A stretch of 64,000 nt of DNA from positions 1-64,000 of the forward strand of contig JAURWS010000021.1 of NCBI GenBank assembly GCA_030654835.1. Direction: 5' to 3'. Both the position numbers and the translations under genes were made by a program. Origin of the DNA: Gammaproteobacteria bacterium. Its GTDB lineage: Bacteria > Pseudomonadota > Gammaproteobacteria > Pseudomonadales > Pseudohongiellaceae. Positions within the stretch are counted from its first letter, which is position 1; the number at the start of each line of letters is the position of its first letter. Below the pieces are notes generated by a model, which was not told the DNA's origin, did not search any database, and saw nothing but the letters and a program-made list of their open reading frames with translations. This document shows, piece after piece, positions 1 through 64,000 of this stretch.

Positions 1-71
1 TGCAGCAAAGCATCTCGTTCATCCAGCTTCTTGAAGCGATCATCAAGATCGAAAAATCCGGGGTGGGCCAT
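1..71 (-). CDS. IS5-like transposase, N-terminal fragment (runs off window)
   Basis: On the minus strand an ATG at 71 opens a frame reading MAHPGFFDLDDRFKKLDE and on past the window edge. This start resembles the N-terminus of IS5-family DDE transposases (pattern M-x-x-P-G-F-F-D-x-D-x-R). It is too short for the ORF track and only about 23 codons are visible. It lies 3 bases downstream of the stop codon of the cytosine methyltransferase, in the same orientation, so the IS probably inserted into that gene. The family call rests on recall of the N-terminal pattern alone. Confidence 0.6.
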   Translation of the reverse strand, partial: MAHPGFFDLDDRFKKLDERDALL

Positions 72-116
72 GAGTCACTCGCATGTGTAAAGATTTTGCG
101 ATAGTTTACAGGAATT
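1..116 (-). mobile_element. 5' end of an IS5-like insertion sequence
   Basis: This holds the transposase start plus about 45 bases of leader. The outer boundary is inferred from the methyltransferase: its homology runs through RKLT (codon ending near 117) and then becomes an unrelated tail up to the TGA at 75-77. The terminal inverted repeat and target duplication cannot be defined because the other end lies outside the window. Confidence 0.5.
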
Positions 117-1163
117 GGTTAATTTCCGGAGGTGCCCTCTATTTAGTTCTGGATGTAGGAAATGTTTGGCGGAGCCGAATCTGGTATCCACTGTACAAGA
201 AGGCAGGTCATACTCAAGGCGCCGATATTTTCCATTGAAGCCACCAACCAAGTCTATTCTATCGCCAACTTGCTTTATATAGTTTTTCTTGAGAAGGGCT
301 TCAACTGTGCGTTCTCCATGTAGTTTTATGAATAACTTTCGTTCTACTGGATCTGCGTCGCCAAAGTTTCTTATTCGAAGTCTTCTTCTCAATCTCAATA
401 AGTCTTCCAGAGCAGTTCTTTCCTTTTCTGTTATATGGCCAAATGCTTCTGGGATATCCCAAGTGTGGACAGACCTTGGCCCTCCTCGTACATTGCTTAG
501 CTTCTGTCCAGGCAGAATGCGTAATGCAATCTTGTGGTCCTTTGTTTCTGGCTGCAGAAATACTTCATCATGATTAGGGAGACCATCGGTGCCTGACAAA
601 GCAGTTCGTAAAGATACGCCCCTAGTAATATCTAAATTGAACCCTTTAGGTGCACCTTTCCAGGCTATGAGGAACATTCGAATTCTTCTCTGGGAGACTC
701 CAAAATCGAAGGCGTTCAGTTTTATTGATAACGTTTGGTAACCAGTTTTTTGCAGGATTCTGATCATTTCTTCCCAGTAGATTCGATGTCCACCTGACGT
801 TACTCCCGGAACATTTTCCGCTACAAAAACTTTCGGGGATAGCTGTAGTGCAATTCTAGCGCCCGCTATAAGTAAGTCATTTCGTGGATCAACCAATGAG
901 CGCTTCCCGATAGTTGAAAATCCTTGGCAAGGTGATCCAGAGATTACAACATCTGGCGATTGATCTAGAACGGATGGCAATTTGTTCTTCGATAAATCAG
1001 TTTCATAGACTGGTGTGCAACTATTGTTAGATAGATTTAATAGAGCTAAGGGGCTTATATCGAAAGCACCTAGAGGTTTGAACCCCGCTTTGGTCATGCC
1101 GATATCGAAGCCACCGCATCCGGAAAAAAGGCTTATATATGTTGGTGCATTTCTATTGCGCAT
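75..1163 (-). pseudogene. C5-cytosine DNA methyltransferase, C-terminus truncated
   Basis: The product would transfer a methyl group from SAM to cytosine C5 in DNA. Seen are motif I (FSGCGGFDIG, about residue 13), the catalytic PCQ loop (GSPCQGFS, about residue 77), ENVPG (motif VI) and QRRIRMF (motif VIII). The family then has R-x-LTP-x-EAxRLQ, followed about 30 residues later by the GN-x-VP motif X that completes the SAM site. Here the frame reads RKLT and switches to a short unrelated tail, so motif X is missing, apparently by the adjacent IS insertion. The 362-aa length is otherwise typical. The gene is AT-rich compared with the rest of the window, which suggests transfer. Activity is doubtful. 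It may have been the modification partner of a restriction gene now lost. Confidence 0.8.
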
Positions 1164-1366
1164 AACTTATTGCAGGATTGTGTGAGGAGCTAAAGAATAA
1201 ACCAATATGCGAGTTAACTAAATGAAATTGTTAGGATTGCCTTGGATTTTGATTGGTTGCATGGTTTTACACTAAATTATCAAATCTAGGTCTGGTTTTG
1301 CCTTATTTTCTTTACGCCATCGATTCTCTCATTTCATCCGCTTTCAGCTCTGCGTTTTTTTTTTAG
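1164..1366. other. AT-rich intergenic spacer
   Basis: About 200 bases separate the methyltransferase start from the stop of the methyltransferase-HNH gene. It is strongly AT-rich with T runs and presumably holds the promoter of the methyltransferase on the minus strand. I see no coding remnant or convincing palindrome. Confidence 0.4.
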
Positions 1367-3130
1367 CTATTGAATAATATCCCTTTCTTGGGCCAATTCT
1401 GTTATGAGGTAGTTAGGCCACTCCGCCAACTGCTGACTAGCCCTCAATTTCGCCCGTTGATGTTGCATCGCATGAAACACCGCATTGATGTCCGTGCTTC
1501 CAGTTGCCATAAGTGGCAATGCTGCTTCCGCTTCAATGAAGAATTTTTGCCGCATCGAATCGCTTTCCAGATATGCCTGCTCCCACCAATGGATGATGTG
1601 ATTGCGCGAATGCTGAAGCAAACCCGCCGATGGCAATTTGTCACTCTTGGAATTGTTGGCGCTTGTCGTGGTGGGCATCAGATTCCACAGGTCGTTGTTG
1701 AGCCAGCGTGACCATGGGAAGCAGTGATCGACGGCGTACTTCTCGTTGGCAATGATCAGCCTCTTGTGTGTCCACACGCATTCAACGTGTTGTCCTTGAT
1801 TGTGCAGTTGCTGGATGCGCTCGCTGACTTTTGTCGTATCGCGTTTGGCGTCTATCCACTGGAATGCGCCGCTGTATACGTTGGTGTCGTACTGAAAGCT
1901 CCAGGTCTGCATCAGCTTCACCCACTCGTTGAAGATGGCAGGCTCCAGCCAGCAGGCATATTGGCTGAAGCATTGCCACAATGCGGCAGGGATGCGGAAG
2001 GTGCCAAACTGTTGCAATTTCTCGCGAGTGATCTGCCAGGGTGCGGAGCCATGCTTGACCGTCTTCGTCTCACACTCAAACACCTGGCGGTTTTCGCCGG
2101 GGTAGGTGATGTAGTGGGCGGGCATGAGTTTGATGTTGATGCAGGCATCGCGGATGGCGCCGACAAGGCGTGGTGCAACATTGGCGTCGAACGACGCGCC
2201 GATGCGAAGATCATAGGGGGAAAGATCTTGCAGGCTATAAAAGTGATCCTGCTTGGCCCAGCCGTAGCCGCTTTGCTTCGCGTGAATGGCGGATGGTGTT
2301 TGAATCAGATTGTGACGCAGAACCAGCGGCATATACGTCTTCAGCCAGTACAATCCGACCAGTCCGAATGGAATTTCTACCCAGTCATCGCTGCGCTTCG
2401 TCACCATGCCCGGTGCACCTTCGGCGATGCGAATCAACACGCGCAACAGGCCGAGTTTGTAGGATGCCGCCTTGTTGTCATTGACGATGATGTGCCGCAG
2501 CAGCGGTAGACTTCCCGTGCCATCGTCCGGCAAGGTGAACACCACCGTATCCCACTCCACCTCCTCACGCCGCAAATCGTTTCCGCGGAAACGTCTTTTG
2601 TTCACCAGCGCGCGATCCTGTGCCAGGCGAATCAACTCATCCGCGCTGATGGGATGAAACCGTCCGGCGGCGTCTGGCCCGAGACGCAGGGAAATCACCA
2701 GCATGCCGCCGGGTGCGAGCAACTCACTGACGATACGCATGGCGCGTTCGTGTTGCACAGGCGTCAGATGCATCCAGACGGCGCTGATCAGAATGAGCTG
2801 GAAGCGTTGGTCCAGCGAGCGCAGTTGCTTCAATTCCGGCAATGCGTCGTCGAGCCATGTGACGCCACCAATGGCGGTGCGGGAACTGGCCACCGCGTCG
2901 ATGGTGTGCTGCTCACCCAGCGCACGCAGTTCGGCGTTGGGCTCCACGGCGATGACATCCCAGCCCTTGCTGGCCAGCCATGCGGAATCACGGCCGCTGC
3001 CCGCGCCGATGTCGCACGCGAGCCCGGCTTGTGCGGGCAGCAGGTCGAGCCAGCCACGGTGCACGTCGTCTGGATTCAGTGAACTGTATTGTCGGAACAG
3101 ATCGCTGGCGTTCCGGGTGTAGTAGCCCAT
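1367..3130 (-). CDS. SAM-dependent methyltransferase fused to HNH nuclease
   Basis: This is a 587-aa two-domain protein. Residues 1-190 form a class I SAM methyltransferase with glycine-rich motif I (CDIGAGSGRD, about residue 38) and the post-motif segment LAPGGMLVIS. The middle (about 210-430) contains YKLGLLRVLIRIAE and PFGLVGLYWLK, a helical region of a kind I recall from some HNH nucleases. The C-terminal part (about 460-510) is a beta-beta-alpha metal nuclease: a CVWTHKRL strand, YAVDHCFPWS and LWNLMPTTTSANNSKSDKLP, supplying the H, N and K/N positions. The gene sits between a truncated C5 methyltransferase and MNT/HEPN genes, so a restriction or defence role is likely. The methyltransferase substrate (base, RNA, protein or small molecule) is unknown. 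The start is a plain ATG with no strong competitor. Confidence 0.75.
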   Translation of the reverse strand: MGYYTRNASDLFRQYSSLNPDDVHRGWLDLLPAQAGLACDIGAGSGRDSAWLASKGWDVIAVEPNAELRALGEQHTIDAVASSRTAIGGVTWLDDALPELKQLRSLDQRFQLILISAVWMHLTPVQHERAMRIVSELLAPGGMLVISLRLGPDAAGRFHPISADELIRLAQDRALVNKRRFRGNDLRREEVEWDTVVFTLPDDGTGSLPLLRHIIVNDNKAASYKLGLLRVLIRIAEGAPGMVTKRSDDWVEIPFGLVGLYWLKTYMPLVLRHNLIQTPSAIHAKQSGYGWAKQDHFYSLQDLSPYDLRIGASFDANVAPRLVGAIRDACINIKLMPAHYITYPGENRQVFECETKTVKHGSAPWQITREKLQQFGTFRIPAALWQCFSQYACWLEPAIFNEWVKLMQTWSFQYDTNVYSGAFQWIDAKRDTTKVSERIQQLHNQGQHVECVWTHKRLIIANEKYAVDHCFPWSRWLNNDLWNLMPTTTSANNSKSDKLPSAGLLQHSRNHIIHWWEQAYLESDSMRQKFFIEAEAALPLMATGSTDINAVFHAMQHQRAKLRASQQLAEWPNYLITELAQERDIIQ

Positions 3131-3211
3131 GGGTGTGTCTGGCGTCTGGTAGGGATCAGGATGTCCGGAGTTTCGGGGGAGGGTGGGGGAAAGTCAACTG
3201 CGGAGGTGTTG

Positions 3212-3622
3212 CTATAGTTTCACAATCTTGTCTGCAACGACCTGACTCGCTGCTATCAGATCGGTCACAAGTCTCTCGTCAATATTAAGGTCGCCCTCAT
3301 ATTCGCTGAGATTTCTAACGTCGTGGCATTTCGCCAGGATGCGCCAGACTTCGGGGCCCACCTGCAAGGTTAGAGGCAGTACTTGGAAAACGATATAGCG
3401 ATTGACTGGGCGATAGCCATGCCAACGGAGAGCAGCGAGGGAGAGGGCGTGTGCCGCGTTGTAAGCAAGATCAAATCTGCTCTCAAGAGATAATTGTTCA
3501 AAAGATGCATCTTGAAGTCGTGCGAGCCCCGAGCGCTTTAGTCCTGCAAATTCTTGCGGGTCTGGCGGTTCCGGAGACAGAGATTTACCCGGGCCACACA
3601 AATTTGTCAGATGAGATATCAC
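3212..3622 (-). CDS. HEPN-domain protein paired with HTH-nucleotidyltransferase
   Basis: This 136-aa protein resembles the small HEPN proteins that accompany MNT nucleotidyltransferases. It shows the segment SRFDLAYNAAHALSLAALRWHGYRP, typical of that subfamily, and a conserved RNLSEYEG segment in place of the usual R-x4-6-H motif. HEPN proteins are often RNases, but with the histidine missing catalysis cannot be assumed. The start ATG lies inside the 3' end of the upstream nucleotidyltransferase gene (38-base overlap), indicating translational coupling. The pair probably forms a toxin-antitoxin-like unit; which partner is the toxin cannot be decided from sequence. Confidence 0.7.
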   Translation of the reverse strand: MISHLTNLCGPGKSLSPEPPDPQEFAGLKRSGLARLQDASFEQLSLESRFDLAYNAAHALSLAALRWHGYRPVNRYIVFQVLPLTLQVGPEVWRILAKCHDVRNLSEYEGDLNIDERLVTDLIAASQVVADKIVKL

Positions 3623-4250
3623 TTTCTTTCCCCGCTATCCATAGCTTGGGCTGCTCCAGCACGCGTTTGATAAACGCATTGTTCTGGCCGATCCGCTTCA
3701 TCAGTTCCTTGCGCGTATAGACGGTTGGATTGATTTTTCGCTGCAGCGAATGGGCTGTCTCTTCCAGTGTAGTAAAGATATCGGCATACGCCAGGCTGTC
3801 ACTGATGATCATGAGATCGATGTCGCTTGCAGCGGTGTCCTGCGCCTTTGCGACGGAGCCGAAAACAAATGCCATGTGAATCTGTTTCTGAAGAGGCGAG
3901 AGCGCAGTGCGCAGCGCATCGATGAGCCCGGTCGTTTTCAGTATCAAGCCGCGCAGTTCGCTGAAGACGGGAGAGTTGGCATTGGCCTGGTAATGTTTTT
4001 GGCGACCGATGTGGATGGCTGTCACGAGTCCGGAGGATTCAAGACGCGCGAGCTCGCGCTGCACGGCGCCGGATCCAGAGGCGACCAGACCGATGATCTC
4101 GTTGGCGTAGTAGTTGCGGTCGGGGTTGGCGAACAGGAGTCCCAATACGCGCTGCTGCACTTTGGTGAAGAGCGCATCGGCTATGGAGACTGGCTGAATT
4201 TCTGAGTTACCCATTTTGGGCATGATAAGCCCCGATTTGGGTATGAGCAA
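3585..4250 (-). CDS. Winged-HTH nucleotidyltransferase (MNT) protein
   Basis: The N-terminal half (about 25-95) is a winged helix (LLFANPDRNYYANEI, then VQRELARLESSGLVTAI), as in ArsR/MarR-like regulators. The C-terminal half is a minimal nucleotidyltransferase with GS-x10-DxD (FGSVAKAQDTAASDIDLMI, about 130-148). Such fusions are found with HEPN partners and can autoregulate the operon and AMPylate the partner; this is family knowledge, not seen here. An internal ATG (MPKMGNSEI, residue 10) is an alternative start. It overlaps the downstream HEPN gene. Confidence 0.72.
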   Translation of the reverse strand: MLIPKSGLIMPKMGNSEIQPVSIADALFTKVQQRVLGLLFANPDRNYYANEIIGLVASGSGAVQRELARLESSGLVTAIHIGRQKHYQANANSPVFSELRGLILKTTGLIDALRTALSPLQKQIHMAFVFGSVAKAQDTAASDIDLMIISDSLAYADIFTTLEETAHSLQRKINPTVYTRKELMKRIGQNNAFIKRVLEQPKLWIAGKESDISSDKFVWPG

Positions 4251-4353
4251 GCTGGCGCTGAACTCTTCAGAAAGATAGGCGTACAGGGTCTGAAACCTGC
4301 GAGGCTGGAGCTATTTCGCCAAGTGGGCCATAATCCGTGCAGTAAGTATCGAG

Positions 4354-4653
4354 GTGAATCCCATGCTGCTGGATGTCCTGCACACAAACAAAGACCGTAT
4401 CAATGCGCTCGGCAGCCAGTATGGTGCGAGGCGTATCCGTGTGTTTGGCTCTGTTGCCCGACGCGAAGAAGGGCCTGATAGCGATGTCGACTTCCTTGTA
4501 GATTTTCCAAGGGGGTACGACATGTTTACCCAGCGGTTGGCTCTTGCTGATCAGTTGGAAATGCTCTTGGCTCGTCGCGTAGAAGTAATCCCAGAGCATG
4601 AGCTGAACCGTCACATCAGGGATCGAGTTATTGGCGAGGCGGTGGAGCTGTGA
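4354..4653 (+). CDS. mntA: Minimal nucleotidyltransferase, MntA-type antitoxin
   Basis: This 99-aa MNT protein carries GS-x10-DxD (FGSVARREEGPDSDVDFLV, about residues 32-50) and a later acidic strand (VEVIPE). In MntA-HepT systems this enzyme AMPylates a tyrosine of the HEPN RNase and silences it. MNPMLL is the annotated start; MLLDVL three codons later is possible. A GTG four bases before the end of its stop (GTGA overlap) begins a decayed HEPN partner, so this antitoxin appears to be an orphan. It faces the end of ftsH convergently. Confidence 0.72.
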   Translation: MNPMLLDVLHTNKDRINALGSQYGARRIRVFGSVARREEGPDSDVDFLVDFPRGYDMFTQRLALADQLEMLLARRVEVIPEHELNRHIRDRVIGEAVEL

Positions 4654-4784
4654 GCAAACCGTGGCTACCTTTTGTTGGCCATATGGCTTCAGCCTTTCAT
4701 CAACCCCTCCACCGCCTGCCGATCCAGCGTCTCCTTCTCCAGCAACGCATCAATCAATTTCTGCAGTAATTCGCTGTGCGTCTG
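4650..4784 (+). pseudogene. Remnant of HEPN (DUF86/HepT-like) toxin gene
   Basis: A GTG overlapping the mntA stop codon by four bases opens a frame beginning VSKPWLPFVGHM. This resembles the start of DUF86 HEPN proteins (S-K/R-x-W-x-x-F/Y-x-x-x-M). After about 14 codons the frame runs into antisense of the ftsH 3' end and stops near 4784. The preserved overlap and first residues with loss of the body suggest a deletion during formation of this island edge. Confidence 0.5.
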
Positions 4785-6551
4785 CAGCGTGCTGATCGCC
4801 AGCTGCTCGGCGGCGCTGACGATGCGGCGCACTTCTTCGTCGATCCTGCGGGCGGTGTCTTCGCTGAAGTCTTTTTCCTGCGTCAACTCATAACCCAGAA
4901 AGGGATGTTCGGCACCACTGCGGAAGTGCACGGGGCCGATGACGTCGCTCATGCCCCACTGGGTGACCATCATGCGGGCGAGGTGGGTGGCTTGTTCCAG
5001 ATCGTTGGCGGCGCCGGTGCTGACGTTGCCGCACAGCAGCTTCTCTGCGGAGCGTCCGCCCATCAGTACGGCGAGGCGGGTTTGCAGGTAGTCTTCGGAG
5101 TAGTTGTGGCGATCCTCGGTCGGCAGCTGTTCGGTCATGCCCAGCGCGCGGCCGCGCGGGATGATGGTGATCTGGCGCAGCGGGTCGCTCTCCGGCAGTT
5201 TGAGCGCGATCACCGCATGGCCGCTCTCGTGGATGGCGATGCGTTTGCGCTCCTGCGGGTTGAGGAGGTCCTTGCGTTCGCTGCCCAGCAGCACGCGGTC
5301 GTGGGCCTTGCTGAAGTGTTCGCGGGTGACGTTCTCGGACTTGGCGCGTGCGGCGAGCAATGCGGCTTCGTTGACGAGGTTGGCGAGGTCTGCGCCGGAG
5401 AAGCCGACAGTCATGCTGGCCAGCTCCTGGATGTCGACGTCGGCGTTGACGGGCACCTTGCGCAGGTGCACCTTGAGGATCTCCTGGCGCGCGCTGTGCT
5501 GCGGCAGCTCCAGCGTCACCTTGCGGTCGAAGCGGCCCGGGCGCAGCAGCGCGGCGTCGAGCACGTCGGGGCGATTGGTGGCGGCGAGCACTACCACGGC
5601 TACATCGGCGGTGAAGCCGTCCATTTCAGCGAGTACCTGATTCAATGTTTGTTCACGTTCGTCGTTGCCGCCGCCCAGGCCGGTGCCACGCATGCGGCCC
5701 ACGGAGTCGATCTCGTCGATAAAAATCAGAGCGGGCGCCTTCTTGCGCGCCTCTTGAAACATGTCGCGGACCCGTGAGGCGCCGACGCCGACGAACATCT
5801 CGATGAATTCCGAGCCGCTGATGCTGAAGAAGGGGACGCCAGCCTCGTGTGCGGTGGCTTTGGCGAGCATGGTCTTGCCGGTGCCAGGTGGCCCCATCAG
5901 CAGAACGCCGCGTGGCATGCGGGCGCCGAGCTTGCGGAATTCGGCCGGGTCGCGCAGGAAGTCGATGATCTCCTGCAGTTCGCGCTTGGCCTCGTCGGCT
6001 CCGGCGACCTGAGCAAAACTGATGTCGTTGTCGTTGGCCTCGAACAGGCGGGCGCGCGAACGGGCGAAGCCGAACATGCCGTCTTTGCCGCCACCGCCCA
6101 TGCGCTGTTGCAAGACGCGGGAGAAATAGAGGAAGAACACCGCGATCAGCAGCCACGGGAGGATGGTCAGCAGAATCTGCAGCCAGGCGGGCCGGATGGA
6201 GGATTGCGCGCTGATCTGCACGCCGTGCTCCTCTAGTAGAGGCAACAGCTGAGCGTCGTTCAGAGTGGGTGTCACAGTGCTGAAGGTAGAAGCCACGGCA
6301 GCCTGCGCGGAACCCTCGCGGTAGGCGCCAATGATTTCGTTGCCGCGAAAGCTGACGGCAGTCACGGCGTTCTCCGCTACGGCAGCTTTGAATTCGGTGT
6401 AGGAAATCTTGCTGCTGCCGCCCTGCAGCGCCGACATCATCAGGGAATAGATGATGAACACGGTGACCACCCACATGAAGCTGTGGATGTCGAACAGGGG
6501 CGCCTGCGCGGGTTTCTTTTCGGGGGCGTTGGGTGGAGTCTGATCTGCCAT
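4689..6551 (-). CDS. ftsH: ATP-dependent zinc metalloprotease FtsH
   Basis: This is a membrane-anchored AAA+ protease that degrades misfolded membrane proteins and short-lived regulators. Two membrane segments (about 20-42 and 122-145 from the chosen start) bracket a periplasmic loop. Then come Walker A (GPPGTGKT, about 220), Walker B (FIDEID), the second region of homology ([20 protein letters not shown]) and the zinc site HESGH (about 439). The ORF track starts at 6635, but the ATG at 6551 (MADQTPP) follows a GGAG and gives 620 aa, nearer the family length. It is not next to rlmE/folP, its usual partners, so it may be a second FtsH copy. It is divergent from yajD. Confidence 0.93.
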
Positions 6552-6614
6552 GAAGGCTCCGGTGCTTTGGAAAGCGGCTGAAAACAGGTTTGTGTTGAGT
6601 ATAGAAGTGAAAGC

Positions 6615-6633
6615 GTCGCAAAAGCTATGCGAC
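6615..6633. promoter_or_regulatory. Inverted repeat between ftsH and yajD
   Basis: GTCGCA and TGCGAC form a perfect 6-base inverted repeat with a 7-base spacer in the short divergent ftsH/yajD region. It could be an operator or a chance palindrome. Confidence 0.25.
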
Positions 6634-6661
6634 AATCGGCCTCAATACATTGAGGTGCATC

Positions 6662-7072
6662 ATGGCGGGCAACGGATCAGGTAGCAATTCGGGCAAAGGC
6701 ACGGCGGCAGACAAGGCGCTGGACGCGCAGCGGCGTTATATCGCCGAACGGGAGCGGGGCTATCGGGAGCAGGCGCTGAAACTGTATCCGTGGATCTGTG
6801 GGCGTTGTGCGCGGGAATTCACCCGGGTCAACCTGCGCGAGCTGACGGTGCATCACGTCAATCACGACCACGACTGCAATCCGGTCGATGGCAGCAACTG
6901 GGAGCTGCTCTGCCTCTACTGTCACGACGAGGAGCACAGCAAGTTCGCCAACTTCATCCGCTACGGCGGCACTACCGAGAACAAGAAGCAGGCCGCGACG
7001 CACAATCCCTTCGCGGGGCTGCGGGATGCTTTGAAGGGGTCGCAAGGCGGCGGTTCGAATGATCAGACCTGA
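6662..7072 (+). CDS. yajD: YajD family HNH nuclease
   Basis: This small HNH protein has CGRC and CLYC zinc-binding cysteine pairs flanking ELTVHHVNHDHDCNP and GSNWELLCLYCHDEEH, which matches E. coli YajD closely by recall. It ends with the conserved NPFAGLRDAL tail. The ATG at 6662 follows GAGGTG with a six-base spacer, so it is preferred to the ORF-track start at 6650. The cellular role of YajD is not established; it is widespread in gammaproteobacteria and not tied to mobile elements. Confidence 0.88.
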   Translation: MAGNGSGSNSGKGTAADKALDAQRRYIAERERGYREQALKLYPWICGRCAREFTRVNLRELTVHHVNHDHDCNPVDGSNWELLCLYCHDEEHSKFANFIRYGGTTENKKQAATHNPFAGLRDALKGSQGGGSNDQT

Positions 7073-7097
7073 AAGATCGGTTACTGATTCTGGACGC

Positions 7098-8174
7098 TTA
7101 CTGTTGGTCGGTTTTCTTGATAGCACGGGTCTTCATCATCGCGCGCGCTTCTTCTATGGCAGCGCGGGTCTGAGCGTTGGGAACCTTAAGTTCCATCGGA
7201 GGCAGGTCGGCACACGGCCCCCGATTCGCCGGGCATTCATCGGCGAAGGCCAGCGACTCGCGCTGTAGCGACACATGCTCGATGGCAAAAGTCCCGCGCA
7301 GCCTCTCGGAGGCCAGCCGCAACAGCGCATCGTGATCGCTGGCGTTGTCTCCACGCTCCTCGTTGCACTTCTCATCACACACCAGATGCGCCGTCAGCGC
7401 ATTGTCGGCGGTGCTCATGGCCCACACGTGCAGGTCATGCACCGCCACGACGCCCGGCAACGCCAGCAGGCAGTCACGCACCTTGGCGAGATCGACGCTA
7501 TCCGGCACGCCGTCAAATAGTAGATGCAGTGATTTACGAAACAGTGACCAGGTGCCCGCCACCACAACCAGCACGATCAGCAGGCTGACCACCGGGTCGA
7601 TCCAGGCCCAGCCGCGCCACAGATAAAGCGCCCCCGCCAGCACCACGCCCAGGGAGACCACGGCGTCGGCCGCCATGTGCAGGAACGCCCCGCGGATGTT
7701 CAGATCGTTCTTGCTGCCAGCCATGAACAGCCAGGCGGTCGCGGCATTGATCAGCACGCCGACGCTCGCCACCAGCATCACCGTCTGTGCCTCTATAGGT
7801 GCCGGGGCTTGAAAGCGTTGCGCGGCCTCCCACGCCAGCGAGCCCATCGCCACCAGTAACAGCACCGCATTGGTGAAGCTGGCGAGGATCGAGCCACGGC
7901 GCCAGCCATAGGTGTGCCGGGCATCGGGGCGCAGCGTAGCAGCGGCATAGGCTGCCCAGGCCAGCAGCAGGCCGCCGACATCGCTGAGGTTGTGTGCCGC
8001 GTCGGCCAGCAGCGCGAGCGACTGCGCCTGCCAGCCGTAGAACGCCTCCACCAGCACGAAGCCGATGTTCAGCGTGATGCCGATGGCAAAGGCACGGCCG
8101 AAGCTTGAGGGAGCGTGCGAGTGCTCATGCTGGTTGTGATGACTGTAGTCGTGATCGTGATGGTCGTGGCTCAT
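7098..8174 (-). CDS. CDF-family zinc/cobalt/cadmium efflux transporter
   Basis: This is a cation diffusion facilitator exporting divalent metal in exchange for protons across the inner membrane. A His/Asp-rich N-terminus (MSHDHHDHDYSHHNQHEH) precedes six membrane helices. HNLSD (TM2) and HMAADAVVS (TM5) supply the transport-site His/Asp residues. The C-terminal cytoplasmic domain contains HDLHVWAMS. It most resembles the ZitB/CzcD branch. The ORF track starts at 8267, but the His-rich start at 8174 is the natural one. A cysteine-rich extension near the end (CDEKC, CPANRGPC) is longer than in ZitB. Confidence 0.88.
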   Translation of the reverse strand: MSHDHHDHDYSHHNQHEHSHAPSSFGRAFAIGITLNIGFVLVEAFYGWQAQSLALLADAAHNLSDVGGLLLAWAAYAAATLRPDARHTYGWRRGSILASFTNAVLLLVAMGSLAWEAAQRFQAPAPIEAQTVMLVASVGVLINAATAWLFMAGSKNDLNIRGAFLHMAADAVVSLGVVLAGALYLWRGWAWIDPVVSLLIVLVVVAGTWSLFRKSLHLLFDGVPDSVDLAKVRDCLLALPGVVAVHDLHVWAMSTADNALTAHLVCDEKCNEERGDNASDHDALLRLASERLRGTFAIEHVSLQRESLAFADECPANRGPCADLPPMELKVPNAQTRAAIEEARAMMKTRAIKKTDQQ

Positions 8175-8545
8175 GGGCGCCACTATTTCACGACTCGGGC
8201 GCCTGACGCAATCGCCCGGCCGCTCTCTATATTCCAAAGAAGTGCATCCTGGCTGCTTTTGCACCACCGCGAAGCCATCCCGTACGCACCAAAAAAGTGG
8301 CTCCTCTCAATTTTCAGCACCAGCAAAGTGCCAACAGCATCACGTGGCACAAATTGATTATTTACTGGAACGCTCTACATAAAAGATTTGCACAGTTTTG
8401 AATCACAAGCAGAAAATACCACTATAAATTATTCAAATAAATACTCTGGCACGCTTCCTGCCTAGTACAGGTAACACTGCAGTCAACACCAGTGTCTGGC
8501 CGATTGCGTCTTAATCCTTTACTTGTAACTGACCGGAGTCCTTGA

Positions 8546-11290
8546 ATGAAAACACCGAAACCCTTCAAACGAACAGAACTTTTTCTGGCCATATGTATGA
8601 TCTCTGGTGGCTTCGCACCTGGCGCGCTGGCGCAATCAGCCGACGCTGGCGCAGAAGTCAGCGAGATTCTCATCACCGGCACCCGCCGCTCTGGTATGGC
8701 AGTTTCCGACAGCCCTGCCCCCGTGCAACTGATCAGTTCCGATATGCTGGAAGAGAGCGGTGCACCGGACCTGATGAACTCGATTGCAACCCAAGTGCCA
8801 TCCTACAATGCCAACCAGACTGGCAGTGACATGGCCAGCCAGACTCTCACTGCCAGCATGCGCGCCTTGTCTCCCAACCACGCACTCGTGCTGGTGAACG
8901 GCAAGCGTCGCCACATCACCTCCAACGTGGGTGCCAGCAGCGGATCGGCCTCGACTGACCTCTCCTTTATTCCTTCCTTGTCGATCGACCGCCTGGAGGT
9001 GCTCACGGACGGCGCAGCGGCACTGTATGGTTCTGATGCGATAGCAGGTGTGATCAACATCCTGCTGAAGGACGACTATGAAGGTGGCAGCATCAATACC
9101 AACGTCTCCGAGTACACAGATGGCGGTGGCTTCACATCCAACATCCAGGGCAACTTTGGAATTGGCAGCGAGCTGGCTTATCTGAACATGAGCATGGAGC
9201 TGGAAGAGCGCGAGACTGTGAGCCGTTCTGTTGTGTACGGGCCTGCAGTGTGCGTGGCCAATCCGGTGGAATGTCTGGACAGAATCAACAACGGAACTCC
9301 CAGTGGCTATACGGTGAGTAGCGCTTACAAGACCTATCTGCTGCGCGACAGCAAGATGGCTCAGCACCCAGACTATCCTGCCATGAACAATGTGGGCGAC
9401 CCGCCCGAGATCAGCCGCACCGCCATATTCTTCAACTCTGGCTATGAGTTGAACGAGAACCTCAGCTTGTACAGCTATGGCAGCTTCGGCACGAAGGACG
9501 CCGCCTCGCTTGAGACTTATCGTCGCCCCTCGCAGGACGGTGGGTTTGATGCCAATGGCGATGGCGACCGCAAAGACACCGTGAACGGTGTGGCAGAAGC
9601 CGGGATTAACAAGTACGAATACGGCTTCAGTCCGATGGAAGAATCTGAAGAAACTGACTACTCATTCACGACAGGATTGTCTGGTTATACCAAAGACTGG
9701 ACGTGGGATCTGGCCACTGTCTATGGTCGCAATGAGATGGATGTCTACACCACGAATTCCATGAACTTCACGTCATGGAATGAAACCGGCAAATCGCAGG
9801 AAGATTTCTACGACGGTTCCTACTGGGCTACACAGTGGACCACCAGTCTGGACGCCAGCAAGGAATATGACATCGGCCTGGCGGCGCCAATGACCTTTGC
9901 CACCGGCCTCGAATATCGCAAAGATCGTTATGGTATCGATCCGGGCGAGCCTGCTTCCTACTACGGTGCCGGTGCTTCCTCTTTCCCGGGCTACAACCCA
10001 GCGGTGAACACCGGGTCCTATGACCGCAACAACTATGCGACCTTCCTGAATTTCGTGCTGATTCCAACCAACTCCTGGCTGGTTGACGTGGCCGTGCGTT
10101 ACGAGGACTACAGCGATTTCGGCAATGAAACAGTGGGCAAGATCACTGCCCGCTACGACGTCATGGATGGCTTGGCCATCCGTGCGACGGCCAGCACAGG
10201 TTTCCGTGCGCCAACCCTGGGTGAAGGGTTCTACTCTGCGGTGAACGTCGGCCCGACCAGTGCCACGCCTCAACTGCAGCCTAACAGCACGGCGGCGGCA
10301 GCACTGGGTTTCGGCGGCGGCCTGCAGCCGGAGACCTCTGAGAACGTCAGCATCGGTCTGGTCATGCAGCCCATCTCCGGTCTGACGTCGACTATCGACG
10401 CCTATCAAATCACCATCTCTGACCGTATCCAGAGAGGTACCTTCAGCTACTCGACCAGCCAGTCCAACAACACCATCACAGGTCGCACCACGGGCAAGTT
10501 CAACAACATTCTGCCCGACCCTGCGGACACCAATGGTGACGGCAGTCCGGATGCCACCTACAACGAGGCGCTAGGCAGAGCGCTGGTGGACTTCGGTTAC
10601 ATCGGCGCTTGGAACGACCCGGCAGCAGCAGGCGGTTCTCTTGATGCAACGGCACGCGCCAGCATCTCGGTGGCCATCTTCAACAATGCGCTGGAGACCA
10701 AGACCAGTGGTGTGGACTGGGTGAACACCTACAACTCTCACTTTGACTGGGGAACCATCAACTGGACGATGGCGGCCAACTACAACAAGACGGAAGTCTT
10801 GAGTGCCAAGGCAGCTCCTGCAAGCCTGGGCGGTGCCACCATGTACAGTGCGCAGACGCTGTCGAATCTGGAGACCAACAACCCCGAGTTCCGCGTAAAT
10901 CTGGGAGCACGCATCCTGTTGGGTGACTTCACGCTGAGTCTGCGTCAATCGATCTATGGTCCTCAGTACTCCATCACCAGCACGTCCGGCCTGCCGACTG
11001 CAGCGGTCAACACGCTTGATCTAGTCAAGCTGGGTAACACCACGTACTACAAGAACGAGATCGAAACCATGCAGCAGACCAACGTCGAGTTGACTTACTC
11101 GCCGAATGACAGTCTGAAGCTGAGCGCCGGTGTCGACAACATCTTCAACGAGTACCCCAACAAGACTCCACAGGCGGTCTGGGATTACAACGACGAGCGT
11201 TATACCAACACCAGCCGTCAATACATCACCGGCAGCCCGGTGGGATACTTCGGCGCCCGTTGGTTCGGCAAACTGACCTATAACTTCTGA
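8546..11290 (+). CDS. TonB-dependent outer-membrane receptor
   Basis: This 914-aa protein has an N-terminal signal peptide ending near ALAQS (about 30), a plug domain (about 40-165; ITGTRRSG, LVNGKRR, YGSDAIAGVINILLK) and a large beta-barrel ending in a C-terminal phenylalanine (FGKLTYNF). It belongs to the receptor type with the sequence PSYNANQTG after the TonB-box region. The ligand cannot be read from sequence. It is followed after 15 bases by an exported aminotransferase-like gene, implying an uptake-and-processing unit for an amino-acid- or peptide-like compound. No Fur-like box was recognised upstream (8268-8545). Confidence 0.9.
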   Translation: MKTPKPFKRTELFLAICMISGGFAPGALAQSADAGAEVSEILITGTRRSGMAVSDSPAPVQLISSDMLEESGAPDLMNSIATQVPSYNANQTGSDMASQTLTASMRALSPNHALVLVNGKRRHITSNVGASSGSASTDLSFIPSLSIDRLEVLTDGAAALYGSDAIAGVINILLKDDYEGGSINTNVSEYTDGGGFTSNIQGNFGIGSELAYLNMSMELEERETVSRSVVYGPAVCVANPVECLDRINNGTPSGYTVSSAYKTYLLRDSKMAQHPDYPAMNNVGDPPEISRTAIFFNSGYELNENLSLYSYGSFGTKDAASLETYRRPSQDGGFDANGDGDRKDTVNGVAEAGINKYEYGFSPMEESEETDYSFTTGLSGYTKDWTWDLATVYGRNEMDVYTTNSMNFTSWNETGKSQEDFYDGSYWATQWTTSLDASKEYDIGLAAPMTFATGLEYRKDRYGIDPGEPASYYGAGASSFPGYNPAVNTGSYDRNNYATFLNFVLIPTNSWLVDVAVRYEDYSDFGNETVGKITARYDVMDGLAIRATASTGFRAPTLGEGFYSAVNVGPTSATPQLQPNSTAAAALGFGGGLQPETSENVSIGLVMQPISGLTSTIDAYQITISDRIQRGTFSYSTSQSNNTITGRTTGKFNNILPDPADTNGDGSPDATYNEALGRALVDFGYIGAWNDPAAAGGSLDATARASISVAIFNNALETKTSGVDWVNTYNSHFDWGTINWTMAANYNKTEVLSAKAAPASLGGATMYSAQTLSNLETNNPEFRVNLGARILLGDFTLSLRQSIYGPQYSITSTSGLPTAAVNTLDLVKLGNTTYYKNEIETMQQTNVELTYSPNDSLKLSAGVDNIFNEYPNKTPQAVWDYNDERYTNTSRQYITGSPVGYFGARWFGKLTYNF

Positions 11291-11305
11291 GACGGGACAC
11301 TAATC

Positions 11306-12436
11306 ATGAAATCAGTATTGAGCCGTCGCAGTCTGCTTTGGGGAGGTGCCTCACTTGCAGGCGCCTCCCTGCTCCAAAGCGTCTCAGGATCGTCTGTCCG
11401 CTTCATGAACTCGGCGTTCGCAGACATTGCGGCACCAACCACGCCGATCCGCATGTCGTCCAATGAGAACCCCTATGGCCCGTCGAAGCTGGCCATAGAA
11501 GCAATGCAAGGCGCTTTCAGCGAGGCGAATCTGTATGGCGGAATCACCGATCAGATTCTTGAGCTGCAGGCGAGTATCGAAGGAGTGTCGCCCGAAAATG
11601 TGACGCTCAGCGCGGGGTCAGGCGAATTGCTGCAGGCGGCAGGGGTGCTTGCGGCGTGGGGCGAGCCGGGGTCCATCGTGGCCCCTTACCCCACCTATGG
11701 ACAACTGTTGCGGACGGCGGAAAGCCTGGGGACCGAGATCATCAATGTGCCTGTGGATGAGTCGATGCACATCGACCTCAACGCGATGTATGCGGCTATC
11801 CGCCCGGATACCAAGATGGTGTATCTGTGCAACCCCAACAACCCGATCCCGTCGATCATCGAGAAGAAGGCTCTGGAAGATTTCATCCGCACAGTGGCGA
11901 AAGATCGTCTGGTGTTCATTGACGAAGCCTACTACGAGTATGTCGACAATCCCGAGTTCAGCAGCATGATGCCGCTGATCGCAGAAGGGGTGAACAACCT
12001 CATCGTCGCGCGCACGGCCTCAAAGATTCACGGTTTTGCAGGGCTGCGCGTCGGCTTCGGTTTTGCGCATCCGGAACTCATCGGCAAGCTCAATCAGATG
12101 AAGACGGGCAGCGTGAGTATCCTGGCGCAGTACGCCGCCTTTGTCAGCTACAAGGACAAGGAGTTCCAGAACTACTCGCGCGCGATGAACAAACAGGGAC
12201 TGGCAATTGTGGAGGGCATGTGTGACGAGCTTGGACTGCGTTACGTGAAATCCAATGCCAACTTCACGTTCATCGAAACTGGTATCGATTCGAATGTTTT
12301 CCGCGCGGCCATGAGGGAGCACAACATCATGGTGGGCCGCACCTTCGAGCCCTTCACCACCTGGGCGCGAGTCAGCATGGCCAAGCCGGAAGAGATGATG
12401 TACTTCGTGCAGACTTACAAGAAACTCTATACCTGA
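11306..12436 (+). CDS. Tat-exported PLP aminotransferase, histidinol-phosphate-aminotransferase-like
   Basis: This is a fold-type I aminotransferase with SNENPYGPS, YLCNPNNP, FIDEAYYEY and the PLP lysine in ARTASKIHGFAGLRVG (about residue 240). The N-terminus has a twin-arginine signal (SRRSLLWGGASLAGASLL), so the folded holoenzyme is probably exported to the periplasm, unlike cytosolic HisC. It is co-directional with the TonB receptor 15 bases upstream, probably one operon. It is not part of a his operon, so histidine biosynthesis is unlikely. The substrate is probably the compound imported by the receptor. Confidence 0.85.
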   Translation: MKSVLSRRSLLWGGASLAGASLLQSVSGSSVRFMNSAFADIAAPTTPIRMSSNENPYGPSKLAIEAMQGAFSEANLYGGITDQILELQASIEGVSPENVTLSAGSGELLQAAGVLAAWGEPGSIVAPYPTYGQLLRTAESLGTEIINVPVDESMHIDLNAMYAAIRPDTKMVYLCNPNNPIPSIIEKKALEDFIRTVAKDRLVFIDEAYYEYVDNPEFSSMMPLIAEGVNNLIVARTASKIHGFAGLRVGFGFAHPELIGKLNQMKTGSVSILAQYAAFVSYKDKEFQNYSRAMNKQGLAIVEGMCDELGLRYVKSNANFTFIETGIDSNVFRAAMREHNIMVGRTFEPFTTWARVSMAKPEEMMYFVQTYKKLYT

Positions 12437-12441
12437 CCGTT

Positions 12442-12493
12442 GACATGAAGAGGTGACATGAAGGGGTAACATGAAGGGGTAACATGAAGGAGC
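12442..12493 (+). repeat. Four tandem 13-bp repeats
   Basis: The unit (G/A)ACATGAAG(A/G)GGT occurs four times head to tail directly after the aminotransferase stop, the last copy ending AGC. The period is 13, not a multiple of three, and it is outside the coding sequence. The last copy runs into a strong hairpin. Confidence 0.85.
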
Positions 12494-12524
12494 GCCAGGA
12501 GGTCCACGCGGACCGACTGGCGCT
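12491..12524 (+). terminator. Stem-loop with symmetric GA/GA internal loop
   Basis: AGCGCCAG pairs with CTGGCGCT, and inside it GGTCC pairs with GGACC around the loop ACGC. The two stems are separated by GA opposite GA. There is no T tract after it, so a classical intrinsic terminator is not supported. It may mark the 3' end of the receptor/aminotransferase transcript or be a structured RNA element. Confidence 0.45.
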
Positions 12525-12631
12525 TCCGCCTCGACTCGCCCTCCACACCCCTTCCACATGCTCCAGAAGAATGCATTTCCCTTCATCTTGCGTTACCTTG
12601 TTGCTGACTCTCACTAGCACAGGTAAGCACC

Positions 12632-13540
12632 ATGAAAACAAGAATAAACATAACGGTTCTGGCTCTTGTCCTCCTTGCCGCGAGCAGTCCGCTGCCCGCA
12701 CTCGCACAAACGAAGATTCCTTACGGTCCCGATCCCCTGCAATACGGCGAACTCTCTCTGCCCGAAGGCGACGGGCCGTTTCCTGTCGTCACCTTCCTGC
12801 ACGCAGGCTGCTGGCGCTCCACCGAAGGCATGATCAACAGCTATCGGGCGATGGCAAAGGTGATGACCGAGCACGGCATTGCCGCCTGGAATCTGCAGTA
12901 TCGTGGCGCGACCAGCCCAGGCGGTGGCTGGCCTGGCACGTGGTTGGACATCGCCAATGGCTTCGATGCGTTGGCCGGTCTGGCTGGGCAGTACCCCCTC
13001 GATCTGCAACAGGCCATCGTGGTGGGCCACTCTTCCGGCGGCCACTTCGGCGCCTGGCTGGCGACGCGCCCGCAGTTGCCCAAAGACAGCGAGATCTATG
13101 TCGAGCCAGCGCTGAACCCGACGGCTCTCGTGATGGCCGATGCCTATATCAATCCCATGGTCATCGATACCATCGGCGTGAGCGGCGAGATCTACTGTGG
13201 CGAGCCCCTGCTGGAGAAGCTGACCGGTGCGCCGGTGGACGAGAAGGGCGCAAATTTCCGTGCGATCTCCCCGCTGGAGTGGCTGCCGTGGGGCATCCCG
13301 CAGGAATACGTGGTCAGCTCCTACCGCTACCCGCTGTCCATGCCCAGAGAACTAGCCCAGGGCAAGACGGCGCTGCAGACGCTGCCAGATTATCCAGCCT
13401 TGGCGATCATCGCCGGTGACGAAGTGAATGTGCGCATCATCGCCAACGAGGAGCATGGCGACTTCGTGAAGGACGGCGCGCGCGGTTATCTGGCGACGAT
13501 CTCGGCCGTGCTGCGCCTGCTGGGCAAGGCGAGCGAGTAG
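12632..13540 (+). CDS. Secreted alpha/beta-hydrolase
   Basis: This 302-aa protein has a signal peptide (ending near ALAQT, residue 27). The hydrolase core has FLHAGCW as oxyanion region (HGG-like variant), the nucleophile elbow GHSSGG (about 136) and a late Asp/His (AGDEVN, NEEHGDF), consistent with a Ser-Asp-His triad. It resembles BD-FAE/prolyl-oligopeptidase-like esterases. The longer overlapping ORF at 12484 in another frame is a shadow. It follows the TonB/aminotransferase pair but is separated by repeats and a hairpin. The substrate is unknown. Confidence 0.82.
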   Translation: MKTRINITVLALVLLAASSPLPALAQTKIPYGPDPLQYGELSLPEGDGPFPVVTFLHAGCWRSTEGMINSYRAMAKVMTEHGIAAWNLQYRGATSPGGGWPGTWLDIANGFDALAGLAGQYPLDLQQAIVVGHSSGGHFGAWLATRPQLPKDSEIYVEPALNPTALVMADAYINPMVIDTIGVSGEIYCGEPLLEKLTGAPVDEKGANFRAISPLEWLPWGIPQEYVVSSYRYPLSMPRELAQGKTALQTLPDYPALAIIAGDEVNVRIIANEEHGDFVKDGARGYLATISAVLRLLGKASE

Positions 13541-13546
13541 AGCCTG

Positions 13547-13567
13547 GCGCCTGCTTATTGCAGGCGC
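13547..13567 (+). terminator. GC-rich hairpin after hydrolase gene
   Basis: GCGCCTGC and GCAGGCGC form a perfect 8-bp stem around TTATT, seven bases past the hydrolase stop. The following run is C-rich rather than T-rich, so terminator strength is uncertain. Confidence 0.5.
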
Positions 13568-13694
13568 ATTCCCCCCCCTAAATCTCCCTTAGGTGTAGTT
13601 CCGCACATACCCGCAACATCAGATATGCAACTATTCTCCGCTGCGCAGGCTTCGGCACAGCCCGTCGACGCCCAGGAAAACTACAGGAGTTGCC

Positions 13695-14774
13695 ATGTCA
13701 GCCACCATGAAAGCAGCAGTATTCATCGCCCCAGGCCGCATCGTACTGGAAGACAAACCAATACCTGATGTTGGGCCGCTGGATGCGCTGATCCGCATCA
13801 CGACTACCACCATTTGTGGCACCGATGTGCACATCCTGAAGGGAGAATACCCGGTGCAGCCGGGCCTGATCATCGGTCATGAGCCGGTTGGGATCATCGA
13901 GAAACTCGGTTCAGCCGTACGCGGCTACCAGGAAGGCCAGCGTGTGATTGCCGGCGCCATCACCCCTTCCGGCACCTCCAATGCGTCGCTTTGTGGTTTT
14001 CATTCCCAGTGTGGCGGCCACGCCAGCAAGCATGGTTTCAAGGCACTCGGCGGCTGGCGCTTTGGCAATACCATCGACGGCTCTCAGGCGGAATACTTGC
14101 TGGTGCCGGATGCCATGGCCAATCTGACCGTGATTCCCGATGGACTGACCGACGAACAGGTGTTGATGTGCCCCGACATCATGTCGACCGGTTTCGGCGG
14201 AGCCGAATCCGCTGGCATCCACATAGGCGACACCGTCGCGATTTTCGCTCAGGGTCCGATCGGGCTATGTGCAACCGCAGGGGCGAGGTTGATGGGCGCC
14301 TCTACCATCATTGCAGTGGAGACCATTGCCGAACGCGGCGCAGTGGCGCGCCTCATGGGTGCTGATCATGTGGTCGATTTCCGCAAGGTCGATCCCGTTG
14401 ACGAAATCATGCGCATCACAGATGGCCGTGGTGTCGATGTCGCAATCGAGGCGCTGGGCACGCAGCAGACGTTTTCTGCGGCGCTGCGCGTGCTGCGTCC
14501 GGGAGGAACGCTGTCGTCACTGGGTGTTTATTCCACAGACTTGACCATTCCACTGGGGGCTTTTGCCTCCGGTCTAGGTGACCACAAGATCATCACCAGT
14601 CTTTGTCCGGGCGGGAAGGAGCGCATGCGGCGTCTGATGGATGTGGTGGCGGCGGGACGTATCGATACCCGGCCACTGGTCACGCATCGCTTCAAACTCG
14701 AGAACATCGAACAGGCGTATGAGCTGTTCTCACATCAGCGGGACGGCGTGCTCAAGGTCGCCATCACACCCTGA
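13695..14774 (+). CDS. Zinc-dependent alcohol dehydrogenase
   Basis: This is a medium-chain dehydrogenase/reductase of 359 aa. The catalytic zinc ligands are in ICGTD (about 41) and GHEPVG (about 64), with a later CPDIMSTG segment. The structural-zinc lobe of typical ADHs is replaced by CGFHSQCGGHA. The Rossmann motif is near FAQGPIGLCA. The pattern matches tetrameric NADP-type secondary ADHs such as those of Clostridium/Thermoanaerobacter. An AGGAG lies upstream of the ATG. It could oxidise or reduce secondary alcohols or ketones. The Baeyer-Villiger-type enzyme lies 8.6 kb away, too far to claim a pathway. Confidence 0.85.
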   Translation: MSATMKAAVFIAPGRIVLEDKPIPDVGPLDALIRITTTTICGTDVHILKGEYPVQPGLIIGHEPVGIIEKLGSAVRGYQEGQRVIAGAITPSGTSNASLCGFHSQCGGHASKHGFKALGGWRFGNTIDGSQAEYLLVPDAMANLTVIPDGLTDEQVLMCPDIMSTGFGGAESAGIHIGDTVAIFAQGPIGLCATAGARLMGASTIIAVETIAERGAVARLMGADHVVDFRKVDPVDEIMRITDGRGVDVAIEALGTQQTFSAALRVLRPGGTLSSLGVYSTDLTIPLGAFASGLGDHKIITSLCPGGKERMRRLMDVVAAGRIDTRPLVTHRFKLENIEQAYELFSHQRDGVLKVAITP

Positions 14775-14832
14775 ACGGGCGCGACGGCAGTGGCAGCGCT
14801 AACCATTCAGAGTTCGAGCGAGGGAGCATGTT

Positions 14833-17800
14833 ATAGACTTCAAAGAGTTTGGATTTCCGGCGCACACACGCAATGCGCTGCATCACGACCTGGATACCGA
14901 GTTGCACGCGGAGCTGTTCAGTATCGAGCAACTGAAGCGTCACGCGGTAACGCTGGCGGGTCGGCACAGGATCAATCCGCGTCCGGGTCCGGACCGGTTG
15001 CTGCCACGGCTGGCAGACAATGCGCGTGTTCTGCTGGCGGCGTATGACGTCATCACCGCCGCCTCCACCCAGGGGCAACGGATCGTGCCGGCAGAGGCCT
15101 GGTTGCTCGACAATTTCTACCTGATCGAGCAACAGATCGGTATGGCACGCCGGCACCTCCCGCGCGGGTACAGTCGGCAGTTGCCACGCTTGGCCGATGG
15201 CCCCCTTGCCGGATTCCCCCGCATCTACGACTTGGCGCTGGAGCTGATCTCTCACATGGACGGCCGCGTCGCCGGCGACAATACCACGCAGTTCCTCGCC
15301 GCCTACCAGGCCGTCGAGCCCTTGAGGCTGGGCGAACTGTGGGCTTTTCCGATCATGCTGCAACTGGCACTGCTGGAAAATCTGCGCCGCGTCACAGTGC
15401 GTATCGTTCAGCGGCGCGAGGAACGCGATGCGGCCATCTTCTGGGCAGACCGTATACTCGCGGTGGCCGAAACCGAGCCGAAACGGCTGATCCATGTGCT
15501 GGCCGAGTTTGCCAATGCCGACTTGCCGCTGACCGCGCCCTTTGTGGAGGAGTTCTACGACCGGTTCCAGGCACAGGGGCCGTTCATGACTTTCGTGCAA
15601 TCCTGGGTCGAGCAGAAGCTGCTCGAACAAGGAGTGATCGCAACTGAGTTGTCGGAAGCGGCCGGCCAGATATCCATCGCCAACAGCATTGGCAGCCTGC
15701 GCTTCATCGGCGCCATGGACTGGAAGCAATTCGTCGAATCGCTCAGTGTCGTCGAACAGACCTTGCGCGAAGACCCGATGGCAAGTTACGCCAGCCAGGA
15801 TTTCAACACCCGCGACCACTACAGGCACGTCATCGAAGACGTCGCGCGCGGCAGCACATGTGGCGAACAGACGGTGGCACGCGAGGCCATTGTACTGGCG
15901 CAGGCGGCTGCCACGCAGCGAGGAAAACAGGACCGCACCGCGCATGTCGGCTATTACCTGATCGATCACGGGCGGCATGATCTGGAACGTGCAGTGGGTT
16001 GTCGGCTGGCGTGGAAGGTCCGCGCCATTCGCGCGATCCGGCAGGTCTGCCTGCCGCTCTACCTCGGCGCCATTCTGCTGCTGACCGTGTTGGCGACAGC
16101 GGTTTCACTTTTCTCTTTTGACAGGCTCGATCCGGATGACTGGCGCATCGGGTTTTTAGTGTTTCCGCTCATCATCGCTGCCTCGGCTCTGGCCGTCTCG
16201 CTAGTGAACCTGCTAGTCACGCTCGCCCTGCCGCCACGCGCGTTGCCACGGCTGGATTTTTCCCATGGAATTCCGGACAGTCACCGCACCATGGTGGTCG
16301 TTCCCACCCTGCTGGCAAGCCCGCAGAACGTCGATGACCTGCTCGAAGCCATGGAGATCCGCTATCTCGGCAATCGCGACCCCAATCTCTTCTTTGCCCT
16401 GCTGACCGATTTCCATGACGCACCCGAGCAAACGCTGCCGGGCGATGCGGCGTTGCTCGCCTACGCGCGTGCTGCCGTCGAGGCGCTCAATGCGACGTAC
16501 CGCGAGGATCGTCCCTGCATCTTCTATCTGTTTCACCGGCCGCGGCTGTGGAATCCCTTCGAGCGGGTGTGGATGGGATATGAGCGCAAGCGCGGCAAAC
16601 TCGAGCAGTTCAACGCCCGGCTCAGGGGCGGGGCGCAGGCGGCCTTCTCGGACATCTTCGGCGACCCGTCCCTTCTCCCCTCGATTCAATACGTCATCAC
16701 CCTCGACACGGACACCCAGCTGCTGCGCGACGCAGCCCGCACCCTGGTGGGCAACCTCGCGCATCCTCTCAACCGGCCGATCTACGATGCCGCCAAGGGG
16801 CGCGTCGTCGAAGGCTACGCGATCCTGCAGCCGCGCGCCTCGATCAGCCTGACCAGTGCGGGGCAGTCGCACTTTACCCAATTGTTCGCCGGTGACCCGG
16901 GGCTCGACCCCTATACGCGCGAGGTATCGGATGTCTACCAGGACGTGTTCGGGGAAGGCTCCTTCATCGGCAAGGGCATCTACGATGTGGACGCGTTTCG
17001 TCAGGCCGTCGACGGGCGCTTTCCGGAAAACCTGATTCTCAGTCACGACTTGCTGGAAAGCGGGTATGCGCGTTCAGCTCTGGTGACCGACGTCGACCTG
17101 ATTGAAGAATACCCGGCCAGCTACGCCAGCGAAGCGAGCAGGCGCCACCGCTGGATACGCGGCGACTGGCAGCTGGCTGGCTGGCTGCTGCCGCGCGTGC
17201 CGGGTCCCGGTTTGAACGGCGCGAAGCCAACGCGGCAGGTGAACCCGCTGTCGGCCTTGTCGCTGTGGAAGCTTTTCGACAACCTGCGGCGCAGCCTGGT
17301 GCCGCCAGCGCTGTTTGCCTTGCTGGCAGGCGGCTGGCTGCTGGGCCCGGGGTCCGTATGGTTATGGTCCCTGCTGGTCGTAACGGTGGTGTTTCTGCCC
17401 ACCCTGGTGTCCACCGTGGTCGAACTCATCCGCAAGCCTGAGGAGCGTGATTGGCTGGTGCACCTGAGCCTGACCGGCAAATCCGCAGGCCGCCCGCTTG
17501 CACGCATCCTGCTGACTCTGATTTTCTTGCCCTATGACGCGCTTATCGCTCTCGGGGCGATCCTGTGTTCGGGGGTGCGCATGCTGTTCACGCGGCGCGG
17601 CCTGCTGCTGTGGCAACTGACCACCTACGCACGCCGCAACGCGCGCTGTACGCTGACCGATTTCGCGATGGAAATGTGGATCGGACCTGTTCTGGCGGTG
17701 ACGCTGGGGATTGCACTGGGCGCCACCCAGCCGCCGACAGCATGGATTTTTTCCGCACCGGTCCTGTTGTTGTGGCTGCTGTCGCCGGTCATCGGCTGGT

Positions 17801-20800
17801 GGATCAGCCGCCCGCTGGTGTCTCCCGCCCCCGACTTGAGCATGGCGCAACGCGCGTTCCTGCGGACGTCGGCCCGGCGCACCTGGCGCTACTTCACAGA
17901 CTTCGTCGGCCCGGATGATAACTGGCTGCCACCCGACAACTTCCAGGAATACCCAGCGCCGGTTATTGCCTCGCGCACTTCGCCCACCAACATGGGCATG
18001 GCGTTGCTGGCCGACCTCGCTGCGGTCGATTTCGGTTACCTCACGACGAGAGAATGCCTGCAGCGCATCGACAACACGCTGACCTCGATGGAAAAACTGG
18101 AGCGCTACCACGGCCATTTTTACAACTGGTATGACACCCGCACTTTGCAGCCTCTGCATCCGCAATACGTCTCGTCGGTGGACAGCGGCAACCTGGCCGG
18201 CAGCCTGCTCACCCTGCAAGCGGGGCTGGTCGAGCTGAAGCATCAGCCGCTGCTGTCGCCGAATGCGTTGCAAGGCTTGCAGGACACCTTGCAAGTGCTG
18301 GCCGAAGAGCTGCCTGCCAACCCTGCCCCCGAGCTTGCGAAGAAAGTCATCCTGCTGCAGGACACCCTGCGCGCGCTCACGGCAGGCGCTCCACCGCCGA
18401 CGCTGGCTGCCGTCACCGACGCCCTGCAGGAGATCCACCGCGTCGGCGGGGAGCTGGTTGCCTGGCTGCCTCAGAATATCGATATCGAAGGCGAGCTGGC
18501 TTACTGGACACGGGCCTTCGACGCGCAGTTCCAGGCTCTTCGGGAGGAGCTGGCCGACGCGCATTCGGCAGGCGTGCGGGTCCAGCTCGGCGTCATCGAC
18601 GATCTGCTGCAGCGTTGCCACGCATTGGCCGAGATGGATTTTGATTTTCTCTATGACGCCACCAGCGGGCTTCTCACCATCGGCTACGACGTCAGTGAAC
18701 GGCGCCGCGATACGTCCTGCTACGATCTGCTGGCATCGGAAGCGCGTCTGGCCAGCTTTCTGCTCATCGCGCAGGGACAAGTCCCGCAGACGCACTGGTT
18801 CGCGCTCGGCCGTCTGCTCACCAGTCATGGCAGCAACATCAGCCTGATTTCGTGGAGCGGCTCGATGTTCGAGTACCTGATGCCGCAGCTGATCATGCCG
18901 AGCTACGCGAACACCCTGCTGGAGCAGACCTGCGAGGCTGCAGTGTCGCGCCAGATCGAATATGGTCGGCAACGCGGAGTGCCCTGGGGCATTTCCGAAT
19001 CCTGCTACAACGCCACCGACATCAATCAGGTCTATCAATACCGAGCGTTCGGCGTGCCGGGCCTTGGCTTCAAGCGCGGACTGGGTGACGATCTGGTCAT
19101 CGCCCCCTATGCAACCGCGCTGGCGCTGACGGTAATGCCGCAGGAAGCATGTCGCAACTTGCAGAGGCTGGCCGATCTCGGCTTCCTCGGCAGCCACGGT
19201 TTCTACGAGGCGATCGATTACACGTCCACGCGAGTGCCGCGCGGCAAGCCGTACGCCATCGTGCGCTCATTCATGGCGCATCACCAAGGCATGAGCCTGC
19301 TGGCTTTTGCGCATGTCCTGCTTGACCAGCCGATGCAGCGCCGCTTCATGTCCGACCCGCTCGTGCGGGCGACCGAATTGCTGCTGCAGGAACGGGTGCC
19401 GAAGAAGGGTGCGACGCTGCACCCGCACGCCGCCGAAGTGAACGCCGCCGCCCGCCCGCCCAGCGCTGAAACCGGCGCAATCATGCGCGTGTTTACCGAA
19501 CCGAACACGCAGCTCCCCGAAGTTCATCTGCTGTCGAATGGTCGCTACCATGTGATGGCGACCCATGCCGGCGGTAGCTACAGCCGCTGGCGCGACTTCG
19601 CCGTCACCCGTTGGCGCGAGGATGCCACAGCCGATAACTGGGGCACTTTCATCTACCTGCGCGACCGTGACAGTGGGCGCTACTGGTCGGCCGCGCATCA
19701 ACCGACCCTGCGCCGTGCCGATCGCTACGAGGCGATTTTCGTCCAGGCGCGGGCCGAGTACCGGCGGCGCGATCAAGCGATCGAAGCACACACCGAGATC
19801 AGCGTGTCCCCGGAAGACGACGTCGAGATCCGTCGCGTCACGCTAACCAACCATTCGTCGCGGCGCCGCCGCATCGAGGTCACGAGCTACGCCGAAGTAG
19901 TGTTGGCGCCATTGAATGCCGACCTGGCGCATCGCACCTTCAGCAACCTGTTCGTACAAACTGAAATCCTGCCCGAACTCCAGGCAATTCTCTGCACCCG
20001 ACGTCCCCGCACACCGGGCGAACAAGTGCCGTGGATGTTTCACCTGCTGGCCGCACCCGGCGCGGTGGCCGACACGCCATCCTACGAGACCGACCGCGCG
20101 CAATTCATCGGGCGCGGTCGCACGGTCGCCAACCCTCAGGTGCTGGATGGCAGCGACAGCCCGTCGACCCTGTCGAACACTGAGGGCTCCGTGCTCGATC
20201 CCATCGTGGCAATCCGCCGCACTCTGACCCTGTCGCCCGACGAATCGGCGTGCGTGCAGATCATCTCCGGGGTCGCGGACACGCGCGAGGCCGCCTTGGC
20301 CCTGCTCGAGAAATATTGCGACCGCCACTTCGTCGAGCGCGCGTTTGAAATGGCCTGGTTCCAGAGCCAGGAGGTGCTGCGCCACCTCAACGCCACCGAG
20401 GCCGATGCCCTGGTCTTCAGCCGCCTGGCCAGTTCCGTCATTTACGGCAACGCCCTGCGCCGTGCCGCGCCCGGCATCATCGCCCGCAACCACCTGGGGC
20501 AGTCCGGGCTGTGGCGCTTCGGCATCTCGGGCGATCTGCCGATCGTGCTGCTGCTGATCGGCGATATCAACCGCATCGATCTGGTCAAGCAGGTGCTGCA
20601 GGCACATGCCTATTGGCGCATGAAGGGCCTGGCTGCGGACCTGGTAATCGTCAACGAGGATTTTTCAGGCTACCGCGCGGCGCTGCAGGAACAGATCATG
20701 GGGCTGATCAACGGGGGGCCAGAAGCACAGTTGATCGACAAGCCGGGCGGGGTCTTCGTGCGACGCTCTGAAGAACTGAGCGAAGGGGAGCGAGTGCTGC

Positions 20801-23352
20801 TGCAGACGGTCGCGCACATCGTCTTCAACGATACGGGCGAGACCCTGATCGAGCAGGTAGAGCGCCGCGTGCCTGTCGAGCGGGCGGCGGACCGGTTGGA
20901 ACCCTCGCAGAAGGCAGGCTCCGAACCGGTTTATCCGCTGGCGCCGCGCGAGCGCATTTTCAACAACGGACTGGGCGGTTTCACCCCTGACGGGCACGAA
21001 TACATCATCACCCTCGAACCTGGCCAGACCACGCCAGCACCCTGGGTCAACGTGATCGCCAGCCCGCATATCGGCACGGTCGTCAGCGAGAGCGGCGGCG
21101 CGTACACCTGGGTGGAAAATGCGCATGAGTTCCGGCTCACCCCCTGGCACAACGATCCGCTTTCGGACAGCAGCGGCGAGGCGCTCTACATTCGCGATGA
21201 GGAAACCGGGGTGTTCTGGTCGCCGACGCCACTGCCAGCGCGCGGCCGTTCCGGCTACGTGTGTCGACACGGCTTCGGCTACAGCGTGTTCGAGCACTAC
21301 GAGGCCGACATCGCCTCGGAGCTTTTCACCTACGTCGCCATGGACGCCCCGGTGAAGTTCCTGGTGGTCAAGCTAAGCAACCAGTCGAATCGCGCACGCA
21401 GCCTTTCGCTCACCGGGTATTGGGAACTGGTACTTGGCGAGTGGCGGCATGCCAATCTGATGCATATCGTGACCGAAACCGATCCGCACAGCGGGGCGCT
21501 ATTTGCACGCAACGCCTACGGCCGCGAGTGCGCCAACCGGGTGATTTTTGCCCACGTCAGCGAGCGCGAGCGGTCGGTGAGCGGAAACCGTACCGAGTTC
21601 ATCGGCCGCAACGGCACGCTGTCCAGCCCGGCGGCGATGCGCAGAAAGCGCCTGTCGGGCAGGACCGGGGCTGGCCTGGATCCGTGCGCCGCGATCCAGG
21701 CCCGGATCGAACTGGCCGCAGGGCAGGAGCGCGAGATCGTGTTTGTCTTCGGCGCGGCGCGCGATGCCGACCAGGCACGGCATTTCACTCGGCAATACGG
21801 TGGACCTGCGGGTGCGCGCCAGGCCTTGGAGGCCGTGTGGGAACACTGGAATCGCACCCTGGGCGCGGTGAATGTGGACACGCCGGACCCTGCACTGAAC
21901 GTGTTGGCCAACGGCTGGCTGGTCTATCAAACCCTGTCCTGCAGGGTGTGGGGACGCAGCGGCTATTACCAGTCCGGCGGCGCCTATGGCTTCCGCGATC
22001 AATTGCAGGACACCATGGCGCTGATCCATGCGACACCGTGGCTCGCCCGCGAGCAGTTGCTGCGTTGCGCCGGGCGCCAGTACCTCAAGGGCGACGTGCA
22101 GCATTGGTGGCATCCGCCCAACGGGCAGGGCGTGCGTACCCATTTCTCCGACGACTATCTGTGGTTACCGTATGCAGCCTGCCGCTATGTGCGGATGACC
22201 GGCGATACGGGCGTGCTCGATGAGTCCATTCATTTCCTGGAGGGGCGCGAACTGTACGAGGAAGAGGAGGCCTACTACGACCAACCGCAACGCTCGCCCG
22301 AGGCGGCCAGCCTGTATGAGCACTGCATGCTTGCGCTCAAGCACGGCTTGCGTTTCGGCGCTCATCAATTGCCGCTGATGGGCTGCGGCGACTGGAACGA
22401 CGGCATGAATCTCGTTGGCAAAGATGGCAAGGGCGAAAGCGTATGGCTGGCGTGGTTCCTGGTCGAGAATCTCGAGCTCTTTGCCGGTCTGGCACGCGCC
22501 CGCAACGACGCGGCCTTTGCGGATGAGTGCAGCGCCCAGGCCGCGCGGCTGCGCAGCAACATCGAAGCCCAGGCCTGGGACGGTGGCTGGTACCGGCGCG
22601 CCTGGTTCGACGATGGCACGCCTCTCGGCTCGTCCAGCAACGATGAATGCCAGATCGATTCGATCAGCCAGAGCTGGGCGGTTATCTCGAATGGTGGCGA
22701 TCCGCTGCGGGCTCGCCAGGCGATGGCAGCCGTGGACAAACACTTGGTGCGACGCGACCAGCAGATCATCCAGCTGCTGGACCCGCCCTTCGATATTTCA
22801 GACCTGGAGCCCGGCTATATCAAGGGCTACATACCCGGCGTGCGCGAGAACGGCGGCCAATATACCCATGCCGCGATCTGGACGACGATGGCATTCGCCA
22901 TGATGGGCGACACGGAGCGTGCGTGGGAATTGTTCGCCATGCTCAATCCTGTCCATCACGGCAGCACGCCCGAGGCCATCGAACGCTACAAGGTTGAGCC
23001 CTACGTCATGTGCGCGGACATCTATGGAGTGCCGCCACACACCGGACGCGGCGGCTGGACGTGGTACACAGGGGCGGCGGGCTGGATGTACCGGCTGACC
23101 GTGGAAACTCTGCTGGGCCTGCAACTGGAAGTGGACCATCTACGCATTGCGCCATGTGTCCCGGCCGAGTGGGATTCCTACAAAATCCACTACCGTTATC
23201 GTGATACTGTCTACCATATCACCGTCAAGCGCGTCGGCGTATCATCGGGGCAGGCCATCCGTGTGTGGGTGGACGGCACCGAACGTCCCGACACACGCAT
23301 TCCGCTGGTCGACGACCGCCGGGAACACTTCGTCGAGGTGGCAATCGACTGA
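14833..23352 (+). CDS. ndvB: Cyclic beta-1,2-glucan synthase
   Basis: This giant inner-membrane enzyme makes cyclic beta-1,2-glucan from UDP-glucose. Counted from the ORF-track TTG (14902): N-terminal soluble region (to about 375), two membrane helices (about 378-445), family-84 glycosyltransferase with TLDTDTQL (about 600), further helices (about 795-975), glucoamylase-like region, and a C-terminal GH94 phosphorylase with GCGDWNDGMN (about 2494) that trims chain length. The 2816 aa is close to the roughly 2830 aa of rhizobial NdvB. The frame is open back to 14803 with no ATG/GTG. AGGGAG (14821-14826) sits six bases before an ATA at 14833, followed by DFKEFGFPAHTRN. I chose this start provisionally; TTG 14902 has no Shine-Dalgarno. 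Confidence 0.9.
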   Translation: MDFKEFGFPAHTRNALHHDLDTELHAELFSIEQLKRHAVTLAGRHRINPRPGPDRLLPRLADNARVLLAAYDVITAASTQGQRIVPAEAWLLDNFYLIEQQIGMARRHLPRGYSRQLPRLADGPLAGFPRIYDLALELISHMDGRVAGDNTTQFLAAYQAVEPLRLGELWAFPIMLQLALLENLRRVTVRIVQRREERDAAIFWADRILAVAETEPKRLIHVLAEFANADLPLTAPFVEEFYDRFQAQGPFMTFVQSWVEQKLLEQGVIATELSEAAGQISIANSIGSLRFIGAMDWKQFVESLSVVEQTLREDPMASYASQDFNTRDHYRHVIEDVARGSTCGEQTVAREAIVLAQAAATQRGKQDRTAHVGYYLIDHGRHDLERAVGCRLAWKVRAIRAIRQVCLPLYLGAILLLTVLATAVSLFSFDRLDPDDWRIGFLVFPLIIAASALAVSLVNLLVTLALPPRALPRLDFSHGIPDSHRTMVVVPTLLASPQNVDDLLEAMEIRYLGNRDPNLFFALLTDFHDAPEQTLPGDAALLAYARAAVEALNATYREDRPCIFYLFHRPRLWNPFERVWMGYERKRGKLEQFNARLRGGAQAAFSDIFGDPSLLPSIQYVITLDTDTQLLRDAARTLVGNLAHPLNRPIYDAAKGRVVEGYAILQPRASISLTSAGQSHFTQLFAGDPGLDPYTREVSDVYQDVFGEGSFIGKGIYDVDAFRQAVDGRFPENLILSHDLLESGYARSALVTDVDLIEEYPASYASEASRRHRWIRGDWQLAGWLLPRVPGPGLNGAKPTRQVNPLSALSLWKLFDNLRRSLVPPALFALLAGGWLLGPGSVWLWSLLVVTVVFLPTLVSTVVELIRKPEERDWLVHLSLTGKSAGRPLARILLTLIFLPYDALIALGAILCSGVRMLFTRRGLLLWQLTTYARRNARCTLTDFAMEMWIGPVLAVTLGIALGATQPPTAWIFSAPVLLLWLLSPVIGWWISRPLVSPAPDLSMAQRAFLRTSARRTWRYFTDFVGPDDNWLPPDNFQEYPAPVIASRTSPTNMGMALLADLAAVDFGYLTTRECLQRIDNTLTSMEKLERYHGHFYNWYDTRTLQPLHPQYVSSVDSGNLAGSLLTLQAGLVELKHQPLLSPNALQGLQDTLQVLAEELPANPAPELAKKVILLQDTLRALTAGAPPPTLAAVTDALQEIHRVGGELVAWLPQNIDIEGELAYWTRAFDAQFQALREELADAHSAGVRVQLGVIDDLLQRCHALAEMDFDFLYDATSGLLTIGYDVSERRRDTSCYDLLASEARLASFLLIAQGQVPQTHWFALGRLLTSHGSNISLISWSGSMFEYLMPQLIMPSYANTLLEQTCEAAVSRQIEYGRQRGVPWGISESCYNATDINQVYQYRAFGVPGLGFKRGLGDDLVIAPYATALALTVMPQEACRNLQRLADLGFLGSHGFYEAIDYTSTRVPRGKPYAIVRSFMAHHQGMSLLAFAHVLLDQPMQRRFMSDPLVRATELLLQERVPKKGATLHPHAAEVNAAARPPSAETGAIMRVFTEPNTQLPEVHLLSNGRYHVMATHAGGSYSRWRDFAVTRWREDATADNWGTFIYLRDRDSGRYWSAAHQPTLRRADRYEAIFVQARAEYRRRDQAIEAHTEISVSPEDDVEIRRVTLTNHSSRRRRIEVTSYAEVVLAPLNADLAHRTFSNLFVQTEILPELQAILCTRRPRTPGEQVPWMFHLLAAPGAVADTPSYETDRAQFIGRGRTVANPQVLDGSDSPSTLSNTEGSVLDPIVAIRRTLTLSPDESACVQIISGVADTREAALALLEKYCDRHFVERAFEMAWFQSQEVLRHLNATEADALVFSRLASSVIYGNALRRAAPGIIARNHLGQSGLWRFGISGDLPIVLLLIGDINRIDLVKQVLQAHAYWRMKGLAADLVIVNEDFSGYRAALQEQIMGLINGGPEAQLIDKPGGVFVRRSEELSEGERVLLQTVAHIVFNDTGETLIEQVERRVPVERAADRLEPSQKAGSEPVYPLAPRERIFNNGLGGFTPDGHEYIITLEPGQTTPAPWVNVIASPHIGTVVSESGGAYTWVENAHEFRLTPWHNDPLSDSSGEALYIRDEETGVFWSPTPLPARGRSGYVCRHGFGYSVFEHYEADIASELFTYVAMDAPVKFLVVKLSNQSNRARSLSLTGYWELVLGEWRHANLMHIVTETDPHSGALFARNAYGRECANRVIFAHVSERERSVSGNRTEFIGRNGTLSSPAAMRRKRLSGRTGAGLDPCAAIQARIELAAGQEREIVFVFGAARDADQARHFTRQYGGPAGARQALEAVWEHWNRTLGAVNVDTPDPALNVLANGWLVYQTLSCRVWGRSGYYQSGGAYGFRDQLQDTMALIHATPWLAREQLLRCAGRQYLKGDVQHWWHPPNGQGVRTHFSDDYLWLPYAACRYVRMTGDTGVLDESIHFLEGRELYEEEEAYYDQPQRSPEAASLYEHCMLALKHGLRFGAHQLPLMGCGDWNDGMNLVGKDGKGESVWLAWFLVENLELFAGLARARNDAAFADECSAQAARLRSNIEAQAWDGGWYRRAWFDDGTPLGSSSNDECQIDSISQSWAVISNGGDPLRARQAMAAVDKHLVRRDQQIIQLLDPPFDISDLEPGYIKGYIPGVRENGGQYTHAAIWTTMAFAMMGDTERAWELFAMLNPVHHGSTPEAIERYKVEPYVMCADIYGVPPHTGRGGWTWYTGAAGWMYRLTVETLLGLQLEVDHLRIAPCVPAEWDSYKIHYRYRDTVYHITVKRVGVSSGQAIRVWVDGTERPDTRIPLVDDRREHFVEVAID

Positions 23353-23383
23353 TTGAGATGACCCGAAAGAGAGAATAGAAAAG

Positions 23384-24934
23384 ATGAGCGCATCGGAGCA
23401 ACCCGCAACAAGAGAGATATCTGCATACGCCGGGAGCCCGCTGCTGCCCCACCATGTCGAGACCGTGATCATCGGGACCGGGTTCTCAGGGCTGTTGGCG
23501 GCCATCCGCTTGCAGAAAAAGCACTGCAACGACTTTGTCTTGTTGGAGAGAAGCGCCGAGTTGGGCGGAACCTGGCAGGTCAACTCCTATCCCGGCGCAG
23601 AGGTGGACGTTCCAACCAGTCTTTACTGCATCTCGTTCATACCGTATCCGTTCAGGAAATCCTTTGCCCCGCAAAGTGAATTGCTCGCCTACACGAACCA
23701 CATTATCGACAGGTTCGGCTTGCGCAAGCATGCGCGAACGAACCAGACGGTGACCAGGCTCGCTTTTGACGAGCGCGAGTGTCTGTGGCACGTGGAGACC
23801 GAGTCAGGCGAGAGGTATAGCGCCCGCTTCGTGATCGACAGCAGTGGGGTGCTGGCGAACCCGCACATTCCCATAATCAAAGGTGCGGAAACCTTCAAAG
23901 GAGCGCTATTCCACTCCGGGCACTGGGATCACTCGGTCGCCTATGAGGGAAAGCGTGTCGGGGTGATCGGCTCGGGATGTTCAGCAGCCCAGATCGTGCC
24001 GGCCATTGCCGCCAAGGTCTCCCGGTTGACATTGTTCATGGGCAAGGCGCAGTGGATTCTGCCACGCTCAGACCGGCAGTACGGTGCCGTGGAGCGTGTC
24101 GTGCGAACACTGCCGGGCATACGGCACCTCATCCGCCTGCTCGTCTTCACTTTCTATGACATGCGGTTTATCGCCTTTCGCCGCTACCCGGGAATCTCGG
24201 GCGTCAGTCAACTCATGAAGGACCATTATCGGCGCCGGTTGCAGGAGCATCTGGACAAGTACATCAAGGACGACACGTTGCGGCAGCACATGCTGCCCGA
24301 TTACGAGTTGGGCTGTCGGCGGGTCATACCGACCAATACCTATCTTCCCGCGCTGTCCCTTGCCAATGTCGATGTGGATATAAGCGGGATTGAAGGCATC
24401 ACGCCCCAAGGCATCAGGACCAAGGATGGCAAGGATATCCCCTTGGACATCATCGTCTACGCCACGGGATATTTCGCGTATTCGAACATGAAGAAGGCAC
24501 TGACGTTTCAGGTCGACGGGCTGGACGGCCGCAACCTCAACAGCGAATGGGAAAAAGAGGCGGTCTCTTACAAGGGCATTACCGTTTCCGGTTACCCCAA
24601 CTATTTCAAGGTGAACGGTCCGAACACCGGCACCGGACACAGCTCGCAGATTTCCTACATGGAGGTGGCAACTGATTACATTGTGCAGGCCATTTGCGCT
24701 GTGAAACGGGACAAGAGCATCAAGGCCATTGATGCCAGACGCGACCTGCAGGATACCTACGTCGCCAACATGAGAGGAAAGATGCAAAAGACGGTCTGGC
24801 AGAACGCCACCTGCACTGCCTTTTACCGGAAAAACATGACCGAAGAGGTCACCAGTCTCTCGCCGGAACCGGTGACCGGATTCATCCTTTCCCGCAAGTG
24901 GTTCCGCTTGAGCGACTATCGTCAGCTGAAGTGA
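23384..24934 (+). CDS. Flavin-containing Baeyer-Villiger-type monooxygenase
   Basis: This 516-aa FAD/NADPH enzyme has the first dinucleotide motif GTGFSG (about 32), the BVMO fingerprint F-x-G-x3-H-x3-W ([12 protein letters not shown], about 170) and the second Rossmann motif GVIGSGCSA (about 190). Such enzymes insert oxygen next to a ketone or oxidise heteroatoms. It starts 31 bases after ndvB, possibly co-transcribed, though no shared function is evident. Its stop overlaps the convergent ppk2 3' end by 13 bases. Confidence 0.88.
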
Positions 24935-25806
24935 ACGTCTGCGAGCAATTGGTCACGAAACCCTTCCAGTTCCTGCTGCCGGGTCTTGCTGGTTTGCGGA
25001 TACTGCAAGTCCAGGTCGCGATAATGCTTCAGGATGATGTCAGCAATAATCAGCCTGGCATTCGCCTTGTCATCCGCAGGTACCACATACCAGGGAGCAT
25101 CCTGAGTGCTGGTGGCACTCAGACAGGCTTCGTAGGCAAGCATGTACTGGTCCCAGAATCTGCGTTCAGTTAAATCCCCTTCACTGAATTTCCAGTTTTT
25201 CCCCGGGTTGTCGATCCGTGCCAGGAACCGCTGCTGCTGCTCCTCTTTGGACATATGCAGGAAAAACTTGATGATCCGGGTACCGTTACGATGCAAGTGC
25301 GCTTCCATCTCGACTATCGACTGGTAGCGTTGGTCCCAGATCGTGTGCACATCCAGTTCTTTCACCGGTAGCTTCTGGGCCAGCAGAATCTCCGGATGCA
25401 CCCGCACTATCAGCACTTCTTCATAGTACGATCGATTGAAGATTCCGATTCGTCCCCGTTCTGGCAAACATTGATTGGTCCGCCACAGAAAATCGTGATC
25501 CAGGTCTGTGGGGCTCGGATGTTTGAAACTGAATACCTGACACCCTTGCGGATTGATGCCACTCATGACATGGCGAATAGCGCCATCCTTGCCTGCCGCA
25601 TCCATGGCCTGAAAAACCAGCAGCAGGGCATAGCGGTCGGACGCGTAGTGCAATTGCTGAAGGTCGCTGAGTTCTTCAACCTGCATGGCAAGCAATTTGC
25701 GGTAATCTTCGCTGTCTTCGTAGTACGGCTTTACCCGTGTCCGCCGTTTGGAAAGCTGCACGTTTGTTCCGGGTTTGACACGGAAACTGCTGATATTGAT
25801 CTTCAT
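24922..25806 (-). CDS. ppk2: Polyphosphate kinase 2 family protein
   Basis: PPK2 transfers phosphate between polyphosphate and nucleotides. Seen are the Walker A-like [31 protein letters not shown], and the lid/Walker B part [28 protein letters not shown]. With the start at 25806 (MKINISSF, preceded by AAGGGA) it is 294 aa, the usual single-domain length, and starts cleanly before the conserved VKPG region. The ORF-track start at 25947 adds an unlikely cysteine-rich stretch. It lies at the edge of a cluster with PhoX, a PhoD remnant and arsenic genes, which suggests a phosphate theme. Confidence 0.9.
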
Positions 25807-25967
25807 GTTGTCGTTCCCTTCTGCCCGCTGCATGGCTGCCAGTCGACTGGCATTTTCACTGGCCAGGATATTGTCGCACCAGTGAGCGTCCAGTGGTACG
25901 GTAGTGGAACACATACACTCTGCAGTACACATAGACTTTTTTGGCATTTGAATCCAGCAGGCATCCC

Positions 25968-26912
25968 ATGACAGTCACTCGCAATTTCCCCGAAGACGGC
26001 CGCTATTTTCAGCGCATGGCCCCGACACCACTGGTGCCGGTGCAGCTCGAGCTAGGTCAACCACAGATCTGGTGCAAGCTGGAATTCCTCAACCCCAGTG
26101 GCTCCACCAAGGATCGTATTGCGCGTTACATGCTGGAAAAAGCCTGGCGGCAAGGGCAGATTCGTTCAGGTAGCTGGGTCACCGAAGCATCCAGTGGCTC
26201 CACCAGTCTCGCCCTCGCTCTGGCTTGTGCGCAACTCGATCTGCGCTTTCTGGCGGTAATGCCAGAGGGTGTCAGCAACGAACGCCTGCTGGGCATTCGC
26301 GCCTATGGGGGCGAGGTACTCAGTTTGCCCAAGGCAGAAGGCATGGCAGGCGCCATCGGCCGTGCCTCTGCAGAAGCACAGCAGCGTGGCGGCATCTGCA
26401 CACGTCAGTTCGAGAACCCTGACAATCCCGAAGCCCACCGCCTGTGGACCGCACAGGAAATTCTGGCGCAACTGCCCGGCAGCCATATTGATGCAGTAGT
26501 GTCCGGTGTTGGCACCGGCGGCACCCTGGTGGGCTTGTATGAAGGCTTTACCCACAGCGGCTGTCAGACCACGCCGGTACTCGCCCGCCCGATCAACCAC
26601 GGGCTGATCAACGAGCTCGAATGTTGCAGTTTCAGCAGCCGCATCCCCGGCGTGATGGACGGCATGTCGCACATCTTCAGCCACGAACGCCTGCCCGGCT
26701 TGCTGGAAATCGCCGTGGACGACGAACTGGCGCTCAACACCACGCGCCTGTTGATCCATCACGGCTTTCCGGTCGGCCCGAGCTCCGGCCTCAATTTTGC
26801 CGCCGCACGTCTGGCTGCCGCGCAACTACCCCGTGATGCCTGCATCGTTACCGTGTTTCCGGACCGCATGGAACGCTATTTTTCCACCGAATTGTTTCAG
26901 CAGTTTCGTTGA
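25968..26912 (+). CDS. PLP-dependent cysteine synthase family protein
   Basis: This is a fold-type II PLP enzyme of 314 aa. It has the Schiff-base lysine in NPSGSTKDR (about 41), an asparagine-loop variant [12 protein letters not shown] where CysK has [15 protein letters not shown] for phosphate binding, and PVGPSSG near the end. It could be a cysteine synthase using O-acetyl- or O-phosphoserine, or a desulfhydrase. The variant substrate loop (SGSTS) argues against plain CysK. The ATG at 25968 fits better than the track's TTG at 25941. It is divergent from ppk2. Confidence 0.8.
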
Positions 26913-26932
26913 GAGTGCCAGCAGTTCGCACA

Positions 26933-27820
26933 TCAGGTCACTTCCGGCTTTGTGCCTGGCACCAGAAATACCGGCAACTCATCGGCAGGTTTTTCCGCGA
27001 ATTCCGTGTCCGTCAGGCGGGCATAAATTTCTATCAGTGTGCCATCCGGATCTTTCAGCCACAGCTCGTGCAAGGGAGTTCCCTTCCAGGTCGTGCGTGG
27101 TGGCTTTTCAATGTGTGCACCAAAGGACACTGCTCGATGATAGGCATCAACCACCGAACATCGGTCTGCCACACCGATGCCGAGGTGATACAGGGTGTCC
27201 TGATGCAGCGTCTTGCCGTCGGAGACTACCAACACAAAATTGAGGTGCAGGTCTGGCCGAATGAAGATTGCGTAACGATGAGTCCATTCCTTTGGCCAGC
27301 TATTCAGAAGCCAGGCGTAAAAGCGCACGCTGGCCGGCAGGTCAGCCACGCGGACGCTGCTATGAAATTCCCACGCCTGTGGCCCTTCGGGCAGATCAAG
27401 CAGCTCGCGCAAAACTTCAAGGCGCGCCTTGATGTGATCGCGTGCAGTGCGAAAGCGGGCCTGAATTGCTTCGGCACTTTTGTCAGGAAAATCGGAGTCG
27501 CCAGCGCGGGGAGCAGGGTCGGTGATGGGCCAGTGGAGCCGTTTGACCTTGCCGGGCAGAACCGGACAAACCTCTTCCGCGCACAGCGTGACGACCATAT
27601 CGATCGTGGCAGGGTCGATGGTATCCACCGACTTGCTCTGCTGCTGCCGGATGTCGATGCCGAGTTCCGCCATGGCGGTAATGGCATGAGGATTGACTTG
27701 TGTCGGCATGGAACCAGCGCTCATCACGTCGGCGCGGTTGCCCAAGAGCTGTCGCGCGAGGCCCTCGGCCATCTGGCTGCGGGCAGAATTAGCGACACAC
27801 AGGAACAATATTCGGGACAT
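26933..27820 (-). CDS. arsC: Arsenate reductase (LMW-PTP type) fused to VOC domain
   Basis: Residues 1-140 form a thioredoxin-coupled ArsC with the phosphate-loop CVANSARS (CX5R) and a redox pair in TLCAEEVCP, then HWPITDPA. It reduces arsenate to arsenite. Residues about 165-280 form a VOC/glyoxalase fold ([45 protein letters not shown]), similar in layout to ArsI C-As lyase but without its adjacent cysteine pair. The ATG at 27820 follows AGGAG and starts 15 bases after acr3, so both are one operon. The upstream ORF-track extension is antisense-like noise. The VOC substrate (organoarsenical or other) is open. Confidence 0.88.
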
Positions 27821-27834
27821 ATTCACTTCACTCC

Positions 27835-28905
27835 TCAGGGCTTGCTGGATGCGGTGCCAGGAAACCAGCCCTGCGTGCGATTGGCAAAGGCGACCAGTGA
27901 TAGCATCACCGGGACCTCGACCAGCACCCCGACCACGGTGACCAGCGCCGCACCGGAATTGAGCCCGAATAGACCGATCGCCACGGCCACCGCCAGTTCG
28001 AAGAAATTGGAGGTACCAATCAGCGCGCAGGGCGCTGCCACATTGAACGGGACTTTCCACAAGCGTGCTGCGCCATAGGCGATGGCAAAAATGCCGTAGG
28101 ACTGGATCAGCAAGGGTATGGCGATCAATGCAATCAGCAAGGGTTGATCAAGGATGATCTGTCCTTGAAAACCAAACAACAGCACCACCGTGCCCAGCAG
28201 GCCAAGTATCGACAGTGGTTTTACGCGGGCGTTGAAGCGTGACACCGCGAGGTCGGCATGAGCCGGGCTGTCTGCCGCACGGCTGAGTTGCAGTCGCGTG
28301 ATGACTCCCGCGAGCAGCGGAATCAGCACATACAAACCGACGGAGAGGATCAGGGTCGCCCATGGCACCTGAATGTCGGTCACGCCCAGCAAAAAAGCCA
28401 CCAGCGGTGCAAAAGCGAAGATCATGATCACATCATTGAGCGCCACCTGGGCCAGCGTGTAGGTAGCGTCACCACGGGTCAGTTGCGACCAGACGAACAC
28501 CATGGCGGTACACGGCGCCGCGCCCAGCAGGATCAGGCCGGCGATGTATTGGTTGGCGTTGGCCGGGTCGATCAGGTCGACAAAGAGATAGTGGAAGAAC
28601 AACACGCCAAGGCCGACCATGGTGAAGGGCTTGATCAGCCAGTTCACCACCAGCGTAATGATCAGCCCCTTGGGCCGCTCGTGAATGCGCTTGAGGCTGG
28701 AGAAATCGACCGATACCATCATCGGATAGACCATGAACCAGATCAGTCCCGCCACGATGAAGTTGACCGAGCCGTATTCGACGCTGGCCAAAGTTTGAAA
28801 TACCCCTGGCAGCAAGCTGCCCAGACCGATACCCGCCGCGATGCACAACGCCACCCACACGGACAGGTAGCGTTCGAAAAATCCAATTGGCGAGCGAGTG
28901 CTCAT
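27835..28905 (-). CDS. acr3: ACR3-family arsenite efflux transporter
   Basis: This 356-aa, ten-helix inner-membrane arsenite/antimonite exporter has the conserved Cys segment [17 protein letters not shown] (TM4) and [15 protein letters not shown], plus [18 protein letters not shown] near the end. The start at 28905 ([17 protein letters not shown]) is preceded by AAGGAG with eight bases of spacing, so the 21-residue extension in the ORF track is rejected. It is first gene of the acr3-arsC operon. No arsR gene is present nearby. Confidence 0.92.
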
Positions 28906-28944
28906 GCAGAATCTCCTTGCTGTATTCCTTTCCATATTTCGACT

Positions 28945-28965
28945 ATACAACAATAGTTGCTGTAT
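28945..28965. promoter_or_regulatory. Candidate ArsR-type operator upstream of acr3
   Basis: ATACAACAA and TTGCTGTAT form a 9-3-9 inverted repeat with one mismatch, 40 bases upstream of the acr3 start, on AT-rich DNA. Position and dyad symmetry fit an ArsR-family operator. The regulator gene is not in the window, so the assignment is inference. Confidence 0.5.
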
Positions 28966-28995
28966 CAATATGACAGTTTCCTTTTCGCCTTTTCG

Positions 28996-29024
28996 CTGTC
29001 ATCAAACTGACTATCACGTGTCAT
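28996..29024 (+). promoter_or_regulatory. Pho box upstream of phoX (three half-sites)
   Basis: CTGTCAT, CTGACTA and GTGTCAT follow one another at 11-base period with 4-base spacers, matching the PhoB direct-repeat pattern (CTGTCAT-N4-CTGTCAT). It lies about 110 bases upstream of phoX. It implies induction under phosphate starvation by PhoBR, which is not in this window. Confidence 0.72.
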
Positions 29025-29132
29025 CCCCGCTTCACATTCTTGTGTTTAACTCCCCGTGTTAACTCTTTGCCTTTGAAACATCCAGGTAGAGAGTTCCGCA
29101 TTCCAATTTTGGTCTTTGGAGTTGAGTGACAC

Positions 29133-30347
29133 ATGGTGCCCGTTGAAGAAATGAAGAAATGTAACGAATCCCGTCGTAATTTTCTTGCCTGGGGGTCGTT
29201 CAGCTTTGCGGCATTCCTGATGAATGGTGCCGGGACGTCTTTGTTTGCTGCAGGCAATGAATCCGCGTTGCCTTTGTTTTCGAACCCTGCCGCGCTCGGT
29301 GAACTCGGCGCCCCGGACGAAAACGGTCTGCGTCTGCTGCCTGGGTTCCGCTCGCGCATCATCGCGCGCTCTGGTAAGCCGGTCGTGTCGTCAGCGGAAT
29401 ACCGCTGGCACAATTCACCAGACGGTGGTGCCACCTTTGCTACACCCGATGGCGGATGGATCTATGTCTCCAACAGCGAAGTAAAGACCGAAGAAGGCGG
29501 GGGCGGTGTTGGCGCGGTACGTTTCAGTGCTGCTGGCGACATCACCGATGCCTATTCCATCCTCTCGAACTCCAACAACAACTGCGCTGGCGGCAAAACT
29601 CCCTGGCAAACCTGGCTGTCCTGCGAAGAGGTCGACCGTGGTCTGGTCTGGGAATGCGATCCCTTTGGAGTGAAGCCCGCTGTTGCCTTGCCAGCGCTTG
29701 GTCGTTTCAAACACGAGGCCGTGGCAGTCGATGCGGTCAACTCACACCTCTACCTCACCGAAGACGAAGCAGATGGCGGCTTTTACCGCTTCATCCCCGC
29801 CAATGCCTTGCCCGATCTTTCTGCCGGCACGCTGCAAATTGCGGAAGTCGTGGCGAAAGGCGCCACGCGCCACATCGTCTGGCATGACGTGCCGGATCCT
29901 GCAGCTAGCACTGTGCGTACCAGTCTGCAGGTGCCAGCTGCCTCTCATTTCAAGGGTGGCGAAGGCATCGCTTGGACCGAAGGGCTCGTGTATTTCACCA
30001 CCAAGGGCGACAACCGGGTGTGGCGCTTTGATATCCGTTCCAACCAGATTGATGTTATCTACGATTTTGCCAGCGCCACGATGCCGCATTTGAGTGGCGT
30101 GGACAACGTCACTATCACCGCTTCCGGCGATGTGCTGGTGGCGGAAGACGGCGGCGACATGCAGATTGTCCTGCTTGGCCCGGACGGGCTGGTGCTGCCT
30201 GTCGTGCAGATCACGGGCCAGGAAGCATCCGAAATCTGTGGACCAGCGTTCGATCCAGCGTTCCAGTATTTGTATTTCTCCTCGCAGACTGGCCCCTCCA
30301 ACCGACCTGACGACGGCATCCTCTATGAAATCAGTTACAGCCACTAA
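29133..30347 (+). CDS. phoX: Tat-exported PhoX-family alkaline phosphatase
   Basis: This 404-aa DUF839/PhoX-type protein has a twin-arginine signal (SRRNFLAWGSF, about residues 13-23). Downstream it shows SCEEVDRGLVWECDP, the metal-site segment FKHEAVAVDAVNSHLYLTEDEADGGFYRFIP, GGEGIAWTEGLVYFTT and a late ISEPD-like NVTITASGDVLVAEDGGD. PhoX enzymes are calcium/iron phosphatases folded before export that release phosphate from organic esters. This is the shorter subtype. MKKCNES at 29151 is an alternative start. The upstream Pho box supports the function. Confidence 0.82.
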   Translation: MVPVEEMKKCNESRRNFLAWGSFSFAAFLMNGAGTSLFAAGNESALPLFSNPAALGELGAPDENGLRLLPGFRSRIIARSGKPVVSSAEYRWHNSPDGGATFATPDGGWIYVSNSEVKTEEGGGGVGAVRFSAAGDITDAYSILSNSNNNCAGGKTPWQTWLSCEEVDRGLVWECDPFGVKPAVALPALGRFKHEAVAVDAVNSHLYLTEDEADGGFYRFIPANALPDLSAGTLQIAEVVAKGATRHIVWHDVPDPAASTVRTSLQVPAASHFKGGEGIAWTEGLVYFTTKGDNRVWRFDIRSNQIDVIYDFASATMPHLSGVDNVTITASGDVLVAEDGGDMQIVLLGPDGLVLPVVQITGQEASEICGPAFDPAFQYLYFSSQTGPSNRPDDGILYEISYSH

Positions 30348-30359
30348 ATAGAAAAATTA

Positions 30360-30863
30360 CATCACGCTCGTGGTATTCGACCTCTCCTGGCAGGACGCTA
30401 TGGCATGCTGCGCAACCGTGGTCGTCAGGGGCTGCCGCTGAATCTGGATGCCTGGGACGGTTATCCTGAAAACCGCTCGCGCGCGCTGCAAGCATTTCGC
30501 GAGTACGCCAATAATGTCGTGGTGCTGGCGGGAGACACACACAGCTCCTGGGCCTTCGACCTGCACGCGGACGACAACCAGATTGTAGCGGTGGAGTTCG
30601 GGACGCCTAGCGTCACTTCACCCGGCTTCGAGAATTTCCTCGCGCTGCCGGAAGGACGCCTAGAGGAAGCCACCATGCAGGCGAGCCCGGAATTGAAGTA
30701 CATGAGGGCCAATGGTCGCGGTTGGGTGGAACTGAATGTGCAGCGCGACAAGGTCCGTGCTACCTGGCACTTTGTGTCGACAATTACCGACCGCAGCTAT
30801 GAATTAGTGTCAGGTGCAACGCTTGAGACTCTGGCAGGAAATCCTGCCATTCGGCACGTGTGA
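30360..30863 (+). pseudogene. phoD: C-terminal remnant of PhoD-type alkaline phosphatase
   Basis: The ORF (track 30405-30863) carries only the last 160 or so residues of a PhoD enzyme: LNLDAWDGYPENR, the metal-ligand segment VVVLAGDTHSSWAFDL, and GRGWVELNVQRDKVRATWHFV. PhoD proteins are about 500 aa and need N-terminal Asp/Asn ligands and a Tat signal, all absent here. Homology-like sequence (LLAGRYGMLR) extends upstream of the ATG, and this frame follows the phoX stop directly in phase, which points to a deletion that removed the 5' two thirds. Probably not functional. Confidence 0.8.
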
Positions 30864-30874
30864 TTTCCTTACCC

Positions 30875-30902
30875 TGTGGGAGCGGGCGGGCCCGCTCCCA
30901 CA
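30875..30902. repeat. REP-like palindrome
   Basis: TGTGGGAGCGGG and CCCGCTCCCACA form a perfect 12-bp inverted repeat around CGGG. The GTGGGAGCGGGC head is that of REP elements known from Pseudomonas and relatives. It sits between the phoD remnant and the kinase gene and may also act as a terminator. Only this copy was noticed in the window. Confidence 0.65.
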
Positions 30903-30988
30903 AGTGACTCCGCTCCTCTGTGCGCGGTAGCACACAGATATCGGCCGACCAATTCTCCAAGCTGGGACACTGCAGAAGCATATTGGCC

Positions 30989-33937
30989 ATGCTGTTGAGG
31001 TGTTCCTTGAAAACACGCTATTTCGTTGTCGTTTCCCTTGTCGGGGCGATCTTGCTTGTATTGTTGTTGCTGGGCATGTCGTTGTGGGGGTTGAACCAGC
31101 TGGAAGCTACTGCAGAATCCCGGGCACATACCCGCGACGTCATCAGGCTGGCAGATGGCCTGATGTCTGAACTGAAGGATGCGGAGACTGGCCAGCGAGG
31201 GTTCCTGCTGACTGGCGAGGACGTATATCTGGAACCCTATCTGGCAGCTCAGGTTGATATCACGCGGATGCTGCAGCAATTCGACCGGTCAGAGTCCGGG
31301 CGGTCTACCTATTCCCACATCAGGGAAGCTGGCGTCATGATTGACACCAAGATGAAGGAGTTTGCCAGCCTCATAGATATGCGTCGCCAAGGCGACATGG
31401 CTGGCCTGGTTGTACGCATGGGCAGTGCTGATGGCAGGCAACTGATGGACGCGATCCGCGCCACAATGTTCGCTTTCAACATCGAAGAAGAGGCCACGCT
31501 GGCAACGCAGGAAATCGAGTTCCAGACGAACATGACTCGCCTGCTTGCCTCTATCGTTGGCGTCGGTGTTTTCATCCTTGCGCTTGCGCTCGCGTTCGTC
31601 TATCTGATGTATCGCGATTCACAGCAGCAGTTACAAAACCGGATCAATCTTGAGACTCGCCACTTGCTCGATCGCCTCCAACTGCAAAATGTTGAACTGG
31701 CCAACGCCAGGGATGTTGCAGACAAGGCCAATCTGGCCAAATCGGATTTCCTGTCCAACATGAGCCACGAAATCCGCACACCAATGAACGCCATCATCGG
31801 CATGTCACACCTCGTTCTCGGCACTGAACTTACGCTGCGGCAGCGCGAATATGTCAAGAAGATTCAGGGCGCCAGTCGCCACCTGCTCAGCATCATCAAC
31901 GACATTCTCGATTTTTCGAAAATAGAGGCCGATAAACTCACCATCGAGCACACCGATTTCGAGTTTGCCAAGGTGATCGACAACGTGGCGAACCTGATCG
32001 CGGAGAAAGCCACTGCCAAGGGTCTGGAACTGGTGTTCGACATCGACAAGGATCTGCCATCGCGGCTGGTCGGCGACCCGTTGCGCCTGGGGCAGATTCT
32101 GATCAATTACGCCAACAATGCGGTAAAGTTTACGCAGCAAGGGGAGATCGACATTTCTGTTCGCGTCAAGGAACAGACTGACCAGGACGTGCTCATTCTC
32201 TGCACCGTTCACGACACCGGCATCGGCCTGGATGCGGTGCAGATCGGCAAGCTGTTCAAGAAATTTTCTCAGGCAGACAGCTCCACCACTCGTGAATTCG
32301 GGGGCACCGGCCTCGGCCTTGTCATTGCGAAGAAGCTGGCGGGATTGATGGGCGGAGAAGTCGGTGTGGAAAGTACGCCCGGCAAGGGAAGCGATTTCTG
32401 GTTCACCGCCCGCTTGAGCAAGAGCACTGTGCGCGAGCGCAAACTGGTGCTCTCCCGCGACCTGCAAGGCAAACGCGTCCTCGTGGTCGACGACAATGAC
32501 AGTGCACGACTTGTCATGAGGGAAATGCTGAGCACTATGGGCTTCGAGGTCGATCTCGTCGAATCCGGCGCAAGTGCCATCTCTGAAGTAAGCCGCGCAG
32601 ACGCGCAGGGAAAACCCTATGTCATCGTCTTCCTCGACTGGCGCATGCCAGGCATGGATGGCAACGAGACTGCCGCTCGGCTGAAAGCGTTGCCACTTGC
32701 CCAGGCTCCCCATTTGATGATGGTCACTGCTTACGGCCGCGAGGAGGTTATCAAGGGAGCCGAGCATTCAGGCATCGAGGACGTGCTCGTGAAACCGGTC
32801 AGCCCATCGATGCTCTACGATTGTGTCGTCCGCGTGTTGGGCGGGGCCGACGACGGGGAGCGTTCAGCCTCAGACGCACCCTCGGCCACTCTCACCCAAC
32901 TGGCCACCATCAAGGGTGCCAGAGTCCTCGTGGTGGAAGACAACGACCTCAATCAGGAAGTGGCATGTGAATTATTGCGGGAGGCCGGGTTGGTTGTCGA
33001 TCTCGCCGGCAACGGCCAGATTGCGGTAGACAAGGTCAAGGCCGTGCACTACGACCTGGTGCTGATGGACATGCAAATGCCAGTCATGGACGGAGAGACG
33101 GCGACGCGCATCATCCGCAAGGACCCACGCTTCAAGGATCTGCCGGTGGTAGCGATGACAGCCAACGCCATGCAGGGTGACCGCGAGCGCTGCCTGGCCT
33201 CGGGTATGAACGATCATGTACCCAAACCGATCGAACCCGAGGACTTGTGGAAAGCGTTGCTGAAGTGGATCAAGACCCAAGGCATTGAGGCCTCGGTTGA
33301 GCAAGAGCCAATGGACCAGGTGATGGAGGATCCAGTGCTGCCCACAAGTATTGAAGGGCTGGACATGGTCAACGGCCTGCGGCGCGTGCTTGGCAAGAAG
33401 GCGCTGTACCTCTCAATGCTGCGCAGGTTTTGCGCTGGCCAAAAGGCCGCTGCAAATGCAATAGCAAAGGCCCTTGATGCGCAAGACTGGGGACTTGCCG
33501 AGCGGCTTGCTCATACACTGAAAAGTGTTGCAGGCAACATCGGCGCTGGCAGTTTGCAGCAAGCGGCAGCACAGCTGGAGGCAGCAATCGTGCAGCAATC
33601 TGCGCGCACTGCCCTTGATATAAAACTGCGAGAACTGGCAGTGCTGCTTGGGTATTTCATTGCAGAACTGGAGGAAAAACTTCCACACGAACTGGAGTCG
33701 GCGTCGGTTGCAGTGGATTCTCAGGTGCTCAAGACTATCTGTGCCGAACTCGATGCCCTGTTGGCCGACGATGACGCGCATGCAGGTGAGATACTTGAAG
33801 TCAATTCAGCCATGCTGAAAGCAGCCTATCCAGACCATTATCGCGAGCTGGAAGCCGGCATCCTGGCCTACGATTTCAGGGCGGCACTGGCAGCGTTGCG
33901 CACTGCTGTCAACGGAGCGCCCCTACACCATGAATGA
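30989..33937 (+). CDS. CHASE3 hybrid sensor histidine kinase with two receivers and HPt
   Basis: This inner-membrane sensor has TM1 (about 10-30), a periplasmic CHASE3 domain (about 34-180; [13 protein letters not shown]), TM2 (about 188-206), HisKA with phospho-His in [12 protein letters not shown] (about 260), HATPase with DTGIGL and GGTGLGL, receiver 1 (phospho-Asp in [11 protein letters not shown], about 548), receiver 2 ([11 protein letters not shown], about 692) and a C-terminal HPt ([12 protein letters not shown], about 840). Internal His-Asp-His relay is therefore possible. The ATG at 30989 starts just before TM1 and is preferred to the track GTG at 30920. It overlaps the next gene by eight bases. 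Confidence 0.88.
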
Positions 33938-35069
33938 ATACCTCGAAGCAACAGTCGGCCCGCTGGAAAGGGCCACGGTACTGGTAGTCGACGACACCCC
34001 GGACAACCTGTCCTTGATGAACGGCCTGCTCCGCGAACACTACAAGGTGAAGATTGCCAACTCGGGGGAAAACGCCCTCAGGATCGCCGCAGCGATTCCA
34101 CCGCCACAGCTTATTCTGCTGGATATCATGATGCCGTTGATGGACGGCTACGAAGTATGCCAGCGACTCAAGCGGGACCCGCGCACGATGCATATCCCGG
34201 TAATTTTCCTGACTGCGAAGGATCAGGTAGAGGCAGAAGAGAAAGGCCTGGCGCTCGGAGCAGTCGACTACATCACCAAGCCGGTCAGTCCCCCTATCGT
34301 CCTGGCGCGCGTGAAGACCCACCTCGCACTCCAGGCGGTCGACAATTTCCTGCGTGACCAGAATGAGTTCCTCGAAACCGAAGTGGCCCGACGAACGCGG
34401 GAGGTTGCGGCAATCCAGGACGTGACGATCCTGGCAATGGCGTCAATGGCTGAGACGCGTGACACGGAAACTGGGAACCACATTCGCCGCACCCAGTTCT
34501 ACGTCAAGGCCCTCGCGGAACGCCTGCGCAGGCACCCGCGTTTCGCGTGGTACCTCACCGATGCCAACATCAACATCCTCTTCAAATCGGCACCCTTACA
34601 CGATATCGGCAAGGTGGGCATACCGGATCGTATTCTGCTCAAGCCCGGTCGTTTGGACCCAGAGGAGTTCGAGATCATGAAGACCCATACGACGCTCGGG
34701 CACGATGCCATCGCGCACGCCGAAACTGCACTTGGGACCAGTGTCGAGTTTCTGTCCTGTGCCAAGTCCATCGCACTTTCCCATCAGGAGAAATGGGATG
34801 GCAGCGGCTATCCGCAAGGTCTGGTCGGCGATGCCATCCCGATTGCAGCGCGCCTTATGGCGCTTGCCGATGTCTACGATGCCCTGATAAGCCGTCGCGT
34901 GTACAAGGAAGCCATGGTGCACGAGAAGGCCATGCAGATTATTGTCGAAGGCCGCGGCTCGCATTTTGACCCGGACATAGTCGATGCTTTTGTCGTGATC
35001 CATGAAGAATTCCGCAGCATCGCTGATAGATTCTCGGATGCGGTCAGTCATCCTCAGGCGTTGAAATGA
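33930..35069 (+). CDS. Response regulator with HD-GYP phosphodiesterase domain
   Basis: The receiver domain (residues 1-125) has [13 protein letters not shown] as phospho-site (about 65) and the switch lysine in YITKPVSPP. The C-terminal HD-GYP domain has [13 protein letters not shown] (about 222) and [14 protein letters not shown] (about 284), the signature of c-di-GMP hydrolases such as RpfG. The start overlaps the kinase stop (ATGAATGA), so the two are co-translated and the kinase HPt is the likely phosphodonor. The output is presumably lowering c-di-GMP. The 3' end overlaps the convergent jetD by 26 bases. Confidence 0.9.
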
Positions 35070-36258
35070 GGGTGGAAGTCCCATCAAGGAGCTTTTTAAC
35101 GCGCTGCGCCAGCCACTGGCAGCCGATGTGTTCCTGCTCCAGCCGTAGTCCCGTGCGAATGCGGTTATCGCGCAGATCGTCGTAGAGGTCCCTCTCTTCG
35201 GAAGTCAGTCTATGCAAGTCTGCCACCAAGGGCTTGTCTTCGAGCCCCCAGACGAGGGCATGTGCATCAAGGGTTTCTCTGTCCATCAAAAACGAATCCA
35301 CGTGAACGAAGTAGCCACGCAGTTGATCCAGGATGCCAAAGCCATGGGTATCGATATCGCCCCAGTAATGGATTGAACAGTTTTTCAGCCAATGGCTGCA
35401 TCCCAAGGCATCCCAGCCGTAGCCCGCACCAAAAATAACGATGGCATCAGGAACCTGCAGAAATGCGAGAAAGTTGGTCTCGTTCTCGGTGATGAATACA
35501 TGCTTCACGTCGAGCCTCAAGCGACTGAAACTGTCGGCATCCAGTGTCACGTCGGGGCATTCCGAGCCAGGTATAGCCCGCATCGCAGGATCAAGTACAC
35601 GAAAACGAATGCGCGTTGGTTTTTCTAGAAAGCCATAGCGGGCGGCAAACTGGCTGGTGCCGGTTTTGCTGTGATCCACAGCATCGGCAGGTAATACCAA
35701 ATCGAACAACTCGGCCAACACACTGCGATGCGCCTCGATGAATTTGCTGTGCACTCCAGGTAAATCAACCTGTCGCAAGTGAATGGCAGGGCGAGGGTGC
35801 GCGACAAGCCATGCCACAACTGCCAGCAATCGGGGCCACTCAGCGGATAGTTCCAACGCCTGCAGGGGGCGCTTTTCCAGCCAGGACAGCAAAGCGGGGT
35901 GTGTTTGCCGGGTGGCGGAAACCTGGGCCGAAAAGCGCTCCCATTCTCGGCGCTTGCCCAACCAGGTCAACGCATCCTCCATGGTCTCGATCCACACACT
36001 GGTCGGCAGTTTTTGCGCCCCCTGGACGCGATGTCGAACTTCCTGCCACTCAACACGCACTGAATCTGCGGCCGTCAATTCAGCAGCCCAAGCGCGAACG
36101 TCGTTAAAGCGATCCGTGATATCCGCTGAACCTGGGGACTTGAGCGACAGGCGCAAAGGAAAACGCGCATTGCCCGTCACCGCGTCTCGCAGCAGTTCAC
36201 CACGCTCCCACAACCGCGTTAATTGCGCTTTCAACTCCTTCGGGTTGGTCCACGTCAC
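35044..36258 (-). CDS. jetD: Wadjet JetD, TOPRIM-like nuclease subunit
   Basis: This 404-aa protein has an N-terminal DUF3322-like arm ([23 protein letters not shown]) and a C-terminal DUF2220/topoisomerase-VI-like TOPRIM region with [12 protein letters not shown] and the acidic motif [18 protein letters not shown] (about 310). In Wadjet, JetD cuts plasmid DNA after loop extrusion by JetABC. It starts inside the end of jetC (4-base overlap) and is last in a jetABCD operon on the minus strand. Confidence 0.92.
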
Positions 36259-39200
36259 TCCGCCAACTCCTGTGCCGCGTGGACTGGCGCCAATGCCTTC
36301 TGCGCCCGGTATTCCTCAATGGAAAGATTGCGCAGTTTGGAGGCTCGACCGCCCTCGTTATGCACGAAGCCCACACTGGAGACATAGGGCTCGATGATGT
36401 GTATTTTTTGCAGTGGCGTCACTATGAGCAATTGCAGGTTGAGCTGCCGGAATAGTTTCAAACCATATTGTGCCGACTCATCCGAGCCGCGCCCGAAGGC
36501 CTCGTCGATAACCACGAAGCGGAACGAGCGCGAGCGCACAGCACCCCATTCCAGCCCGAATTGATAGGCCAGGCTGGCGGCGAGGATAGTGTAGGCCAGC
36601 TTCTCTTTCTGCCCACCCGACTTGCCGCCGGAATCGGAGTAATGTTCGTGCTCGCTGTTGTCTTCTCGCCAACGTTCGCTGGCGGCGAACAGGAACCAGT
36701 TGCGCACATCCGTGACTTTGGCCGTCCAGCGGCGATCCTGTTCAGATAATCCCTCGCGCCCCCGGAAGCGATCGATGATGGCCTTGACCTGCAAGAACTT
36801 GGCTTCGGAGTACTGGGCATCTTCCGAACCACCAACCGAGCCTGCCAGCGCGCCTTCGGTGCACGTGCGCAGTTCCTGCTGAAAGTCGCGGATCTCGGCA
36901 TCGGGGCTGGTCTGCGATTCCAGCACGATGTAGCGTCCGGGGTTGTAGTCGATCTCACCCAGAGACTTGTTGATGTGTGCTATACGCTCCTTGATGGTTT
37001 CGCGCTCACGGGCCAGTTGGGCATTGAAGTTGGCGATTTCGTTGATCGTGTTGACGTTGAGCAGTTCTTTGAACCGCGCGACAAAGCGCGGCAGGTCGTC
37101 GCGGTTCAACTGCGTCAGCAGGTTTTCGTACTCAACGGCTGCCTCGAGGCTGGCATCGATCTCGGCAGTCTCAAGCTTGAATGCTTCCTTGAAAGACGCC
37201 ATGGCCTTGATGATCTTTGCCGCCAAATCACGAATCTTTCGATCCACAGCATCGATTTTGTCTTGTAGCCAGCCGCGCACGTCCTGCTCGCGGTTATCGC
37301 AAGATTCCACGGTCAGCTGATGCTCGCCCAGCGCCTCGGCACGCATGGATTCGAGAGTCGATGCCAGAGCAGTGTCGATGACCGCGTCTTGAATCAGCGT
37401 TTCGATTTGTTGACGAAGCTCTTGCGCGTCTGAGCGGCGTTGTTCCACCTTGGCCCGTTTCTCACGCGCACCTTGCAGCTCTGTCTCTGTTTCCTTCTGC
37501 GCCGTTTGCAATGCACGCAGGTTTTCATTCAGCTGTTTAAGGACGTCCGACGCCGACTCCAGCCGACTCCGCTCATTCAGTAGTTGCGCAATCTCGGTAG
37601 CGACGCTGGCCCAATCCAGTTCATCGAACACCGTGAACTCTTCAAGGCGGGTCAACGCATCGAGACGGCTCGTGAGCCCGCCGCGCTCCTTCTGAATGTC
37701 ACTGAGCTGGCTGCCGACATCGCCCAGCCGAGTTTCAAGCTGGCGGCGCTTGGCCTCCAAAGTTGCGATCTTGGCGTTATTGCTCCAGCCCAGTACATAA
37801 CGGCTGCGGTCATCGATGTGGTGGCGGTCGTCTTTTTCGTGTCGGCCACTCGGGTCTTTGATCTGGCCAGCACGGGTAATCGCACGCGTCTCGCGGCGGA
37901 ACTGTTCTTGCGTGGCGCAGCAGGCCACGTCGAAACGATGTGCGAGTTCGCGCTCCAGCCAGTCGTAATGGGGGGAGTTTGGCTTGACGGCCAGCTTGTG
38001 GATCAGGGAATCGCGGTGCAGATCAGGTAGCTCTGCGGCCTTGCGTGTTCGCACATGGAAGTACACCAAGCGACTGCGCAGATGGGCTCCATCCACCCAT
38101 TCGGCCACGGCCTTGTAATGGGTGTCAGGCACCAGCAACGCCAGCCCGAAGCCTCGCAACAAGCGTTCGGCTGCGCCTTCCCAGTCACGCTCTTCGTCGC
38201 GCACCTGGATCAACTCGCCGGCGAAGGGCATCTCATCCGCGTTCAGACCCAACGCTGCACACATCGCAGCACGAATCTGGATCTGCTGGTCATCAATGTT
38301 GCTGCGACGACGCTTGAGGCTGTCGATTTCAGCAGTTTGCTGATCGTGTTCCAGCATGCCTTGGCGTAACGTCACGCCGTGCTCGGTGAGCGCGTTCTGC
38401 AAATCGGCATCGCGATTGCGCGCTTCTTCTCGCCAGCTTTGATACTTGCCACGCTGTGCGGCGAAGGTGGCGGCATTGGCAGCCGCTGGCTCTCCCAGCA
38501 CGGTGGCCAACTCCCCGTAGCGACCGGCCTTGGTTTTGCGCGCATCCCGCACCTGTTCTTTCTTGCGAATCTCGGCAGCAAGACGCTCCAGTCGGTCGCC
38601 GCCGTTGTCATTGATAGCCTGCTTCAGCTCGTCAACTTGCAGGCCTTGCGTCTCATGGATCACGTCGAGTTTTTGCACCTGAGCATCCATGCGCTGCCAT
38701 TCTTCCGCCAGCAAGCCCAGCCGCTTGTCGATCAGGCCAAGCTTCAAGCCCGCGAAGTGGGACCGCAGACTTTCACGGCAACTGCGTAAACCTTCGACCT
38801 CGGTCACCAATGCGCTGTGGCGGCCGCAGTCGGCAATCAAGGGCGTGAGCAATTCAACCTGCTGCTGGGTTTTCAGCACCGCCTGATGGGCGCGGTTGAG
38901 ATCGTCGAAGTGTCCGATCAAGGCCTGAAGACGAGGACCAACCTCGAATGGTTCGAGCATATGATTGCGCACAAAGTCGGTCAGGTTGCCCACTGACTTC
39001 ATCGAAACCGTCTGGTGAAACAGCTCTAGTGCCTGATCGTTCTCAATGCCAAAACGGCGGCGGAACCAAGCGGCATAGGGTGGAAAGCTGTCATGCAGCT
39101 CGGCACCCAGCCCGCGCAGCTTCTTGCGCAGTTGGGCTATGTCCGAACCGAAATGGGCGAAGTCAGAAGCAATCGATAGCCCGCGCTCCGCCCCTAGAAA

Positions 39201-39659
39201 GAATCGTGCCGGCTGCCCCTGCGCTTCCTTCATCCAGAACACCTGGGCCAGCGTCACTGTCTGGTCGTAGCCTGCGTTGTGGAACACGCCCAGGATGACG
39301 GAGTAACTGTTCTGGTCGCGCAAGCTAACCGGCTTGGCCGCTCCCGTCACTTCGTTGCGCTCGGATTTGTAATGCCCAAGCACGTAGGAACGCAGCGTTC
39401 GTTCCTTGCTGTCCGCCCCCGCCGCCTTGTTGTAGGCGATCCGGTTGGCAGGTACCAGCAACGTGGTGATGGCATCTACCAGAGTGGACTTGCCCGAGCC
39501 GATATCGCCCGTGAGCAGGCCATTCTTGCCATCGAGTTGCAGCGTCCACACACGGCTGTCGAAGGTGCCCCAGTTGAACACCTCCAGACGGTTCAGGCGA
39601 AAGCCGGACAGTGTGTCATCTGCACAGAAGTCCAACCCCATTGATTGCGGGTCATGCAT
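36255..39659 (-). CDS. jetC: Wadjet JetC, SMC/MukB-like ATPase
   Basis: This long ABC-type SMC ATPase has Walker A in [15 protein letters not shown] (about 50-64), long coiled coils interrupted by a hinge-like zone (around residues 440-620), the signature [12 protein letters not shown] (about 1035) and Walker [16 protein letters not shown]. It is the motor of the Wadjet condensin that extrudes loops on small circular DNA. The ATG at 39659 ([11 protein letters not shown]) overlaps jetB by eight bases and is preferred to the track start at 39680. All ATPase motifs look intact. Confidence 0.93.
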
Positions 39660-40329
39660 GGCCTGCCTCCTCACTGGCATTCGTCGCGCCAGTCAGTTGT
39701 GACTGGTAAATGGCCAGCCGCATATCGAATTCAGCCAGCCATTGGGCATCGACAAAGGCCTTCAGAATGCGCCGCACCTCATAACTTGCGGTACCAGTGG
39801 ATGCGCCACTGGGAGGTTTGAGTTTCTGCAGGTACCCCAGCTCGGTCACCTTGTTGATTGTGGTCTCGATCTGGTCGATCAACTTGGCTTCGTTCGGGCC
39901 ACTGGGCAGAAACACCCGCACCAGCTCCACGATGTCGTCGCGGGAGAGCACCAGCCGCGTGTCGCCGCCACCGGCGTCGAATTCGGCCAGCTTCTTGCGC
40001 AACAAGGCGAGCAACAAACTCACCGCGAAGGACAAAGGTCGGCGCGCCACCAGACGCGGCAAACGGGGTGCCGGATCGTCGTCGGCGGGCTCCGGCCTGC
40101 TCTTGAGAAAGGCATAGCCTTCTGCCTCATCCAGCACCAGATCAAGATTCAGCACGGCTACGTAGTCACGCACCCGGGCCTGCAGGTTCAGCAGCGCCGC
40201 CCATTGGCGTTCGTCATCATCACGGTACTGCACGCTTTTAAGCAGGCCGATCAGCAGCACCGACAAATCGGCGGCCGGTGCCACCATTGGGTGCGCCGCA
40301 GGTATTGCGTGAGAGAATTCTTCTTCCAT
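39652..40329 (-). CDS. jetB: Wadjet JetB, MukE-like kite subunit (DUF4194)
   Basis: This 225-aa helical protein has the DUF4194 layout: an N-terminal [37 protein letters not shown] and winged-helix segments ([20 protein letters not shown]). In Wadjet it is the kite-like subunit bridging JetA and DNA. It lies between jetA (8-base gap) and jetC (overlap). Length fits the family. Confidence 0.9.
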
Positions 40330-40337
40330 CCTTTGCC

Positions 40338-41822
40338 TCAGCTCTTGTTCTTGTCCAATGCATGAAAACCATGCATAAAAATCACGCGTGGCAGTCGTGC
40401 GCGGCGGGTGATTGCCTGACCGTCGGTAGACAACGCCTGCCAGCGGATGGGCTCGGGCGTGTCCTCATCCACCACGGTGCTGAAAGTCTCACTGCCCAGG
40501 TGCAGATAGGCTACCAACTCGGCCAGCCCTTGTTGCAAAGGCTGGTTGAGTACCAGTTCGTTCAGGGTGATCTGCGCCCGGTTCTGCAGGGCATGGCGGA
40601 TGTGGCGGGTCAGGCGAGCCTTGTCGACCACTACCTGATCGAACAGCGCAGAGGGGTCAATATCCTCATCGCCCGCCTGCAAGGTCAGGTCAGCAATCAC
40701 CGGCCTGATGGCCGGGGTGAACAAGGGGCGCTCCATTGCCAATTCGACATCGGCGCAAGCTTCGGCCATGTCCATCACATTGCCAACAGGCGGAGCATTC
40801 CGCAGGGCCAGCGCCTTGCTCTCGATGCCATGCAGGATGTCCATGATGCGGCGGTTTTCCAGCCAGGCCTGGTCATCAAGGAAGCGGCGTAACTGCTGCG
40901 ACAAAGCGGCGACTGTGCGCTGGGTGTGCTCGCCAGCTTCCATCCAGTCGTAGTGCACGCGGCGTGTACGGCTGTCGGGTTTCAAATCCGTCACCGCAGG
41001 CAGTGCCAGCACGCGATCCAGCAGTTCGGTCAATTCCTCCTGCCGACGGCTGGAGAGCAGGAATTCCCAGAATGCGCGGAAGCTCTTGCCCTGATCGGAA
41101 TCGGCAATCGCATCGCGCTCGCCCATGATGTCTTCCAGCAGCGCACCCTTGCTGCCTTCCCATAGCGCAATGCGTTCACGCACGCGCCGGTCGAGCTGGC
41201 GGAAGTTGTGTTCCACTTCACGGAAGTCGGTTAGCAACTCGCGCGCGCCCTGCACGAACTGTTGGAAGCGGTCCTTCAACGCAGTGTCATCCAACAGTGG
41301 GACATCGCCGGCCAGCACTCGCGCGATCTCGGTGTCGATGTCATCGCGCTTCTTCTGCAGTTCCGCGATGCGCTTGGCCGGGTCGGCCTCGCTGCCCTCG
41401 CTCATCTGCTTAAGCAGGTCGAACAGCGTGAGCAAGCGCGACTCGGTGCCGACGAACTGCCGCTCGGACAATTGCGCCAGCCAGGCGATAGCCTTTTCGG
41501 TGGCGGGCGTTAAATCGAACTGCGCCTCGTCCGTGCCCGGGCGGTAGAACTTGCGCAGCCAGCCCTTGTCGGGCTCAGCCCAGTCGTTAAGGTATTCCAG
41601 CGCAGGCCTGGGAAAGGCGGTTTCGCCCAGGTGCAGGCGCAGGGCATACAGCTCATCTTCCAGTACCTCCGTCAAATCCGCCGCCGCCATCACGCGGACA
41701 TTAGGAACGACAAACACCCGGTGCAGAAAACTCGCCACCAATGGAGCATGGTCTGAACGCAACAAACGCCATGCCGGGTGGTGGGTGCGCAGGGCGTCGA
41801 GGGTGGCGAAGTCGAGAGTCAT
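40338..41822 (-). CDS. jetA: Wadjet JetA, MukF-like kleisin (DUF3375)
   Basis: This 494-aa DUF3375 protein is first in the operon. It begins LDALRTHHPAWRLLRSDHAPLVASFLHRVF, typical of DUF3375, and contains a central coiled coil (IAELQKKRDDIDTEIARVL, about 175) and FREVEHNFRQLDRRVRERIA. JetA is the kleisin closing the SMC ring. With jetB, jetC and jetD intact and in order, the system looks complete. Confidence 0.92.
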   Translation of the reverse strand: MTLDFATLDALRTHHPAWRLLRSDHAPLVASFLHRVFVVPNVRVMAAADLTEVLEDELYALRLHLGETAFPRPALEYLNDWAEPDKGWLRKFYRPGTDEAQFDLTPATEKAIAWLAQLSERQFVGTESRLLTLFDLLKQMSEGSEADPAKRIAELQKKRDDIDTEIARVLAGDVPLLDDTALKDRFQQFVQGARELLTDFREVEHNFRQLDRRVRERIALWEGSKGALLEDIMGERDAIADSDQGKSFRAFWEFLLSSRRQEELTELLDRVLALPAVTDLKPDSRTRRVHYDWMEAGEHTQRTVAALSQQLRRFLDDQAWLENRRIMDILHGIESKALALRNAPPVGNVMDMAEACADVELAMERPLFTPAIRPVIADLTLQAGDEDIDPSALFDQVVVDKARLTRHIRHALQNRAQITLNELVLNQPLQQGLAELVAYLHLGSETFSTVVDEDTPEPIRWQALSTDGQAITRRARLPRVIFMHGFHALDKNKS

Positions 41823-42060
41823 GGAGCTGAATCCGCTAAATCATGGAACACGGCAAACTGCTTTTTGACCTGTTCACGCAGCGTGTTGGTGTCAATAATA
41901 GAAATTTTTAGTTTCATAGCATGAGGTGGTAATCCCCCACATTTTCAAAGTGAGATCGTAGTAGAGTCAGGCCACCATGGCCACTCCATTTTTGTGTGTT
42001 TTGTACATGCCAATTCCTGGCCGTCGCGTTCGATCAGTGTTTGCATGATGCTATCCTCAT

Positions 42061-42086
42061 GGTACGCAACGGAGCCAGTGCGTACC
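42061..42086. promoter_or_regulatory. Perfect 8-bp inverted repeat upstream of jetA
   Basis: GGTACGCA and TGCGTACC flank a 10-base spacer, about 240 bases upstream of the jetA start. It could be an operator or part of the decayed mobile DNA; no T run follows on either strand. Confidence 0.35.
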
Positions 42087-42115
42087 CTGACGCGCGCAAG
42101 AATGCGATATTCTTT

Positions 42116-42280
42116 TCAGGCGAGCTTGGCATAGTGCAAACTCCTTGAGGTTATCTCTGCAGTGTCGGCAGGGCAATTCTTGTTCATCACATCGGCGGCG
42201 CTGTAGCCCCGCATGCGCTTGGTGCCGACGTTGAAAATCTGAATGACACCCTTAGCATCGGTTGCAATACTCGAAAAGTT
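42116..42280 (-). pseudogene. PAS-domain remnant of a sensor protein
   Basis: A 55-codon open stretch without a start reads FSSIATDAKGVIQIFNVGTK and RMRGYSAADVMNKN, which resembles the first PAS domain of PAS-containing histidine kinases or chemoreceptors. It ends at a stop at 42116. No kinase domain follows, so it is a fragment left by rearrangement. Confidence 0.55.
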
Positions 42281-42596
42281 GACCTTTCAGTGATGAGACT
42301 TATTACAGAGTGTTCGTAATGCAGCACTATTTCGAAGATCCGTTCATGGGCGACCTGCGCCAATCCAGAACTGTGAGCGCCTGGATTGCAAACGAATGTT
42401 CTTGATTTCGAAGTCGACCCTCCATGATGCATCGCGCTTCAAAATTACCAACAGGGCAACCGCTATGAGTATATAGATCGTATCGATAATTCACTCTCCT
42501 CAGCCATAAAATCGCGGATTCGAACTCAATCTCATCCTGATTCCAATCCATCCGGGAGCACAGTGATGATCCTTTTCAAACGGTTAAATAGTAAGC

Positions 42597-42954
42597 CTCG
42601 TCAGCGATTCATATCATCTATCTACGCGGCGATATGCGCGCATCATGCACAGATGGGTTGAGCAGATCGGGTTGGGCACAACCTGTTACGGCACACACCA
42701 TGCGACGAACAAAGCCCACGCTGTTCTATAAACGCACGAAGAACCTGAGGGCGGTCCAGTTGCTACTTGGACATTCCAAGATTGAGAGCGCCGTGCGCTA
42801 TTTGGGTATCGACGTGGACGATGCCCTGAAGATGGCGCAACAGACTGAAGTTTGGGCATTGGGAAAAGAATTGCTGTCATCACTATGGCCGCACTCCAAA
42901 CCGCCCAAAGAAGTGGTTGATGCCGGTAGCACTAGGTGTTACCATTTCGCATGA
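42597..42954 (+). pseudogene. Tyrosine recombinase/integrase C-terminal remnant, frameshifted
   Basis: Two frames join into the C-terminal part of a phage-type integrase: YHLSTRRYARIMHRWVEQIGL then YGTH in one frame, continuing after about 42698 in a second frame as MRRTKPTLFYKRTKNLRAVQLLLGHSKIESAVRYLGI. Two bases appear to be missing at the join, in the conserved TH-x-(M/L)RRTK region. The catalytic HxxR and LLGH motifs remain but the N-terminal half is gone. The second-frame ORF is track entry 42634-42954. Confidence 0.78.
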
Positions 42955-43328
42955 CTAAATCGTCCCCAAAAGCGGTTCGAGCCTTCAAGACGGCGTGGTT
43001 TGCCAAAGAAGCTCGCAAAGCGAAGATATCCGATGGGGATTTGTGTCGAGCCATTCAGCAAGTTATTCAAGGACTGGCTGATGATCTTGGTGGTGGGGTG
43101 TTCAAGAAGCGGCTAAACGACAACATGCACCGATCAATCATTCTGGCCAAGGCAGGTAAGCATTGGATATATGCCTACCTCTATGCCAAGAAGGACCGTG
43201 AGAACATCACGCCGAATGAATTGTCAGCATTCAAAAGATTGGCGAAAGACTATGCGAATGCCGGAGAAGACAAGATTGCCACACTGTTGAGAGATGAGGA
43301 ATTATTGGAGATCTGCCATGACAACTAA
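42951..43328 (+). CDS. HigB-like RelE-superfamily toxin
   Basis: This 125-aa protein fits the RelE-like HigB family: FKTAWFAKEARKAKISDGDLCRAI, GGGVFKKRLNDN, HWIYAYLYAKKDRENI and LSAFKRLAKDYA. Such toxins cleave mRNA, usually on the ribosome. The ATG at 42951 (MTKSSPKAV) is preferred to the ORF-track start. The stop overlaps the antitoxin start by 11 bases. The toxin-first order is typical of higBA. Confidence 0.8.
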   Translation: MTKSSPKAVRAFKTAWFAKEARKAKISDGDLCRAIQQVIQGLADDLGGGVFKKRLNDNMHRSIILAKAGKHWIYAYLYAKKDRENITPNELSAFKRLAKDYANAGEDKIATLLRDEELLEICHDN

Positions 43329-43650
43329 AACTACTACAGCAAAACCCAAGAGTGATGCATTTGCAGCCATTCATAGTGCAGCACAAGGATTGCACCGTGC
43401 TGGCGCTATCACCAAAACAACTCTGCGTGAATATGACGCGCTCTGCTTGGATTCGGTCCCGGAGTTTAATGCCAAAGACATCAAACGTATTCGTGAGCAT
43501 GCTCACGTTAGCCAACCCGTATTTGCGCGCTATTTGAACACCAGTGAGTCTACGGTTCAAAAGTGGGAAACCGGCCAGAAACGCCCAAGCGGAATGGCTC
43601 TTCGATTGTTGAGTGTGGTTGAAAAGCACGGTCTTGAAGTGCTGGTCTGA
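43318..43650 (+). CDS. HigA-like HTH antitoxin
   Basis: This 110-aa protein has a C-terminal XRE/YiaG-type helix-turn-helix (IKRIREHAHVSQPVFARYLNTSESTVQKWETGQKRPSG) and MALRLLSVVEKHGLEVL at the end. It neutralises the upstream toxin and represses the operon. The ATG at 43318 overlaps the toxin stop; the track start at 43294 lies inside the toxin. The pair sits next to an integrase remnant, so it may stabilise the former mobile region. Confidence 0.8.
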   Translation: MTTKTTTAKPKSDAFAAIHSAAQGLHRAGAITKTTLREYDALCLDSVPEFNAKDIKRIREHAHVSQPVFARYLNTSESTVQKWETGQKRPSGMALRLLSVVEKHGLEVLV

Positions 43651-43978
43651 TCGTTACTGATTTCTCACAAGTACGAAAGTCACCTCCAAAGCAAGCGGCA
43701 ATCATTGCTGTTTTCAGCAAATCTCCACAGTCCGGTTTGGCCGAACAGTTGATGTTCACTTCGCTTACCAATTTCCGTCCGCGCGCAATTAGCTGTAAGT
43801 AACCCTTATGATTGGCAACTTGCCTGCCGATTTCCGGCATGACTGAATTGGTGATGCCGAAATCCAACCGCGGATTCAACCCCAAAGCTGTCATGACATT
43901 GAGATAGGCGCCAATGGTCACAGACGGCTCACTGTTGTCGCACTGATGCGCAAAGATTTCTGTGAAAGGAAAATGTGT
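43651..43978 (-). pseudogene. Possible remnant of an XRE/HipB-type regulator
   Basis: On the minus strand a frame reads EPSVTIGAYLNVMTALGLNPRL (around 43870-43930), which resembles the segment after the HTH in small XRE antitoxins. No complete HTH, start codon or defined 3' end is visible, and the downstream part (track 43550-43921) is unrecognised. I regard it as a decayed gene with modest confidence; it fills the gap between higA and the Ig-like protein gene. Confidence 0.3.
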
Positions 43979-45007
43979 TTAATTGCTGGTTTTGGTCAGC
44001 GTGAAGGTGAAAGTCTTGGTGGCACCCGGGGGGATTTCCTCGGGCGTTGCCCGCAGCTGTGTCGGCGAGAAGGCATAACCACTCGGCGGTTCCAGTTGCA
44101 GGTAAGAGAAGCAATACACCTCCGTGCATGTGGCTGAAAGTGTGTGGGTTCCTGTCGCCATGGTCATGTAGTGGGAGAGGTTGGAGGAGTTGGTGTTCTT
44201 GATGACCACGCCGTCCAGTGTGATGCGGGCAAGCAGGGACACATCACCGCCAATGAAAACCCACGCCTGCCCCTGCGGAGTGGTGGCCTGAGAAACGGTG
44301 ACCGTCACCGGCTGGCAGTCCTGATTGCCGCCGATATCCCTTGCGCAGATTTGGAAATTGTAAGTGCCAGCCAGTGAGGGAGTCCCCTCCAGATTGCCTG
44401 TCAGCAAATCCACTGTCATGAGTGAGGGCGGCGTGCCATAGGCGAGCGAATCCAGTCGGTAACTGTAGGGTGACGAGCCGCCGCTGACTCCGGATATGAG
44501 GGCGACATTGCAGTACTGATTGACGGTGCACGTGCCAGTGCTGGTAGTCAGCTCCACACCAAGGGCACTGACGCCACCTGTGAATGTGAAGGGCGCGACG
44601 GAATAACCGAGCCAGTTGTTGCTGTTCGCCGGATCACTGCCAGCCCGAACCGCCACCAGATAGAAACTGTAGGTGCCGTTTGCCACACCGGCGGGAAGCA
44701 CCATCGCATAGAAATTATTCACCTGCAGGTTCGCCAGCCCAAAGCCCCTGGCAACGGGTTCCAGCGTGGACACCCAGCTGAGGTTGCTGTTGAGCGTCAA
44801 GATGGCGCCGCCCGGAGTGGCAAGTACCACATATAAATCGACAGCCTGTCCTGCATCGTTGGTGGGAGTGATCGCCGCCGACAGATAGAGCAGGCTTCCC
44901 GGACCGAAACTGTTTTGGTTGGTGGTCAGCTGCAGTGTCGCAGCCGAGCCGGCATGCCCTGTCAGTAAGAGAAGTGCCGCGACGCAGCTAAGCATTATTG
45001 TCTTCAT
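43979..45007 (-). CDS. Secreted Ig-like domain protein
   Basis: This 342-aa protein has a signal peptide (MKTIMLSCVAALLLLTGHAGSA). A putative-Ig segment at about 155-240 (PPSLMTVDLLTGNLEGTPSLAGTYNFQICARDIGGNQDCQPVTVTV) matches the He-PIG/cadherin-like repeat pattern. Ser/Thr/Gly-rich beta-sandwich sequence surrounds it. Cysteine pairs (CTVNQYC, CTEVYC) suggest disulfides. No enzyme motif is seen. The function is unknown, perhaps adhesion or surface binding. Confidence 0.65.
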   Translation of the reverse strand: MKTIMLSCVAALLLLTGHAGSAATLQLTTNQNSFGPGSLLYLSAAITPTNDAGQAVDLYVVLATPGGAILTLNSNLSWVSTLEPVARGFGLANLQVNNFYAMVLPAGVANGTYSFYLVAVRAGSDPANSNNWLGYSVAPFTFTGGVSALGVELTTSTGTCTVNQYCNVALISGVSGGSSPYSYRLDSLAYGTPPSLMTVDLLTGNLEGTPSLAGTYNFQICARDIGGNQDCQPVTVTVSQATTPQGQAWVFIGGDVSLLARITLDGVVIKNTNSSNLSHYMTMATGTHTLSATCTEVYCFSYLQLEPPSGYAFSPTQLRATPEEIPPGATKTFTFTLTKTSN

Positions 45008-45149
45008 GGTTTGACCGTAAGTCCTAAAGGAGGGCGGTGCTCATCCCTTGAATGTATGGCGAGAGGTTCGTGAGGTCAATGCGGCAATTTGTCCTGGCGC
45101 AAGAAACGTCAAGTTTTTCCTGCAAGAGTAGAGAGTGGGAGGGGTTCAA

Positions 45150-46232
45150 TTACTGGCCGTTGGCCCCCAGGTTTTCAATCTCAACGGTATTATCCAGCTT
45201 CAGTTCCAGGGCAGTGACGAAGGCATTACGCAGAATGCTCAGCATGGCGGACAGGACGCCTGCGCCGACGTCCGCAATCTCTCCCGAAAACGGAATCACC
45301 GACGCGAACTGGTCTTCAGGCTGATTCTGCAGAAGCACCGCAGTGACCGCGACGATTCCCTCCCAGATATTGCGCAGCAGATTTTCCTCCTCCCCCAGGC
45401 TGAAGAACTCCGCATTGGCCAATATGGGTTTGAGATAGCCTTCGAAGCGACCGTTGGCGGACGCGAATTCCGCAAATACCGAGAACTCGCCCGCTTCCGC
45501 ATCCACGCCGATGTAGGCGTTCAGCAGACCATTGAGTTCCGTCAGAGGCAGAGTCTCCAGCTGCACATCGACCTCGAAGACAGGTGGATCTGCGAGGGGA
45601 CTCAATTGACCGTTGATCGCCAGGGGAGTTCCTGCACCGAAGAGACCTGTCAGGGTGGCGCTGGCAAAGGTGTCTGCGTCCGTGTCAGTTGCATTGGAAA
45701 GATTGGTGGCCAGTGCATCGATATCGTGAATGTGGACGTTGAGGGGGCGGTCAACATCTGCGTCATCGAGCCGGAAGTGGCCATCCTGGATCTCGAAGCG
45801 GTTTATCGTAAAGGGCACCAGTTCTTCGAGCAGACTGTACCAGGGCACGCCCGCACCGATCTGCTCCTGCGCGGGATCATCGGCGGCGATCAAGTGCACC
45901 TCTGGAGAAAACAGTTCCACCTCGCCCACTACGGCACCGTCCAGCAGCGCTCTCCATTCGAGTGAGATGGCAGCCCGTGGCATCCAAACGAATGGTTCAG
46001 TCGTGTCGACGCCCCTCTTCTCGATGACCAGGTTCACAATGTTGTATTCCCCGCGCCAAAGCGCGAGGTCGATGTCCTCAAGATGCCCGCTATATTCTTC
46101 CAACGAAGCGAGGCGTGAGTTGATCTGATCCTTGACGATAAAGGGCAATGCCGCTCTGAGTCCGACGAGCAACAGCAGAGTGACCCCGATCACCACTGCA
46201 GTACGGTGCCTTTTTATTCTGTTTTGGGCCAT
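45150..46232 (-). CDS. DUF748-family AsmA-like protein
   Basis: This 360-aa protein has one N-terminal membrane segment (VVIGVTLLLLVGLRAALPFIV). The family pattern is LALWRGEYNIVNLVIEK, then ISLEWRALLDGAVVGEVELFSPEVHLI. The rest is beta-rich like AsmA/TamB bridge-like proteins. It probably sits in the inner membrane facing the periplasm. Homologous full-length DUF748 proteins can be much longer, so this is the short type. A role in envelope lipid transfer is only inferred. Confidence 0.75.
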   Translation of the reverse strand: MAQNRIKRHRTAVVIGVTLLLLVGLRAALPFIVKDQINSRLASLEEYSGHLEDIDLALWRGEYNIVNLVIEKRGVDTTEPFVWMPRAAISLEWRALLDGAVVGEVELFSPEVHLIAADDPAQEQIGAGVPWYSLLEELVPFTINRFEIQDGHFRLDDADVDRPLNVHIHDIDALATNLSNATDTDADTFASATLTGLFGAGTPLAINGQLSPLADPPVFEVDVQLETLPLTELNGLLNAYIGVDAEAGEFSVFAEFASANGRFEGYLKPILANAEFFSLGEEENLLRNIWEGIVAVTAVLLQNQPEDQFASVIPFSGEIADVGAGVLSAMLSILRNAFVTALELKLDNTVEIENLGANGQ

Positions 46233-46361
46233 GTCGTCATCTCGGCAAATTGGGTGCGATCAGGCAGTGTAACTCCCCTCGACGACATAGGACTGTTGTA
46301 TACCGCTCTCATTGCCGGCTCGAATCAGCATGGGAGGTCTCCTGCCAAGACGATTTTGATA

Positions 46362-47123
46362 TCAGTGCTTCATCTGGCTTATTTCGACGGCAAGTGGCAG
46401 CAGCCGGTCACTTTCTTTTTTAACCACGCCGTAGCATTCGCATGATCTTTTCGCGACACCATCCCGATCAAGCACGGTGATCTCACCAGCGTCGTATTGA
46501 ATGAGCCCCGCCCTCTCCAGCGCACGTGCGACCTTTTTGACGTCGGCGGGCTTGAGACCAAGCATGTTGCCGATCAACGTCTCGGTCATGCTGATGCGAG
46601 TTGAAGGTAAGCGATCCAGACTTAACAGCATCCAGCGGCAAAGTTGTTGATCCACTGGATGATGCCGATTGCATGCTGCGGTTTGCACCATTTGCGTGAT
46701 CAATGCGGAGGCGAACATCAGCAGCAGACGGGTCAGTGCGCCTCCGGCGTGAAACTCGTCTTTAAGCACCTGTGCTTTCAGTCGGTACGCATAACCGGCG
46801 TTCTGCACGATGGCCCGGCTCAACGTTGAGTCCCCGCCCATGAACAGGGCAATACCGATCATGCCTTCGTTTCCCACCACGGCGATTTCCGCCGACTCTC
46901 CGTTTTTCATTACGTAGAGCAGCGAGACGATGCAGTCGATCGGGAAATAGGCGTGACTCATGGTTTCATTCGATTCGTACAGAACCTGGCCCAGTGTCAG
47001 AGGAACCAATTCTAGATCCTTGGCCAGGCGCTCACACACTTCAGAGGACAAGGCGGCGAGAAGTGCATTTTGTTGCGGCCGGTGTTGATCGACCGTAGAC
47101 GTATTTTTCAATTGAAGCTCCAT
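46362..47123 (-). CDS. Crp/Fnr-family transcriptional regulator
   Basis: This 254-aa protein has an N-terminal cyclic-nucleotide-type beta-barrel (LVPLTLGQVLYESNETMSHAYFPIDCIVSLLYVM, about 35-70) and a C-terminal Crp-type winged helix (MTETLIGNMLGLKPADVKKVARALERAGLIQY, about 185-215). The subtype with YFP-x-D-x-IVSLL appears in many poorly characterised single-copy regulators. There is no Fnr cysteine set, so it is not an oxygen sensor. The ATG at 47123 is chosen because the ORF-track N-terminus overlaps, out of frame, the KDGQ miniprotein and hairpin upstream. Confidence 0.85.
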   Translation of the reverse strand: MELQLKNTSTVDQHRPQQNALLAALSSEVCERLAKDLELVPLTLGQVLYESNETMSHAYFPIDCIVSLLYVMKNGESAEIAVVGNEGMIGIALFMGGDSTLSRAIVQNAGYAYRLKAQVLKDEFHAGGALTRLLLMFASALITQMVQTAACNRHHPVDQQLCRWMLLSLDRLPSTRISMTETLIGNMLGLKPADVKKVARALERAGLIQYDAGEITVLDRDGVAKRSCECYGVVKKESDRLLPLAVEISQMKH

Positions 47124-47159
47124 TTCGAATTTTTCACGGTTCTCCCGGTATAAGGAGGA

Positions 47160-47185
47160 GCGCGCCCGGCCTCGGCCGGGGCGCG
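47160..47185 (-). terminator. GC-rich hairpin between miniprotein and Crp-type regulator
   Basis: On the minus strand GCGCCCCGGCC and GGCCGGGCGCGC form a stem of about 11 pairs with one bulged C around a GA loop. It lies 20 bases after the miniprotein stop and 36 before the regulator start. There is no clear T tract; it may be an attenuator or an RNA-stabilising end. Confidence 0.55.
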
Positions 47186-47205
47186 TTATCCGCACAGCCG
47201 CGACG

Positions 47206-47343
47206 CTAGCGCTTCTGTCCATCCTTGGTCTGTCCTGGCTTGCTCTGTCCATCCTTTTTCTGGCCGTCCTTGCCCTGTCCGTCCTTTTTCTCTGCTGGCT
47301 TGCTCTGTCCTGGTTTGTTCTGTCCTTCGGCTTGTTGACCCAT
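47206..47343 (-). CDS. KDGQ-repeat miniprotein, 45 aa
   Basis: This is too short for the ORF track in this frame. On the minus strand an ATG at 47343, preceded by GGGAG with nine bases of spacing, opens a 45-codon frame starting MGQQAEGQNKPGQSK and ending KDGQKR-stop. It consists almost entirely of imperfect five- to six-residue repeats (K-D-G-Q-K/S/G, K-P-G-Q-S/T), with no hydrophobic residues to speak of. It is predicted to be disordered, basic and soluble. Similar small Gln/Gly/Lys-repeat proteins exist in proteobacteria by recall, but no function is known to me. A hairpin and a Crp/Fnr regulator follow in the same direction. Confidence 0.6.
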   Translation of the reverse strand: MGQQAEGQNKPGQSKPAEKKDGQGKDGQKKDGQSKPGQTKDGQKR

Positions 47344-47637
47344 GATGCTGTACTCCCGTGGCTGCAGTCGAAATTGACTGTGTATTCACGGTATCCAAAA
47401 AAGTTTGCAGCCGTATGTTCGATAACCGACTTTGGACGACCGGGCGCTTGTTCGATATTCATATAGCGGGTATCGAGTTGGCTATCCTTGGGGGTGTACA
47501 TGCGCAGGGCGTATGGGGTTGGCGCTAACCCACCCTGACACCAACTGCTAATCATGTTGCCTCAGGCCACATGACAAATGTTATTGAAATAGGGTGTTTT
47601 CTTGATGTTTCAACAGGAAAGCGGATACATGCGAGGC

Positions 47638-48054
47638 CTATTCAACCTGCCAGGTCCTCGCGGCCATTACGCCGGCCCAGGCTGCTACTCCCGTGATAAA
47701 AGTGCCCCAGGTCCAGTCGATAGCCACCATTGAGCCATGCCACTGGCGCATGATTGACCATGAAGTCAGTTCATAGGTCCCGTACGCGACAAACCCCAGC
47801 ACCGCACCGTGGATCAATGCGCTGACCGGAGCGTCATTACGCAGTGCTGGCAGCCCCGCAAACCACAGGATGCCAAACATGTAAACAAGATAGAACAAGG
47901 CCGCAGGCGGTACGCGCAAGCCATCGATCAGTTGCCCGCCCAGGTGCTGCTGGAAAAGTGGCTGTATCACGGATCGCAGCATCAGGGCATCTGCGACGAG
48001 AAAGACAACGGATGTCACGACGAACAGAATGGCAATTTGCATGAGGTTTCTCAT
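47638..48054 (-). CDS. DUF2177-family membrane protein
   Basis: This 138-aa protein has four predicted membrane helices (IAILFVVTSVVFLVADALML; FYLVYMFGILWFAGLPAL; GAVLGFVAYGTYELTSW; WGTFITGVAAWAGVMAA). The motif ADALML near the start and FGFVAYGTYELTNxA-like segment match DUF2177. The function of the family is unknown to me. It is probably monocistronic. Confidence 0.8.
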   Translation of the reverse strand: MRNLMQIAILFVVTSVVFLVADALMLRSVIQPLFQQHLGGQLIDGLRVPPAALFYLVYMFGILWFAGLPALRNDAPVSALIHGAVLGFVAYGTYELTSWSIMRQWHGSMVAIDWTWGTFITGVAAWAGVMAARTWQVE

Positions 48055-48057
48055 TGA

Positions 48058-48316
48058 TAGGATTACGAGGGAAGGGGGCTGGTGGATCAGTTTTGCGGGA
48101 GAGCGGCCGTCAGTCCGGTGCTTTTTAGCGGAAATGGTGGGTTAAGATGGACATAACTCTCCGAGCCGGAGAAATGGCCGTGTCCGCATGATGTCCAGTT
48201 CTCGTCCACATGCGACGCCTGATTTGCGCCGGAAAATGCTCCTGCATTTCCGGCATTCGCGCCATCCCTGGCGCTTACCCCGACTATGCAAGTCCGAAAC
48301 CTCCACTTTCGGCCAA
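48058..48316. other. Non-coding region between DUF2177 gene and tmRNA terminator
   Basis: No gene is supported here. It contains one hairpin (CCGGAAAATGC/GCATTTCCGG, about 48229-48253). A minus-strand ORF at 48087-48332 has no recognisable features. It lies downstream of the ssrA 3' end, a common integration site, but no duplicate of the ssrA end was seen. Confidence 0.4.
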
Positions 48317-48352
48317 ACAAAAAAGCCCACACTTCCTTGCGGAAGCATGGGC
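48317..48352 (-). terminator. Rho-independent terminator of ssrA
   Basis: On the minus strand AAGCCCATGCTTCC and GGAAGTGTGGGCTT form a 14-pair stem with one G-U and one mismatch around GCAA, followed by TTTTG. It starts about 10 bases after the tmRNA CCA end. Confidence 0.88.
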
Positions 48353-48361
48353 TTGTTTGTT

Positions 48362-48719
48362 TGGTGGAGGCGGGGGGATTTGAACCCCCGTCCGTCAGTC
48401 CGCTGCCTTTGGATCTACATGTGTAGCGTCGTCTATTAAGTTAACCCTCGCCGGCCCGACGGGCAGGGCGGTTCGGGCGAGCCCAGTACTTTTAGCTGCT
48501 TCGCGCTGGGCGCGCTAGGCTGGCGATCCTGTTCTATATGACAGTCACAAAAACACCGGTTTACAGGCATCCCGGGGTGACCGCTAGCCGCACTAAGCGG
48601 CTAGAGCGTAGCTATCGTCGTTGGCAACTAGTAAGTTGCAGTAATTGATTTACGAGAGTTACTACCCTCTCGACATGCACCTCAGGGTTTGATACCGGCG
48701 TCGAATCCAAAGCGCCCCC
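48362..48719 (-). ncRNA. ssrA: tmRNA (transfer-messenger RNA)
   Basis: The RNA rescues stalled ribosomes together with SmpB. The 5' end GGGGGCG pairs with CGCCTCC before the encoded ACCA at the 3' end, forming a 7-bp acceptor stem with one G-U. The T-arm reads GGGGGTTCAAATCCCCC. The tag frame (48625 down to 48593) is GCC AAC GAC GAT AGC TAC GCT CTA GCC GCT TAG, i.e. ANDDSYALAA. The 358-nt length is normal. smpB lies 1.8 kb away on the same strand. Confidence 0.96.
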
Positions 48720-48735
48720 GTTAGTGTGTGCAGCT

Positions 48736-48773
48736 TAGCACACGACACTAGATGGGGTCGTGTGCTAGTTTTT
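48736..48773 (+). repeat. Perfect 11-bp inverted repeat with T run, upstream of ssrA
   Basis: TAGCACACGAC and GTCGTGTGCTA flank a 10-base loop and are followed on the plus strand by GTTTTT. It looks like an intrinsic terminator, but no plus-strand gene ends here; it occupies the ssrA promoter zone (a TTGAAA and TCTAGT lie within and beside it on the minus strand). Confidence 0.55.
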
Positions 48774-48804
48774 CAACCTCACTCCACTCACAGAGAGCAA
48801 TGTC

Positions 48805-49677
48805 ATGAACAAGAAAGTCGCCGTAGTCACTGGAACCTCTACAGGCCTGGGTTTGCATGTCGCCGTGCTGCTGGCGAAACAAGGTATTACCACTGTCGCC
48901 ACGATGCGCAATCTGGACAAGCAGGACGCTCTGCTGGCCGCAGCCAGGGCGCAGCAGGTGACTGTGAAAGTGAAGCAACTGGATGTGCAGGACGCGCAGA
49001 GTGTGGAGCGCTGCTTTGCCGAGATTCTCAAGGAAGAGGGCGCGATCGATATTCTCATCAACAATGCCGGAGCCGGTTTTGTACGGACCACCGAGCAGGC
49101 GACAGAGGATGAGATGGAGTGGGTGATGGACGTCAACTTCAAGGGCGTGGTGCGTTGCACCAAGGCAGTTCTTCCGCATATGCGTGAACGCCGCACGGGG
49201 CACATCATCAACATCACCTCAGTAGGAGGCTTGGTCGGGCAGCCTTTCAATGAATTTTATTGTGCGGCCAAATTTGCAGTCGAGGGGTACACGGAATCAC
49301 TGGCGAGCTATGTGCAGCCTGCCTTCAACATCAAGTTTTCGATGATCGAACCCGGTGGAATTGCGACTGAGTTTGTCAGCAATGTCATGGGTAAAGTGCA
49401 GACCACTGGTGGTATTCCGGATGATGCTTACAAACCCGTACTCGATATCTATATGGGGGGGATTCGGGCGCGCGCGGCCATGGGGGAAACCCGCGCCTAT
49501 CAGACTCCGCAAGAAGTGGCCGCCGTTGTTCTGGATTGTGTGAATCGGGAAAGTCCGCCGCTGCGCATGCGCACTTCGGCGTGGGCGGAGAAATTCACGG
49601 AGTTCAAAACGGCGGCAGATCCGGATGGTGGCAAGCAACAGGCGATGGTGGTGTCAACGTTTTTGCCGACGCTGTGA
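48805..49677 (+). CDS. SDR-family oxidoreductase
   Basis: This is a classical short-chain dehydrogenase of 290 aa. TGTSTGLG (about 9-16) binds NAD(P), NNAGAG follows, the catalytic Ser is in INITSVGG (about 137), and Tyr-Lys is in YCAAK (about 152-156), then EPGGIATEF. The substrate is unknown. A GAGAG lies before the ATG. It is divergent from ssrA and convergent with hepT. Confidence 0.88.
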   Translation: MNKKVAVVTGTSTGLGLHVAVLLAKQGITTVATMRNLDKQDALLAAARAQQVTVKVKQLDVQDAQSVERCFAEILKEEGAIDILINNAGAGFVRTTEQATEDEMEWVMDVNFKGVVRCTKAVLPHMRERRTGHIINITSVGGLVGQPFNEFYCAAKFAVEGYTESLASYVQPAFNIKFSMIEPGGIATEFVSNVMGKVQTTGGIPDDAYKPVLDIYMGGIRARAAMGETRAYQTPQEVAAVVLDCVNRESPPLRMRTSAWAEKFTEFKTAADPDGGKQQAMVVSTFLPTL

Positions 49678-50097
49678 TCAAGGTTTTGCAGCGCGAGACA
49701 GCAAAATTTTGCTGTAGATCAGGAATTCATCGAGATGCTCAGTGATTATGGAAACCGTAATCGGTAGTTGCAACGCCTGGTAATCGTGAACCGCGATATT
49801 GCGGAATCCCACCATACGTTTGAGAGAGTCTGCGAGTGAGGCTTCTATCCAGCCCGAGTTGGCCAGCAGCGTGAAAATGTCACGTGCGCCCTGCGGAACT
49901 CCGAGGCGCCTGCTGCGCACAATGTGTTGCCCCATATCCAGAGCCGCTTCGCACGCCCGCTGAATATTCAGGATGGCAGCGTCCTGGCGTGAGTGGTCAC
50001 TGGCAAATGTTGCCGGATCTCGCAGGTATTCTTCACGCGCTCTTGCAACACAGCGTTCTATGGTAGATGCCTTGTTGAGCAGCACATCATCGGCCAT
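49678..50097 (-). CDS. hepT: HepT-type HEPN toxin (DUF86)
   Basis: This 139-aa protein shows the DUF86 layout: LNKASTIERCVARAREEY at the start, ILNIQRACEAALDMGQHIV in the middle, and the catalytic R-x4-H-x-Y motif in FRNIAVHDYQ (about 99-106). It is an RNase-type toxin silenced by AMPylation of the motif tyrosine by MntA (family knowledge). It starts 11 bases inside mntA. All key residues are present. Confidence 0.88.
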   Translation of the reverse strand: MADDVLLNKASTIERCVARAREEYLRDPATFASDHSRQDAAILNIQRACEAALDMGQHIVRSRRLGVPQGARDIFTLLANSGWIEASLADSLKRMVGFRNIAVHDYQALQLPITVSIITEHLDEFLIYSKILLSRAAKP

Positions 50098-50482
50098 ACA
50101 CGGTTCCTTGTTCCTGAATTTCTTTCAGCAGTGGGGCGCGGGCGGTGTCGAGTTCGGTCTTGGCGCTCAGGACATAACATTCGAAGAGTCCTGCGCGGAC
50201 ATCCTTTGCCCACCAGCGTTCGCCGGTCATCAATATCTGATATTGCATCACCGTTGAGGCGCTGCGCATGTCGAGAAGGTCGACATCGCAACCTGCGATC
50301 TCCGCGAGATCGCTACTGAGATGCCAAAGTTTGACGGTATCTGCGCTGACCCCGGTCAGGACGGCAAGATCAAGATCGCTGTTTTGATTGGCGGTACCTG
50401 TGATACGGCTTCCAAACGCATATATCGCCAGAAGATCAGGCAGGGCTGCTTGCAGTGCTTCTATCAGTGCTGCCTTGTCCAT
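50087..50482 (-). CDS. mntA: MntA-type nucleotidyltransferase antitoxin
   Basis: This 131-aa minimal nucleotidyltransferase has GS-x10-DxD in YAFGSRITGTANQNSDLDLAV (about 22-40) and VDLLDM as the third acidic strand. It pairs with the overlapping hepT and would AMPylate it. The unit sits between smpB and the SDR gene, apparently inserted in a conserved core neighbourhood. Confidence 0.88.
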   Translation of the reverse strand: MDKAALIEALQAALPDLLAIYAFGSRITGTANQNSDLDLAVLTGVSADTVKLWHLSSDLAEIAGCDVDLLDMRSASTVMQYQILMTGERWWAKDVRAGLFECYVLSAKTELDTARAPLLKEIQEQGTVYGR

Positions 50483-50526
50483 ATCGATTGACTCTTTACA
50501 GATGCCTGTCCGGTGACAGATTCAGA

Positions 50527-51009
50527 TCAACGCTGTGCGTGTCGCACCGCGCGCTGCTTCTCGATGGCCCACTCGCGATCTTTCTCGACATTGCGCTTGT
50601 CGTGTTCCTGCTTGCCCTTGGCCAGTGAAACCTGACACTTGATGAGATGGTCTTTCCAGTAAATCTTGGTGGCCACGCAGGTATGGCCTTTCTGCTGGAC
50701 GCTGGAGAAGAGACGCGCCAGCTCTTTGCGATGCAGCAGGAGCTTGCGGGTGCGGTCGGGTTCGCAGACGACGTGCGTGCTGGCGGTATTGAGCGGCGTG
50801 ATGTTGCAGCCGATCAGCCAGGCCTCGCCGTCCTTGAGGATGACGTAGCTGTCCGTCAGCTGCACTTTCTTCTCGCGCATGCTTTTGACTTCCCAGCCGA
50901 GCAGCATCATCCCGGCTTCGAAAGAGTCTTCGATGAAATAATCATGAAGCGCCTTCTTGTTGCGGGCGATGGTGGTGTCGACTGCTTTTGACTTACCTGA
51001 TTTTGCCAT
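50527..51009 (-). CDS. smpB: SsrA-binding protein SmpB
   Basis: This 160-aa protein delivers tmRNA to the ribosomal A site. Conserved segments: [29 protein letters not shown], then [26 protein letters not shown], and the C-terminal [17 protein letters not shown] that occupies the mRNA channel. It is divergent from ratA, as in other gammaproteobacteria. Confidence 0.96.
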
Positions 51010-51097
51010 AGCGGCGCATTATAACCGCATTCCCCCGGCTGCATAGGCCGAGTTAGAATCGCGCCCATCTTAACCTGAGGCAGTTCCTGAAACCGTT

Positions 51098-51538
51098 ATG
51101 ACTCGAATCGATCGCAGCGCGCTGGTGATGTACTCCGCGCGTCAGATGTATGACCTGGTCAACGACATCGAGAGTTATCCCCTGTTCATGCAGGGGTGCC
51201 AGAAGGCGCGCATCATCAGTCGCACCGACACCGAGGTGGTGGGGGAGCTGACCCTCGGCAAGGCGGGGCTGCAGCATTCCTTCACGACCCGCAACACCGT
51301 CAAGCCCTGCGAGGAAATGCGCATGGGATTAGTGGAGGGGCCGTTCCGCAAGTTTGGGGCGTCGTGGCACTTTCAACCGCTGGCGGAGAATGCCTGCAAG
51401 GTCAGCCTGCAGATGGAGTTCGATTTTGCCGGCGGTTTGATGGGCTTTGCGCTGGAAAAACTCTTCAATCATTCCGCGAATACGCTGGTGGATTCGGTCG
51501 TTGAGCGCGCCAATTTTCTTTATGGTGGAAAGGTATGA
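51098..51538 (+). CDS. ratA: RatA/Coq10-like START-domain protein
   Basis: This 146-aa polyketide-cyclase/START fold protein begins MTRIDRSALVMYSARQMYDLVNDIESYPLFMQGC and ends LMGFALEKLFNHSANTLVDSVVERA. E. coli RatA was described as blocking 70S assembly, and eukaryotic Coq10 binds ubiquinone; which applies here is open. Its stop overlaps the rnfH start (ATGA). Confidence 0.92.
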   Translation: MTRIDRSALVMYSARQMYDLVNDIESYPLFMQGCQKARIISRTDTEVVGELTLGKAGLQHSFTTRNTVKPCEEMRMGLVEGPFRKFGASWHFQPLAENACKVSLQMEFDFAGGLMGFALEKLFNHSANTLVDSVVERANFLYGGKV

Positions 51539-51882
51539 GCGAGCAGTCCGATCTTGTTTCTGTCGAGGTGGCCTATGCGCTGCCCGACAAGCAGCGCATT
51601 ATCGCGTTGCAGGTAAAGCGTGGTACCACCGCCGCAGTCGCCGTGGAGCTGTCGGGTATTGCCCGGGAGTTTCCGCAGATCGATCCGCATTCCGCCGCGA
51701 TGGGCATCTTCTCGCGTCCGCTCGATGGCAAGGCCAGCCCGCTGCCGCAGGACTATGTGCTGAACGAGTGTGACCGTGTTGAGATCTACCGCCCGTTGCA
51801 GATCGATCCGATGCAGGCGCGCTTGCTGCGCGCCGCGCGTGCCCGCAAGAAGGCGCTGGCGGCTGGTCTGCGCAAGCGTTGA
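51535..51882 (+). CDS. rnfH: RnfH-family ubiquitin-like protein
   Basis: This 115-aa beta-grasp protein has VEVAYALPDKQRIIALQVKRGTTAAVAVELSGI, FSRPL, and the hallmark DRVEIYRPLQIDPMQARLLRAARA. It always neighbours ratA in gammaproteobacteria; the biochemical role is unclear. Starts within the ratA stop. Confidence 0.92.
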   Translation: MSEQSDLVSVEVAYALPDKQRIIALQVKRGTTAAVAVELSGIAREFPQIDPHSAAMGIFSRPLDGKASPLPQDYVLNECDRVEIYRPLQIDPMQARLLRAARARKKALAAGLRKR

Positions 51883-51926
51883 GCCACGCGCAATATCCAA
51901 CGTATACTCGGGGCAAGGAGAATCCC

Positions 51927-52217
51927 ATGGATCAGAACGACATACCGGCCAATGACAAGCGCAAGGGCTTCTTCACACGCCTCGAAGAGGGCTTGCGCGA
52001 ATATTACATCGCGCCTTATCGACGCGAATTTGCCCGCGCACAGCGCGACGACGATGATTTGTTCATGATGCTCATCTTCTCGGAAAGCCTCGGCATTCCC
52101 AACCCCGCGACCTACTACACCCTTGAACTTCTGCCGGTGGTCTACGACCGCTTCCATGACTGGCATCGCCGCATGGGCATGGAGCGCTCACCACTGGATC
52201 ACGTCTCATGCTGTTAG
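51927..52217 (+). CDS. Cory-CC-star protein
   Basis: This 96-aa protein contains REYYIAPYRREFARAQRDDDDLFMMLIFSESLGIPNP, then YTLELLPVVYDRFHDWHRRMG and a C-terminal CC immediately before the stop, the feature that names the cory-CC-star family. The ATG at 51927 follows AAGGAG with six bases of spacing. Its stop overlaps the start of the ArsA-like ATPase, and such genes are known to travel with ArsA/Get3-type ATPases. Function is unknown; the terminal cysteines suggest metal or metalloid handling or client recognition. Confidence 0.78.
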   Translation: MDQNDIPANDKRKGFFTRLEEGLREYYIAPYRREFARAQRDDDDLFMMLIFSESLGIPNPATYYTLELLPVVYDRFHDWHRRMGMERSPLDHVSCC

Positions 52218-53206
52218 AACTGGCTCGCTCGAAGAGTATTCTGTTTTTTGGTGGCAAGGGCGGAGTGGGCAAGACCACTGTCTCTGCCGCGACCGCGATG
52301 GCGATGGCAGCGGAGGGCAAGCGCGTGCTGCTGGTCTCCACGGACCCGGCGCACAATCTCGGTCATCTGTTCAATCGCACTGTGGGCCCTCGCCCCGTGC
52401 GGCTGGCCTCCAACCTGGATGGCATGGAACTCGATCCCGAGCAGACCGTGAATGAACATCTGGAAGAGGTGTCTGCCTCGCTGCGCAAACTGATGGCGCC
52501 CCACCTGGCGGGTGAAGTCGACAAGCACATCGAACTGTCCCGCGATGCGCCCGGAATGCAGGAAGCCGCGATCATGGAGCGTATCGCCGAGGTGGTCGAG
52601 AAGGCCGCCACCGATTACGACCTTCTAGTGTTTGATACGGCGCCCTCAGGGCACACCGCACGGCTGATTGCACTGCCGGAGATGATGTCGGCCTGGACCG
52701 ATGGCCTGATCCAGCGTCGCGACAAGGCCGAACGCTTCAGCTCGGTGCTGCGCAACATGGGCAGCGACAAGAGCGTGGGCAACAAGATTCTGGGCGGCCA
52801 GGAAGATCCGTTGGTCGAACGCGAGAGCCGCATCCGCAGCCTGCTGAATCGCCGTCGTCGTCGTTTCATGGACTTGCGCAATGCGCTGAACAACCCCGAG
52901 CGTACCTCCTTCGTGATCGTGCTCGCGGCCGAACGTCTGCCCGTGCTGGAGACGATTGCGCTGCATGATCAGTTGCGTCGTTCCGGCGTTACTGTTGGTG
53001 CACTCGTGGTCAACAAGCGGTCACCCGAAGGTATGGGCGAGTTTCTGGCCGAGCGCCGCATTCAGGAAGAGGTGCATCTTGGAACGCTGACCGAGGCGTT
53101 GCCGGACATTCCGCGTCAGGATCTGACTCTGGTAGCGCATGACGTGGTAGGGCTGGAGGCTCTGGAACGTTTTGCCGTCAGCCTGGGGGCTGGAATAACG
53201 GCGTGA
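52208..53206 (+). CDS. ArsA/Get3-family P-loop ATPase
   Basis: This 332-aa single-half ArsA-type ATPase has the deviant Walker A GGKGGVGKTT (about 15-24), STDPAHNLGHLF (switch), FDTAPSGHTARLIALPE (about 140-156) and an adenine-side VVNKRSPEG. The family includes the arsenite pump ATPase and tail-anchored protein targeting factors. There is no arsB/arsD here and no metalloid-binding Cys triad, so a protein-targeting or metallo-chaperone role with the overlapping cory-CC-star protein is more likely. Confidence 0.88.
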   Translation: MLLELARSKSILFFGGKGGVGKTTVSAATAMAMAAEGKRVLLVSTDPAHNLGHLFNRTVGPRPVRLASNLDGMELDPEQTVNEHLEEVSASLRKLMAPHLAGEVDKHIELSRDAPGMQEAAIMERIAEVVEKAATDYDLLVFDTAPSGHTARLIALPEMMSAWTDGLIQRRDKAERFSSVLRNMGSDKSVGNKILGGQEDPLVERESRIRSLLNRRRRRFMDLRNALNNPERTSFVIVLAAERLPVLETIALHDQLRRSGVTVGALVVNKRSPEGMGEFLAERRIQEEVHLGTLTEALPDIPRQDLTLVAHDVVGLEALERFAVSLGAGITA

Positions 53207-53215
53207 ACGCTGTTA

Positions 53216-53230
53216 TGTTACACAGTAACA
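53216..53230. promoter_or_regulatory. Palindromic operator, Zur-like candidate
   Basis: TGTTAC-ACA-GTAACA is a perfect 6-3-6 inverted repeat in an AT-rich spacer upstream of a His-Cys membrane protein and a zinc-type TonB receptor. It resembles the TGTTAT/ATAACA arms of Zur boxes in core shape. The assignment rests on context. Confidence 0.45.
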
Positions 53231-53387
53231 AAACTATTTTTAAACTTTTTTTAGAACAGGGCAGATTCTTTGAAACTTTTCGAAAATGCCACGGTCAATG
53301 AAGTGTGCCCGTAAGTCCACCTTCGAACAATCGGGGGTCGCCCAAAGCGATCTCTGGTTGTCTCGAAGGTTTTACGCCGAGCCTGTC

Positions 53388-53702
53388 ATGAGAATGAACC
53401 AATTCCCGCTCAAGTTACCCAAGCACCCGTTGAAGGGCGTGCTTGCGTTAAGTTTTCTGCTGGTCTTTCTCCTTTCCCAGAGTTTCCTGTTACTGCATAC
53501 CCATGCAGGCGATCTCAACAAGCACATCGATTGTGCCATATGTCTCAATCTGGGTTCCGGCGATGATGCGCCGACGCTGACCGTCTATCTCCCTGATGTT
53601 CTGCCGACCCAACAGCATTACCTTGAATTGGCAACGCCGTCTGCGCATTCCTGGCCAATTTCCGCAAGATCCCGCTCACCCCCGCAAGCCTCTCTGATCT
53701 GA
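53388..53702 (+). CDS. Small DUF2946-like membrane protein
   Basis: This 104-aa protein has one hydrophobic helix (GVLALSFLLVFLLSQSFLLL), then a His/Cys metal-like cluster LHTHAGDLNKHIDCAICL, and a C-terminal ARSRSPPQA similar to the RxPP ending of DUF2946 proteins. These often precede metal-receptor genes. The ATG at 53388 gives a sensible N-terminus; the track start 53286 adds a doubtful 34 residues. The family's role in copper or zinc uptake is inferred. Confidence 0.6.
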   Translation: MRMNQFPLKLPKHPLKGVLALSFLLVFLLSQSFLLLHTHAGDLNKHIDCAICLNLGSGDDAPTLTVYLPDVLPTQQHYLELATPSAHSWPISARSRSPPQASLI

Positions 53703-53814
53703 TTCTCTGTCCGCTGCCACATGGCAGTTCCCGGTTTTGCACAGCTCTGCGTCTCCCGTTGGTAACGTCACAGTTCGCGTGCATGCTTGTTCAGTTTCGA
53801 TAGCGAGGGTAGAA

Positions 53815-55956
53815 ATGCGTTCTTTTTACAAATCTTTCAGAGTGCGTGCATTGGTGTCAGCCGTTTCTGCGGCAATGTCGGCAGGTCTGGCCGCGAGCAG
53901 CGTGCAGGCGGCGGAGCCGCACAACGATGAAGTGCTCGATGAAATCATTGTCTCCGGCAGTTTGCAGCACAACCGTGCGGAAACATCGTTGCCGGTGAAT
54001 GTGCTAAGTGGCGAGGCTTTGCGAGAGAAAGCGGCCAGCACGCTGGGGGAAACCCTGAAGGAGCTGGTGGGCGTCAACAGCGCGTCCTTTGGCACAGGGG
54101 TCGGCATGCCGGTGATTCGCGGTCAGAGCGGCAATCGAGTGCAGGTACTGCAGGGTGGCGTCAGCAATATTGACGCGGCGGCGGTCAGTCCGGATCACGC
54201 CAACAGCGTGGAGGCGGCGCTGGCTGAACGCATTGAGGTCGTGCGTGGCCCGGCGACGCTGCTCTATGGTAATGGCGCGATTGGCGGTGTGGTCAATGTC
54301 ATCGACAACCGCGTGCCGACCTCGATGCCCGATGCCCTGACCGGGCTGCTGGAAACCCGGCATCAGAGCGCCTCGGATCAACAGACCAGCGTCTTCAAAC
54401 TCGAAAATGGCGCAGGCCAGTTGGCGTGGCATCTGGATGGAACCTATCGCGCCAGCAACGACACGCGCATCAAGGGCTATGCCATCAATCCCGACACCGT
54501 CGACCTGACTGACGAAGAGGCGTTTGCCGAGCTGTTGGCCAGCAAGGGATTCATCGACAACTCTTCGACACGCGCGCATGCGCTCACCGGCGGACTCTCG
54601 TGGGTCTTTGATGGCGGATATCTGGGTTTGGCGCTGAATCGCTCCGAGAGCCACTACGGTCTGCCGACAGCTGCACATCATCACCATGAGCCACATGACG
54701 AGGAAGATCACGTAGCAGGCGAGCCGGAGGAAGAAGGCCCAGAGGGCGGCATTCGCATCGCCATGCAGCAGGAGCGCCTCGACTTCGAGGGTAAAGCGCC
54801 GCTGGGCGGCTTCTTCGAGGAGGCCAATGGCAAAGTGAGTATCGTGGATTATCAGCACGCCGAGATCGAGAGTAACGGGCAGGTGGGCACGGTGTACAAG
54901 AACGAGGGTAGCGAGGGGCGTTTTACCTTCACGCATCGCCCTATCGGCAGCCTGATGGGGGTGACCGGCGTGCAGTATGGCAGCAAGACCTTCAGCGCCT
55001 TGGGTGACGAGGCCTACATTGCCACCACAGATATCGATTCCATTGCGCTGTTTACGCTGCAAAGCATCGACGTCGGCGACATGATGTATGAGTTCGGCAT
55101 ACGCGGTGAGCATCAGAATCTGCAGCAGGTGGGCAACTGTGAAAACTCGGACAGCAGCCTTAGCGGCAGCGTGTCCGGCCTGTGGCGTGCACGGGAGGAT
55201 ATCAATCTGCTGGTCTCGGTGGCGCACTCGCAGCGCACGCCGACGGTGGAGGAGCTCTACTCCAACATCGATGCAATCACCTGCAGTACACAGGACGACG
55301 AGCACCAGTTGATTGCCCACGCGGCCACGCAGCGATTGGAGATCGGCAATCCGAATGCAGACAAGGAGCGCTCCACCAACTTCGAGATTGGTTTGCGCCG
55401 CCATCTGGGGCAGGTGACGGGGGAGGTCAATGTGTTCTACAACAGCATCCGCGACTATCTGTACATGCGTGATACGGGCATAGAAGTTGATGAGATTCCT
55501 ATCGCCATGTTGACGCAGGAAGATGCAAATTTCAGAGGGCTGGAGGTGGAGTTCACGTTACCGATTGCTGGCAATGACGTGCAACGCACCGACCTGACAC
55601 TGTTCGGCGACTACGTCCGGGCCCGATTGCAGCGTGGCGGCAATGTTCCGCAAATCCCCGCGAGGCGGTTTGGGGCCGAGATCAGTCATGGGCACGACCA
55701 TTGGATCTACAAGCTGCGCGCCACGCGAGTGGCCAGCCAGTCCGACGTCGCGCTGCGCGAAACGAAGACAAATGGCTACACGCTGCTCAATGCGTCGGTT
55801 GATTACCACGCAGCGCTGTTTGCTGGAGAGGCCACGGTATTCGGCAAGATCAACAATCTGTTGGACGAGGAGATCCGCAACCACACGTCCTTGCTCAAGG
55901 ATGTGGCACCCGAGGCCGGGCGCAGTGTCGAGCTGGGATTGCGGATCGAGTTTTGA
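53815..55956 (+). CDS. ZnuD-like TonB-dependent zinc receptor
   Basis: This 713-aa outer-membrane receptor has a signal peptide ending near SVQAAE (about 33), a TonB box/plug start (DEIIVSGSLQHNRAETSLPVNVL), plug LPVIRGQSGNRVQVLQGG, and a barrel ending in ELGLRIEF. An extracellular loop carries AAHHHHEPHDEEDH (about 285-300), the His-rich zinc-binding feature of ZnuD. The ATG at 53815 follows GAGGG with five bases of spacing. It is probably co-regulated with the small membrane protein upstream. Confidence 0.85.
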   Translation: MRSFYKSFRVRALVSAVSAAMSAGLAASSVQAAEPHNDEVLDEIIVSGSLQHNRAETSLPVNVLSGEALREKAASTLGETLKELVGVNSASFGTGVGMPVIRGQSGNRVQVLQGGVSNIDAAAVSPDHANSVEAALAERIEVVRGPATLLYGNGAIGGVVNVIDNRVPTSMPDALTGLLETRHQSASDQQTSVFKLENGAGQLAWHLDGTYRASNDTRIKGYAINPDTVDLTDEEAFAELLASKGFIDNSSTRAHALTGGLSWVFDGGYLGLALNRSESHYGLPTAAHHHHEPHDEEDHVAGEPEEEGPEGGIRIAMQQERLDFEGKAPLGGFFEEANGKVSIVDYQHAEIESNGQVGTVYKNEGSEGRFTFTHRPIGSLMGVTGVQYGSKTFSALGDEAYIATTDIDSIALFTLQSIDVGDMMYEFGIRGEHQNLQQVGNCENSDSSLSGSVSGLWRAREDINLLVSVAHSQRTPTVEELYSNIDAITCSTQDDEHQLIAHAATQRLEIGNPNADKERSTNFEIGLRRHLGQVTGEVNVFYNSIRDYLYMRDTGIEVDEIPIAMLTQEDANFRGLEVEFTLPIAGNDVQRTDLTLFGDYVRARLQRGGNVPQIPARRFGAEISHGHDHWIYKLRATRVASQSDVALRETKTNGYTLLNASVDYHAALFAGEATVFGKINNLLDEEIRNHTSLLKDVAPEAGRSVELGLRIEF

Positions 55957-56445
55957 TCAGGAGTTGCTGGCCGCCGGCGTTGCGCTGGTGGCTGGTGTGT
56001 CGGCTGTTGTCCCTTCGCCAGGCTTGAAGTCACCCGTGAAATTCACCAGCAGATCGTTCTCGAAAAACATGGTAATGCGTTCCTGCCCGCGTACACCGCC
56101 GCCGGGCTGGTAACTGTAGACGTAGTCCCAGCGATCCTGATTGAACGGATCGCGCACCAGCGGCGTGCCCATCACGAAGGTGACCTGCCGCTTGGTCATG
56201 CCCGGGCGCAGCTGATCCACCATCTCCTGGGTAATGATGTTGCCCTGCTGGATATCGATCTTGTAAACGCCGGGGAATTGCAGGCTTGGCAGGTAACTGC
56301 AGGCGCCGGTGACCAGCATGCAGCCCAGCAACAGAGCCAGTTTTGCGTGGCGGGCGGGCAGGCGACTAGCGGGCTGATGACGGGCGGGCTGAAGAACAGC
56401 GGGCTGATGAGCAGGTGATTTCGTCAAGTTCAGGGTTCTCGGCAT
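55957..56445 (-). CDS. bamE: Outer-membrane assembly lipoprotein BamE
   Basis: This is a lipoprotein of the BAM complex. The lipobox is LVTGAC (Cys about 49), followed by [52 protein letters not shown], the SmpA/OmlA core. The N-terminal 35 residues before the hydrophobic stretch are unusually long; the internal M43 is inside the signal, so the true start may lie downstream or be non-ATG. It is divergent from fur, as in Pseudomonas. Confidence 0.92.
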
Positions 56446-56521
56446 GGAGCTAACTTTCTTCTGGATCGGTTAGTGGGCATAATACCTCTTTGCTAACCGG
56501 TCTGGCCACCACGAGAGAAGC

Positions 56522-56941
56522 ATGTCATCAGAGAATCAGGAACTACGAAAAGTCGGCCTCAAGGTCACTCTCCCGCGCGTCAAGATTCTGCAGTTGCTGG
56601 AGAGTTCCGCTACCAGACATCTGAGTGCGGAGGATGTCTACAAGGCGCTGATCGAGGCTGACGAGGATGTCGGTCTGGCGACGGTGTATCGGGTGCTGAC
56701 CCAGTTCGAGGCGGCGGGGCTGGTGATGCGCCACCACTTCGAGGGTGGGCATTCAGTGTTCGAGCTGAGCACCATGGAGCATCATGACCATCTGGTCTGC
56801 AACAAGTGCGGGCTTGTGGAAGAATTCTTCGACGAGGTGATCGAGAAGCAGCAGGACAAGATCGCCACCAAATTCGGCTTCGAGATTACCGATCACAGCC
56901 TCTACCTTTATGGTATCTGCCAGGCCTGCCAAGCGTCCTGA
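56522..56941 (+). CDS. fur: Ferric uptake regulator Fur
   Basis: This 139-aa metalloregulator has the winged helix KVTLPRVKILQLLE and LATVYRVLTQFEAAGLV, the metal site HHFEGGHSVFEL and EHHDHLVCNKCG, and a second C-terminal Cys pair CQACQ. It represses iron-uptake genes with Fe(II). It is adjacent to bamE and recN. It is Fur rather than Zur by the HHDHLVC and length pattern. Confidence 0.94.
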   Translation: MSSENQELRKVGLKVTLPRVKILQLLESSATRHLSAEDVYKALIEADEDVGLATVYRVLTQFEAAGLVMRHHFEGGHSVFELSTMEHHDHLVCNKCGLVEEFFDEVIEKQQDKIATKFGFEITDHSLYLYGICQACQAS

Positions 56942-56981
56942 CAAAAGTCCTGACAGGCTTGCGACTAAACGGGAGCCTCCC

Positions 56982-58682
56982 TCAGGCGCTCAGCATTTCC
57001 TCGGCGTGTGCCAGTGATTCCGGTGTGAGTCCCTGTTTATCGGACTCTCCTCCGAGCATGCGCGCGATCTCCCTGACCTTCTCCTCTCGGGATAGTTCAC
57101 GAATCTGCGTTCCAATCATGGCGGCTCGCCCTTCTGTCGCTTGCATCAACTTGCTGACGAACAGATGCTGGTGTCCCTGACTGGCGACCTGCGCCTGATG
57201 GGTGACGCACAGTACCTGCCCGCGCTCACCCAACTGTCGCAACAGCCTGCCGACGGCACGGGCAACACCGCCGCCTATCCCGACGTCCACCTCGTCGAAC
57301 ACCAGAGTGGGGGTCGCAGAGGTCTGCGCGGTAATGACCTGGATGGCCAGACTGATGCGGGAAAGCTCGCCGCCCGACGCGATGCGGATCAGCGGGCGTG
57401 GCTCCTGTCCGGGATTGGTGCTGACCAGAAACTCGACGCTCTCCTGCCCGTGGGCTGAGGGTGTCTGGCTGTCGGCCGGGGATAGGGCTACGGTCAGTCG
57501 TGCACTGCTCATGCCCAGCTCTGCAATCTGCAGATTGATCTGCTGCGCCAGTTCGGTTGCAGCGCTCCGACGTCGCGCGCTCAGACGTTCGGCGAGCTGA
57601 CCATACTGTTGCTGCAGCTGCGTGTCCTGTCGCTGCAACGTCTCAAGGTCTTCATCGCCATGTTCCCAGGCTGCGAGCTGTTCCTGCAGGCGGGCATGCA
57701 GAGCCGCGAGCTCCTCCGGTTTGACGCGGTGTTTGCGGGCGATCTGCTGGATGTCGGCGAGGCGCTGATTGATCGCCTCCAGTCTGAGCGGATTGGCCTC
57801 GAAGTGGTCGACGCTGTGGCGTAATTCGACGACGGCCTCGTCGATCTGGATGGAGGCCGTGTTGAGCAGTTCGGCCACCGGGTCGAGCGCGTGAGTTTTC
57901 GCACCCAACTCCTGCAACAGGGTGAGTGCCTGATTGAGCGCGCCCTGTACGGTGAATTCATCGTTTTCGCTGCACAGATCGAGCAGTTGCCGGGCGGTGG
58001 CCAGCGAGCTGTCGGCGCTGTTGAGCGTGCGATATTCCTCCTCCAGAGACTCCAGCTCGCCAGCCTCAAGTGTCAGTTCGTCCAGTTCGCCGATCTGATA
58101 GCGGATCAGCTGCACCTGTGCGGAAGATTCCTCCGACTGCTGGCTAAGGGCCTCCAGACGTTCGCGATTCTTCTTCCACTCGCGGCTGATGCGGCGCACG
58201 TCCTCGGTTAGGGCGTGATCCCCGATGAACTCATCCAGCAGGCGCAGGTGTGTGCTGCGATTGAGGAGAGACTGGTGTTCGTGCTGGCTGTGGATGTCGA
58301 TGAGCATCTCGCCGATGGTCTTGAGCACCTGCAGCGTCACCGGAAAACCATTGACCCAGGCCTTGGAGCGGCCGTCGTCACTGATCACGCGGCGCAGCAG
58401 ACAGACCTGTGGCTCAGCGTCGGCGAGCAATTCGTTGTCCTGCAGCCATGCCCGCGCCATGGGTTGATCACTGGTGTCGAAATGTGCGGTGATGTCCGCG
58501 CGTGTGGCGCCGCTGCTGATGACGCCCTTGTCCGCGCGATCCCCAAGCGTGAGCCCCAAGGCCCCCAGCATGATGGACTTGCCGGCCCCGGTTTCGCCGG
58601 TGATGACGGACATGCCACGGCGGAAATCGATTTCCAGATGGTCGACGATGGCGTAATGGCGGATTGAGAGTTGGGTGAGCAT
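56982..58682 (-). CDS. recN: DNA repair protein RecN
   Basis: This SMC-like ATPase acts in double-strand-break repair. MLTQLSIRHYAIVDHLEIDF, then Walker A GETGAGKSIMLGAL (about 30-43), coiled coils either side of about residue 300, signature SGGELSRISLAIQ (about 463) and Walker B LVFDEVDVGIGG. The ATG at 58682 gives 567 aa; the ORF-track N-terminus is rejected. No LexA box (CTGT-N8-ACAG) was seen upstream. Confidence 0.95.
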   Translation of the reverse strand: MLTQLSIRHYAIVDHLEIDFRRGMSVITGETGAGKSIMLGALGLTLGDRADKGVISSGATRADITAHFDTSDQPMARAWLQDNELLADAEPQVCLLRRVISDDGRSKAWVNGFPVTLQVLKTIGEMLIDIHSQHEHQSLLNRSTHLRLLDEFIGDHALTEDVRRISREWKKNRERLEALSQQSEESSAQVQLIRYQIGELDELTLEAGELESLEEEYRTLNSADSSLATARQLLDLCSENDEFTVQGALNQALTLLQELGAKTHALDPVAELLNTASIQIDEAVVELRHSVDHFEANPLRLEAINQRLADIQQIARKHRVKPEELAALHARLQEQLAAWEHGDEDLETLQRQDTQLQQQYGQLAERLSARRRSAATELAQQINLQIAELGMSSARLTVALSPADSQTPSAHGQESVEFLVSTNPGQEPRPLIRIASGGELSRISLAIQVITAQTSATPTLVFDEVDVGIGGGVARAVGRLLRQLGERGQVLCVTHQAQVASQGHQHLFVSKLMQATEGRAAMIGTQIRELSREEKVREIARMLGGESDKQGLTPESLAHAEEMLSA

Positions 58683-58830
58683 GCGGGCCGGATTGTTCCA
58701 GAGCAGGGGGTTGAGGGCGCTGTTGTTGAGAACGTTATCAACGCGTCGCTGTTGCTGGAGAATATAGCGCATCCGCCCCAACCTTGTCAGTGCGCCGTCG
58801 CCGGCCTGTGCCGACAAATTTTACCCTCTG

Positions 58831-58860
58831 GGTTGAATTGGAAAATATCTGCCCCCATAT
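58831..58860 (+). promoter_or_regulatory. Sigma-32 (heat-shock) promoter of grpE
   Basis: GGTTGAA (-35) and CCCCCATAT (-10) are separated by about 15 bases, matching the RpoH pattern (CTTGAA, about 14-bp spacer, CCCCAT-T). It lies 50-80 bases before the grpE GTG start. Confidence 0.78.
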
Positions 58861-58909
58861 CGGCAGCAGGTTTAATTTTGCTGGAACTAATAAGCTGGAG
58901 GAAAACGGG

Positions 58910-59473
58910 GTGGAGGAAAATTTGGAATCCGTAAACGCAGAGAACAGTCAGAATCAGTCGACAGAAGAATCGCAACTCGTCGAAGTGCTGCAGCGTTTGG
59001 CGCAGGCCGAGACTCTGATCATGCATCAGAAGGACGAAGTGCTGCGTGTGCAGGCGGAGATGCAGAACCTGCGCCGCCGCACCGAGCTGGATGTGGAGAA
59101 AGCGCACAAGTTCGGACAGGAGAAGTTGAGCAGCGAGCTGCTGGGCGTGATGGACAATCTGGAGCGCGCTATCCAGGTGTCCACCGACAAGGAAAACGAG
59201 TCCGTGAAGGTGCTCTTGCAGGGCGTGGAGCTGACACTGAAGAGCTTTGTCGACTGCTTCCGCAAGTTCAGTATCGAACAGATCGACCCGCTCGGCGAGC
59301 CCTTTGATCCGCAGCAGCACCAGGCCATGGTGATGCAGGAAAACCCGAATGCTGAGCCAGGCACCGTCACAGCGGTCATGCAGAAGGGCTATGCCCTCCA
59401 CGGCAGGGTGATTCGCCCCGCCATGGTGGTGGTTGCCAAGGCGCCCGCTGGGTCGATAGACGAAAGAGTCTGA
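58910..59473 (+). CDS. grpE: Nucleotide exchange factor GrpE
   Basis: This 187-aa exchange factor for DnaK has an N-terminal acidic tail, the long coiled-coil LQRLAQAETLIMHQKDEVLRVQAEMQNLRRRTE, and the C-terminal MQKGYALHGRVIRPAMVVVAK. The start is GTG at 58910, eight bases after GGAGG; the upstream track extension crosses the promoter and is rejected. Confidence 0.94.
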   Translation: MEENLESVNAENSQNQSTEESQLVEVLQRLAQAETLIMHQKDEVLRVQAEMQNLRRRTELDVEKAHKFGQEKLSSELLGVMDNLERAIQVSTDKENESVKVLLQGVELTLKSFVDCFRKFSIEQIDPLGEPFDPQQHQAMVMQENPNAEPGTVTAVMQKGYALHGRVIRPAMVVVAKAPAGSIDERV

Positions 59474-59613
59474 CAGTGATTTTACTGCCCGGACTTGAAA
59501 TAAGCCCGGCAGGGCCAATATAGGTGGCCAGAAGCAATCCATTAACCTGACAACAGACATCAGCACTTTCGGCGGCAGACAGCGGGCCGGATCTGCGCAA
59601 CGGAGAAACGAGA

Positions 59614-61536
59614 ATGGGTAGAATTATCGGGATAGACCTTGGTACCACGAACTCTTGCGTGGCGATTCTGGATGGCGGCAAGTCCAGAGTGATCGAGAAT
59701 GCGGAGGGTGATCGCACCACCCCGTCGATCATCGCGTTCACCAAGGATGGCGAGACACTGGTAGGTCAGCCCGCCAAGCGTCAGTCCGTGACCAACCCCA
59801 AGAACACACTGTTTGCCATCAAGCGTCTGATCGGCCGTCAGTTCAAAGACGACGTTGTGCAGAAAGACATCAAGATGGTGCCCTACGAGATCGTCAAAGC
59901 TGACAATGGCGATGCCTGGGTGCGCGTGAACGGCGAGAACATGTCTCCTCCGCAGATTTCTGCGCAGGTGCTCAAGAAGATGAAGAAGACTGCTGAGGAT
60001 TTCCTGGGAGAACCAGTGACCGAAGCGGTAGTGACCGTCCCTGCGTACTTCAACGACGCGCAGCGTCAGGCGACCAAGGACGCAGGCCGCATCGCGGGCC
60101 TGGAAGTCAAACGCATCATCAACGAACCGACAGCCGCTGCGCTTGCGTACGGCATGGACAAGAAGTCTGGTGATTCCACCATCGCCGTGTTTGACCTCGG
60201 TGGCGGTACGTTCGACATTTCCATCATCGAGATCGCCGAGACTGATGGCGAGCACACTTTCGAAGTACTCGCCACCAATGGCGATACCTTCCTCGGTGGT
60301 GAAGACTTCGACCTGCGTCTGATCGAGTACCTCGCGGCTGAATTCAAGAAAGAAACCGGCATGGATCTGCACAACGATCCTCTGGCCCTGCAGCGTCTGA
60401 AAGAGGCAGCCGAGAAGGCCAAGATTGAACTCTCCTCTGCACAGCAGACCGAGATCAATCTGCCTTACATCACGGCCGATGCCAGCGGACCGAAGCACCT
60501 GGTGCAGAAGCTGACCCGCGCCAAGTTCGAATCTCTGGTGGAAGAACTGGTTGATCGCACCATGGGTCCGGTGAAAACCTGTCTGCAGGACGCCGGCCTG
60601 GATATCTCCAAGATCAATGACGTAATTCTGGTCGGTGGTCAGACGCGTATGCCGATGGTGCAGAAGAAAGTCGCTGACTTCTTCGGCAAGGAAGCGCGTC
60701 GTGACGTGAACCCCGATGAAGCCGTGGCCCTCGGTGCTGCCATCCAGGGCGCCGTTCTGTCAGGCGAAGTGAACGACGTGTTGCTGCTGGACGTGACGCC
60801 GCTGTCTCTGGGTATCGAGACGCTGGGCGGTGTGGCCAGCTTCCTGATCGAGAAGAACACGACGATTCCGACCAAGAAAACTCAGGTGTTCTCGACGGCG
60901 GACGACAATCAGACTGCAGTGACGATTCACGTCGTACAGGGCGAGCGCAAGCAAGCGGCCCAGAACAAGTCCCTCGGTCGGTTCGATCTGTCGGACATTC
61001 CTCCCTCGCCGCGCGGCATGCCGCAGATCGAGGTGGCCTTTGACCTGGATGCCAACGGTATTCTGAACGTGTCCGCGAAGGATAAGGCGACCGGCAAGCA
61101 GCAGTCGATCATCATCAAGGCTTCCAGCGGTCTGTCCGAGGAAGAGATTCAAAACATGATCAAGGATGCTGAAGCGAATGCCGCCGAAGACAAGAAGTTC
61201 GAGCAGCTGATCACCGCACGCAACACTGCTGATGGTCTGGTGCACGCCACCCGCAAGACGCTGGAAGAAGCTGGTGACAAGGTGGATGCGGCCGAGAAGG
61301 AGAAGATCGAAGCGGCAATTCTGGCCACAGAGGCTGCCATCAAGGCTGGCGATATCGCCGACATCGAAGCGAAGACCAAGGAGTTGACCGATGTCTCTTC
61401 CGGGCTGGCGCAGAAGATGTACGCCGAGAAGCAGGCGGGCGCTCAGTCTGCTGGTGGTGGTGCTGACCAGGGCGGCGCGTCTGGTAACGAAGACGCCGTG
61501 GATGCCGAGTTCGAAGAAGTCAAAGACGACAAGTAA
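59614..61536 (+). CDS. dnaK: Hsp70 chaperone DnaK
   Basis: This 640-aa Hsp70 has [12 protein letters not shown], the phosphate-2 motif [23 protein letters not shown], the interdomain linker [16 protein letters not shown] and a C-terminal lid ending [11 protein letters not shown] 140-base gap separates it from grpE; no second heat-shock promoter was clear there. Confidence 0.97.
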
Positions 61537-61585
61537 TAAGCTGACACCACTGCCTTGCGCGGTGGTGACAAGCTGAAGTGGCAAT

Positions 61586-61624
61586 GCAAAAAAACCGGAT
61601 AGGAAGCCCTGTCTGGTTTTTTGC
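61586..61624. terminator. Bidirectional terminator between dnaK and dnaJ
   Basis: AAAAAAACCGGATAGG pairs with CCTGTCTGGTTTTTT around a short AAGC loop, so both strands end in a T tract. It follows dnaK by 50 bases and may reduce read-through into dnaJ. Confidence 0.82.
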
Positions 61625-61696
61625 GTTGTAGGGTTGTCAGCAAGACCGACAACAGAACCCGCTGACATTTACGCACAACAGACACAGAAGCAGATT

Positions 61697-62824
61697 ATGT
61701 CCAAACGAGATTACTACGAAGTATTGGGTGTGCCACGCGATGCTTCAGAGGCCGATTTGAAGAAGGCCTATCGTCGCGTGGCGATGAAGCATCACCCCGA
61801 TCGTAACCCTGACAACAAAGAGTCCGAGGATAAGTTCAAGGAGGCCAATGAGGCTTTCGAAGTTCTCTCCGACGCCCAGAAACGTGCCCGCTATGATCAA
61901 TACGGCCATGCCGGTGTGAATCAGCAGGGTGGCGGCGGAGGCACGGGAACCGGCGATTTCGGCGATATCTTTGGCGACATTTTTGGTGACATCTTCGGCG
62001 GCCAGCGCGGGGGTGGCGGACGCAGCAATGTGCGCAAGGGCGCTGACCTGCGCTATACCCTGGAGCTGGATCTGGAGGAGGCCGTACGCGGTACTACCTC
62101 GAAGATTCGCATTCCCACGGCCGTGACCTGCAAGACTTGCGAGGGCAGCGGCGCGAAGAAGGGTTCCAGTCCTGTCGACTGCGGCACTTGTAACGGCGTC
62201 GGTCAGGTGCGCATGCAGCAGGGCTTCTTCTCCGTGCAGCAGACCTGTCCGCGTTGCCAGGGCTCTGGCAAACAGATCAAAGACCCGTGCGGCACCTGTC
62301 ATGGGCGCGGTGCGGTGGAAGAACAGAAGACGCTGTCAGTTAAAGTTCCTCCCGGTGTCGACAACGGCGATCGTATTCGGCTTTCCGGCGAGGGGCAGGC
62401 TGGCAGTCACGGCGGCCCGGCCGGTGATCTCTATGTGCAGGTCTCGGTGCGTGAGCACAAACTGTTCGAGCGCGATGGCATCGATCTGCATTGCGAGATT
62501 CCCATCAGCTTTGTGGATGCTGCCCTCGGCGGTGAACTCGAAGTGCCGACTCTCGACGGCCGCGTCAAGCTGAAGATTCCGCCGGAGACCCAGACAGGCA
62601 AGCTCTTCCGCCTGCGCAACAAGGGGGTAATTCCGGTGCGTGGTGGTGTGACCGGAGACCTGTTGTGTCGCGTGGTGGTCGAGACGCCGGTGAATCTCAC
62701 CAAGCGTCAGAAGGAGATTCTCGCCGAGTTCCACGACATCGCAGAGAGCGAAGGCAAACAATCCCCGAAGAAGTCTTCATGGTTTGATGGCGTGAAGAAG
62801 TTTGTGGACGAACTGCGCGCCTGA
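61697..62824 (+). CDS. dnaJ: Hsp40 co-chaperone DnaJ
   Basis: This 375-aa type I J-protein has the J domain ([14 protein letters not shown] triad about 34), a Gly/Phe-rich linker with repeated [11 protein letters not shown], four CxxCxGxG zinc repeats ([32 protein letters not shown]) and C-terminal beta domains. The ATG at 61697 is the conserved start. Confidence 0.96.
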
Positions 62825-62833
62825 TGGAAATTT

Positions 62834-62863
62834 GGGGTCGGAGGGAAATTTCCCTCCGACCCC
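62834..62863. terminator. Perfect 30-bp palindrome after dnaJ
   Basis: GGGGTCGGAGGGAAA and its exact complement abut without a loop, between dnaJ and the convergent TPR gene. It can form a hairpin on both strands and probably terminates both transcripts. Its perfect symmetry suggests a dispersed palindromic element. Confidence 0.72.
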
Positions 62864-62867
62864 GATC

Positions 62868-64000
62868 TTATTCTGACGGCCACAGATTGTTGTGGCTCAT
62901 GAAACGCTTCTGCTGATAATGCTGATAGGCAGTCTCGCTGAGCGCAATGCCTGTTACACCTTGCAGTACCATGACCCCTTCCATGAGCGTGCGCTGCCAG
63001 GAAAGTCCGACATCAAGGGCTTCCAGCAGTGCCTGATAGCGTGGGTCGTTGAGCACTGCCTCTGGATAGTACGCCTCGCTGGAGTGCACCGCGTTGATTA
63101 GCCAGCGCTTCTGCAGAGGATGCAGCTCACTCCAGAACTTCGCGCCGAGTGCGATGTCCCCATTGATGAAACTCACCACGCCATTCGTGATGGCTGCGTC
63201 CTGACCTGCGGCGACTTCTGTCCCGAAGGCTTCTGTGCCCAAGCGCAACCTGCCTTGGTGGGCCTCGACGACCGAGCGCGTATAGTCTGAAGAAATGCCC
63301 TCACTGTCGGCCTGACGCTGACGCTCCATGAATTGCTGTGCCTCCATGGTTTTGCCAGTGTACGCCAGCTCTCGTGCAATCGAACCCAGATAGCCGATGT
63401 GTTTGGGACGTTGTTGCAATTCGCGCTTGCGGGCGTCGATCGCCTCCGTGGGAGGCAACAGCGAGACCCGATAGCTCCAGATTTCGTCGGGTGATATCTC
63501 GAAGGGGCCGACTTCAGAGGCCTTGTCGAGAAACTGCGAGGCTTCGTCATACAGTCGTGCACCAATCAACAGTAATGCATAATGCGCCATTGCGAACGGC
63601 GGCGGCGTGCCGGACAGAATCTGCTGTCGCAGTTGAGCCTCTTCCTGACGGTATTCATTGCCGGCCATCCTCATCTCCATGGCGCGAATGGATTCCAGTG
63701 CCGGATGCTGACGATCCATGGCAGCCACCGCGCGGTGGAGGTCCGCCACAAGCGCGATCAGCTCCTGCTTCTTCTCTATGCGGCTGTACACGGACAGGTT
63801 GTTCGCAGCTGTCGCTGCTCCCAGATAGGCATTGATGAATCCGGGGTCCAGCGCAATCGCATCTTGATAGAAGATAATCGCCTGCTCCCAGTCCACAGGA
63901 TTGAATTGAGCATTGAGGAATTCGCCATGCATGAAACGCTCGTAAGCCAGCGCGTCCTGCGTGCCCCAGTCCTGCATGCGCGCACGTTCCTTCTCGTCCA
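62868..64000 (-). CDS. TPR-repeat protein, C-terminal part (runs off window)
   Basis: The visible frame (at least 377 aa, continuing upstream past the edge as DEKERARMQDWG) contains tetratricopeptide-like helices: AIIFYQDAIALDPGFINAYLGAA, MAHYALLLIGARLYDEASQFLDKAS and IARELAYTGKTMEAQQFMER. The layout resembles the C-terminal part of CadC/ToxR-like winged-helix regulators or adenylate-cyclase-type TPR proteins. The N-terminal domain is outside the window, so the function is undetermined. The track Met at 63977 is not the true start. Confidence 0.65.
   Translation of the reverse strand, partial: DEKERARMQDWGTQDALAYERFMHGEFLNAQFNPVDWEQAIIFYQDAIALDPGFINAYLGAATAANNLSVYSRIEKKQELIALVADLHRAVAAMDRQHPALESIRAMEMRMAGNEYRQEEAQLRQQILSGTPPPFAMAHYALLLIGARLYDEASQFLDKASEVGPFEISPDEIWSYRVSLLPPTEAIDARKRELQQRPKHIGYLGSIARELAYTGKTMEAQQFMERQRQADSEGISSDYTRSVVEAHQGRLRLGTEAFGTEVAAGQDAAITNGVVSFINGDIALGAKFWSELHPLQKRWLINAVHSSEAYYPEAVLNDPRYQALLEALDVGLSWQRTLMEGVMVLQGVTGIALSETAYQHYQQKRFMSHNNLWPSE

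Follow-up and report, generated by a model that had tools for sequence, protein, structure and literature searches.

The minus-strand gene at positions 1367-3130 of the window, by which we mean the whole stretch of 64,000 nucleotides that was analysed, encodes a single polypeptide in which a class I SAM-dependent methyltransferase (MTase) is joined through a helical module to a Cas9-type HNH nuclease. Both active sites are kept among its relatives, copies of the fusion are mobile and lie in defence-type neighbourhoods, and effectors are exchanged within the MTase family to which it belongs. We propose that the fusion could represent, in one polypeptide, a modular family of effectors that probably act against invaders, with the MTase as sensor or regulator and the HNH domain as DNase, a reading for which we consider the chances evenly balanced. 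The features of the locus are listed in Table 1.

Table 1. Coordinates of the fusion gene, its parts and its neighbours in the window
Feature	Position	Strand	Details
C5-cytosine DNA methyltransferase	75-1163	-	PF00145; motifs GSPCQGFS and ENV intact
MTase-coupling module-HNH fusion gene	1367-3130	-	587 aa; ATG start; stop codon 1367-1369
Conserved helical C-terminal tail	1370-1615	-	Residues 506-587
Cas9-type HNH_4 nuclease domain	1616-1810	-	Residues about 441-505
HNH catalytic D468-H469	1724-1729	-	N483 at 1682-1684; N492 at 1655-1657
Helical coupling module	1811-2533	-	Residues about 200-440; also present in unfused relatives
N-terminal class I SAM MTase domain, TehB/UbiG/NodS-like	2543-3130	-	Residues 1-196; Pfam, Foldseek, conservation
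Motif IV region SAVWMH	2768-2785	-	Residues 116-121; where DNA MTases have DPPY
SAM-binding motif I DIGAGSGRD	2987-3013	-	Residues 40-48
PDC-M05B	3212-3622	-	PADLOC match; 136 aa; no Pfam family
PDC-M05A, wHTH-nucleotidyltransferase	3585-4250	-	PADLOC match
MntA-like nucleotidyltransferase	4354-4653		Score below the NCBIfam cut-off
FtsH	4689-6635		

Domain architecture and predicted structure

The plus strand of the locus is interrupted by stops, and the open reading frame lies on the minus strand. Within its product, Pfam placed Methyltransf_23 at residues 38-162 (E 1.9e-9, above the curated cut-off) and HNH_4 at residues 460-500 (E 1.3e-8, 35.1 bits against a cut-off of 22), which bears out the claim of an earlier note on this DNA that one chain joins the two domains. 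Structure prediction was done on the whole protein and, separately, on the middle plus the HNH domain. The AlphaFold2 model of the whole protein, built with 61 homologues, had a mean pLDDT of 90.7 and a pTM of 0.88, and in it a Rossmann MTase is followed by a mostly helical middle and the HNH domain; the separate model reached a pLDDT of 89.4. When the whole protein was searched by fold against the PDB and viral models, the matches were mainly to MTases. The helical middle had no PDB or Pfam match, and since the sole PDB matches of the middle plus HNH were Cas9 HNH domains, at weak E-values, it is a module without a solved relative. Assignment to the TehB/UbiG-like class I SAM MTases is supported by the Rossmann fold and SAM motif I, and assignment to the HNH_4 superfamily by the profile score together with the catalytic DH and N residues, retained in 59-60 of 60 fusions.

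The N-terminal domain had been described beforehand as closer to small-molecule or TehB-like enzymes than to DNA MTases, and Pfam and Foldseek agree with this, the fold matches being UbiG, TehB, NodS and a mycobacterial heterocyclic toxin methyltransferase. It was rejected as a TehB tellurite-resistance equivalog (NCBIfam, 29 bits against a cut-off of 218). Its motif IV reads LILISAVWMHL, and the sequence contains neither the DPPY/NPPF motif, whose absence had already been remarked, nor PCQ/ENV. These features bear on the proposal, also made in the earlier note, of a one-gene restriction-modification (R-M) system, in which the MTase would methylate host DNA, the HNH domain would cut unmodified DNA and the middle would read the sequence. 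In favour of such a system, an MTase and a nuclease share one chain and neither active site is damaged, a layout known from Type IIG enzymes, and C5 MTase and restriction genes adjoin the fusion in some loci; the missing DNA-MTase motifs, the small-molecule MTases as closest folds and a middle with no PDB match, in which no target-recognition domain was identified, speak against it, although the middle may conceivably be a DNA reader of a new kind.

Conservation and distribution of the fusion

Across 84,980 species genomes that were scanned, 311 relatives were found, and contexts were examined for the best 80 of these 311. Intact full-length fusions account for 75 of the 80 best genome matches, so the fusion is real and cannot be put down to chance; the other five are cut off by the end of a contig, carry an internal deletion or are frameshifted. 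When 60 fusions were compared, residues G42, G44, G46, R47 and D48 of SAM motif I were found in all of them and D40 in 59, W119 and H121 of the motif IV region in 60 and 59, and, in the HNH domain, D468, N483 and N492 in all 60 and H469 in 59. The coupling module has its own invariant positions (D218, K220, K225, R230, W262, W385 and W403). The MTase and HNH halves also diverge in parallel (Mantel r 0.87, against at most 0.15 in 1000 shuffles). With the fusion conserved, its active sites kept and its halves changing together, neither of the two refuting conditions named in the earlier note was borne out, namely homologues in which the domains are usually unrelated separate genes and loss of the HNH catalytic residues across the family.

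The residues presumed to lie on the substrate side (Y4, H24, W119, H121, R149 and R188) are kept as strongly as the SAM motif, so the MTase is probably a true enzyme, the acceptor of which could still be a nucleic acid. The same conservation weighs on the idea of a SAM-depletion sensor, according to which the MTase would merely bind SAM or SAH and a drop in SAM, caused for instance by phage SAM-degrading enzymes, would release the effector. Such a sensor would explain the nearly invariant SAM motif and the exchange of effectors, membrane protein included, but it would not need the substrate-side residues, and we regard it as quite unlikely.

Ten near full-length copies, with 49-97% identity, were found elsewhere in the genus and family, and the presence of the fusion is patchy within the genus of the window. 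Full-length fusions are carried on plasmids in Azospirillum, Roseomonas, Sphingobium (a conjugative one) and Pseudoalteromonas. Some taxonomic outliers, among them loci L041 ('Rhodoferax') and L053 ('Thermoanaerobaculia'), hardly differ from copies in Gammaproteobacteria; as these outliers may be mis-binned contigs of metagenome-assembled genomes, we do not claim transfer across phyla from them.

A shared in-frame internal deletion was observed at the same locus in two species of the genus (L011, 1501-2463, and L017, 1237-2199, in genomes G009 and G010). The deletion takes away the greater part of the MTase and some of the middle, whereas the HNH frame is kept and looks conserved, with a pN/pS of about 0.21 over 26 changes only. 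An apparently conserved HNH frame from which most of the MTase has been deleted, in two species, argues against an essential antitoxin role of the MTase there.

Genomic neighbourhood

The C5 MTase lies directly downstream of the fusion, on the same strand and after a gap of about 200 nt, and is possibly an island neighbour rather than an established partner. Upstream, the PDC-M05B and PDC-M05A genes (PADLOC, E 1e-59 and 2e-82) constitute a candidate two-gene phage-defence pair, another neighbour in the island. Of the surroundings reported in the earlier note, the C5 MTase and both nucleotidyltransferases stand; for 3212-3622 a HEPN assignment found no support in Pfam, and PADLOC identifies this gene as PDC-M05B, the partner of PDC-M05A. 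Beside the MntA-like gene no HepT/HEPN partner was recognised, the next genes being FtsH and the PDC-M05 pair. A small HNH protein (PF01844, 140 aa) is encoded at 6650-7072, divergent from FtsH, and a tmRNA gene with the tag ANDDSYALAA was located at 48362-48719.

The description of the neighbourhood as defence-like held up among the best 80 of the 311 relatives. Nucleases of PLD-SF2-DUF3427 architecture (SauUSI-like) were found near the fusion in 14 of these loci, and C5 DNA methyltransferases within 8 kb of it in 8 of the 80; other enriched neighbours were WYL regulators (8 loci), NERD (6), HNH_2 (5), NYN (4) and DISARM-like helicases (3). In the background genomes, drawn from the whole class, of which there were 114, 6 contained DUF3427 and 29 a C5 methylase, and the Poisson enrichment values, in which the relatedness of loci is ignored, are to be taken as orders of magnitude only. 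Many fusion loci have no obvious defence neighbour, and no flanking family is common to most of the loci among the best 80. A core gene with conserved synteny was also considered, given the many Alteromonadales among the best matches, and discarded, since the flanking genes are not shared.

In two loci a Schlafen group 3 helicase-S24 gene stands directly upstream of the fusion, separated from it by -4 or 52 nt. One of them (L044, 5033-9982) has an HNH_2 gene downstream and the other (L056, 3-7443) a SauUSI-like gene upstream; both are apparent multi-effector operons.

Exchangeable partners of the methyltransferase family

When the MTase and the middle-HNH part were used as separate queries, both proved to occur unfused as well. 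In seven loci an unfused MTase adjoins an unfused HNH_4 gene, with gaps of 2-20 nt or a 65-nt overlap, in one gene order (L127, L200, L220) or the other (L138, L217, L218, L219). The remaining partners are unrelated to HNH_4. In seven loci the MTase shares an operon with an SF2-helicase nuclease, in most cases one with PLD and S24 domains (L128, L133, L144, L204, L206, L221, L222), and in L141 and L216 it is fused to a PLD-SF2-S24 nuclease; two SF2 nucleases that were scanned match the PADLOC Type IV model with about 375-380 bits, and the one in L144 matches the solved structure 7clg (E 3e-88). It is likewise operonic with HNH_2 nucleases that resemble phosphorothioate-DNA (PT-DNA) restriction enzymes (L145, L203, L205). 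Finally, it is fused to a protein with two transmembrane segments (two-TM, assigned from hydropathy) in L207, L212 and Rhizobium, and the two genes overlap by 1-4 nt in E. coli prophages, Agrobacterium and Sphingopyxis. Among the complete genomes of E. coli, 5,426 in number, 43 match the two-TM/MTase pair of phage phi458, 29 of them over at least 80% of the pair. In phi458 and the two prophage regions that were examined (L225, 6037-7214; L226, 5965-7136; L028, 2336-3519) the overlap is 4 nt and a PAPS-reductase family gene adjoins.

Mapping the partners onto a tree of 86 MTase rows required at least 14 changes of partner, against a shuffled mean of 38. One change falls inside the genus of the window: the MTase of L144, the nearest unfused relative of the MTase of the window (66-70% identity), is operonic with a PLD-SF2-S24-DUF3427 nuclease and not with an HNH. 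This swapping of partners, L144 included, implies that effectors with no kinship to one another can all make use of what the MTase provides. No effector adjoins about half of the MTases that occur unfused, and these belong mainly to separate clades. Conversely, cyanobacteria, Deinococcus and Hymenobacter have unfused HNH_4 genes with no MTase next to them, which shows that some members do without it. The small ORFs that precede these HNH_4 genes were dismissed as a fixed partner, as they are not recognisably homologous to one another.

The SF2 nucleases that partner the MTase repeatedly carry a LexA-like S24 domain, as do two HNH_4 proteins, which, as far as can be judged from the sequences, suggests that the activity of the effectors is held in check. 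In the two HNH_4 proteins the S24 peptidase domain is fused at the C-terminus (L142, 5283-6956; L220, 5966-7507).

Tight operons in both gene orders, repeated fusions and potentially toxic effectors (DNases and a membrane protein) would also be expected of an enzymatic toxin-antitoxin system, in which the MTase would methylate the partner effector and keep it inactive, in the way that MntA AMPylates HepT in type VII systems. However, a single enzyme family would need to modify four unrelated effectors, orphan MTases without effector and HNH_4 genes without adjacent MTase exist, and the MTase-deleted form of two species looks conserved, all of which makes this explanation unlikely. As for one-gene R-M, the same MTase family pairs with the two-TM protein and with SauUSI-like nucleases, and SauUSI itself works without an MTase, as a single chain (PMC3874153). 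Given that a membrane partner needs no DNA self-protection, a role of the MTase in protective methylation is unlikely, and these partners, along with the lack of a DNA-MTase motif and of an identified target-recognition domain, lead us to set one-gene R-M aside as decidedly improbable.

Several unfused systems lie beside sulfur-linked genes (L127, L145, L199, L212, L227, L228, L030 and the E. coli prophages), among them dndC/dndD, TIGR04096, PAPS-reductase or cysteine-desulfurase genes. In L199 (3249-7018) a same-strand run comprises the MTase, a 203-aa protein of unknown function, a TIGR04096 putative methyltransferase and HNH_4, and dndC adjoins. The MTase might therefore act on phosphorothioate DNA or on a thio-intermediate, the nucleases being restriction arms of phosphorothioation systems. 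DndC was present in 4 of 23 such unfused-system genomes versus 1 of 114 background genomes (Fisher p 0.003), and the TehB-like fold of the MTase and the HNH_2 partners similar to PT-DNA restriction enzymes would fit. Nevertheless, DndC scored above the curated cut-off in none of 28 fused-gene genomes and had no match in the genome of the window, from which it follows that the fused form works without phosphorothioation. We consequently rejected an obligate link for the gene of the window, strong as the association is for several unfused pairs, and regard the explanation as very improbable.

Proposed mechanism

Among the readings of the fusion gene we favour sensing or abortive infection. A small-molecule or chalcogen-type SAM MTase, rather than a DNA MTase, would be the sensor or regulator, and the reaction that it carries out, whether the acceptor is a non-DNA ligand or the effector, would set the state of the effector. 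The helical middle would couple the MTase to the Cas9-type HNH, which would cut DNA once released, and cleavage upon activation could result in loss of phage DNA or in abortive infection. We infer the anti-phage role from the neighbourhood, mobility and patchiness of the fusion; control of the effector by the MTase, with DNA cleavage following activation, is likewise an interpretation.

More broadly, and with somewhat less than even confidence, we put forward that a single SAM MTase of the small-molecule type could serve interchangeable effectors as their shared sensor or trigger. Such modular systems would form a new class of bacterial immunity, of which the gene of the window would be the one-polypeptide form. 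That the class is categorically new is possible; in the open-licence literature we found no earlier account of methyltransferase-HNH proteins or TehB-type MTases in defence. If true, an MTase that does not modify DNA would have been recruited several times to control DNases and a membrane protein, a use of SAM chemistry distinct from restriction-modification, and many genes whose annotation says no more than 'class I SAM-dependent methyltransferase' or just 'HNH endonuclease' would be accounted for. The system offers a testable two-domain protein, a two-gene version in E. coli prophages and a coupling module of a fold without solved relatives.

Comparison with known systems

The fusion shares with Type IIG enzymes an MTase and a nuclease on a single chain, the nuclease active site being intact, but it differs from them in having no DNA-MTase catalytic motif and no identified target-recognition domain, in the replacement of the usual nuclease domain by HNH_4, and in belonging to an MTase family with non-nuclease partners. 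Its HNH has the sequence and fold of that of Cas9 (HNH_4), whereas RuvC, guide-RNA and PAM parts are absent and the coupling module resembles no PDB entry in either sequence or fold. An MTase-like segment of MADS mad2 (PADLOC) matches the N-terminal domain (E 7e-12), although the match is partial, covering 273-401 of the 492 positions of the profile. Membership in MADS was discarded, as the MTase domain of the fusion was the only match among five window proteins scanned, and to mad2 alone. Dnd, TIGR04096 and PT-DNA-binding HNH systems often adjoin the unfused MTase-effector pairs, while the fused form occurs without dndC. SauUSI, the structure of which has been described (PMC7913695), works as one chain that includes an SRA domain and has no MTase, and the protein of the window is devoid of PLD, SF2 helicase and SRA domains; yet SauUSI-type Type IV enzymes are frequent neighbours of the fusion, and relatives with the PLD-SF2-S24-DUF3427 architecture share operons with members of the same MTase family or are fused to them.
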